Of a stretch of 38,176 bases of DNA, positions 1 to 38,176 are shown piece by piece. The notes beneath the pieces were generated by a model that was given only the letters and a program-made list of their open reading frames with translations, searched no databases and was not told where the DNA came from. Source of the DNA: Syntrophomonadaceae bacterium (GTDB taxonomy: Bacteria; Bacillota; Dethiobacteria; DTU022; UBA8154); assembly GCA_003563385.1 (NCBI GenBank), contig PWRZ01000099.1, forward strand, positions 1 to 38,176. Reading direction: 5' to 3'. Every line of letters begins with the position of its first letter. Position 1 is the first letter of the stretch. The position numbers and the translations under genes were made by a program.

Positions 1-1122
1 CTACTGCAGGCCGAACCTCCAGGAGAGAAGATAAAAGAAATGCCGCACAAGCGGAGAAAAAACTGCCAGGATAACCACGGGAAAAATGGCGGCCAGGAAT
101 AATATCGATAAGTACTGCCACTTAATTTTTCCCTGGTAAAGATGTGCCAGACCGCGCGCATCCACGAGCCGGTCTCCCACCTTTAACCTCACCAGGAATG
201 TTGAAGCCATTCCTTTCCTTCCTTTTTCCAAAAAATCGATCATGTGAGAATGCGAGCCTACGACCACAATAAGCCTGGCCTTTTTTTCGTACGCAAGCAG
301 CAGCGCTATATCTTCACTTGTCCCCGGGGCTGATACCAGCCTGGCGTCAAGTCCCAGCCTGGAAATACGCTCCATACCGGGTGCCCTTCCATCAGGATAA
401 GCATGGACAATAATATCATCCACTTTCTTTAAAGTAACATCTGCTGTGCTATCCATATCTCCAATAATAATATGGGGCTTGAACCCCATTTCCAAAAGTG
501 CATCCGCTCCACCATCCACTCCAACCAGCACAGGTTTCATTTCTTTGATGTAATAGCGTACCGCCCGGAGGTCTCTTTTATAATTTTTCCCCCTGGCCAC
601 AACCAGGACATGCTTTCCGGTAATAGCGGTGTTTATTTCGGGGATATCAATATTGCCAAGGATTAAATCCTTTTCCTTGCGTGCATATTCCAGCGTGTTC
701 AATACAAACTGGTCCAGCTGTTTTTTGAGGTTCATTTCCGCCGCCGGGATAGAGTTTTCCAGGAATTCTTTTTTTATTACCCTTCCCTTTCCCAGCCAGC
801 TCGATTTACTGAAGATATGTTCCCCTCTTATAGTGACCACCTCTCCTTCAGCAACCCTGGAGAAAATGTTTTCACCGACCATATCGAGGATATAAACTCC
901 CTGCTGCAGTAAAAATTTGGCACCGCCGGCAGGGTAGTTACTACTAAATGTATTAAAAGCATTAACTACGGCGAGCACACCTTTTTCAACAAGCTCCTGG
1001 GCCGCCAGTTCATCGAGGTCCTGATGTGCGATCAGGGCAATATCGCCGGAACGCAGCCTCCTGCAGAGAACTTTTGTTTTGCGATCTTTTTTTATAACTC
1101 CCCTGTATATTTTTCTGGCCAA
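1..1122 (-). CDS. steA: SteA-like cytokinetic ring protein with thiamine-pyrophosphokinase-like domain
   Basis: About 373 residues, complete; the TAG stop is the first three bases of the window. The start is TTG behind an AGGGG-type ribosome binding site. The middle part has a thiamine-pyrophosphokinase-like core (motifs VGVDGGADALLEMG and IIIGDMDS near residues 198-225), and one hydrophobic segment near residues 338-362 predicts a C-terminal membrane anchor. This arrangement is typical of the SteA family, whose actinobacterial member works with SteB in cell separation. The gene sits downstream of spo0A and is separated from it by an intrinsic terminator, so it probably has its own promoter, which I could not identify. 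The role in Bacillota is inferred from the family; true pyrophosphokinase activity is unlikely but not excluded. Confidence 0.8.
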   Translation of the reverse strand: MARKIYRGVIKKDRKTKVLCRRLRSGDIALIAHQDLDELAAQELVEKGVLAVVNAFNTFSSNYPAGGAKFLLQQGVYILDMVGENIFSRVAEGEVVTIRGEHIFSKSSWLGKGRVIKKEFLENSIPAAEMNLKKQLDQFVLNTLEYARKEKDLILGNIDIPEINTAITGKHVLVVARGKNYKRDLRAVRYYIKEMKPVLVGVDGGADALLEMGFKPHIIIGDMDSTADVTLKKVDDIIVHAYPDGRAPGMERISRLGLDARLVSAPGTSEDIALLLAYEKKARLIVVVGSHSHMIDFLEKGRKGMASTFLVRLKVGDRLVDARGLAHLYQGKIKWQYLSILFLAAIFPVVILAVFSPLVRHFFYLLSWRFGLQ

Positions 1123-1194
1123 GAGCAGCTGCCCCTTTTAAGACCATTTCCTCACCCGTAGTATGTTTTTAAAAGTAACTTTTAATCCCGCTAA

Positions 1195-1221
1195 AATAAT
1201 AAGGCGCTCACAAAAAGCGCC
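1195..1221 (-). terminator. Intrinsic terminator after spo0A
   Basis: On the minus strand a 6-bp perfect stem (GGCGCT at 1221-1216 is closed by AGCGCC at 1208-1203, loop of 7 nt) is followed by a T-rich tract, TTATTATTTT. It lies about 45 nt after the spo0A stop and before steA. Confidence 0.75.
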
Positions 1222-1264
1222 CTAAATATTATTTTCCATATTTATTATAATAGCGTGCTGCTAA

Positions 1265-2062
1265 CTAGAGGACTTTATACTCATATTTTTTGTTTTTTAA
1301 CCTGATCTTGTCAGCGACCAGGGCTATGAACTCGGAATTGGTTGGTTTACCTTTTTCTGTATTGATGGTATACCCAAAAAACTTCTTGATCGTTTCAATG
1401 TTATTCCTGGCCCATGCAACCTCTATGGCATGTCGTATAGCCCTTTCCACGCGGCTTGGAGTGGTATCGTATTTTTGGGCAATCCTGGGGTAAAGGACTT
1501 TTGTCACTGAGCCGAGCAGTTCAATTTCATCCACCACCATGGCAATGGCATCGCGCAGGTAAAGGTATCCCTTGATGTGTGCCGGTATACCTATTTCGTG
1601 TATTATCTGGGTTATCTCCTCAATAAAGTCCTCTTTTTCCGCCCTGGCAGGTATACTTTTTACAACAGGCGAGATGGGCTGTTTCCCTATCCTGTCCTTA
1701 CCAAGCTGCCTGATCCTCTCTGCGAGCACATCAAGACTGAACGGCTTTAGTATGTAATACGATGCCCCCAGCTCCACTGCCCTCTGGGTGATATTTTCAT
1801 GGCCAAAGGCAGTTAACATTACCACCTTTGGTTTTTGGTCAAATTCAGTGTTATTGAGCTGCTCCAAAACACCTATACCATCAAGGTGCGGCATAATAAT
1901 ATCCAGCAGAATGATACCTGGTTTTTGCTCATTTAATAATTCCAGTACTTCTTTACCGTTATAAGCATTGCCCACAACTTCCATATCATCTTCCTTGGAA
2001 AGGTACTCTGTCACTAGATCATTAAATTCCCGGTTATCATCGGCTACCACAATTCTTAACAT
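1265..2062 (-). CDS. spo0A: Spo0A, master response regulator of sporulation
   Basis: About 265 residues, close to the 267 of the Bacillus subtilis protein. The receiver domain (residues 1-120) has the acidic pair D8/D9, the phosphoacceptor D54 in [11 protein letters not shown], a conserved T in MLTAFG and the K of YILKPFS. The C-terminal DNA-binding domain carries the signature [17 protein letters not shown] and ends with [15 protein letters not shown] place the start at the ATG at 2062, not the in-frame ATG at 2080, because AAAGGGG ends 8 nt before it, whereas the upstream ATG overlaps that site. It lies after spoIVB, the standard order in spore formers. A sigma-H promoter and a 0A box precede it, so autoregulation is likely. 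Confidence 0.97.
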
Positions 2063-2098
2063 AATAATAACCCCTTTCATTATCTTATTTTTATATAA

Positions 2099-2127
2099 TT
2101 ATTCGACATCAGGAAGGGAATTCCTTC
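2099..2127 (-). promoter_or_regulatory. Sigma-H-type promoter of spo0A
   Basis: On the minus strand GAAGGAATT (2127-2119) matches the sigma-H -35 consensus RNAGGAWWW, and GTCGAATAA (2107-2099) matches the -10 consensus RNNGAATWW. The spacer is 11 nt, within the usual 11-12. It lies in the 90-bp gap between spoIVB and spo0A. The consensus is established knowledge; that it is used here is inference. Confidence 0.75.
2102..2108 (-). promoter_or_regulatory. 0A box (Spo0A binding site) overlapping the spo0A promoter
   Basis: The minus strand reads TGTCGAA, a perfect core 0A box. It overlaps the -10 element of the sigma-H-type promoter, so Spo0A could act on its own transcription. Confidence 0.65.
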
Positions 2128-2152
2128 TTTTAGCAAAAATATCTTTACATTT

Positions 2153-3463
2153 TTACGAAAGGGGTAATATTTCTGCTTCCTTTACCATCCATTCTACATA
2201 TGTGGCATATCCCCTGGTGGGGTCATTGACAAAGACGTGAGTAACAGCCCCCACCAGGCGGCCGTTTTGAATAATGGGGCTGCCGCTCATGCCTTGAACT
2301 ATGCCGCCGGTAATATCGAGCAGGTTTTCATCTTTAACCCTGATAATAATTCCTTTATCGCCAGGCCTGTTCTGATTTGTTGTTCTCTCTATGTATATAT
2401 CGAAACTCTGAATATTGTTTCCCTCCACAACGGTCAATATTTCCGCCGGACCGGTCTGTACTTCAAATGCCAGGCCCAGCGGGATCGGGTCCGGGTAGGG
2501 TGTCATATAATCACCAATCCTTTCCAGCCTGCCGAATATCCCGAAGGGGGTGTTTTTTTCGATGGACCCCAATATATCTTTTTCTTCTCTAAAAATACCC
2601 GCTTTTTCCCCCGGCCTCCCGCGCTGGGCCATTTTAATATTAATTATATCGGCCCTTACAATCAACCCTTCCGCTATCTCAACAGCCGTATTTGTCTCCA
2701 GGTCCGTAATAATATGCCCCAGGGCCCCGTAGGAATTGCTTTCCGGATCGTAAAATGTCAGCGTGCCAACCCCGGCAGCGGTATCCCTGATATAAAGCCC
2801 TATGCGGAACTCCTGGACATCGGGACATAGAAAGGGCTCCACGGTAATATTTTCGGTGTGCCCACTTCTTTTAACAGTGAAGTTTATTTCCCCTTTCGTC
2901 GACTCACGAATGATCAGTGACGCCGCACTGTCAATATCCTTTATTGCTTTACCGTTTACTTTCATAATGATATCACCAATTTGTATGCCCGCTTCCTGGG
3001 CTGGCGAAAAGTGCTCTCCCTCTTTTTCGAGGTAATGATAGCCCACTACGATTACACCCTGATCATGTATTTTTATGCCGATAGAATGACCTCCGGCCAT
3101 AAACGACATCTCCGGCAGTATATCTACAGTAAGCTGCCTGATCGGAATAAGGCCATTGAAAAGGCTGAATTCCAGGTTTACACTGCCTTTTGTGAGCCCT
3201 TTTAGTGAAAAGTCCCCGTGGTAATCGATGCGGTTAAATTGATCAACATTCATCGGAGAGCCGTTAATATGGAGAATATCTTCCCTGTCCGCCCTGACGT
3301 AAAGATCCACAGGAAATTTAAATTGATAACTATGTTCCTGCCCTTCAAAGAGGCGTAAATTTTCGTCGAGGTGAACTTTTACCTCCAGTGGGAGTAAAAT
3401 AATAAAAAGGAGCAAAAACACTGCTACGGTTAATACTGCGTTTTTTCTCCTGTAGCTGGCCAT
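2153..3463 (-). CDS. spoIVB: SpoIVB, sporulation signalling serine peptidase (family S55)
   Basis: About 436 residues from the ATG at 3463. In order: an N-terminal membrane anchor (residues about 8-27), a PDZ domain (about 135-210, with AQEAGIQIGDIIMKVNGK), and the S55 peptidase domain. The latter has GALGHIITD (His250) and GMSGSP (Ser395), the expected catalytic residues. In the family SpoIVB is secreted from the forespore and cleaves SpoIVFA to trigger pro-sigma-K processing. The start is uncertain: an in-frame TTG at 3502 has GGAGG 10 nt upstream and would add 13 residues, while the ATG at 3463 has GGGGAGG about 12 nt upstream and gives the more typical N-terminus. It is followed by spo0A after a gap that holds the spo0A promoter. 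Confidence 0.95.
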   Translation of the reverse strand: MASYRRKNAVLTVAVFLLLFIILLPLEVKVHLDENLRLFEGQEHSYQFKFPVDLYVRADREDILHINGSPMNVDQFNRIDYHGDFSLKGLTKGSVNLEFSLFNGLIPIRQLTVDILPEMSFMAGGHSIGIKIHDQGVIVVGYHYLEKEGEHFSPAQEAGIQIGDIIMKVNGKAIKDIDSAASLIIRESTKGEINFTVKRSGHTENITVEPFLCPDVQEFRIGLYIRDTAAGVGTLTFYDPESNSYGALGHIITDLETNTAVEIAEGLIVRADIINIKMAQRGRPGEKAGIFREEKDILGSIEKNTPFGIFGRLERIGDYMTPYPDPIPLGLAFEVQTGPAEILTVVEGNNIQSFDIYIERTTNQNRPGDKGIIIRVKDENLLDITGGIVQGMSGSPIIQNGRLVGAVTHVFVNDPTRGYATYVEWMVKEAEILPLS

Positions 3464-3579
3464 TATGGAAATCATCCTCCCCAAAAGCAATTTAAAAAGC
3501 AATCTTAAATTGCCTCCGGGATATTTTTTTTATGCCAGGGCAGTTTACATAACAGGCATGTTTTATTTGCCAAAAATAT

Positions 3580-3647
3580 AAAAAAAGACCCTTACGAGAG
3601 GGTCCCAAAATAGTCTAACGCCCAACAGGGCAAAGGGTCTTTTTTTT
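3580..3647. terminator. Bidirectional terminator with nested alternative stems
   Basis: On the minus strand a 6-bp stem (GACCCT at 3604-3599 with AGGGTC at 3592-3587, loop of 6) is followed by seven T's, a standard intrinsic terminator for the acyl-CoA dehydrogenase transcript. A longer 13-bp perfect stem joins 3581-3593 with 3633-3645 and ends in eight T's on the plus strand (3640-3647), so the element can terminate in both directions. Between them lies a small GCCC/GGGC hairpin at 3620-3631. The two stems share the segment 3587-3592 and cannot both form. Confidence 0.8.
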
Positions 3648-3708
3648 AGCGTCTCCTTAAGCAGGTCAGTCGGCCCTTCCCACAGGGCCGCTAGACGGCG
3701 GGAACTTT

Positions 3709-3735
3709 GGAGGGCTCTCCAAAGGAGGGCTCTCC
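3709..3735. repeat. Two direct copies of a 12-bp near-palindrome
   Basis: GGAGGGCTCTCC occurs at 3709-3720 and 3724-3735, with a period of 15 bp. Each copy is nearly self-complementary. Origin and role are unknown. Confidence 0.6.
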
Positions 3736-3764
3736 AAAAGTCCTTGCCGGGGGTGGTAATGGAC

Positions 3765-4910
3765 CTACATTCTTCCTTTTAAAATTTCATTGGCGGCAAC
3801 CAGCCTCTGTATTTCACCGGTTCCCTCGTAGATTTGCATTATTTTGGCATCTCTCATATATTTTTCCATTGGATAGTCTTTCATGTAACCATATCCTCCA
3901 AATACCTGGAGAGCCTCCACAGTTACCTGCATCGCTACGTCACCGGCAAATGCTTTGGCCATGGCAGAGGGACCGGAAAGGCGTTTCTCTTTTTTATCAA
4001 CGAGGTAAGCCGCTTTCAGCACCAGCACCCTGGCGGCATCGATTTTCATGGCCATTTCGGCCAGTTTGAACTGTATGGACTGGTAAGAAGCAATGGCCTG
4101 TCCAAATTGTTTTCTCCGCTGAGCATATTCAACCGCTTTTTCAAAAGCGGCCCGGGCTATCCCAACCGCCATGGCCCCGACAAGAGGCCGCGAGATATCC
4201 AGCGTTGTCATGGCTATACGGAAGCCCCCGCCCCTGGAACCAAGAATGTTCTCCGGCGGCACAGGCACATCTTCAAAAATTATCTCCGCCGTATCGGAGG
4301 CCCTGATTCCCATCTTGGACTCTTTTTTGCCAATGGAAACACCTGCAAAGCCCTTTTCCACTATGAATGCGGTCAGCCCCCTGGCACCTTTGCCGCGGTC
4401 CACGGTGGCAAACACAGTAAAGATATCGGCAAGGCTGCCGTTTGTAATAAAGCATTTAGTGCCGTTTAATACATACCCCTCTTCAGCTTCTTTTACATGG
4501 GTGGAAATTGAAGCTACATCGGAACCGGCCTCCGGCTCGGTAAGACAAAAAGCGGCCAGCTTCCCCTCCGAAAGGGGGGTCAGGTACTTCTCCTTCTGCT
4601 CCGGCGTTCCAGCCAGCAAAATAGGGTAACCGGCAAGAGAATTGGCGGCAGCACTGGTTGTTATACCGGCACAGGCGCGGGCCAACTCTTCCACGGCAAG
4701 GCAGGCTGTCAGGCATTCCATCTCTCCCCCGCCATATTCTTCCGGAAAAGTCATCGTATTGTAGCCCTGCATGCTCATATCCTTGATAATATGTACAGGG
4801 GTCTCTCCTTTTTCATCATACTCCGCTGCGATGGGCATGATCACTTTTTCGGCATACTCCCGGGCAGCTTTTTGCATCAGCTTTTGCTCCGCTGTAAGGT
4901 CAAAATTCAT
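3765..4910 (-). CDS. Acyl-CoA dehydrogenase
   Basis: About 381 residues from the ATG at 4910, the usual length of the family. It would oxidise an acyl-CoA to the 2-enoyl-CoA with FAD, passing electrons to an ETF. Visible family features: CLTEPEAGSD and CFITNG in the middle domain, the C-terminal helical domain with QRRKQFGQAIASYQSIQ, FGGYGYMKDYPMEKYMRDAK, and YEGTGEIQ carrying the probable catalytic glutamate. The chain-length specificity cannot be read from the sequence. A longer start at 4946 (GTG directly against GGGGAG) is less likely. It follows the flavoprotein gene closely, so the two may be co-transcribed. The pair stands between recN and spoIVB, which are often near neighbours in Bacillota. 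Confidence 0.9.
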   Translation of the reverse strand: MNFDLTAEQKLMQKAAREYAEKVIMPIAAEYDEKGETPVHIIKDMSMQGYNTMTFPEEYGGGEMECLTACLAVEELARACAGITTSAAANSLAGYPILLAGTPEQKEKYLTPLSEGKLAAFCLTEPEAGSDVASISTHVKEAEEGYVLNGTKCFITNGSLADIFTVFATVDRGKGARGLTAFIVEKGFAGVSIGKKESKMGIRASDTAEIIFEDVPVPPENILGSRGGGFRIAMTTLDISRPLVGAMAVGIARAAFEKAVEYAQRRKQFGQAIASYQSIQFKLAEMAMKIDAARVLVLKAAYLVDKKEKRLSGPSAMAKAFAGDVAMQVTVEALQVFGGYGYMKDYPMEKYMRDAKIMQIYEGTGEIQRLVAANEILKGRM

Positions 4911-4958
4911 CACGGTGCCTGTTCCAAAATCGAAACAGGCTTTCACCTCCCCGCGTTG

Positions 4959-5825
4959 TTATTGGTCCATAAAGCCCATTTCCGCCAACCTTCTTTTAAT
5001 TTCTTTCCTCCTGGAAAGAAAGGGCTTCCTGGTGGCCTTGATCCAGTTTTCAAGGTGGTGCTCCTGCTTTTCGGCGGCCCAGAAATGGCCGCCATTTTTT
5101 TCTTCTTCCACGAAATCGATCTTTCCGCCCTCTGCCCCTGTTGAAAAAGTGCCTTCCGTTAAACAAAAGGGGCACCGGGCAGCACCATTATCGTGAAGCT
5201 GAAAAACAGTGCTGTAGCATGCAGGGCACTCTCCCGGGCCCGGCTTCCGCCTACTTCCTTTTCCCTTCAAGCAGCCGACCAGCTTCTGCCCCATGGTAAA
5301 AGCGCTATCCATTAAATCTTCCTGGAGGACGGCTTCAGCGGGGCCGGGTGCATATGCCTCGCGGTAATCCACTACTTCAAAACCCCAGCAGAGGGCAAGC
5401 TGATTGACCATGACACCAAGAGGATTCCAGGAGCTGTTTCCAGCCACTGAAAAAGTAACTGCTGCCCTGCGGCCGGGCCTTTTCTCATCCCGGTAAGAGG
5501 ACAGCATCAGGGAGCGGTCCAGGAGGCATTTTAAGGGGGCGGCCGGACTGAGCATGTACGTTGGGGCCGCTGCAACCAGCCCCTCACAGGACACTATCTT
5601 CTCCAGCAACAACTGGAAGTCATCTTCCTGGGGGCACTTGCCCCTGAACACGCAGGAAAGGCATCCCCTGCAGGTTGCTATGTTTAAAGAAGCGGCCTCA
5701 ATTATTTCGGCGCGGGCTCCCGCAGACTCCGCACCTTTAAGGGCCTGCCCCACAAGAACGTGCGAGTTGCCTTTTTTTCTCCTGGAACAAACCAGTCCCA
5801 CAACTGAAATATTTTCGGGCTTCAT
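4959..5825 (-). CDS. NADPH-dependent FMN reductase / iron-sulfur flavoprotein-like protein with zinc ribbon
   Basis: About 288 residues. The first ~190 form a flavodoxin-like NAD(P)H:FMN reductase fold: VGLVCSRRKKGNSHVLVG as phosphate-binding loop, then CRGCLSCVFRGKC, the compact Cys cluster of iron-sulfur flavoproteins, and the APTYMLSPAAPLKCLLDR segment. The C-terminal third adds CPAC...CPFC (near residues 200-222), which looks like a zinc ribbon, then a charged helical tail with FLSRRKEIKRRLAEMGF, a motif I have seen in flavin reductases with C-terminal PCP-red-like helices. A redox role is supported; the substrate is unknown. It lies just before the acyl-CoA dehydrogenase gene. Confidence 0.75.
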   Translation of the reverse strand: MKPENISVVGLVCSRRKKGNSHVLVGQALKGAESAGARAEIIEAASLNIATCRGCLSCVFRGKCPQEDDFQLLLEKIVSCEGLVAAAPTYMLSPAAPLKCLLDRSLMLSSYRDEKRPGRRAAVTFSVAGNSSWNPLGVMVNQLALCWGFEVVDYREAYAPGPAEAVLQEDLMDSAFTMGQKLVGCLKGKGSRRKPGPGECPACYSTVFQLHDNGAARCPFCLTEGTFSTGAEGGKIDFVEEEKNGGHFWAAEKQEHHLENWIKATRKPFLSRRKEIKRRLAEMGFMDQ

Positions 5826-5860
5826 AAACAGGCGACCTCTTTCTCAATGTAATTCCCGGT

Positions 5861-7570
5861 TTATTCCCTGTTACTGTACCTGGCCCTGTATTCCTGTGCC
5901 TTCTTCAGCAGCTCTTCGGCATGCCGCCTTGTTACTTCGCTGTTACTGCCTCCGTCAAGCAGCCGGGCTATTTCATAAACCCTTTCCTCTCCATTTAGCC
6001 TGTTAACACGGGTTATGGTACGGCCGCCGGCCGCTTCCTTGTACAGGTAGTACTGGCAATGGGCGGCGCTGGCTATTTGAGGGCTGTGCGTAACACATAT
6101 CACCTGGTGCCTGCCGCTCAGCAGGGACATTTTCTCAGACACTTTTTGGATCGTTTTTCCCCCTATGCCGCTGTCAATTTCGTCAAAGATGAGCGTGGGG
6201 ATGCGGTCCTGCTCTGCAAGTATACTTTTCAGCGCCAGCATGACCCGGGCCATTTCTCCCGCCGAGATAATCCTTGCCAGCGGCTTCAGAGGCTCCCCCG
6301 CATTGGCCGAAAACAAAAACTCCACCTCTTCATTTCCCCTGCTGTCCAAAGAGGGAAGCGGGCTGAAGTGGACACTGAAACAGGCTTCGCCCATACCGAG
6401 CTCGCCCAGCACCGACTTAACCATTCTTTCCAGCTCCCGGGCGGTCTCCTTCCTCTTTTCCGTCAGCAGCTCCGCCAGGGAGCGGGCCTCTTTGGATAAG
6501 GCATGGGCCTCTTTTTCCAGGGCAGCGGCCTGCTGCTCGCTGTTTTCCAAAAAAGCAATCTCTTCTTCAAAATTTTGAACCAGCAGGAAAAGTTTATTTA
6601 CCTCGCCGCCGTACTTCGCTTTCAAACGGCGGTAAACTTCAAGGCGGTTCTCTATTTCCATCCTTTCCTGCGGTGAAAAAGCGAGCTCCTCCACGTAGCG
6701 GTACAGCTCGTGCCCGAGCTCGGTAAGCCCGGCAATACAGTCTTCCAGTATTTTAACGAAATGCTCCAGCCTGCCGTCCACCCTTAACAGTGATTCAAAC
6801 TCCTTTTTTACACTGTTGATCCTGTCCAGGGCCGAATCTTCTGCCGTTTCCCCGCCATGCACTTCCGCACAGGCCCTGTTTGCCGCAAGCAGCAGCTTTT
6901 CGGCGTTGTCAAGGAGCAGCAGCCTGCGTTTCAACTCCTCTTCTTCCTCCTCGCCCAGGCCGGGGCTGACTATTTCATCTCTCTGGTGTTTGAGGAGCTC
7001 CAGCTTCCTGGCCCTGACCTCTCCATCCGCGCCCAAGGCCAGCAGCTTTCTTTTTGCCTCCTGCCAGCGGGCCAAAACATCCTCGTATTCACGCTTCACC
7101 TTTAAAAGCTCAGCGCCTCCAAGCTCGTCCAGTAAAAAAAGATGCTGCTCCTGCTTAAGCAGGGACTGGTGGGTGTGCTGCCCGTGCAGGTCGACCATAA
7201 CATTGCCGATCTCTTTGAGTGTTGCAAGCGGCACCGCCCTGCCGTTTACCCGGCAGATATTGCGGCCGCTGAGCGATATCTCCCTGGAAACAACCAGCTC
7301 TTCATCCCGGTAGAGACCGCCTTTTTCCAGGACCTCTTCAAGCTGGCTGTAACCGCCGGGGACCTGGAAAACAGCTTCTATGTAGGTGCGCTCCGAACCG
7401 CTTCTTACCTGTTCGCTGGAGGCCCTCTCGCCCAAAATAAGGCTGATCGCCCCAATAAGAATGGACTTGCCGGCCCCCGTTTCACCGGTCAACACGTTTA
7501 GCCCGGGGAAAAAATGGAGGGCCAGCTCATCTATCAGGGCAAATTCACTCATGTGCAGATAAACGAGCAC
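5861..7570 (-). CDS. recN: RecN, DNA repair ATPase
   Basis: About 569 residues from the GTG at 7570. SMC-like organisation: Walker A GETGAGKS at residues 29-36, a long coiled-coil middle part rich in Glu/Lys/Leu (about 150-380), then the ABC signature SAGEMARVMLALKS, Walker B LIFDEIDSGIGG and the THSPQIA His switch. RecN acts in double-strand break repair. I chose the GTG at 7570 because AGGGGG lies 7-8 nt upstream and the N-terminus then matches the family (MLVYLHMSEFALIDE); a GTG at 7603 would add 11 residues. Only 60 bp separates it from nadK, so argR, often found between these genes in spore formers, is absent. Confidence 0.95.
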   Translation of the reverse strand: MLVYLHMSEFALIDELALHFFPGLNVLTGETGAGKSILIGAISLILGERASSEQVRSGSERTYIEAVFQVPGGYSQLEEVLEKGGLYRDEELVVSREISLSGRNICRVNGRAVPLATLKEIGNVMVDLHGQHTHQSLLKQEQHLFLLDELGGAELLKVKREYEDVLARWQEAKRKLLALGADGEVRARKLELLKHQRDEIVSPGLGEEEEEELKRRLLLLDNAEKLLLAANRACAEVHGGETAEDSALDRINSVKKEFESLLRVDGRLEHFVKILEDCIAGLTELGHELYRYVEELAFSPQERMEIENRLEVYRRLKAKYGGEVNKLFLLVQNFEEEIAFLENSEQQAAALEKEAHALSKEARSLAELLTEKRKETARELERMVKSVLGELGMGEACFSVHFSPLPSLDSRGNEEVEFLFSANAGEPLKPLARIISAGEMARVMLALKSILAEQDRIPTLIFDEIDSGIGGKTIQKVSEKMSLLSGRHQVICVTHSPQIASAAHCQYYLYKEAAGGRTITRVNRLNGEERVYEIARLLDGGSNSEVTRRHAEELLKKAQEYRARYSNRE

Positions 7571-7630
7571 AGGCACACCCCCTAAAAAAGTACATTTCTT
7601 CACCTCTATTGCAGCCTTCCCAATCTCCTG

Positions 7631-8485
7631 TCAATCACCCATAAGCTTGTCATGCAGCAGCTTGTAAAAATTGCTTTCGGGAAAAGTAATTACTTTGGTA
7701 ACACTTGCAGCCCTCTTTACACTGATGCTGTCTTTATGCTGCAGGGCAAATCCTTCCTGTCCATCAAGCGTTAAGAATATATCGGCTTTTTCAGTGGAAA
7801 CGACAACTGTCACCAGGTCGTTTTTGCCCACTATAACAGAGCGCTGGTAAAGCAGGTGCGGGCATATCGGCGTTATCAGTATCACTTTCAAGGCCGGGTT
7901 AACTACCGGTCCCCCGGCCGACAGTGAATACCCTGTTGAACCGGTTGGAGTTGCTATGATCAGCCCGTCCCCGGGGTAGCTTTCCAGGAAATCCTCACTT
8001 ATGTAGGTATCCAGCTTGATTATCCTTGAAAACGGCCCCCGGGAGATAATGACATCATTAAGCACTATGGACCTGTGCACCTGTTCATCGTTGCGTATAA
8101 CCTCGGTGCAGAGCATCATCCGTTCACCGAGACAGTAGCTCCCGCTGATAATTTTTTGCAGTGATGGCCTTAACTTTCCAACCTCTATCTCCGCTAAAAA
8201 GCCCTTGTAACCGAGGTTTATGCCCAGTATAGGAAGACCGGTGTCGGCTATCTCCCGGGCCACCCTCAAAAAAGTACCGTCTCCTCCGACTACAATTACA
8301 ATATCCACTTTTAAAGGCCAGTCCTGTATCTCCTTCATCGGGGAAGGTACATTCAAGAGGTATTCTTTTTCAGGGGCAACGTAGACGGGCACCTTGTATT
8401 CAGAAAAAAAAGAGATAATTTCATCCAGTATCTGTTTCACATTTTCCTTCTGCCAGTTGGGAACAACCCCTATCCCTTTCAGCAA
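7631..8485 (-). CDS. nadK: NAD kinase
   Basis: About 284 residues. It phosphorylates NAD to NADP. Motifs: VVGGDGTFLRVARE (the GGDGT motif), YPGDGLIIATPTGSTGYSLSAGGPVVNP and LDGQEGF. The TTG start is decided by AGGAGG seven nt upstream. It lies between tlyA and recN with short spacing, a conserved arrangement in Bacillota. The NADP pool it feeds is also used by two products of this window, FolD and the Stn-type complex; that connection is an inference from pathway knowledge. Confidence 0.96.
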   Translation of the reverse strand: MLKGIGVVPNWQKENVKQILDEIISFFSEYKVPVYVAPEKEYLLNVPSPMKEIQDWPLKVDIVIVVGGDGTFLRVAREIADTGLPILGINLGYKGFLAEIEVGKLRPSLQKIISGSYCLGERMMLCTEVIRNDEQVHRSIVLNDVIISRGPFSRIIKLDTYISEDFLESYPGDGLIIATPTGSTGYSLSAGGPVVNPALKVILITPICPHLLYQRSVIVGKNDLVTVVVSTEKADIFLTLDGQEGFALQHKDSISVKRAASVTKVITFPESNFYKLLHDKLMGD

Positions 8486-8509
8486 TACTACACCTCCTGC
8501 ACTGCTTGA

Positions 8510-9333
8510 CTACCGCAGCTCTTCGTGCGCCTGCATGACCACCCTGGAAATAATATCGGGTAAAGTTTCTTCTACGTGCAGCATCTCCTTATTTGCCCTG
8601 TTTTTCTGCAGGTATAGAAAATACTCTATATTCCCCTGGGGCCCCTTAAGGGGGGAATATGTCAGCCCTTTAAGGTCATAGGAGAGGTTTTTGGACGCAA
8701 TTATGAGCTCTTCAAGGACCTCCCTGTGAACGGACTGCTCCCTGATGACACCCTTTTTCCCCACCTGCTCCGGGCGTGCTTCAAACTGGGGCTTCACCAG
8801 GCAGATTATTTCCGCTATTCCAGCTCCGGCGATAACCGGTAAGACCAGTTTCAAAGAGATAAAAGAAACATCTATAACAGCAAGGTAAGGCCGCTCGGTG
8901 AGGTCGTCCTCTTTTAAAAAGCGCACATTAAAACGTTCCATCACCACAACGCGGGGGTCGTTGCGGAGCTCCCAGGCCAGCTGGCCGTAACCGACATCGA
9001 GCGCATACACTTTCCTGGCGCCGTGCTCCAGTGCACAATCTGTAAAGCCTCCCGTGGAAGCCCCCACGTCCAGGACCGTTTTGCCCCGAAGATCGACGGC
9101 AAACTCCTTCAAGGCTTTCCGTAATTTCATTCCTCCCCTGCTGACATAGGGGTTTCCCGGTCCGAGCAGTTCTATCATAACATCGGGGGGGAAAAAGAGC
9201 CCTGCTTTGTCCTGCTTCTTTCCATCAACATATACGTTCCCGGCCATTATCTCGGCCCTGGCCCTGCTGCGCGTGGGAACAATATTTCTCTCTACCAGTA
9301 GCGTATCAAGCCGTTTTTTTTTTCGGCGGCCAT
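8510..9333 (-). CDS. tlyA: TlyA family rRNA 2'-O-methyltransferase, S4 domain out of frame at an A10 run
   Basis: The intact frame starting at an internal ATG (9247) encodes 245 residues of a FtsJ-like SAM methyltransferase: NPYVSRGGMKLRKAL, VLDVGASTGGFTDCALEHGA, LVKPQFEA. The missing N-terminus is encoded upstream: a ribosome binding site AAAAGGTG, an ATG at 9333-9331 overlapping the dxs stop (TAATG), then an S4 RNA-binding segment that would read MAAEKKKRLDTLLVERN and continue with TRSRARAEIMAGNVYVDG. The two parts are separated by ten A's (9323-9314 on the minus strand); eleven or eight would join the frames. So the gene is either a sequencing or assembly error, a real frameshift, or read by slippage. 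TlyA homologues 2'-O-methylate 16S and 23S rRNA and some act as haemolysins. Confidence 0.85.
9314..9323 (-). other. A10 homopolymer at the tlyA frame break
   Basis: Ten consecutive A's on the minus strand lie at codons 4-7 of tlyA. They shift the frame from the natural ATG into a short peptide ending in TAG after about 13 codons. Runs this long are prone to sequencing miscounts and to polymerase slippage. Confidence 0.9.
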
Positions 9334-11222
9334 TATTTCACCTTTTCCCGAACCGGCAACAGGTTGAGTGCTTCTTCGGCTATACTCTCACCTGTCAGGC
9401 AGTGGCGCCTCAGCAGCTCTTCTCTCTTGCCGTGACCGGTAAAAGGATCTTTAAGACCCATCCGTTGCAGCCGCACTCCTTTTAGCCCTTCCTCATTCAA
9501 CATTTCCAGGACAGCGCTGCCAAAGCCTCCACAAATGAGGTGCTCTTCAACCGTGATTACATTTTTGCACCTGTCCATCCAGGTACAGAGCAGGTCCCTG
9601 TCCAGCGGTTCTATAAATCTCGGGTCAATGACGGTGCTTTTAATACCCCTCTGCAGGAGAAGCTGGTGCGCTTCAAGGGCGGGCTGGACCGCGGTGCCGG
9701 CAGCCAGTATGGCAATGTCGCGGCCTTCTCTCAGCAGGCGGCCCTTTCCGGGGGGGATGCAGCTTATTTGGGAAGAGGGCACTTTCTCCGCTTTATCCCG
9801 TGGATACCTTATGGCGGCAGGAGAATCGAGCTGCAGCGCCGTCTTTAACATGCAGGCCAGTTCCAGGCCGCTGCTGGGGGCCATCAGGACAATCCCGGGC
9901 ATGTTCCGCAGGTAGGAGAGGTCAAAGAGGCCGTTATGTGTATCCCCGTCCTCTCCAACCAGGCCGGCCCTGTCAACGGCAAAAACAACAGGGAGCCCCT
10001 GCAGGCAGACATCATGGAGGATCTGGTCATAAGCTCTCTGTAAAAAGGTGCTGTAAATAGCCACTACCGGCTTAAAGCCCTCCACGGCAAGGCCGGCGGC
10101 CATTGTTACAGCGTGCTGCTCGGCTATGCCGACATCAAAAAAGCGCTCCGGCAGCTTGGAGGCAAATTCTTCCAGTCCGGTTCCCGCCGTCATCGCTGCT
10201 GTAATGGCAGTAATGGAAGGGTCCTTATGGGCCATCTCCACCAGTACAGAGCCGAAAAGCTCGCTGTATGTACACTTGTTGGAGTCATCTTCGTGCCGGA
10301 ATGACCTGCCGGTATCCATGCTGAAGGGAGAAACGCCGTGGAAACGGTGCGGTTCTTTTTCTGCGTAGGGGTAACCTTTACCCTTTTGTGTAACCACGTG
10401 GACCAGAACAGGGCCGTTTCTGGCCTTTGCCTGCATAAAAAACTCCTGGAGCCTGGAAATGCAGTGCCCGTCGACAGGCCCCAGGTAGGTAAAACCGAGC
10501 TCCTCAAATAAAATCCCCGGGACAAGTAGATACTTTAAACTGTCCTTTAAGCGTTCGGCGGAACGCACCATCGTTTTCCCTATGGCCGGGATGCGCGCCA
10601 GGAACTGCTCCAGGTCCTCCTTGAGACGGTAATACTTCGGGTCCGTCCTCAACCGGGCCAGGTAAGAAGGCAGACCGCCCACATTCTCGTGAATGGACAT
10701 CTCGTTGTCATTCAATACCACTATAAAGTTGGTGTCGATGTCCCCGCCGTGATTGAGGGCCTCCAGGGCCATTCCCCCGGTGAGGGCCCCGTCACCGATG
10801 ATTGCGATGACGTTGTTCTTTTCAGACCTGATATCACGGGCCAGCGCCATTCCAAGTGCTGCTGAAAGCGAGGTGCTGCTGTGCCCGACACCAAAAACAT
10901 CGTACGGGCTTTCCTCTCTTTTGGGAAAACCGCTAATCCCGCCGTAACTGCGAATGGTCCTGAACTGCTCCCGGCGGCCGGTCAATATCTTGTGGGCGTA
11001 GCACTGGTGGCCGACATCCCAGACGATCTTGTCATACGGCGCATCAAACACCCTGTGCAGCGCTATTGTCAGCTCGACAACTCCCAGGCTGGAAGCAAGA
11101 TGCCCTCCCCTTTCGGAGATCACCTTTATCATGTAGCCCCTGCACTCGTCGGCCAGTTGCTCCAGCTCTTTTATGCTCATTTTTTTCAGGTCACCGGGAC
11201 TGTTAATACTGTCTAGAATCAA
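9333..11222 (-). CDS. dxs: 1-deoxy-D-xylulose-5-phosphate synthase
   Basis: About 629 residues, the usual length. It condenses pyruvate and glyceraldehyde 3-phosphate, with thiamine diphosphate, to DXP, the first step of the MEP isoprenoid pathway. Motifs: DVGHQCYAHKILTGR, the ThDP motif starting GDGALTGGMALEALN and ending in VVLNDNEMSI, and VVFAVDRAGLVGEDGDTHNG in the pyrimidine domain. The start is TTG, with GGAGG 10 nt upstream. The stop overlaps the ATG of tlyA (TAATG), suggesting translational coupling. It lies downstream of oapA and OLE RNA, and ispA of the same pathway lies just beyond them. Confidence 0.97.
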   Translation of the reverse strand: MILDSINSPGDLKKMSIKELEQLADECRGYMIKVISERGGHLASSLGVVELTIALHRVFDAPYDKIVWDVGHQCYAHKILTGRREQFRTIRSYGGISGFPKREESPYDVFGVGHSSTSLSAALGMALARDIRSEKNNVIAIIGDGALTGGMALEALNHGGDIDTNFIVVLNDNEMSIHENVGGLPSYLARLRTDPKYYRLKEDLEQFLARIPAIGKTMVRSAERLKDSLKYLLVPGILFEELGFTYLGPVDGHCISRLQEFFMQAKARNGPVLVHVVTQKGKGYPYAEKEPHRFHGVSPFSMDTGRSFRHEDDSNKCTYSELFGSVLVEMAHKDPSITAITAAMTAGTGLEEFASKLPERFFDVGIAEQHAVTMAAGLAVEGFKPVVAIYSTFLQRAYDQILHDVCLQGLPVVFAVDRAGLVGEDGDTHNGLFDLSYLRNMPGIVLMAPSSGLELACMLKTALQLDSPAAIRYPRDKAEKVPSSQISCIPPGKGRLLREGRDIAILAAGTAVQPALEAHQLLLQRGIKSTVIDPRFIEPLDRDLLCTWMDRCKNVITVEEHLICGGFGSAVLEMLNEEGLKGVRLQRMGLKDPFTGHGKREELLRRHCLTGESIAEEALNLLPVREKVK

Positions 11223-11259
11223 AGAAAATGAACCTCCAATAAACAGCAGTCACCTGCCC

Positions 11260-11841
11260 TCAGCGCTGCCTGTTTATTCTCCAAATAAACAACCGCTGCA
11301 GTGTAGTCATCAGCCGCGCTACGAACATGACAATCTCCGTTGAGTTGTTAATAGCAAGGGACTTACCGACCGCTTTGCCGCCTACGGTCAACGCCGATAC
11401 AAAACCGGTCAGCAATATGCTTACATAAATCTCGTTCAGTGATGAGCCGCTGGCAACCAGGTTAATAACTATAACCGCTGCTATGGCCCCGCTGACAACC
11501 CCGCTTATATCCCCGACTACATCATTACAGAAATTGGCGACCTGTTCCGCATTACGTACCAGGTACATACCTTTAATGGCCCCGTATTTCTTTTTGGCCG
11601 CCTTGGCATGGAAGGGCTTCTCATCGGCAGCCGTTACCGCTGTGCCAACGGTATCAAATATGATGCCCGTTAAAACAATCATTATCAATATAATAAAAGA
11701 AATAACAAGCGACGGTATGCTCTGGACCAGGTATCGTGTAAACAGGGCAAAAATAGATGCTAAAAAAAAAGTCCACGTGCTGACTATAATTACCCAGCGA
11801 AAAGTGCTCTTTTTTTTGCGTTCTCGACGATTTTTTGCCAA
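11260..11841 (-). CDS. oapA: OapA, membrane protein partner of OLE RNA
   Basis: About 193 residues with a basic N-terminus (KNRRERKKKS) and four hydrophobic segments at about 15-37, 42-64, 115-130 and 140-160. Between segments two and three is the conserved NAEQVANFCNDVVGDISG region typical of the OLE-associated protein OapA family. In Bacillus halodurans OapA binds OLE RNA and places it at the membrane. The start is TTG, with AAGGAG 8 nt upstream. It begins about 28 nt after the end of the RNA and precedes dxs, the arrangement known for OLE/oapA loci. Assignment rests on length, membrane topology, motif and context. Confidence 0.88.
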   Translation of the reverse strand: MAKNRRERKKKSTFRWVIIVSTWTFFLASIFALFTRYLVQSIPSLVISFIILIMIVLTGIIFDTVGTAVTAADEKPFHAKAAKKKYGAIKGMYLVRNAEQVANFCNDVVGDISGVVSGAIAAVIVINLVASGSSLNEIYVSILLTGFVSALTVGGKAVGKSLAINNSTEIVMFVARLMTTLQRLFIWRINRQR

Positions 11842-11868
11842 GTCTTTTACTCCTTACCCTTGCAGAAC

Positions 11869-12438
11869 AAAAAAAGACACGGGTGGTAACTTCATGGGTA
11901 AACTTTGCGGCTTAAGGTCCAGCAGGCTTTCCCAAATATTCACCAGTCTGTCACCAAACTGGCAGTTTCCTTTTAAGAATATTTCTGCCGTGTTGCCACC
12001 AGCAGGGCTGGACTACCACTAAGACCACACCTTAATCCCCATAAAGCCTCCCTCCGAACAGTCTAGGAGTTTTCCTCGATAGCACATTTACGCTCCCTAG
12101 CCTCTTTTGCAGCCCTGGTTTCGAAGGCGCACGCCTTTTCCCCCCAGGACCACTCAAGGCAGGCTACACTGTACACAGCATCTACCGCATACAGGTTCTC
12201 TCCCAAGTCGTAACCTTTTGCTTCTCAGCAATCCGCCACTTACTTGGGTCTCCACGAAGGCGGGGTCAACGCCTACATGCCTTTGTAGATCGCCCCACCT
12301 TCTTAACTCCCAGCACCGACCCCCAACTGGGCTTCGGCAGCCGGCACCAGGAACTTCATCGATATGCCCTTAAGCGGATTTTTAGGCCCGCCTTCAGGAA
12401 CGTGTGTGCTAACTAGAATACTGCACCACCCATGTCCC
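11869..12438 (-). ncRNA. ole: OLE RNA (ornate, large, extremophilic RNA)
   Basis: About 570 nt of structured, non-coding sequence between ispA and oapA, the position known for OLE RNA. A promoter TTGAGA-17-TATAAT puts the 5' end at about 12438. The ends pair: GACATGGGTGGT (12436-12425) with ACCACCCGTGTC (11887-11876), 12 bp with one G-U, plus a G-U extension, and U7 follows at 11875-11869. Further helices: AAATATTC (11984-11977) with GAATATTT (11941-11934); AAGGC/GCCTT around a GTGC loop; CTACA/TGTAG; CCAGC/GCTGG. No reading frame there is credible. OLE RNA with OapA forms a membrane ribonucleoprotein linked to stress and Mg2+ homeostasis. The base-by-base match to the OLE family model was not tested. 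Confidence 0.9.
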
Positions 12439-12444
12439 GCTCCT

Positions 12445-12473
12445 ATTATAGCATAATGCCTGAACAGTCTCAA
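12445..12473 (-). promoter_or_regulatory. Sigma-A promoter of OLE RNA
   Basis: Minus strand TTGAGA (12473-12468), 17-nt spacer, TATAAT (12450-12445). Five of six bases match at -35 and all six at -10. Transcription would start about six nt later, just before the 5' strand of the closing helix of OLE RNA. The RNA is therefore probably transcribed independently of ispA. Confidence 0.85.
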
Positions 12474-12477
12474 TACA

Positions 12478-12622
12478 GCACCCACTTTTCCGGACACGGG
12501 GACGGTCCGGACAGGCGGACACGGGGACGGTTCTCCTGTCCGGCAGCTCCGCACCCACTTTTCCGGACACGGGGACGGTTCTCCTGTCCGGGGCAGGACA
12601 CGGGGACGGTTCTCCTGTCCGG
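12478..12622. repeat. REP-like palindromic repeat cluster
   Basis: Four copies of a roughly 28-bp G-rich element lie in 145 bp: 12490-12510 (short, missing the TTCTCCTG part), 12516-12543, 12563-12591 and 12596-12622. Full copies begin with CCGGACA and end with TGTCCGG, so the ends pair as a 7-bp stem. A 29-bp block that includes the first part of the element and its left flank is repeated at 12478-12506 and 12551-12579. The last copy ends two bases after the ispA stop, and the first lies against the OLE promoter. Similar elements are common in intergenic regions of Peptococcaceae-like genomes, often linked to Y1 (REP-associated) transposases; none is encoded here. Confidence 0.85.
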
Positions 12623-12623
12623 C

Positions 12624-13541
12624 TTAATGGTCCCGGAAAATTATGAAGCGGGTCAGCTCTTTTAAATTAGCGGCGCTTTCGCCAAATGACTGCAGCTCGT
12701 CTACGGCCTGCCAGTATAGCTGCTCCCTGAGGGCATTTGCTTGCTGCAGTCCGTAGAGGCTGACATAAGTGGCTTTTTCCTTTTTTTGATCCATGCCCTT
12801 TGTTTTTCCCATTTTGGCCTCATCTCCACGTACATCCAGTACATCGTCTACTACTTGAAAAGCCCTTCCCAGCGGTTCGGCAAAACGGGTGATTTTCTCA
12901 ATTTCTTCTTTTGTACAGCCGGCCAGCAAAGCCCCTACCCTGATGGAAGCGACCAGGAGCGCTCCCGTCTTGTGGGCATTTATATATTCCAGGGTTTGAG
13001 GATCAATCTTCTGCCCCTCCGACTGTAAATCAACCACCTGCCCGGCAACCATCCCCCGCACCCCGGCTGCCCTGGCTATTTCGTAAACCACCTGCAGCTT
13101 GAGGGCCGGTTTAACTTCTGTCCAGTAAAGGCGGCTTAACTCATGGCCCTGTTTCCCCTCGTCGGCCAATAATTCAAAGGCAAGAGTTAAAAGAGCATCA
13201 CCGGCAAGGATAGCCGTTGCTTCACCAAATACTTTGTGCGCGGTGAGGCGTCCCCTCCTGTAATCATCGTCATCCATAGATGGAAGGTCGTCGTGTATAA
13301 GCGAGTATGTATGAATTAATTCCAGGGCACAGGCAGCGGGTACTGCTCTTTGCCAGTCAGTTGTAAAAAGCTCCGCGGTCAGCAGTACAAGGACAGGCCT
13401 TACCCGCTTCCCGCCGGCAAAAACACTGTAGCGCATGGCCCGGTGAATGGCCTGCGGGTACTCATCCTCGCCGGGAAGATAATATTCCAGTGCGCTGTCT
13501 ATAAGCTCTGTTCTACCCTTTATTATTTTGGCATAGGCCAT
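12624..13541 (-). CDS. ispA: Polyprenyl (farnesyl/geranylgeranyl) diphosphate synthase
   Basis: About 305 residues. It condenses isopentenyl diphosphate with allylic diphosphates. The first Asp-rich motif is in LIHDDLPSMDDDDYRRG, the second in FQVVDDVLDVRGD, with GGKRVRPVL before and GDALLTLAFE between, all typical of short-chain trans-prenyltransferases. The product length (farnesyl or geranylgeranyl) is not certain from the sequence. It follows xseB with 26 bp between, the common xseA-xseB-ispA order, and dxs of the same pathway lies downstream beyond OLE RNA and oapA. The stop is two bases from the REP-like cluster. Confidence 0.95.
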   Translation of the reverse strand: MAYAKIIKGRTELIDSALEYYLPGEDEYPQAIHRAMRYSVFAGGKRVRPVLVLLTAELFTTDWQRAVPAACALELIHTYSLIHDDLPSMDDDDYRRGRLTAHKVFGEATAILAGDALLTLAFELLADEGKQGHELSRLYWTEVKPALKLQVVYEIARAAGVRGMVAGQVVDLQSEGQKIDPQTLEYINAHKTGALLVASIRVGALLAGCTKEEIEKITRFAEPLGRAFQVVDDVLDVRGDEAKMGKTKGMDQKKEKATYVSLYGLQQANALREQLYWQAVDELQSFGESAANLKELTRFIIFRDH

Positions 13542-13567
13542 GGGCCCCTTCTCCCTTTAAAACGGGG

Positions 13568-13807
13568 TTATTGATCATCAAACTGCTCGAAATCAACTTT
13601 CTCCCCGTTTTTTAGCATCATTTCCAATTTGTACTCCGCTTCACTTAATAGCTTCCGGCAGTGGCCGGCAAGCTCCATGCCCTCCTCAAAATATTTAAGC
13701 GATTCTTCCAGTGGCAGTTCTTCCTTTTCCATCTTTTCCACCAGTATTTCCAGTTTCTTTAGGGCTTCTTCAAAAGTCATCTCATTGATCGCTTTTTCAC
13801 CGCTCAT
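13568..13807 (-). CDS. xseB: Exodeoxyribonuclease VII small subunit
   Basis: About 79 residues from the ATG at 13807, with AGAGGG seven nt upstream; a TTG at 13813 is also in frame. The family motif MTFEEALKKLEILVEKMEKEELPLEESLKYFEEGMEL is seen, in pieces, over residues 10-45, a helical hairpin. It associates with XseA to degrade single-stranded DNA. It starts about 11 bp after the xseA stop. Confidence 0.95.
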   Translation of the reverse strand: MSGEKAINEMTFEEALKKLEILVEKMEKEELPLEESLKYFEEGMELAGHCRKLLSEAEYKLEMMLKNGEKVDFEQFDDQ

Positions 13808-13818
13808 GGCCAATCCCT

Positions 13819-15138
13819 CTATTCTCCATCATTAAAGTCAAGGATGTCTGCAGGTTTTCTTTTTCTCACTGCCTGTACAAGGCAGTCGGCATTACCATCC
13901 CGGAATACCACTTTTACTAGCTGTCCTTTTTCCAGCTTTCCGGCAGAGCCAACCAGCCTCCTGCTTTCATCAATAACAAAAGAAAACCCCCTGGACATCA
14001 CTTTTAAAGGGCTCATTGCCTCCAGGTTGCTTGTGAGGTTTTTTATGGCCGCCTGTTTCAGCTTTAATTTATACTCCATCAGTCTCGCCATTCGCTGCCA
14101 CAGCTCGTCCACCCTCTGGTAACCCTGGTTTATTTTTTCCCGGGGGTAGATCATTGCCGTTGAAGAAGTCAGCCTGTACAAAACGAGTTTCCTGGTTTTT
14201 AGCGAGCCCTTTAAAGCCCCTCTGAGGCGGGATTCTGCTGTATCAATCAGCTTCAACAGCTCTTTTTTTTCCGGAACGACCAGCTCTGCAGCAGCTGTCG
14301 GAGTCGATGCCCTGCAGTCGGCAGCAAAATCGGCTATAGTAAAATCTGTCTCGTGCCCAACCGCGCTGACCACCGGCGTATCTATCTCGTAAATTGTCCT
14401 GGCAAGGGCCTCATCGTTAAAGGACCACAGCTCTTCAAGTGACCCTCCTCCCCTGGCCACAACAATAACATCCAGGTCTCCAGCGGCGTCAAGCTGCTTT
14501 AATGCATTAATGATCTGCAAGGGGGCTTCTTTCCCCTGCACGGCCACAGGATATATAAGAATACGCAAACAGGGAAATCTTCTCTGCACTGTTGTTATAA
14601 AGTCCCTTATTGCCGCACCGGAGGGGGAGGTAATAAGACCTACTCTTCGGGGGAACCGCGGGAGGGCTTTCTTTTTTTCCGGGGCAAAGATACCCTCCTG
14701 GCGTAATTTCTCTTTTAGCTGCTCAAAGGCAACAAAAAGAGCGCCCATGCCTTCCTGTTCCATTTCCTCGACATATAGCTGGCAGTAACCGCTGCGCTCA
14801 TAAAGGGATATGTTTCCGCGGGCGACCACTTTCATCCCTTCTTCCGGGGTAAACTGCAGGACCTGGTTCTTGCTGCGGAAAAAGACGCATCGAAGCACGC
14901 CTTCGCCGTCTTTCAGGGTAAAGTACATATGGCCGGAAGGCTTGTGCAGCTTAAAGTTGGATACTTCCCCCATAACGCGTACGTCCTGGAGTAACCTGTC
15001 TTTAAGCATCAGGCTTTTCAAGTAATGGTTTACCTGGGAGACAGTATAAACAAGTGGCTCTGTAAATAAGCTCGACTGTTTTTTTTGAAAGTACATTTTT
15101 ATCTTCCACTTTTTTATTTTTAAACGGCGCGAAAACAT
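13819..15138 (-). CDS. xseA: Exodeoxyribonuclease VII large subunit
   Basis: About 439 residues as drawn. An N-terminal OB-fold (VRVMGEVSNFKLHKPSGHMYFTL region, about residues 55-110) binds single-stranded DNA; the catalytic part has GLITSPSGAAIRDF, VVARGGGSLEELWSFNDEALAR and TPVVSAVGHETDFTIADFAAD. The C-terminus is helical. The start is uncertain: the ATG at 15138 is only a few bases from a long inverted repeat and has no good ribosome binding site, while an ATG at 15096 (MYFQKKQ) has GGAAG 6-7 nt upstream and is better supported. Upstream, 160 bp separates it from folD. Confidence 0.95.
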   Translation of the reverse strand: MFSRRLKIKKWKIKMYFQKKQSSLFTEPLVYTVSQVNHYLKSLMLKDRLLQDVRVMGEVSNFKLHKPSGHMYFTLKDGEGVLRCVFFRSKNQVLQFTPEEGMKVVARGNISLYERSGYCQLYVEEMEQEGMGALFVAFEQLKEKLRQEGIFAPEKKKALPRFPRRVGLITSPSGAAIRDFITTVQRRFPCLRILIYPVAVQGKEAPLQIINALKQLDAAGDLDVIVVARGGGSLEELWSFNDEALARTIYEIDTPVVSAVGHETDFTIADFAADCRASTPTAAAELVVPEKKELLKLIDTAESRLRGALKGSLKTRKLVLYRLTSSTAMIYPREKINQGYQRVDELWQRMARLMEYKLKLKQAAIKNLTSNLEAMSPLKVMSRGFSFVIDESRRLVGSAGKLEKGQLVKVVFRDGNADCLVQAVRKRKPADILDFNDGE

Positions 15139-15141
15139 TAC

Positions 15142-15227
15142 GGGGAAGGTGTGAAGCTCCTTTGTTTACAAGCAGTCCAATGACAACGGGACCCTGTAAC
15201 CAGGTGTTTGCGCTTCACCCCTTCCCC
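15142..15227 (-). promoter_or_regulatory. Long inverted repeat in the xseA leader
   Basis: GGGGAAGGGGTGAAGC (15227-15212) pairs with GCTTCACACCTTCCCC (15157-15142) over 16 bp with one mismatch, enclosing 54 nt that include a CCTG/CAGG hairpin at 15193-15204. It lies four nt before the upstream ATG of xseA and has no T-tract, so it is not a standard terminator. It matches no riboswitch class I know. A regulatory leader is possible. Confidence 0.5.
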
Positions 15228-15298
15228 TAAACGGCTTATAAAACTGTTTCCCCTACATTATTTATCTGTATCTTTTGTTATGTTTTATTATGCCTTCT

Positions 15299-16183
15299 TT
15301 AGCCTTCCGCGAGCCTTATTCCAGCTTCTACTGTATTATAAAGAAGCATGGTAACGGTCATCGGTCCCAGTCCACCGGGAACAGGTGTTATATGGGAAGC
15401 TTTTTTGGATACCTCTTCGAAATCAACGTCTCCCGCCAGGCGGAAACCTTTTTTCTTGGATGAATCGGGGATGCGGTTTACACCAACATCCATGACCACG
15501 ACGCCTTCCTTAACCATATCGGCGGTAATAGCATTGGGCTTGCCCATGGCCGCCACCAGGATATCAGCCTGCTTTGTGAAGTAAGTCATGTCTTTTGCTC
15601 CTGTATGGACAACCGTTACTACAGCATTAGCCCCCTTGGCTTTCTGCACCAACATGGCCGACAGCGGCTTGCCGACGATGTTGCTGCGCCCGCAGACAAC
15701 AACGTGCTTCCCGGCGGGATCATTGCCGGAACGAATCAGGAGCTGCTGTACACCGTGAGGGGTGCAGGGCAGTGGACAGGGCTCGCCCCTCAGCAGTTTG
15801 CCCAGGTTTACGGGGTGAAATCCGTCAACATCTTTCTCCGGTGAAATAAAGTTTATTACTTTGTCTACACTGATGTGATCGGGCAGAGGAAGCTGTACCA
15901 GGATACCGCTGAACTTGGGGTCTTTGTTCATGCCATCGATGACTTTAAGTACTTCTTCTTCGGGGATGTCGGCCGGAAGGCGGACCGTTTCTTCATACAA
16001 GCCGATCTCCTCGCAGCCCTTCGCCTTACTGGTTATATAAGATATCGATGCCGGATCATCTCCCACCAGGACGACGCCAAGACCGGGGACAATACCCTTC
16101 TGTTTAAGTTCGGCGACCTTTTCTTTCAACTCCGCCCTGATTTCCGCTGCCACTTCGTTACCGGAAATAACCTTTGCTGTCAT
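15299..16183 (-). CDS. folD: Bifunctional methylene-THF dehydrogenase / methenyl-THF cyclohydrolase
   Basis: About 294 residues. It interconverts 5,10-methylene-THF and 10-formyl-THF, usually with NADP. Motifs: VLVGDDPASISYITSKAKGC containing the catalytic Lys, QLPLPDHI, PCTPHGV, VVVCGRSNIVGKPLSAML in the nucleotide-binding domain, and TPVPGGLGPMTVTML. The ATG has AAGGAGG eight or nine nt upstream. It lies 30 bp after the gene of the large Stn-type subunit, so it is probably in the same transcript, linking its NADPH or NADH to the transhydrogenase. In acetogens this enzyme is part of the methyl branch of the Wood-Ljungdahl pathway; that pathway is not otherwise visible here. Confidence 0.97.
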   Translation of the reverse strand: MTAKVISGNEVAAEIRAELKEKVAELKQKGIVPGLGVVLVGDDPASISYITSKAKGCEEIGLYEETVRLPADIPEEEVLKVIDGMNKDPKFSGILVQLPLPDHISVDKVINFISPEKDVDGFHPVNLGKLLRGEPCPLPCTPHGVQQLLIRSGNDPAGKHVVVCGRSNIVGKPLSAMLVQKAKGANAVVTVVHTGAKDMTYFTKQADILVAAMGKPNAITADMVKEGVVVMDVGVNRIPDSSKKKGFRLAGDVDFEEVSKKASHITPVPGGLGPMTVTMLLYNTVEAGIRLAEG

Positions 16184-16213
16184 AAAACAACCTCCTTAAA
16201 TTATTATTATTAA

Positions 16214-19200
16214 TTATTTCCCCTGAAGCCCTTTTTCCTCAAGGTACTTTTCAAACCACTTTTCCACGCTGTCGCATGTGTCCACGCTTACAAATGCCGG
16301 CTTACCCTTATCGGGCAGTACAACATTGATCTTGCCGTTAGCCGAAACGAGCTGCTCTACGCTGTACAGAGGCGAACCGGGCCAGTACGGAGCTTCATCG
16401 AGTAAGTTCGAGCTCAGTTTTTCAAACAGGGGCACCGTATTGCTTATTTCCGGCCACACGTCAGCAGGCCTATCGATTTTTTGCTTGTAGCCCATCATCT
16501 CCATCAGCTCAAGCAGTACCTGCCAGTTTTCCCTGCCGCCGGCCGGCTCCAGTGCCGCCGTCAGCTTCTGCAGCCGCCGTTCGCTGTTGGTAAAGCTGCC
16601 CGTCGTCTCCGCAAAGGTGGCTGCCGGCAGGACTACGTCTGCCTTGCTGGCCAGCTCCGTAAGGAAGATATCCTGGACAACCAGCAAGTCGGCATTAGCC
16701 AGTTTTTCTGCAGTTTCTGTATCGGGGTCCTCACCAAAAACAAATACTCCTTTTACTTCCTTGCTTTCAACTGCCTGCAGCACCTGCTGGACATTTTTAC
16801 CGGCAGCAGAGGGTACAGGAGCTTTCCACTTTTGGGCAAACTTATTCCTGACCTCCTCGCTGCCGACATTCTGGTAGCCGGGCAGGTAATCCGGAGAGAC
16901 ACCCATGTCCAGCATCCCCTGGCTGTTGCAGCGGGCACGCAGGTTAATGATACCGCGGCGCGGCATGCCAACCTTGCCCAGGACAGCGCTCAATCCCGCC
17001 AGCAGCTGCACTGCTTCCGGGCTCAAATCCTTGCTGCCCAGGATCAGCAGGGACTTCTTAGACCCGGCATATTTTTTAACCAGGGCTGAAACATCTTCCG
17101 CCGATAAACCGCTTCCGGCCAGCAGGTCGTCCATCTTTGCATCTTTCAGCTTCTGTCCGACCAGCTCGTAGTTTTCTACGTATTTCTCGACGAAAGCTTC
17201 GTCAACGAGGCCCTCCTGCACGGCAGAAAGAAGCAGGGCGGCGAAAACAGTGGCATCGGCTGTCTCATTTAACTTGAAGAAACTGCTCGCATATTTCTTT
17301 AGTTTTGTCTCTTTGCTGTCTATCAGCCACAGCTCGGACCCCTTTTCGGCTGCCTGCTTGATCTTCAGCCCCGCTACCGGGTAATCATTAAAATCAACCC
17401 CCACGGCCAGTATGAAGTCGGCAGAGGCGATCTCCGCATAGGGATTGGTAGAAGCACCGATACCGAGAACATCAATGAGCGGGTTGCCCGGTTCTGACAA
17501 ACTGTTGATATTGTTCGTCCCCAGGTTGGCACGGGCAAACTTCTGGATCAGGTAGCTTTCCTCGTTGGTATAGCGGGGGCCGGCGAAAACAGCCAGGCTG
17601 TCGCCTCCAAAACGTGCCTTTAAGGACTTCGCTTTTTTAGTTGCATGTACCAAGGCATCGTTCCAGGTCGTTTCCTTAAGAACCCCGTTTTCCCTTATCA
17701 GGGGAGCGGTAATCCTGGCAGCGTCGTTCACATATTCAAAACCAAAACGCCCTTTCTTGCAGAGCAGGCCCTCGTTTACAGGCCCGGGTAAAGGCACAAC
17801 ACGGGCGATCCGGTCAGCAATCGTCTCCACCTGCAGGCTGCACCCCACCCCACAGTAGCCGCATACGGTCTGTGTCTCATTCAGCTCCCAGGGGGCCGGC
17901 TTTCTAAAGGGCATGTTTTCCAACAGTGCACCGGTAGGGCATACGGCTACACACTGCCCGCAGGCAACACAGGTGGTCTCCTGCAGGGGCAGGTCCAGTG
18001 AAGGACTGACGTATGTTTCAAAGCCGCGGTTAACCAGGCCAAGCGCCTCCGCACCAATAATTTCAGTGCAGGTACGCACGCACAGCCCGCAGAGGATGCA
18101 TTTGTTCCGGTCCCTGACAATAAAGGGATGAACCTCTTCTTCGTAATCATGCTTTTCGCCGACAATCCTTTCCGGCTTTACACCGTAGTCGGTTGCATAG
18201 GCGCGCAGCAAGCACTCAAAGGCATCGAAGCAGCCGCATTCGAGACACCTTTCAGCATCATTGAAGGCATCTTCCGGCTTGAGCCCCAGCTCAATCTCCC
18301 GGAAATTGTTAACGCGTATCTCCGGGGGCACCAGGGGCATTTTTACCTTGTCAATCTTTTCCCAGTCGGCAAAATGTTCTTCTGTAAGGTCGTCCTGGAT
18401 GATGCTGTAATCGGTCCTGTACGGCATTACCTTGCCGCCCAGGTGGTTGTTGATAACCTCCGCGGCACGCTTCCCGGCGGCAATAGCCTCGATAGCTATG
18501 CCGGGCCCGGTAACGGCATCCCCGCCGGCAAAGACTCCGGGGGTGGTGGTAAGGAAGGTCTCCTCTTTTGCGTCAATGGTGTTCCACTTGTCGATACCAA
18601 CCTCGTCCTTGATATTTTCGACACCGACATCCTGCCCGATGGCGGCAATAATGTTATCAACCTCAAGGGTAAAGTAGGCATCGGGAATCGGTTCAGGACG
18701 GCGGCGCCCTGAGGCATCCGGCTCTCCCAGCTGCATTTTCTGGCAGACCATCTTTTCCGCTTTGCCGTTACCCTCGATATTGACCGGGGCGGCGAGCAGG
18801 TAAAATTCCACTCCTTCTTCATCGGCCTCGATGACTTCTATATCCTGTGCGGGCATCTGCTCGCGTGCCCGCCTGTAAACCACCATAACTTGCTCTGCTC
18901 CCAGCCTCTTGGAGGTCCTGGCGGCATCCATGGCCGTGTTACCACCGCCTATTACTGCCACCCTGTTCCCTATCCTGACATCTTCATTGAGCATAACGGC
19001 CCTTAAGAACTCCGTTCCACCCAAAACACCGGGCATATCCTCGCCGGGAACTCCCATTCTGCGGCTGTGCTGGGCTCCTATGGCCAGGTAGACGGCATCA
19101 TAACCGTTTTTGAAGAGGTAATCAATGGTAAAATCCTCTCCCAGCTGCACGTTTGTTTTGGCTTCCACTCCCAGGTCCAGGATCAACTTAATCTCGGCGT

Positions 19201-19939
19201 CAAGTAACTTTTTAGGCAGACGATACTCCGGTATGCCGTACCGCAGCATGCCCCCCAGCTCCGGTAAGGCCTCGAATACGGTAACAGCGTGTCCCATCCT
19301 TCTCAGGAAAAACGCTGCTGTCAGCCCTGCCGGCCCCGAACCCACAACGGCCACCTTTTCCCCGGTGTCGGCTGCTACTTCGGGCATGTAAGGCTCATCG
19401 CTGGCCAGGTCCATATCCGCTATTAAGCGCTTGTAATAGCGTATGGCCACAGGCCCTTCAACAAGGTTGCGGCGGCAGTTCTCTTCACACGGAGCAGGGC
19501 AAACCCTGCCTATGGAAGCAGGCAGAGGCATAAACTCCTTGACCAGCTTCAAAGCCTCCCTGTACTGGCCGTTACCAACGAGGGCCGCATAACCCTGGGC
19601 ATCGCAGTTGGCCGGGCAGGCCAGGACGCAGGGGGCGCGGCAGTCGCCGCGGTGGTCCGAGAGCATCAGCTCCAGTGCCAGCTTGCGCGCTTTTTTTATC
19701 TCCTCGTTTTCGGTCTCTATAACCATTCCGTCTGCTATCTTGGTGGCGCAAGCCCGTAAAAGGCGCGGCATCCCTTCCACTTTTACCAGGCAAAGGCCGC
19801 AGGAGGCATATACCTCCAGCTCTCCGCTGAAACAAAGCGTCGGTATTTCAATGCCGTTTTCCATGGCCACGTCCAGGATAGTCTGATCGGTATAGCCACA
19901 AAACTCCTGACCGTTTATATTAATGCGTACTTGACTCAT
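16214..19939 (-). CDS. stnC: StnC-like subunit: NuoG/FdhA-like and GltD-like fusion of an electron-bifurcating transhydrogenase
   Basis: About 1241 residues. Domains: a [2Fe-2S] domain (C36, C47, C50, C64); a NuoG-like HCCC cluster segment (H96-C112); a GltD-like flavoprotein with FAD motif GSGPAG (200-205) and NADPH motif IGGGNTAMDAARTSKRLG (330-347); a two-[4Fe-4S] ferredoxin region (C614-C667); and a molybdopterin-oxidoreductase-like domain whose [4Fe-4S] motif is C693, C696, C700, C727. Where formate dehydrogenases carry the catalytic Cys/Sec and His, residues 811-830 read NSLSEPGNPLIDVLGIGAS with neither, so formate oxidation is unlikely. With the two next genes it matches the Stn (Sporomusa-type Nfn) transhydrogenases, which couple NADH, ferredoxin and NADP. 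Other names, such as formate dehydrogenase alpha subunit, may appear in databases. Confidence 0.8.
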   Translation of the reverse strand: MSQVRININGQEFCGYTDQTILDVAMENGIEIPTLCFSGELEVYASCGLCLVKVEGMPRLLRACATKIADGMVIETENEEIKKARKLALELMLSDHRGDCRAPCVLACPANCDAQGYAALVGNGQYREALKLVKEFMPLPASIGRVCPAPCEENCRRNLVEGPVAIRYYKRLIADMDLASDEPYMPEVAADTGEKVAVVGSGPAGLTAAFFLRRMGHAVTVFEALPELGGMLRYGIPEYRLPKKLLDAEIKLILDLGVEAKTNVQLGEDFTIDYLFKNGYDAVYLAIGAQHSRRMGVPGEDMPGVLGGTEFLRAVMLNEDVRIGNRVAVIGGGNTAMDAARTSKRLGAEQVMVVYRRAREQMPAQDIEVIEADEEGVEFYLLAAPVNIEGNGKAEKMVCQKMQLGEPDASGRRRPEPIPDAYFTLEVDNIIAAIGQDVGVENIKDEVGIDKWNTIDAKEETFLTTTPGVFAGGDAVTGPGIAIEAIAAGKRAAEVINNHLGGKVMPYRTDYSIIQDDLTEEHFADWEKIDKVKMPLVPPEIRVNNFREIELGLKPEDAFNDAERCLECGCFDAFECLLRAYATDYGVKPERIVGEKHDYEEEVHPFIVRDRNKCILCGLCVRTCTEIIGAEALGLVNRGFETYVSPSLDLPLQETTCVACGQCVAVCPTGALLENMPFRKPAPWELNETQTVCGYCGVGCSLQVETIADRIARVVPLPGPVNEGLLCKKGRFGFEYVNDAARITAPLIRENGVLKETTWNDALVHATKKAKSLKARFGGDSLAVFAGPRYTNEESYLIQKFARANLGTNNINSLSEPGNPLIDVLGIGASTNPYAEIASADFILAVGVDFNDYPVAGLKIKQAAEKGSELWLIDSKETKLKKYASSFFKLNETADATVFAALLLSAVQEGLVDEAFVEKYVENYELVGQKLKDAKMDDLLAGSGLSAEDVSALVKKYAGSKKSLLILGSKDLSPEAVQLLAGLSAVLGKVGMPRRGIINLRARCNSQGMLDMGVSPDYLPGYQNVGSEEVRNKFAQKWKAPVPSAAGKNVQQVLQAVESKEVKGVFVFGEDPDTETAEKLANADLLVVQDIFLTELASKADVVLPAATFAETTGSFTNSERRLQKLTAALEPAGGRENWQVLLELMEMMGYKQKIDRPADVWPEISNTVPLFEKLSSNLLDEAPYWPGSPLYSVEQLVSANGKINVVLPDKGKPAFVSVDTCDSVEKWFEKYLEEKGLQGK

Positions 19940-19996
19940 GCGCTCAACTCAACCCCTTTACTGAAATAATTGTACCGGCTTTTAAGCAGCCTTCCA

Positions 19997-21775
19997 CTAA
20001 TCTACCAGAACAGCGTCGAACCTGCAGACATCATAACAGTTCCCGCACTTAATGCACTTTTCCTGATCGATTACGTGAGGCTCTTTCTTTTCTCCGGTAA
20101 TGAACTCGGCGGGGCAGCGCTTGGCACAGCGGCGGCAGCCGTTGCACAGCTCGGTGTCAATTACATAGGTGAGCAATTCACGGCAAACCCGCGCCGGGCA
20201 TTTGCGGTCCATAATATGGGCCACGTATTCATCGCGGAAATAATTAAGCGTTGTAAGGACGGGATTGGGTCCGGTCTGTCCAAGACCGCACAGAGCACCT
20301 TCTCTAACGTAATAGGCCAGTTCCTCCAGTAAATCGAGCTCTTCCGGCTTGGCATTCCCTTCTGTTATGCGGGTCAATATTTCCAGCATTCGCTTGGTCC
20401 CCAGGCGGCAGGGGACACATTTGCCGCAGGATTCAAGCTGTACGAAATTCAGGAAAAACTTGGCTACATCTACCATGCAGGTAGTTTCATCCATGACGAT
20501 CATACCGCCGGAACCCATGATGGCGCCTGTCTTGCCCACAGAGTCGTAATCGACCGGGGTATCCAGCAGGGTCTCCGGAATGCAGCCCCCGGAAGGACCT
20601 CCCAGCTGCACTCCTTTAAATTTCTTGTCGTCTCGGATACCGCCACCGACCCCGTAGATTACATCTCCCAGGGGAATGCCCATGGGCACCTCTATCAGCC
20701 CGCCCCGCTTCATTTTGCCGGCCAGGGCGAAAACCTTGGTCCCCTTACTCTTTTCCGTCCCGTAAGCGGCGAACTTGTCCGCCCCGTGAAGCACAATCCA
20801 GGGAACATTGGCAAAGGTCTCTACGTTGTTAATAGAAGTCGGTTTATTCCAAAGACCCTTTTCGGCAGGAAATGGAGGCCGTAGCGTGGGCATGCCTCTT
20901 TCCCCCTGCAGGGAAGCAATAAGGGCGGTTTCTTCTCCGCATACAAAAGCGCCCGCCCCCTTCTTGATCTTTATATTAAAGCTGAAATCGGAGCCTAGGA
21001 TATTCTCACCTAAAAGACTCGCTTCCTTGGCATCCTTTATGGCCTTTTCAAGACGAATAATTGCCAGTGGGTACTCAGCCCGGCAGTATACATGCCCCTC
21101 GGATGCACCGATTGCGTACGCCGCTATGGACATTCCTTCAACAACGGAGTGGGGATCGCCTTCAATGATACTGCGGTCCATGAAAGCACCGGGGTCTCCT
21201 TCGTCAGCATTGCAGACCACGTATTTCTGGTCACCGGGATTGTTCCTGGTAAAACGCCACTTCAAGCCGGTCGGGAAGCCGGCACCGCCCCTTCCACGGA
21301 GGCCGGAACGGAGCACTTCTTCTATAAGCTGTTCCGGGGTCATTTCTTTTATTGCTTTCTCGGTCCCTTTGTATCCGCCCCTTTCCCTGTAATCATCCAG
21401 GGATTCGGGATCGATAACACCGCAGTTGCGCAGGGCAATGCGCGTCTGCTGCCCAACTACATCTTCTCTCTCTTCAGTTATAAGCATGTCCTCCGGTGGT
21501 TCTCCCTTGCGGATATGCTCATCAATAATCCGGGTAGCATTTTCCTCCGTAACTCCCCCATATGAATAGAGCTTACCATCAGGAGTAATTACATCGACGA
21601 TAGGCTCCGCGTAACACATGCCGATACAGCCTGTCCTTTGAAGTTCCACGTTCAGGCCGTTTTTGGCTATTTCCTTATCCAGGACATCATAAGTTTTATA
21701 TCCGCCAGCCGCTATACCACAAGTGCTCAACCCTACCTTAATGACAGTTTTTCCGTGTTCCTGCAATACAGGCAC
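19997..21775 (-). CDS. stnB: StnB/HydB/NuoF-like NADH-binding flavoprotein subunit
   Basis: About 592 residues. An N-terminal thioredoxin-like [2Fe-2S] domain (STCGIAAGG, TGCIGMCYAEP), the NuoF core with RGRGGAGFPTGLKW for NADH and FMN and NADEGDPGAFMDRSIIEGDPH, SGGCIPE, and ESCGKCVPCRLGT for the N3-type [4Fe-4S] cluster. The C-terminus adds a two-cluster ferredoxin domain (CNGCRRCAKRCP, CIKCGNCYDVC). This layout is that of the bifurcating HydB/StnB proteins. The start is GTG at 21775 next to AAGGGGG; a TTG at 21766 with better spacing is possible. It follows stnA and precedes stnC, so the three form one unit. Confidence 0.88.
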   Translation of the reverse strand: MPVLQEHGKTVIKVGLSTCGIAAGGYKTYDVLDKEIAKNGLNVELQRTGCIGMCYAEPIVDVITPDGKLYSYGGVTEENATRIIDEHIRKGEPPEDMLITEEREDVVGQQTRIALRNCGVIDPESLDDYRERGGYKGTEKAIKEMTPEQLIEEVLRSGLRGRGGAGFPTGLKWRFTRNNPGDQKYVVCNADEGDPGAFMDRSIIEGDPHSVVEGMSIAAYAIGASEGHVYCRAEYPLAIIRLEKAIKDAKEASLLGENILGSDFSFNIKIKKGAGAFVCGEETALIASLQGERGMPTLRPPFPAEKGLWNKPTSINNVETFANVPWIVLHGADKFAAYGTEKSKGTKVFALAGKMKRGGLIEVPMGIPLGDVIYGVGGGIRDDKKFKGVQLGGPSGGCIPETLLDTPVDYDSVGKTGAIMGSGGMIVMDETTCMVDVAKFFLNFVQLESCGKCVPCRLGTKRMLEILTRITEGNAKPEELDLLEELAYYVREGALCGLGQTGPNPVLTTLNYFRDEYVAHIMDRKCPARVCRELLTYVIDTELCNGCRRCAKRCPAEFITGEKKEPHVIDQEKCIKCGNCYDVCRFDAVLVD

Positions 21776-21784
21776 CCCCTTACC

Positions 21785-22294
21785 TTAATTATGAGCCGCT
21801 TCTTCCTTTTTCTTGTACTCCTTCAAAACCTTACGGGTGGCATCGGGCGTCAGCATGGCATAGGTTTCCCCGTTGATAACCATCACCGGGGACAGGCTGC
21901 AGCAGCCAATGCAGGCGACCTTCTCCAGGGAGAAAAGGCCGTCCTCCGTTGTTTGTCCCCCTTCTATCCTCAGCTCATCAGTTATGGCCTTGGAAATAAG
22001 CGGGGCACTGTTGACGTGGCATGCAGTCCCTTCGCACAACATAATAATATATTTGCCCAAGGGATGCAGCCTGAACTGGGCATAAAAAGTAACGATACCG
22101 AAAATCTTCGCCGGCGAGACCTCCAGCTTTTCAGCCAGGTAAGAAATGCTTTCCTTTGGAACATACCCCATCGCTTCCTGGATGTCCTGGAGGATAGCAA
22201 TAATCAAAGTAGAATCCCCGTTGTATTGTTCGACAACTTTATCGATTTCCTCGTAGGGGACCACCCCTGCCTCCATGGTTTTACTAGCTGCCAT
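21785..22294 (-). CDS. stnA: StnA/HydC/NuoE-like [2Fe-2S] subunit
   Basis: About 169 residues from the ATG at 22294, chosen because AAAAGGAG ends nine nt upstream; a TTG at 22303 is in frame. The N-terminal helical part (LIIAILQDIQEAMGYVPKESISYLA) and a thioredoxin-like domain with ligands in CEGTACHV and ACIGCCSLSP are those of the 24-kDa NuoE family. It is expected to bind one [2Fe-2S] cluster and to pair with StnB. It lies about 110 bp downstream of nusB. Confidence 0.9.
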   Translation of the reverse strand: MAASKTMEAGVVPYEEIDKVVEQYNGDSTLIIAILQDIQEAMGYVPKESISYLAEKLEVSPAKIFGIVTFYAQFRLHPLGKYIIMLCEGTACHVNSAPLISKAITDELRIEGGQTTEDGLFSLEKVACIGCCSLSPVMVINGETYAMLTPDATRKVLKEYKKKEEAAHN

Positions 22295-22411
22295 AAACAA
22301 CAACTCCTTTTAAAAAATTTCTTGTAAAATTACCGGCTAAAGGCCAATTTGTTCTATTCGCCATTGGCTTTAAAGAATCCTTTTTTTGCAGAAGTATAAT
22401 TAATAATTTAA

Positions 22412-22843
22412 TCACAAACAGTTGTCAGGGGTGTGCTGGACCCTGGCGATGCTTTTTCGAACGCTGTCCAGTACGCCGTTTACAAAGCGCGCTTCGTTCT
22501 CATCCTGGTATTTTTTGGCAAGCTCTATGGCTTCATTAATAGATACGGGAGGCGGGACCTCTTCCAGGTAGATTATTTCATAGAGGGCAAGGCGCAATAT
22601 ATTGCGGGTTGCCGCTGCCAGCCGTTCAAGTTGCCAGTTGACCAAATATTGCGCCAGCATACTGTCAATGTTTTCTTTTTCTCGACATACCCCATTGACA
22701 AGCTCCTCGCAAAATGCCTTTTCTTTATCAGAAAGAAAAGAATTTTCGAGCACATAAGCTGCGGCCTCTTTTCTGTCGTTCCCACCAACATCGATCATGA
22801 AAAGTATTTTAAGGGCCTGCTCCCTGGCCTGACGCCTTTTCAA
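22412..22843 (-). CDS. nusB: Transcription antitermination factor NusB
   Basis: About 143 residues. Typical family pattern: RRQAREQALKILFMID at the N-terminus, a helical core and ILRLALYEIIYLEEVPPPVSINEAIELAKKY plus FVNGVLDSV near the end. It binds boxA RNA with S10 in rRNA antitermination. The start is TTG, with AGGA about 11 nt upstream. It lies after the terminator that ends the asp23-amaP-DUF2273 unit and before stnA. Confidence 0.95.
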   Translation of the reverse strand: MKRRQAREQALKILFMIDVGGNDRKEAAAYVLENSFLSDKEKAFCEELVNGVCREKENIDSMLAQYLVNWQLERLAAATRNILRLALYEIIYLEEVPPPVSINEAIELAKKYQDENEARFVNGVLDSVRKSIARVQHTPDNCL

Positions 22844-22874
22844 TTGCAGCTACATCCTTTCAGGGGGTAAAATA

Positions 22875-22896
22875 AAAAACCACCTTTAAAGGCGGT
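22875..22896 (-). terminator. Intrinsic terminator after the DUF2273 gene
   Basis: Minus strand ACCGCC (22896-22891), loop TTTAAA, GGTGGT (22884-22879), then TTTTTTATTTT. The stem is 6 bp with one G-T pair. It lies just after the DUF2273 stop and separates that unit from nusB. Confidence 0.8.
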
Positions 22897-22901
22897 AAAA
22901 C

Positions 22902-23126
22902 CTAAAACTTCTCGCGCTGGTACCAGAACCGGGACAGAAGACTGCGCAGCTCATCGTTTTTTTCTAATCTCCCACCTATGTAAACACCGGCCAGAACAGA
23001 TATTATGATAAATATCCCTTTCCAAAACCCGAACAAAGTGATTATAAGGGCCACCAGCAGGCCGATTAAGCCGCCGATTACCTTGCCCCTGTTTTCAGAA
23101 AAAAACCGCTCTATGCTGCCGTTCAA
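22902..23126 (-). CDS. DUF2273 small membrane protein
   Basis: About 74 residues with two hydrophobic segments (about residues 16-33 and 36-50) and a charged C-terminus. It resembles the DUF2273 proteins that stand beside asp23 and amaP in Bacillota and are thought to help anchor Asp23 to the membrane. The TTG start is weakly supported. It lies 15 bp after the amaP stop. Confidence 0.85.
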   Translation of the reverse strand: MNGSIERFFSENRGKVIGGLIGLLVALIITLFGFWKGIFIIISVLAGVYIGGRLEKNDELRSLLSRFWYQREKF

Positions 23127-23141
23127 CTTGCACTCACACCC

Positions 23142-23684
23142 TTAACGAACATTTCTTTGTATCTTCTCCTGGGCCAGATTCTCTACCAGGACTTTCACTT
23201 CTGCGACACTTGCCCCACTGATTTCCTGCACATACCTGCGCACTTCTTCCTGGAGGCTGCCGACAAGGCCGGGAATGGGAAGATCGGGAATTGTTTTTAT
23301 ACGCAGGTAAATAATTAATCCCTGTTCGGAGGAATCTATCTGCGTATTAACTTCCAGGACACCCTTTATTTTTCTCGAAGCTGTTAAAACCATGCTTTCG
23401 ATTGCCTGAAAGGATATACGCACCTCACCGAGCTCGGTAAAGCTGACAATGCTGCCGCTCTTCTTATACCGCCCTCCCGTGCCGCCAAGGACAATCATCA
23501 ACACCCCGGCTGCGAGAATTAAAAACCCCAGGGCGGTTAAATCAAAGCGGTCTGCCAGGCCGTAAACTTCGTAACCGAACAGGACTTCCTCACGCAGAAA
23601 GCCCAGCGTTGTCAGGATAAAAAAAAGCCCTGCCAGTATTACAACTATACCGACTACAATAAAAACACGTCTTCTTGGTTCCAT
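23142..23684 (-). CDS. amaP: AmaP, alkaline shock response membrane anchor protein
   Basis: About 180 residues from the ATG at 23684, with AGGAAG nine nt upstream. Two hydrophobic segments (residues about 6-26 and 42-66) are followed by an Asp23-like domain that ends in VAEVKVLVENLAQEKIQ. AmaP anchors Asp23 at the membrane in Staphylococcus aureus. A longer form starting at TTG 23717 would use the AGGAGG at 23724-23729, but that site lies within a hairpin. It lies between asp23 and the DUF2273 gene. Confidence 0.85.
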   Translation of the reverse strand: MEPRRRVFIVVGIVVILAGLFFILTTLGFLREEVLFGYEVYGLADRFDLTALGFLILAAGVLMIVLGGTGGRYKKSGSIVSFTELGEVRISFQAIESMVLTASRKIKGVLEVNTQIDSSEQGLIIYLRIKTIPDLPIPGLVGSLQEEVRRYVQEISGASVAEVKVLVENLAQEKIQRNVR

Positions 23685-23723
23685 GGGAATTGACTTCCTC
23701 TCTGCAGCAGCAGGCAAAGCTAA

Positions 23724-23747
23724 CCTCCTGAGGACTGATTCAGGAGG
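23724..23747 (-). promoter_or_regulatory. Hairpin between asp23 and amaP covering an AGGAGG site
   Basis: CCTCCTGA (23747-23740), loop of 8, TCAGGAGG (23731-23724): a perfect 8-bp stem. Its 3' arm holds the AGGAGG that would serve a TTG start at 23717. No T-tract follows, so it is not a standard terminator. It may protect or attenuate the transcript between the two genes. Confidence 0.45.
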
Positions 23748-23759
23748 CCTGCTTTGATG

Positions 23760-24149
23760 CTATTTAAGTTCATCTTCTGTTTTTTGCTGGGGGAAATATA
23801 CCCCTTGAACATGGACATTTACTTTTACAACCTTCAACCCGGTCATGTTTTCAATGGCCTTTTTTACATTTTCCTGGGCTACCCAGGAGACATCGGGAAT
23901 GCGAGAGCCGTAAGTAACAATCAGGTACAGGTCAACGGCTGCTTCTTCCTCGCCTACTTCCACTTTAACTCCCTTGGAGAGGTTTTTGCGGCCCAGCGCT
24001 TCGGCTATTCCGCCTACTATACCGCCGCTCATGCTGGCTACACCTTCCACTTCGGTAGCGGCCAGGCCGGCAATAATGGAAACCACCTCGTCAGCAATGC
24101 GGATGGAACCCAGTTCTGAAGGCAGTGTGCGACCTTTCTCTTCAGCCAT
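23760..24149 (-). CDS. Asp23/Gls24 family alkaline shock protein
   Basis: About 129 residues with the family pattern GSIRIADEVVSIIAGLAATEVEGVASMSGG near the N-terminus and VDLYLIVTYGSRIPDVSWVAQENVKKAIENMTGL and VNVHVQGVYF near the end. It is linked to cell-envelope stress. The ATG follows AAAGGAAAGGG at a plausible distance, and a sigma-A promoter lies about 40 nt upstream. It begins a unit with amaP and the DUF2273 gene. Confidence 0.93.
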   Translation of the reverse strand: MAEEKGRTLPSELGSIRIADEVVSIIAGLAATEVEGVASMSGGIVGGIAEALGRKNLSKGVKVEVGEEEAAVDLYLIVTYGSRIPDVSWVAQENVKKAIENMTGLKVVKVNVHVQGVYFPQQKTEDELK

Positions 24150-24189
24150 ATGTTTTATTCACCCTTTCCTTTAATTTTACCTTTAAACC

Positions 24190-24218
24190 ATTATATCAAA
24201 TGCTGTTAATGCTTTCAA
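24190..24218 (-). promoter_or_regulatory. Sigma-A promoter of the asp23 unit
   Basis: Minus strand TTGAAA (24218-24213), 17-nt spacer, TATAAT (24195-24190). It lies in the 84-bp gap after spoIIIAH, so asp23, amaP and the DUF2273 gene can be expressed vegetatively although they follow a sporulation operon. Confidence 0.8.
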
Positions 24219-24233
24219 ATTAAATTTAACTTT

Positions 24234-24764
24234 TTAGTTCTGCTGAATAACCTGGACCTGCTCCCTGGAAGTCCCCGTAACCGCGGCAACCATCTCAGAA
24301 ATTCTTAAAAAGTCCTCTTCATCCAGCTTCTCGCTCTGTACCATTACCGTGGAAACCCCTTTCCGGCTAAACAGCAGGGCATCTTTATAACCCTGTGCCT
24401 TCAACATGTTTTCAATGATCAGCTCTTTCTCCATCAACTCAACAAGGTATAATACCTGCTGCTCCGCTTCCCGTCGTGCTTCCTCCCCCACCTGGGGATT
24501 GTTAATTATTTCATTAAGCATTTCAAGCTCCTGGCCCCGGACCCGGTCCCTTTCGAGGCGATATTCCAGGAAAAAAGACTGCGGGTCGTCAAATTCCCAC
24601 CTGGATGGATCGTCCGGCAGTTCCTCTGCCAAAATAGCTTTTAACTCCGCCTCATCGGGGACTATCTCTATGCGGCTCATTTCCTTTTCCAGGCTGTTCA
24701 CAAACATGTATGTAACAACAGCTACCAGAATTATACTCAAAATCCAGGCCTTTTTTTTGCCCAT
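24234..24764 (-). CDS. spoIIIAH: SpoIIIAH, stage III sporulation protein
   Basis: About 176 residues from the ATG at 24764 (MGKKKAW). A membrane segment (residues about 6-24) is followed by a helical, Glu-rich extracellular part with a YscJ/FliF-like ring-building fold (residues about 95-175). In the family it pairs with forespore SpoIIQ across the intermembrane space to form the feeding channel. The start is uncertain: AAAGGAGG lies 14 nt before this ATG with a small hairpin in between, and an ATG at 24809 would add 15 residues and overlap spoIIIAG. It is the last gene of the operon. Confidence 0.9.
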   Translation of the reverse strand: MGKKKAWILSIILVAVVTYMFVNSLEKEMSRIEIVPDEAELKAILAEELPDDPSRWEFDDPQSFFLEYRLERDRVRGQELEMLNEIINNPQVGEEARREAEQQVLYLVELMEKELIIENMLKAQGYKDALLFSRKGVSTVMVQSEKLDEEDFLRISEMVAAVTGTSREQVQVIQQN

Positions 24765-24792
24765 CAGCCTTTCAGGCACCTCCTTTGCAGTT

Positions 24793-25407
24793 TTACTTTC
24801 CCTTTCCATGCTCCAACACTGCAATTCGGTGTACAGGCAGGTCAAGAACACTTTGAATGGCTCGCACTATCTTTAGGCGGTTCGCGCTGCTTTCCGCCCC
24901 ACTGGCCACGACCAGAACCCCTTTGACCGTGGGTGGATCTTCCCTTAAGACAACAGGATGCTCTCCTCCACCACTCTCGCGCAGGACAACGTGTTCTTCC
25001 CTGTGGCTGTCTTCATAAATTTCCCTGCTCCCCCCCTCCCTGTCTGTTTCGATTGTCCGGCGCGTGCTTTCCTCCCGGTTCAGGGCCAGATGGTTTTCTT
25101 CGCCGGAGGTAAAATGAATGAATACCTGCACATGGCTTATCCCATCTATATGCTCAAGAACATCCTGTAATGAATTGCCCAGTTCACTTTCATACTTTTC
25201 GTATCCGGGTGGGGCGGTTTCCACGGCGTCCAAGTCATTCCTGTCAGCGCTGCTGCCGGGTATCCTTTTTAACGAAGAGGAAACCGTGCCCGCCAGCATT
25301 AATATTATTCCCAAAAATATCAGAAACAAAAGAGAATAACCCTTTTTTTTGCTGCCCTCCTGCATATTAAGCCCAATATTTTTTATTGTGTCCCAAAATT
25401 TTTTCAT
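24793..25407 (-). CDS. spoIIIAG: SpoIIIAG, stage III sporulation protein
   Basis: About 204 residues from the ATG at 25407, with AAGGAG eight nt upstream. A membrane segment (residues about 24-43) precedes a domain with VLVVASGAESSANRLKIVRAIQSVLDLPVHRIAVLEHG, related to secretion ring proteins. A Glu/Arg-rich stretch lies between. SpoIIIAG forms a ring in the mother-cell side of the sporulation channel. It starts five nt after spoIIIAF and its end overlaps the alternative start of spoIIIAH. Confidence 0.93.
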   Translation of the reverse strand: MKKFWDTIKNIGLNMQEGSKKKGYSLLFLIFLGIILMLAGTVSSSLKRIPGSSADRNDLDAVETAPPGYEKYESELGNSLQDVLEHIDGISHVQVFIHFTSGEENHLALNREESTRRTIETDREGGSREIYEDSHREEHVVLRESGGGEHPVVLREDPPTVKGVLVVASGAESSANRLKIVRAIQSVLDLPVHRIAVLEHGKGK

Positions 25408-25412
25408 TTCGT

Positions 25413-26102
25413 TCACTCCTTCAGGTAATCTACGCGCACTTTTGATAAGGGCAGCTCAAGCAGCGCGGCCAGGTGATTTTCAAGCTGTGCTGCTTTTTCG
25501 ATGCATTCACGGTCTTTGCAGGAGTCCGCCTTCCCATCACTGCCGCCGTGTTCCTCCCGGCCGTTGTCGCCGTCCAGGCTGACCGAAACTATTACTTCTT
25601 CTATAACTGGGCCGACCCCGGTGGAACTTTCAGCAGCCTCCTCTCCATTCCCGGCCACATCCCTGACAAGGGCGTTTATCTTTTCCAGTGAACCAAAGCG
25701 CGGGCTTTCAGGGTCTTCCTCTACCGACAATTCCAAGCTGACGAGCTCGTAATCATGGTGCAGCAGCTCTTTTTCAATAAAGGTGTATAAACGGGAGCGA
25801 TATTCCTCCAGGGCAGCCCCGGTGCTGTGCTCGCTGATTTCCTTACCCCGCCCCAGGATTAAGGCCAGCTCCCTGCCGTCCGCTTCAGCTTCGAAGCCCG
25901 ACAAGAATGCCGGTTCCTCCCAGTACGGCGCTATTTGCATGATCTTTTGCACGGGAGAGAGAAGGACAAGTATCAAAAGTATACCTGTTACCATGCGCAG
26001 GTAACGCCTGAAAACGCCGTAAGGAAGTAACATCTCCAGCACCACGGCCAGGAATATGATAATGACCAGGTGCTCTACAAGTTCACCGATCACAGCGATC
26101 AT
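25413..26102 (-). CDS. spoIIIAF: SpoIIIAF, stage III sporulation protein
   Basis: About 229 residues. Two membrane segments (residues about 7-27 and 33-52) with YLRMVTGILLILVLLSPVQKI between, then an acidic extracytoplasmic part that ends in LENHLAALLELPLSKVRVDYLKE, a ring-building-like motif similar to the end of SpoIIIAG. It is part of the SpoIIIA channel of the mother cell. Confidence 0.92.
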   Translation of the reverse strand: MIAVIGELVEHLVIIIFLAVVLEMLLPYGVFRRYLRMVTGILLILVLLSPVQKIMQIAPYWEEPAFLSGFEAEADGRELALILGRGKEISEHSTGAALEEYRSRLYTFIEKELLHHDYELVSLELSVEEDPESPRFGSLEKINALVRDVAGNGEEAAESSTGVGPVIEEVIVSVSLDGDNGREEHGGSDGKADSCKDRECIEKAAQLENHLAALLELPLSKVRVDYLKE

Positions 26103-26124
26103 TTAAATTCACCCCGCATATCGA

Positions 26125-27321
26125 TCAGCGCAGCATAACAGCAGCATTGCTGGCCCCTATAATAATGGCTATGCCGATAAAAAAAGCCAGCCCCACCGTA
26201 ACTACTGCAGCAAAAATCATAATCAGGCAGTTGCCCATTGTGTAGAGGGCATCTCCCAGGGAATCTTCCCCGAGAGGCTGAACCAGTGCCCCGGCCAGCT
26301 TGTATATCACTACCAGTGAGAGCAGCTTGATAAGGGGAAACACAACCATGAATGCGAGAATGGCAAGCCCTGCTATGGTTGCGCTGTTTTTGACCAGCAG
26401 CGAATACCCGAGGACGGTTTCCACGGCGTCAGAAAGCATCTTCCCTACCACCGGAATGAAAGCCCCGGTCATAAACCGTGCTGTTTTAAGTGTGAGAGCG
26501 TCACCAATACCGCCGGCCACCCCTTTCACGGCGGTAAGGCCCACAAAAAGGGTTAACATTAACCCAAGCATCCAGGTGCTGACCTCTTTAAAAAGTCCTG
26601 CCAGACGGTTGATCTTCAGGTGCGGTGAAAAGTGGTCCAGCAGGTAAAGAACGGTGGCGAAAAAGATAAATGGGAAAATGACGTTGCGTACCAGGGAAGC
26701 CATCAGGTTAACAGAAAAAATAATCAAGGGGTGAAAAAGGCTTACAGAAGTAACATGCCCCATGGATGCCATTAAAGTAAGCAGCACGGGCAGCAGGGAG
26801 AGCATGTAGGTGACCATGTTTTCAACCGCGTTCCTGCCGATCTCCACCGCTATTGTGAAGCTGCTCAGGGCCAGCCCCAGTAAAACCAAAAAGGTAACAG
26901 CCTCCGCCAGCCTGGAAACATCCTCACCCGCAAAGTTGCCCCTCAGCGCCTTTAGCAGTGATGAAGCCACAGACAGGAGAATTAACTGGCCCATCAGCCT
27001 TAAGTTTCCTACTATTTCTCCGAAGAAAAACTTTAGAAGCCCCGCTGCTATTTCTTTTACTCCCGGTATAAACCCCTCTTCTTTCATTTCCCATATATCG
27101 CTAAAGTCCCAGGAGGGCATAAAATCACCGAATTCTTCCTCCATTTCCCGCCAGTACTCCTCCACCTGCTTCCATTCTTTAACAAACACGGAATTCTCCC
27201 CGCCGACGTGGTGGTACTCTTCCGCCGCAAAAGCAGTGTTCCAGCAGAACAGCGTCGCCACAAGGGCTGCCGGTAAAAATATAAATACTCTGCCTGTCCA
27301 TGGAACATTTATAAGGTTCAA
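26125..27321 (-). CDS. spoIIIAE: SpoIIIAE, stage III sporulation protein
   Basis: About 398 residues. A signal peptide ending in TAFAAEEY is followed by several hydrophobic segments from about residue 105 to the end, which fits the polytopic SpoIIIAE. The TTG start has GGAG and GGG in front at a usable distance. It is the largest membrane protein of the operon and is thought to be a core of the channel. It lies between spoIIIAD and spoIIIAF. Confidence 0.94.
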   Translation of the reverse strand: MNLINVPWTGRVFIFLPAALVATLFCWNTAFAAEEYHHVGGENSVFVKEWKQVEEYWREMEEEFGDFMPSWDFSDIWEMKEEGFIPGVKEIAAGLLKFFFGEIVGNLRLMGQLILLSVASSLLKALRGNFAGEDVSRLAEAVTFLVLLGLALSSFTIAVEIGRNAVENMVTYMLSLLPVLLTLMASMGHVTSVSLFHPLIIFSVNLMASLVRNVIFPFIFFATVLYLLDHFSPHLKINRLAGLFKEVSTWMLGLMLTLFVGLTAVKGVAGGIGDALTLKTARFMTGAFIPVVGKMLSDAVETVLGYSLLVKNSATIAGLAILAFMVVFPLIKLLSLVVIYKLAGALVQPLGEDSLGDALYTMGNCLIMIFAAVVTVGLAFFIGIAIIIGASNAAVMLR

Positions 27322-27345
27322 ACCCTGCTCCCCCCGCCCCGCGGT

Positions 27346-27732
27346 TCAAGGCATAAAACCGAGAATGCTTTCCAGCACCGCTATTATTACCGGCACGGCC
27401 ATAACCAGGATAATAAGCTTGCCGGCAAACTCTATCTTGCCGGCTATGCTGCCTTCACCGGCATCCCTGCAGATCTGGGCGCCGAATTCTGACAGGTAGG
27501 CCACCCCGATAACCCTGAAAAGTATTTTCAAAAAAACTGTGTTCATGCCCGCATCAACGGCCAGCTCTGTTATTACATCGACGATCATTCCCAGGTAGCC
27601 GAACACAAATACTACTATAACAACCCCTGCAGCGAGGGAAAGCAGCTGAGCTATTTCCGGTCGATTCTGGCGTATAAAGAGCACAAAAATGGCCGCAACA
27701 ACGCCAAAAGCAACCACCGGCACTATCTCCAT
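27346..27732 (-). CDS. spoIIIAD: SpoIIIAD, stage III sporulation protein
   Basis: About 128 residues with four hydrophobic stretches and the family motif LKILFRVIGVAYLSEFGAQICRDAGEGSIAGKIEFAGKLIIL. The ATG at 27732 has AGG nine nt upstream; a TTG at 27738 is also in frame. It lies between spoIIIAC and spoIIIAE. Confidence 0.93.
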   Translation of the reverse strand: MEIVPVVAFGVVAAIFVLFIRQNRPEIAQLLSLAAGVVIVVFVFGYLGMIVDVITELAVDAGMNTVFLKILFRVIGVAYLSEFGAQICRDAGEGSIAGKIEFAGKLIILVMAVPVIIAVLESILGFMP

Positions 27733-27752
27733 GCCCAAACACCTGCTTGATA

Positions 27753-27956
27753 TTACAAATTAAATATTACCCTGATGTTGTTGAACAGGTCTGCCACCAG
27801 CTGCAGGACCAGCAGCAGTACTACCACCACCCCCACAAGTGTGAGCATCTGTGCCTGTTCCTCTTTGCCGGCTTGTTTAAGGACAATGTTCAGTATAGAT
27901 ATAAAAATGCCAATTCCGGCGATCTGGAAAATGAGATCAACCCTGAGCACATCCAT
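27753..27956 (-). CDS. spoIIIAC: SpoIIIAC, stage III sporulation protein
   Basis: About 67 residues with two membrane segments, beginning MDVLRVDLIFQIAGIGI, very like the B. subtilis protein (68 residues). The ATG at 27956 has GGGG seven nt upstream; an ATG at 27962 would add two residues. Confidence 0.93.
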   Translation of the reverse strand: MDVLRVDLIFQIAGIGIFISILNIVLKQAGKEEQAQMLTLVGVVVVLLLVLQLVADLFNNIRVIFNL

Positions 27957-27977
27957 TGCCATGCCCCTTTCTCCGCG

Positions 27978-28499
27978 TTAAAACAGAAAAATGACCACTG
28001 TAATTCCACCCATTAAGCCAAGGTATCTCCAAATTTTGCCGTTTTTGGCTTGCTCTTCCCGCGCTTCTGCAAGGGCCTGTCTCAATGATTCCTGCATTAA
28101 AGCGACCTGGGCCAGCTGGCCCTTTTTATCGCCCTTCCCCCAGACCTTACCGAAGCGCTCCAGAAGATGAAGGTCTTTTTTCATGTATTCCATTTCTAAG
28201 AAATTCTTCTTCAGGGCCTTCATCCAGCATTCACGGGCACTCAGTCCTCTGTTCAGCTTCATATACTGCGCCGTCTCCAGGAAGAGGCTGCCGGCGGGGT
28301 CATTCATTCTTTTCCCCAGGTTAAGGAAGGCTTCCGGAAGCGGTGTAAGGCCGTGCCCAATTTCGGACTGGAGCATTTCCAGGGACATTAACAGCTCTTC
28401 CAGGCAGCGCACGCGCTGCCGAAATGCTGCTGAAACGTTGTTCCCATACAAATATGCAGCTGTAATTATTAAAATGGCACCGCTCAGTTTAAGGTACAT
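27978..28499 (-). CDS. spoIIIAB: SpoIIIAB, stage III sporulation protein
   Basis: About 173 residues: an N-terminal hydrophobic segment (residues about 5-20), a long helical cytoplasmic part with LEELLMSLEMLQSEIGHGLTPLPEAF, and a C-terminal membrane segment (about 158-173). This resembles type II/IV secretion platform (GspF-like) helices. It starts 10 bp after the spoIIIAA stop; GGAG touches the ATG, so coupling to spoIIIAA is likely. Confidence 0.93.
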   Translation of the reverse strand: MYLKLSGAILIITAAYLYGNNVSAAFRQRVRCLEELLMSLEMLQSEIGHGLTPLPEAFLNLGKRMNDPAGSLFLETAQYMKLNRGLSARECWMKALKKNFLEMEYMKKDLHLLERFGKVWGKGDKKGQLAQVALMQESLRQALAEAREEQAKNGKIWRYLGLMGGITVVIFLF

Positions 28500-28508
28500 C
28501 TCCGCCGG

Positions 28509-29504
28509 CTACTCCCATCCGCTGCGGGCAGAATAAAGTGGCAGCCCTTTTTCACCTTCCACGATCATCTCCAGCGTTCCCGGCCCTTTTTTATTACTTA
28601 GAAAAATCAATCTTTCGAAGTAATTCTTCTCCAGCAGGCAGCCCAGTATGGGCCGGCGGCATATCTCCTCCAGGCTGCTCCCGTGGGCGGAGGCGATTAT
28701 CACCACGCCGGCGTTAATAATCTCCTCAATGGCGCCGGCATCTTCTTCTCTCCCGATCTCGTCAGTTATGATCACCTGTGGAGACATGGACCTCAACAGC
28801 ATCATTATCCCTTCCGCCTTGGGGCATGAATCAAGCACGTCGGTACGAAAACCGATATCCAGTTGGGGAACGCCCTGGTAACATCCTGCTATCTCGGAGC
28901 GCTCATCGACAATGCCCACTTTTTTTCCCCTCTGCCCCACAACACCCACACCGCTGCTGATCAGTAGTGCCAGGTCCCTTAACAGGGTCGTTTTACCACC
29001 TTGCGGCGGCGATACAATAAGGGTATTTAAAATATTTCCGCTACGCCTGTCTACAAGAAAAGGGAGCACTTTGGTGCCGGCGCCCTTGACCTGCCTGGCA
29101 ACACGAAAATTAATGAAACTGATATCGGTTATAGTTTTAATTTTTCCCCCTTCTACAACCGCCCTTCCGGCCAGGCCGACGCGGTGACCGCCCGGGATGG
29201 TCAGGTAGCCCTGCCTGAGCTCATCTTCATAAGCATACAGTGAATAGCCGCTTATCAGCTCAACAGTTTTTTCGATGTCCTCCCCGCTGGCGGGCCGGGC
29301 GTCTTCTATACGGGAAACCACCCCTTTACTGGATAGGTACGCTTCTCCACCGGCCCAGTATACTGTAAGGGGCCTGGAGTGCCTGATCCGTATTTCCTCC
29401 AACCTGGACAGCAGCTCCACGGGCAGCGCTTCGATAATACGGCTGATACCTGGTGCCAGGAAAGGGCAGATCTGTTCCATAACAATATTCGGGTTAAACG
29501 CCAC
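28509..29504 (-). CDS. spoIIIAA: SpoIIIAA, stage III sporulation ATPase
   Basis: About 331 residues from the GTG at 29504, chosen because AAGGTGA lies seven nt upstream; an open frame reaches 29594 without a ribosome binding site. Walker A is SPPQGGKTTLLRDLA; then GIVDERSEIAGCYQG, VIITDEIGREEDAGAIEEIINAG (Walker B) and ASAHGSSLEEI. It is the secretion-type ATPase that powers the SpoIIIA channel and is first in the operon. It lies just downstream of a terminator. Confidence 0.95.
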   Translation of the reverse strand: MAFNPNIVMEQICPFLAPGISRIIEALPVELLSRLEEIRIRHSRPLTVYWAGGEAYLSSKGVVSRIEDARPASGEDIEKTVELISGYSLYAYEDELRQGYLTIPGGHRVGLAGRAVVEGGKIKTITDISFINFRVARQVKGAGTKVLPFLVDRRSGNILNTLIVSPPQGGKTTLLRDLALLISSGVGVVGQRGKKVGIVDERSEIAGCYQGVPQLDIGFRTDVLDSCPKAEGIMMLLRSMSPQVIITDEIGREEDAGAIEEIINAGVVIIASAHGSSLEEICRRPILGCLLEKNYFERLIFLSNKKGPGTLEMIVEGEKGLPLYSARSGWE

Positions 29505-29604
29505 AAACAGCTCACCTTCCATTATTTGAAATACCGTTGCCCGCCTTTTAGAAAATACTATTTTAAAAAATGCCCTTTTATGCAGGGGCTGCATTCTTTT
29601 TTAC

Positions 29605-29639
29605 AAAAAGAAACTCCCGGCCAAACCCATGGCCGGGAG
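29605..29639 (-). terminator. Intrinsic terminator before spoIIIAA
   Basis: Minus strand CTCCCGGCC (29639-29631), loop of 8, GGCCGGGAG (29622-29614), then TTTCTTTTT. A perfect 9-bp GC-rich stem. It ends the transcript that comes from efp and the acidic zinc-ribbon gene; the spoIIIA promoter must lie after it, within about 100 bp of the GTG, and I could not identify it. Confidence 0.85.
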
Positions 29640-29762
29640 CATGTTATAAAACAATGTATTATTTTTCCAGGGCCTGACCTGGACGAGCCAGAACCGGGAA
29701 ACTGTATTCTTGCCAAAATTAGGCAAGGCTTTCGCAAGACTTTACGGATAAGAATCTAATTA

Positions 29763-30239
29763 CTACTCCTTATCGCCTTCCTGTTCTTCTTCCCTGCCCC
29801 CTTCTTCATCAAGGCATTCAATTTCATCTTCCCAGTCTTCATCATTTATAAATACAACTCTGCCGCAGCTGGGACAGAGGACCTCCAGGGATTCTTCATT
29901 TTCGAGAATATCCTCGTCAATGGGCACTTCCTGGCGGCACTCCGGGCACTCCACCGTAAAACTGACATCATATTCATCGTCAAGATCGTCATCATATTCA
30001 TCGATCTCTTCATCTTCGGAAATAATATCGTTTTCGAGCTCGGTAAGATCTTCATCGACAGCCTCAACATACGAAAACAGTTCCTCGTAGTCTTCCTTTA
30101 AGTTATCGAGCGAATCGACAATATCATCCAGGATAGCAATAATCTGACGGATCACTTTGCCTTCCTTGGTATCATCGTTAAGGCCCAGTCCTTCAGCCAG
30201 TCCCCGCAGGTAACCCAGTCTGGAATGCAGATCTTCCAT
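29763..30239 (-). CDS. Acidic CD1247-type protein with zinc ribbon
   Basis: About 158 residues. The N-terminal helical part (MEDLHSRLGYLRGLAEGLG) is followed by a very acidic linker, then a zinc-ribbon-like CPEC...CPSC near residues 97-125, and an acidic tail ending EEEQEGDKE. This resembles the CD1247 N-terminal domain proteins of Clostridia; function is unknown. The ATG at 30239 is chosen because GGGG lies 9-10 nt upstream; an in-frame start at 30278 would add 13 residues. It lies between efp and spoIIIAA, a frequent position for such proteins. Confidence 0.8.
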   Translation of the reverse strand: MEDLHSRLGYLRGLAEGLGLNDDTKEGKVIRQIIAILDDIVDSLDNLKEDYEELFSYVEAVDEDLTELENDIISEDEEIDEYDDDLDDEYDVSFTVECPECRQEVPIDEDILENEESLEVLCPSCGRVVFINDEDWEDEIECLDEEGGREEEQEGDKE

Positions 30240-30333
30240 CAATAAAAACCCCTTTCTATTATTTAATTCCGGTTTCAACAGCTATGGAACGGCAGCTTAA
30301 GGTAAGGTGCTGCCTCTTGTTCTAAATTGTAAA

Positions 30334-30891
30334 CTAGACGCGCTCCAGGTAGGCACCTGAACGTGTATCGATCCTTAAGACATCTCCTTCGTTAATAAAA
30401 AGCGGCACCTGCACAACAAGCCCCGTTTCCAGCCTGGCCGGTTTGCTCCCTCCTGCAGCGGTGTCTCCCTTGAACCCGGGGTCGGTTTCAACAACCCTGA
30501 GCTCCACAGAGTGGGGCAGCTCTATTCCAATGCTTTCCCCCTTGAAGAACAGCACGTATATTTTCATGTTTTCCTTTAAATACTTTAAGTTGTCCCCCAG
30601 CTGCTTGGCACTGAGGAAAATCTGCTCATAGTTTTCCGTATCCATAAAAATATATTCTTCCCCACTTTGATAAAGGTATTCCATTTCTTTTCTCTCCACC
30701 ATGGCCCGGGGGACTTTTTCACCCGCTCGAAAAGTCTTTTCCGCAATAGCACCGGTGCGCATGTTCTTTAACCGCGAACGGACAAACGCCGCACCCTTGC
30801 CCGGCTTGACATGCTGGAACTCGATAATGATATAGACCTCTCCCTCCAGCTCGATAGTTAAGCCGGTATGAAAATCATTGGTAGAAATCAT
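30334..30891 (-). CDS. efp: Elongation factor P
   Basis: About 185 residues from the ATG at 30891. It helps the ribosome through polyproline stretches. Three OB-like domains are implied by [21 protein letters not shown] with the tip residue Lys32, by [22 protein letters not shown], and by [21 protein letters not shown] with the C-terminal [23 protein letters not shown]. The open frame extends upstream into pepP, but this start agrees with the family. Gene order pepP-efp is standard. Confidence 0.96.
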
Positions 30892-30919
30892 TCCATCAAT
30901 CACTCCCCCCGGTAAAAGT

Positions 30920-32017
30920 TCAACCAACCTCAAAATATTTTTCCACGGCAGTAATAATCCTGGGGCCACCGGGAGTTAAAACGACAAGGTCCTCAATTCT
31001 TACTCCTCCCCACCCCTCCAGGTAAATACCCGGTTCCACCGTAAAAACCATACCTTCCTGCAGGGTTCCTTTTCCCCTCGGCGACAGGGTCGGAAGCTCG
31101 TGTACCTCTATGCCCACCCCGTGACCGAGGCCGTGGCCGAAGCAGCTTCCATAACCTCTCTTTTGCAGGTAATTGCGCACAAGCGCGTCAACAGAGGAAC
31201 ACTCCACACCGCTTTTCAGGCTGCCGATGCCCAACTGCTGGGCCTCAAGCACCAGGTCAAATATCTCCTGCTGCTTTTGGGAGGGGCTCCCCAAAACAAA
31301 AGTCCTGCTAACATCGGAGCTGTAGCCTCCATAAACAGCCCCGCAGTCAATGGTGACCAGCTCACCTTCATTAATGAGCTTCCCTGTGGCGACGCCGTGA
31401 GGGAGAGAAGAACGGACCCCGGAAGCGACGATAATATCGAAAGGCAGCCGTTCCGAGCCCCCCCTGCGCAGGCGGTACTCCAGCTCGCTTGCTACCTCCA
31501 GCTCCGTCATTCCAGGCTTCAGCAGGGAAACCGTCTGCCGCAGGGCTTCATCAGCTGCAGCGGCAGCACTTTTTATTAATTCAATTTCGGAATCTTCCTT
31601 TAATGCCCTTAATTCTTCAAAAAAATTGTGAAGAGGCAGCAGCTCGACCGCAGCGGCAGTCAGGCGTATCTTTTCTTGAAGCTGGTTATACTCTCTCAGC
31701 GTGATATGAGCTTCTTCCAGGTAAAGGGTTTTTAGGCCCTTCTTTTTAAGAAAAGCGGCTGCGCTCTCATAATCATTGCTGCCTGTCACCCTGACAACTT
31801 CAAAAAAACGGGCCTGCTCCTCGGCCTGCTGCAGGTAGCGGAAATCGGTGTATAAAAAAGCTTCTTCCAGCGTCAACAGGATAAAACCGCTGCTCCCGCT
31901 AAAACCGCTTAAGTAAAATACATTGGCATTGTGGGTAACCAGGACTGCTTCTATGCCCTCATCGGTCATCTTACGGCGGGCTTTAGTCAACCTTGATTCC
32001 ATTTCAAAACTGGTCAA
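30920..32017 (-). CDS. pepP: Xaa-Pro aminopeptidase (M24B family)
   Basis: About 365 residues: an N-terminal creatinase-like domain (residues 1-130) and a catalytic pita-bread domain with metal ligands in [20 protein letters not shown] (two Asp), [14 protein letters not shown] (His), [20 protein letters not shown] (Glu, Glu). It removes N-terminal residues before proline. The TTG start overlaps the aroQ stop by 4 bp, so coupling is likely. The precise substrate (pepP or pepQ type) is not certain. Confidence 0.93.
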
Positions 32018-32469
32018 CTCTTCTCAACTGCCGGGGCTGCCAGTGACTGCAGGGCCAGTATATAACTGAGGGGGCCGAAGCCGCTAACCTGTCCCCAAAC
32101 AACGGGAGCAATGACGGAGCGGTGGCGGAATTCTTCCCGGGCATATATATTGGAGAGGTGCACCTCTACAGAAGGAATACTCACCGCCGACAGGGCATCC
32201 CTTAAGGCAATACTGTAGTGGGTCAGCGCACCGGCGTTGATGATTATGCCCCGGTACCTGCCCGGAGCGGTATGAATGAGATCTACCAGCCTGCCCTCGC
32301 TGTTAGATTGATAGCACTCTACCTTAAGCCCGTTCTTCCGGGCCTCCACGGCAATCATCTCGTTTATCCGCTCCAGGGTAACATCCCCGTATATTTCTTT
32401 CTCCCTGCTTCCCAGCAGGTTAAGGTTGGGCCCGTGCAGCACCAGTATCGTTTTGCTTTCCGTCTCCAT
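32014..32469 (-). CDS. aroQ: 3-dehydroquinate dehydratase, type II
   Basis: About 151 residues, complete. It converts 3-dehydroquinate to 3-dehydroshikimate. Motifs: VLHGPNLNLLGSREKEIYG with the catalytic Tyr, INAGALTHYSIALRDAL, and VEVHLSNIYAREEFRHRSV with the active-site His. It lies 177 bp from aroK; aroB and other shikimate genes are not present between them. Confidence 0.96.
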   Translation of the reverse strand: METESKTILVLHGPNLNLLGSREKEIYGDVTLERINEMIAVEARKNGLKVECYQSNSEGRLVDLIHTAPGRYRGIIINAGALTHYSIALRDALSAVSIPSVEVHLSNIYAREEFRHRSVIAPVVWGQVSGFGPLSYILALQSLAAPAVEKS

Positions 32470-32646
32470 ACAGATTACCTCGTTTTGTCAGGTATTTATA
32501 CTATTCCCCCAATCAATTTCTAAATTCAACCCCTGCAGGGAAATTCCTGCTAATTAATTAAAATTAACCACGACATCTTCACAGCCGGTGCCTTCGCCAT
32601 TTTGGGGAGCGCTTTTTAAGTAAATGCTTGCCGCAATGCACGCCGT
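32470..32646. other. Gap between aroK and aroQ
   Basis: No gene and no convincing promoter are seen in these 177 bp. There is only a short palindrome CCCTGCAGGG within a GCAGG/CCTGC hairpin at about 32532-32551. Confidence 0.4.
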
Positions 32647-33222
32647 CTATTGACCCTGTGAGGAGCTCAGGGCATCGATTATAGAGCGGGCAGCCTTTTC
32701 AGGAGATACAGATGCATCAATACAGATATCGGCCCGGCGGTAGTAAGGGAGCCTTTTATTTAACAGCTCCGCAATTTTGCCCCGGGGGTTGTCGCCCTCC
32801 AGGAGAGGCCTGTTCGTGCATCCCTGCAGGCGGCGGTATACTTCCTCCGCGCTGATATCCAGGTAAACTATGATACCGTGCTTCCTCAATGACTGAACAT
32901 TACTTTCTCTTAAAACGGCCCCTCCACCGGTGGCAATAACACACGTCCCCGGCGGTTCGCTGCCCAGCTGTTCAATTATTTCGGCCTCCTTCTCACGGAA
33001 ATAATCCTCACCGCGCTCCCTGAAAATATCACTTATGCTCATACCGGTGACGGCACAAATTATTTCGTCTGAATCCAGGAATTTTACCTTCAACATCCGC
33101 GACAGCAGTTGGCCTACAGTTGTCTTTCCCGAGCCCATAAAACCGGTCAGGACAATATTTTTATGCGGATTGACCGGGGCCCCGGGGAGGCCTTTTTGCC
33201 CGTTTGCTTTTTCCGCTGTCAT
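32647..33222 (-). CDS. aroK: Shikimate kinase
   Basis: About 191 residues. It phosphorylates shikimate. Motifs: Walker A GFMGSGKTT, the shikimate-binding DSDEIICAVTGMSISDIFRERGEDYFREKE, ATGGGAVLRE, and the lid TNRPLLEGDNP. The N-terminus has about 20 extra residues (AEKANGQKGLPGAPVNPHKN) before the usual start. It follows the pilin cluster, a common place for aroK in Clostridia. Confidence 0.95.
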   Translation of the reverse strand: MTAEKANGQKGLPGAPVNPHKNIVLTGFMGSGKTTVGQLLSRMLKVKFLDSDEIICAVTGMSISDIFRERGEDYFREKEAEIIEQLGSEPPGTCVIATGGGAVLRESNVQSLRKHGIIVYLDISAEEVYRRLQGCTNRPLLEGDNPRGKIAELLNKRLPYYRRADICIDASVSPEKAARSIIDALSSSQGQ

Positions 33223-33271
33223 TTTAACTCACCCTCAATTCACCCTCAGGTTTGCTATAATTATACCGGGA

Positions 33272-33805
33272 TCACCAGTGCGCGGGGGGGTCCCTGGAGA
33301 CCCTCACCCTTCCGGTAACCGGCGTCACAATAACGTAGCGCTTTTCCGCACTGCCGGACTGCAGTATAACGGTACCCCCGCTGCTGGGCCTGCCCAGCCT
33401 GTTAAAATGAACGTACGGTACGTTGTCCTGAAGCGGAAAGGTGGTCAACCCCTTAAAGCGGATCTCCTCCGGCAGCTCTATGCACCTGTTCCCCTCTTCC
33501 AGGCTTAAGCTGTAGCAGTCATTGTATATATAGAATACCGCTTTTTGAGTATTTGCGGTACTGATCGCCTCCTGGCGCAGCAGCCTGATATTCCCGGCCA
33601 TTACCCTCGCAGCCGATTCAAGGCTCCAGCGGGAAAGGGGCGGCATCTGCCAGGCAATCAGCGCAGTTAAAAGAGCCAGGATGGAAATGTAGACAAGAAG
33701 CTCGATCAGTGTCAGGCCGCAGCGGCAGGATCTTTTTTTACAGCCCTTCGCCCCCTGCCCACGAGTACCATGACATTGTCCCTGGGACAGCCGGGAAAAC
33801 TTCAT
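33272..33805 (-). CDS. GspH/FimT-like minor pseudopilin
   Basis: About 177 residues from the ATG at 33805, with GGAGG 9 nt upstream. A 30-residue leader precedes a prepilin cleavage site, CRCG|LTLIELLVYISILALLTALIAW, followed by a GspH/FimT-type domain. The start lies within the end of the preceding PilX-like gene (68-bp overlap). It is one of the minor components of the pilus or pseudopilus. Confidence 0.85.
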   Translation of the reverse strand: MKFSRLSQGQCHGTRGQGAKGCKKRSCRCGLTLIELLVYISILALLTALIAWQMPPLSRWSLESAARVMAGNIRLLRQEAISTANTQKAVFYIYNDCYSLSLEEGNRCIELPEEIRFKGLTTFPLQDNVPYVHFNRLGRPSSGGTVILQSGSAEKRYVIVTPVTGRVRVSRDPPAHW

Positions 33806-34652
33806 ATGAGCGCACCTCCGCCTGGGAACTCCCCGCATTTACGGTATAATCCCCGCCAAACTGGTAGCATCCCGGCTGCAGGACAACACTGCCGTCTGAA
33901 TGCCGGACCGGCTCCACGAAGTAGACCTTTCCAGCCCGGCCAGACGGTCCTTCTACAAACAGCAGGGCACTGCAATCGCAGTCCAGGTAGACAGTACCTC
34001 TAAATACTATCACTTCCGCAGAAAGTGTAAGTATACCTTCCAGTTTCAGGGACGGATCGCCTTCGAAAAAAAGTGCTTTCGATGAAATAGCTGCCGGACC
34101 GGGCTCAAGGAGCAGCACACCGCTGCCGGGAGCAGCGGAACTTAAAAGGAGCGCCTCCTCACCCTTGTAATCGGTATCGCCCGCAATCAAGCCGCTTTTT
34201 TCGTCCAGCCATCCCAGCGATGCAGCATGGACATATGTCGCCGGAAGCGGCGGCAATACCTGGAACCTGAGGCCCACCAGGTCACGGGCCCCGTCCACGG
34301 TACCCGTGGATTGAATATGCAGCCACTCGCCCCCATCATCCCCGGGAAAAGCGGATACTGTTACCGCAAACGTACCGCCACCATCATCTTCACCGTAAAA
34401 AGAGCCGCGGAAGGAGGCATCATGCTCCACAAGCAGAGCAACCGCCTTCTCAATTCCCGATTCTGCCAGGTAATATGCTTTTTGGGCATTTTGATAATTT
34501 CGGGCGATCCTGACATCCGTTAAGGCAATATCGAGCAGGGCGCCTCCCAGCAGCAGTATGACAGCGGTTATTACCACGACCAGGATCATCACTGAGCCTT
34601 TCCTGTCATTGCAGATAATAGCGCTATTATCCTCCTTTAATCGTTTATTCAT
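33738..34652 (-). CDS. PilX-like minor pilin or pilus assembly protein
   Basis: About 304 residues. The N-terminal hydrophobic helix (GSVMILVVVITAVILLLGGALLDIAL) is followed by RIARNYQNAQKAYYLAESGIEKAVALL, typical of PilX_N proteins. It lacks the Glu at +5 of other pilins here. The C-terminal two thirds are beta-rich and not recognised. It overlaps the ends of both neighbours slightly. Confidence 0.75.
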   Translation of the reverse strand: MNKRLKEDNSAIICNDRKGSVMILVVVITAVILLLGGALLDIALTDVRIARNYQNAQKAYYLAESGIEKAVALLVEHDASFRGSFYGEDDGGGTFAVTVSAFPGDDGGEWLHIQSTGTVDGARDLVGLRFQVLPPLPATYVHAASLGWLDEKSGLIAGDTDYKGEEALLLSSAAPGSGVLLLEPGPAAISSKALFFEGDPSLKLEGILTLSAEVIVFRGTVYLDCDCSALLFVEGPSGRAGKVYFVEPVRHSDGSVVLQPGCYQFGGDYTVNAGSSQAEVRSYEVFPAVPGTMSWYSWAGGEGL

Positions 34653-35115
34653 TTTTAACCCTTACCGCCGACCTGATCAGCACGGTATTATCGCTGTCCG
34701 CTGCCCGCACAGCAAACGAAATAACGCTGCCGCTTTTAGAGCTCGAGCTGAACGAGAGCTCCTCAATATTATAGGCGATTTTATTCTCGGCACTGCCTGT
34801 AAGAATTACAACTTCGTTTTGTTTCTTTTTTATGGTCCTTATTTTCCCGCTCGAATAACAGGTATAGCTGATCTTATCTTCTCCAACAAGTTCCAGGTTC
34901 CCGGCATAACGCAGCTCACCGGTTATAAAATCGGCGGCTATACGGGCATTCTGCTGTAGGTCGGCACGGGAGGCGCTGCGGTAAAACGCCTTCATACCGA
35001 AGACAAAAAAGGTAAACAGGGAGGCCATAACCAGGCCCACCAGGGCGGCGGCCACAACAAGCTCCAGGAGAATGAAACCTTCCCTGAGCAGCCGGCACCT
35101 GCTACCGCAACTCAT
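34645..35115 (-). CDS. PilW-like minor prepilin
   Basis: About 156 residues from the ATG at 35115, giving a leader that ends at LREG|FILLELVVAAALVGLVMASL. A start at 35166 with GAGG six nt upstream would add 17 residues. QNARIAADFITGELRYAGN is typical of PilW proteins. It overlaps the end of the preceding pilin gene by 14 bp and the next by 8 bp, so the cluster is tightly coupled. Confidence 0.8.
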   Translation of the reverse strand: MSCGSRCRLLREGFILLELVVAAALVGLVMASLFTFFVFGMKAFYRSASRADLQQNARIAADFITGELRYAGNLELVGEDKISYTCYSSGKIRTIKKKQNEVVILTGSAENKIAYNIEELSFSSSSKSGSVISFAVRAADSDNTVLIRSAVRVKNE

Positions 35116-35527
35116 GAAGCGGCCCCACGAAAGAAGTAATCGAAACAGGTCTGCGCGTCCCTTCATACCATACCTCTATCTCTATCTCCAGCCCCTGCAG
35201 GAGATAATTTTCCACAAGAACGGTTTTTCTGTCAATTCCATAAGAGATTTCAAAACCGGGCATCCCGGGCTGTTCACTTTCCCGGCCGCCATCCAGGAGG
35301 ACAGCCTTGCTTTCCAGTTCCTCGTAAGGGACTGCCTTCAAGCTTTCCATTTTTTCCTGTGCCAGGGCAGCCGCCTGCGTCTGGCGGCCAGAGGTAAAAA
35401 CCGCACTGATGCCCCCGGCAAGAATAAACAGCAGCGATACCGTAACTGCTCCCAAAAGGGCAACTGAAACGGCCACCTCAACAAGGGTGAGCCCTTCTTC
35501 GCCTGCAAATACATTTTTCTTAATCAT
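35102..35527 (-). CDS. PilV-like minor prepilin
   Basis: About 141 residues with prepilin site GEEG|LTLVEVAVSVALLGAVTVSL and AAALAQEKMESLKAVPYEEL, a PilV-type pattern. It follows the PilC/GspF gene. Confidence 0.82.
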   Translation of the reverse strand: MIKKNVFAGEEGLTLVEVAVSVALLGAVTVSLLFILAGGISAVFTSGRQTQAAALAQEKMESLKAVPYEELESKAVLLDGGRESEQPGMPGFEISYGIDRKTVLVENYLLQGLEIEIEVWYEGTRRPVSITSFVGPLHELR

Positions 35528-35548
35528 GAACCGGCCTCACAGCTGTTT

Positions 35549-36697
35549 TTACCTGACCATTTCAAAAATTTCAAACATGGGCGTCATAACCGAGAGCACC
35601 AGCCCCCCTACCACGGCGGCAAGGAAAAGGATCAAAACAGGCTCCAGTATGGAACTGAAGCGCTTTATGGTGTAATCGGCTTCCGCTTCCAGGTACTCGG
35701 CGGCTGTCGAAAGAACTTCTACCAGGGAGCCCGTCTTCTCTCCGACGCCGACCATGCTGATTACTACCGCTGGAAACAGCCCGCTGCAGTTGGTAAAAGA
35801 ACGGGAAAGGGAACAACCACCGGCAATATCTTCCCTGGCAGCGTTAATGCCCGCGTGAAAAAACCTGTTCTCAACAACATTTTGGGCCAGCTGCAGCGAT
35901 TCCAAAATCCCCGCCCCACTGTGAAGCATAGTGCTCAGCGTGCGGCAGAAGCGGGCCGCCATTACCGAGCAATAAATGGGTCCAAGTAGGGGGAGGGATA
36001 TCAGCAGCTTATCACGGGCCAGGGATCCTTTTTCAGTTTTGGTTATTGACCTCCAGGAATATACAGCCACTAAGATAATAAACAAGACCAGGTACCAGTT
36101 GACAGCGATAACGCGGGCACCCTCCAGGACGGCCCTGGTAAGTAAGGGGAGCTCGACACCCATGCTCTCAAATATTAAAACAAAGCTCGGCAGCACTTTG
36201 GAGAGCAGAAATATTGCCACTATAAAGATGACTGCGGCAACTATCTTGGGGTAGACCGTTGCCGCTTTTATTCTCTGCTCCAGCTCGAACTGCTTTTCGA
36301 AGTGGAGCGCCAGCCTCTGAAGAACCTGCGGCAGTACGCCCCTGTCCTCACCGCTCCTGGCCACGTTTACCACTAAATCAGGAAAAACATCCTTTTGTTC
36401 ACACAGTGAATCAGCCAGAGAATTGCCCCTCTCTACGCCCCGGGCAACTTTTATAAGGCTATCTTTTAAAATTTTCTTTTCGGCCTTTTCAGCAAGAAGA
36501 TAAAGGCTTTCCAGGACGGGTATGCCCGCTTTGCTCATGGCCGCAAACTGGAAGCTGAAGTTTCGGAGGTCCCCGGCATGGAGGCGCCGTCCAAAAATAA
36601 AGCTTTTCAGCCGCCTCCCCAAAACAGCGGGGCCATTGCGGTAAAGGAGCGCGTCATTGATACTGCTTCTGCGGGCCCGAGGGGGAAAAATAGACAC
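35549..36697 (-). CDS. PilC/GspF-type inner membrane platform protein
   Basis: About 382 residues. Two similar GspF domains with FSFQFAAMSKAGIPVLESLYLLAEKA and ARFCRTLSTMLHSGAGILESLQLAQ, each followed by membrane segments (about 170-190, 210-228, and 350-372). It is the platform on which the ATPase acts in type IV pilus or type II secretion assembly. It starts 3 bp after the GspG-like gene. Confidence 0.92.
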   Translation of the reverse strand: MSIFPPRARRSSINDALLYRNGPAVLGRRLKSFIFGRRLHAGDLRNFSFQFAAMSKAGIPVLESLYLLAEKAEKKILKDSLIKVARGVERGNSLADSLCEQKDVFPDLVVNVARSGEDRGVLPQVLQRLALHFEKQFELEQRIKAATVYPKIVAAVIFIVAIFLLSKVLPSFVLIFESMGVELPLLTRAVLEGARVIAVNWYLVLFIILVAVYSWRSITKTEKGSLARDKLLISLPLLGPIYCSVMAARFCRTLSTMLHSGAGILESLQLAQNVVENRFFHAGINAAREDIAGGCSLSRSFTNCSGLFPAVVISMVGVGEKTGSLVEVLSTAAEYLEAEADYTIKRFSSILEPVLILFLAAVVGGLVLSVMTPMFEIFEMVR

Positions 36698-36700
36698 GTC

Positions 36701-37129
36701 TTATTCCCCCGTTCCTGTTAAATCGCCGCCTTCAGCGGCAGAATCGCCGCTGCGGTAGCCATCCCAGTCACCGACTGGCCATGACTTGAGGGGGTCCCCG
36801 GAAATGTAGTAGCCGTCAATCCCCTCAAATTGCCGGGCCAGCGCAGCAGGTATCATCGGTATTTCCTGTATGTAACCAAGGTCCCGCAGTTCTTTTAAAT
36901 TATCGACATCGCGTCCCTCACCGGCCTGAAACATTACGACAGCCGTGTCAATAACGCGCAGGTTGGCATCATGGGCTCTCTGCGCCGCACTTCGCTGTAT
37001 ATTGTTATACACGGGAACCCCGATGGCCACCAGCACTCCTATGATAACAATAACCACCATTAATTCCAAAAGGGTGAAACCATTCCTGCTGTCAACAGCC
37101 TTCCTGAAAAAACCGGTACTAACGGGCAT
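36701..37129 (-). CDS. GspG-like major pseudopilin
   Basis: About 142 residues with leader ending RNG|FTLLELMVVIVIIGVLVAIGVPVYNNI, the classical major pilin helix, and a short C-terminal domain containing YYISGDPLKSWPVGDWDGY. It is probably the main subunit of the filament. It lies between the ATPase and the PilC/GspF genes. Confidence 0.88.
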   Translation of the reverse strand: MPVSTGFFRKAVDSRNGFTLLELMVVIVIIGVLVAIGVPVYNNIQRSAAQRAHDANLRVIDTAVVMFQAGEGRDVDNLKELRDLGYIQEIPMIPAALARQFEGIDGYYISGDPLKSWPVGDWDGYRSGDSAAEGGDLTGTGE

Positions 37130-37184
37130 GCCCGCACCTCCTTGAACTTTCCCCGGTAAGCCTTACACCGTTCACCGGCGCCGT

Positions 37185-38176
37185 TTAAAATGCGCTGTAT
37201 GCTTCGTGCATGACTTCCTGGATAGTAGTGATACCTTTCTCAGCTCTCTGCATACCATCCTCTAAAAGAGTAATCATGCCCTGTGAGACAACATGCCGCC
37301 TGATTTTCTCCGTATCGCCGGATTCCCTGATCAGCCTGCGTACCGTATCGCTCACCGCCATCACCTCGTGAATGGCGGTTCGCCCTTTAAAGCCGCTATA
37401 GCAGCATTCCGGACACCCTTTACCGCGATAGAAAGGGGGGAGCCTGGCACTGTCACTAAACAGCTCCCGGTAGGCAAAATTTTCTCCCTCTGAAGGTGTA
37501 TACTCCTCCAGGCAGCCGGTGCAGTTTAGACGTATCAACCGCTGCGATACAATGCCCACCAGTGAAGAGGTCAGCATAAAGGGCTCCACTCCCAAATCGA
37601 GCATCCTGGTTATGGCCCGCGGCGCGTCACCGGTATGCAGTGTTGAAAATACCAGGTGGCCGGTAATGGCCGCCCTGGTCGCTATTTCCGCAGTCTCGGC
37701 ATCGCGTATTTCGCCAACCATGATCACATTGGGGTCCTGGCGGAGAACCGTACGCAGGCAACGGGCAAAACTAAGCTCGATCCTGTGATTTACCTGCACC
37801 TGGTTGACTCCATGGAGGCGGTATTCAACGGGGTCCTCCACGGTAAGGATGTTTTTGCCCGGGTTATTAATATACTGCAGGGTGGAGTAGAGCGTGGTAG
37901 TCTTACCGCACCCGGTGGGACCGGTGACAAGGATCATGCCGTAAGCATGCTTTAAAAATTCCAGGTAACGCCGGCGATTGTGAACATTAAAACCGAGGTT
38001 CTCTATGGGCATGATCACCCTGTCAGGGTCAAAAAGGCGCAGGACCATCTTTTCACCGTAAATGGTGGGAATGGTCGATACACGGACATTTATTTCTTTA
38101 CCCTGCCATTCAAAGTGGATGTTCCCGTCCTGGGGGAGTCTTTTTTCGGCAATATCCATTCCGGCCATAATTTTCA
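37185..38176 (-). CDS. PilB/GspE-type assembly ATPase (partial)
   Basis: The reading frame continues off the right edge; the first visible codons (KIMAGMDIAEKRLPQDG) are internal to the family. Walker A GPTGCGKTTTLY, an Asp box and Walker B region in VIMVGEIRDAETAEIATRAAITGHLVFSTLHTGD, and a C-terminal zinc-binding CTGC...CPEC. It powers assembly of the pilus or pseudopilus. The last 55 bp before the next gene hold no other feature. Whether the system is a pilus or secretion type cannot be decided without the part outside the window. Confidence 0.93.
   Translation of the reverse strand, partial: KIMAGMDIAEKRLPQDGNIHFEWQGKEINVRVSTIPTIYGEKMVLRLFDPDRVIMPIENLGFNVHNRRRYLEFLKHAYGMILVTGPTGCGKTTTLYSTLQYINNPGKNILTVEDPVEYRLHGVNQVQVNHRIELSFARCLRTVLRQDPNVIMVGEIRDAETAEIATRAAITGHLVFSTLHTGDAPRAITRMLDLGVEPFMLTSSLVGIVSQRLIRLNCTGCLEEYTPSEGENFAYRELFSDSARLPPFYRGKGCPECCYSGFKGRTAIHEVMAVSDTVRRLIRESGDTEKIRRHVVSQGMITLLEDGMQRAEKGITTIQEVMHEAYSAF

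Follow-up and report, generated by a model that had tools for sequence, protein, structure and literature searches.

Few bacterial RNAs are as abundant or as highly structured as OLE RNA. An OLE locus resembles attenuation leaders and riboswitches in that a structured RNA lies upstream of a gene, a terminator may stand at its end, and folding could set readthrough; it differs from them in that OLE itself is the main product of its transcription unit and has no known ligand. In H. halodurans, ole is part of a polycistronic operon and has its own promoter; its RNA of about 630 nt is presumably a product of processing (PMC9723947; PMC12265935), and OLE 3' end formation has so far only been presumed. 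For ModT (raiA motif) RNA of clostridia, another large structured non-coding RNA, readthrough into a downstream intrinsic terminator has been proposed to yield a second isoform, so that a short and a long form exist (PMC11706538). The ModT terminator, however, is an ordinary downstream hairpin and not the closing helix of the RNA itself. Neither an OLE terminator nor a long-range terminator of the type considered here was described in the literature searched, with the early OLE papers of 2006, 2007, 2011 and 2012 and the 2023 review lying outside that search.

The ole locus and its closing helix

The window, which is the whole 38,176-nt stretch of Syntrophomonadaceae DNA that was analysed, carries on its minus strand a full-length OLE RNA gene, which matches RF01071 with 488.6 bits (gathering score, 50) over model positions 1-616. 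It is the only OLE copy in the genome. The gene order is ispA (polyprenyl synthase, 13541-12624), OLE, oapA (11841-11260) and dxs, with the following features.

12445-12473, minus strand: predicted ole promoter, TTGAGA, 17 nt, TATAAT with a TG extension (11/12 consensus matches; predicted start about 12438-12436)
11867-12445, minus strand: OLE RNA, full length (RF01071 match, 488.6 bits)
12425-12436, minus strand: P1 5' arm, GACATGGGTGGT (sequence; covariation over 188 arm pairs; pair probability 0.97-1.0)
11876-11887, minus strand: P1 3' arm, ACCACCCGTGTC (sequence; covariation; pair probability 0.97-1.0)
11869-11875, minus strand: U7 tract abutting P1, candidate OLE release site (sequence; U enrichment after P1 in the order; terminator-type score first of 193)
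11850-11855, minus strand: Shine-Dalgarno sequence AAGGAG of oapA (sequence; 8 nt before the TTG start)
11260-11841, minus strand: oapA, OLE-associated membrane protein, TTG start (193-aa frame; Pfam CNNM match, 1.8e-07)

For comparison, 220 loci were gathered and 194 distinct OLE genes were parsed from them; oapA relatives lie directly 3' of OLE in 188 of the 194. In many draft assemblies a contig break falls within the OLE gene or near it (G413, G419, G447, G449, G475; L032, L036, L045, L049).

The earlier note had paired 12436-12425 with 11887-11876 and placed seven U's at 11875-11869, and these coordinates proved exact in the sequence. The two arms form 12 contiguous pairs, 11 of them Watson-Crick and one U-G, and occupy the P1 register of the family. 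P1 is a named stem, part of OLE domain 2 (PMC12265935), and the closing helix seen here is almost certainly this published P1; the RF01071 model leaves both RNA ends unpaired. Covariation was assessed over 188 distinct arm pairs, with the arms anchored by conserved sequence and pairing not used. Watson-Crick pairs made up 69% at outer pairs 5-11, compared with 25-34% in slid registers and 35% when arms were swapped between species (maximum 39% in 500 shuffles), and all four Watson-Crick pair types were represented at pairs 6-10. Given the excess over the slid and swapped controls and the four pair types, P1 is a real, strongly covarying helix. On this comparative evidence, the helix in the window is not due to chance.

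In the window, P1 has a predicted duplex energy of -21.3 kcal/mol and a predicted pair probability of 0.97-1.0. Leaving its 3' arm unpaired would cost a predicted 18.0 kcal/mol, and the best OLE site for this arm other than the 5' arm reaches -10.4 kcal/mol. The predicted pairings within OLE revealed neither an antiterminator nor a second partner for the 3' arm, and hence no pair of mutually exclusive folds of the kind that attenuators have. Pairing of the 3' arm with an internal conserved GUGGU was considered as a conserved switch and rejected; GUGGU stays largely constant when the P1 core changes, and OLE offers the 3' arm no strong rival site.

Compared with an intrinsic (Rho-independent) terminator, the locus has the stable, G+C-containing stem and the U-tract at once after it (U7), but not the short loop. 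The arms lie 537 nt apart (12425 to 11887) and enclose a structured RNA, whereas TransTermHP permits loops of 3-13 nt (PMC1852404). Finders of this kind would miss the arrangement of P1 and U-tract because of that loop limit.

The U-tract beyond P1

The RNA, P1 and the placement of oapA after the RNA are common to the window and the OLE RNA family; the difference lies in the U-tract, which is the new part. The TTTTTTT at 11875-11869 adjoins the P1 3' arm with zero gap. T7 runs are fairly common in the window (48 matches against 20.7 expected), so that the U7 by itself is weak proof and its position is what counts. U's were therefore counted in the first 8 nt beyond the outermost G-C pair of P1, with shuffled spacers as control. 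The window's family (f1) averaged 5.07 U per 8 nt, where shuffling the spacers gave 3.40 (0/2000); for a sister family of the same order (f2) the values were 6.12 and 3.05 (0/2000). A family of the same class (f4) had 4.5 against 2.7. The remaining loci had 3.2 against 2.7, a small excess that is partly an artefact of how the helix end was defined. Judged from these counts, the window's order is the only group in which U-tracts abutting P1 are frequent; they are not a family-wide feature of OLE. Even within f1 the run shrinks from U7 (the window) to U6, U5 and, at the extreme, almost no U's, and the tract is short or absent in the genera represented by L139, L151, L187, L211 and L219. It follows from this variation that the U-tract is not essential.

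An idealised terminator score, in which P1 was treated as an ideal hairpin and a value above zero was taken as a pass, was used to rank 193 loci. Thirty of the 43 f1 and f2 loci passed, compared with 20 of the 150 others. By family, the passes were 10/17 in f1, 20/26 in f2, 3/10 in f4, 0/3 in f3, 0/5 in f5 and 17/132 in the rest. The window ranked first of the 193, a position that is partly the result of selection, since the window had been chosen for this look. On the OLE tree, the presence of the U-tract at P1 required at least 20 changes, against a mean of 36.8 with shuffled labels; by this measure the trait is clustered but labile.

Local hairpin terminators were distributed differently. 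None was found between ole and oapA in the 24 f1 and f2 loci first scanned, and in f4 a separate hairpin followed by U's recurs in this position. Six OLE genes (L170-L174 and L177) have no oapA within about 1.5 kb on their 3' side; a local hairpin terminator beyond P1 was detected by the scan in five of them and recognised by inspection in L171. In 131 of the 188 OLE-oapA loci, neither a U-tract at P1 nor a local terminator was recognised. Since the terminator types differ in this way, lineages seem to make the OLE 3' end differently, with P1 itself apparently serving this purpose in the window's order. Two further relations were rejected: substitution between the P1 U-tract and local terminators across the tree offered too few informative independent pairs, and a link between the P1 U-tract and a short oapA spacer was not significant on independent pairs.

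Formation of the OLE 3' end

The promoter places the 5' end of the RNA at the base of P1. In f1, all 17 promoters have a perfect TATAAT and 16 of 17 have the TG extension, with a median of 9 nt from the -10 to the outermost G-C pair of P1; from this distance, the nascent RNA is expected to start with the P1 5' arm. No second promoter was found on the same strand between the ole promoter and oapA in the window. Since, in addition, only 27 nt separate the U7 from the TTG start codon, oapA appears to depend on readthrough, and termination would have to be partial or conditional, because complete termination would silence oapA.

We lean towards a reading in which P1 and the U-tract form a leaky terminator of the intrinsic type that generates the OLE 3' end, with readthrough supplying oapA. 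Polymerase would start at the ole promoter, and the first RNA bases would be the P1 5' arm. The 3' arm would emerge more than 500 nt later, pair with the 5' arm and, as the stem of an intrinsic terminator does, strain the U7-A hybrid, so that OLE RNA would be let go near 11875-11869. A fraction of the polymerases would continue into oapA, and a single promoter would thus give much OLE RNA and less oapA mRNA. Leakiness would fit a slow long-range helix: by prediction, most of the 5' arm is engaged in other pairings until the 3' arm emerges, and only about one-third of the 5' arm is unpaired in that period (mean 0.33).

The segment between ispA and the ole promoter (12490-12620) contains three exact copies and one partial copy of a 25-nt repeat, GGACAGGAGAACCGTCCCCGTGTCC, which has 18 copies in the genome at up to 2 mismatches. 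Its segment CCCGTGTCC is able to pair with the P1 5' arm (predicted duplex -18.9 kcal/mol). The idea that these repeats compete for the 5' arm when transcription reads through from ispA was considered and rejected: the P1 pair probability was still at least 0.6 in the longer transcripts folded, and the relatives examined have no repeats just upstream of their promoters.

The main alternative is processing. Here, ole and oapA would be co-transcribed, a ribonuclease would cut the AU-rich spacer, and 3'-to-5' exonucleases would halt at P1, the U-tract being a single-stranded zone of cleavage or trimming. P1 would stop exonucleases just as well as it would serve a terminator, and the H. halodurans operon with its presumed processing to about 630 nt (PMC9723947; PMC12265935) fits this scheme. 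The 131 OLE-oapA loci without a recognisable terminator also favour it, since another route to the 3' end must exist in them. On the other hand, processing gives no reason for U's, rather than A or AU, right after P1, and it does not predict the local hairpin terminators of the OLE genes that lack oapA. We consider processing less likely than termination in the window.

The U-tract could also be part of the oapA leader, for example a U-rich standby or enhancer site for ribosomes, that touches P1 only through a short spacer. Most loci of the window's order do have short spacers, and in f5 and f143, which belong to the same class, a U-run lies at a distance from P1, close to the ribosome site of oapA. 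The two possibilities were separated in the seven f1 and f2 loci whose spacers between P1 and oapA exceed 60 nt (98-254 nt). In all seven the U-tract was beside P1, where the 8 nt contained 6.0 U on average; stretches drawn at random from these spacers averaged 2.0 (0/20000). The last 40 nt before the start codon were less U-rich in every one of the seven. These results make an origin in the oapA leader very unlikely.

Least probable of all is that the U7 is a chance run without a role in an AT-rich spacer: T7 is over-represented in the window, relatives differ in the tract, and the same score is at times passed by unrelated OLE loci (17/132), but the enrichment is specific to this position over the 43 loci of two families and persists in long spacers.

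Other arrangements between P1 and oapA were observed in related families. In f5 (L106, L126, L131, L135), seven or eight consecutive U's stand near the oapA ribosome-binding site, apart from P1; as the U-run of f1 and f2 sits by P1, both kinds of U-tract occur in the class. In f4 (L134, L137, L146, L149, L152), P1 is directly followed by an extended -10-like sequence, e.g. TATGTTATAAT, and oapA is preceded by a hairpin, e.g. AGAGTTTGCCTGCAAACTCT, with U's behind it; together they are possibly a separate promoter and attenuator for oapA. In f2 (L037, L150 and others), CUUUGUACAAAG, a near-palindrome that is conserved, overlaps the Shine-Dalgarno sequence of oapA; its distance from P1 is nearly constant, and it may be a weak hairpin at the ribosome site.

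Supply of oapA and meaning for the family

Comparison within the window's order tips the judgement modestly towards termination at P1. The proposal of the earlier note that the RNA builds a terminator from its own ends holds up to this extent: the arrangement recurs in the order, the U-tract follows P1, and the promoter sets the 5' end at the P1 base. As a general property of OLE it does not stand, since 131 of the 188 oapA loci have neither terminator type and some f1 genera lack the U-tract.

The note had also suggested that transcription of oapA is decided by how the whole RNA folds, which would couple the dose of the protein to that of the RNA. The anatomy of the locus is consistent with this suggestion and goes no further. 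OapA has been reported to bind near P2. In a stricter form of the idea, only nascent OLE whose ends meet would terminate, and misfolded transcripts, or those with protein bound beside P1, would read through and give oapA mRNA, so that assembly of the ribonucleoprotein would set the ratio of RNA to protein; such a folding gate seems unlikely.

If termination at P1 is correct, a terminator made from both ends of a roughly 560-nt RNA escapes the finders that limit loop length. The loci of the window's order and their relatives without the U-tract provide a natural comparison for this question. In the organism, completion of OLE folding would be tied to release of the RNA, and the balance between OLE and its membrane partner would be set from one promoter.
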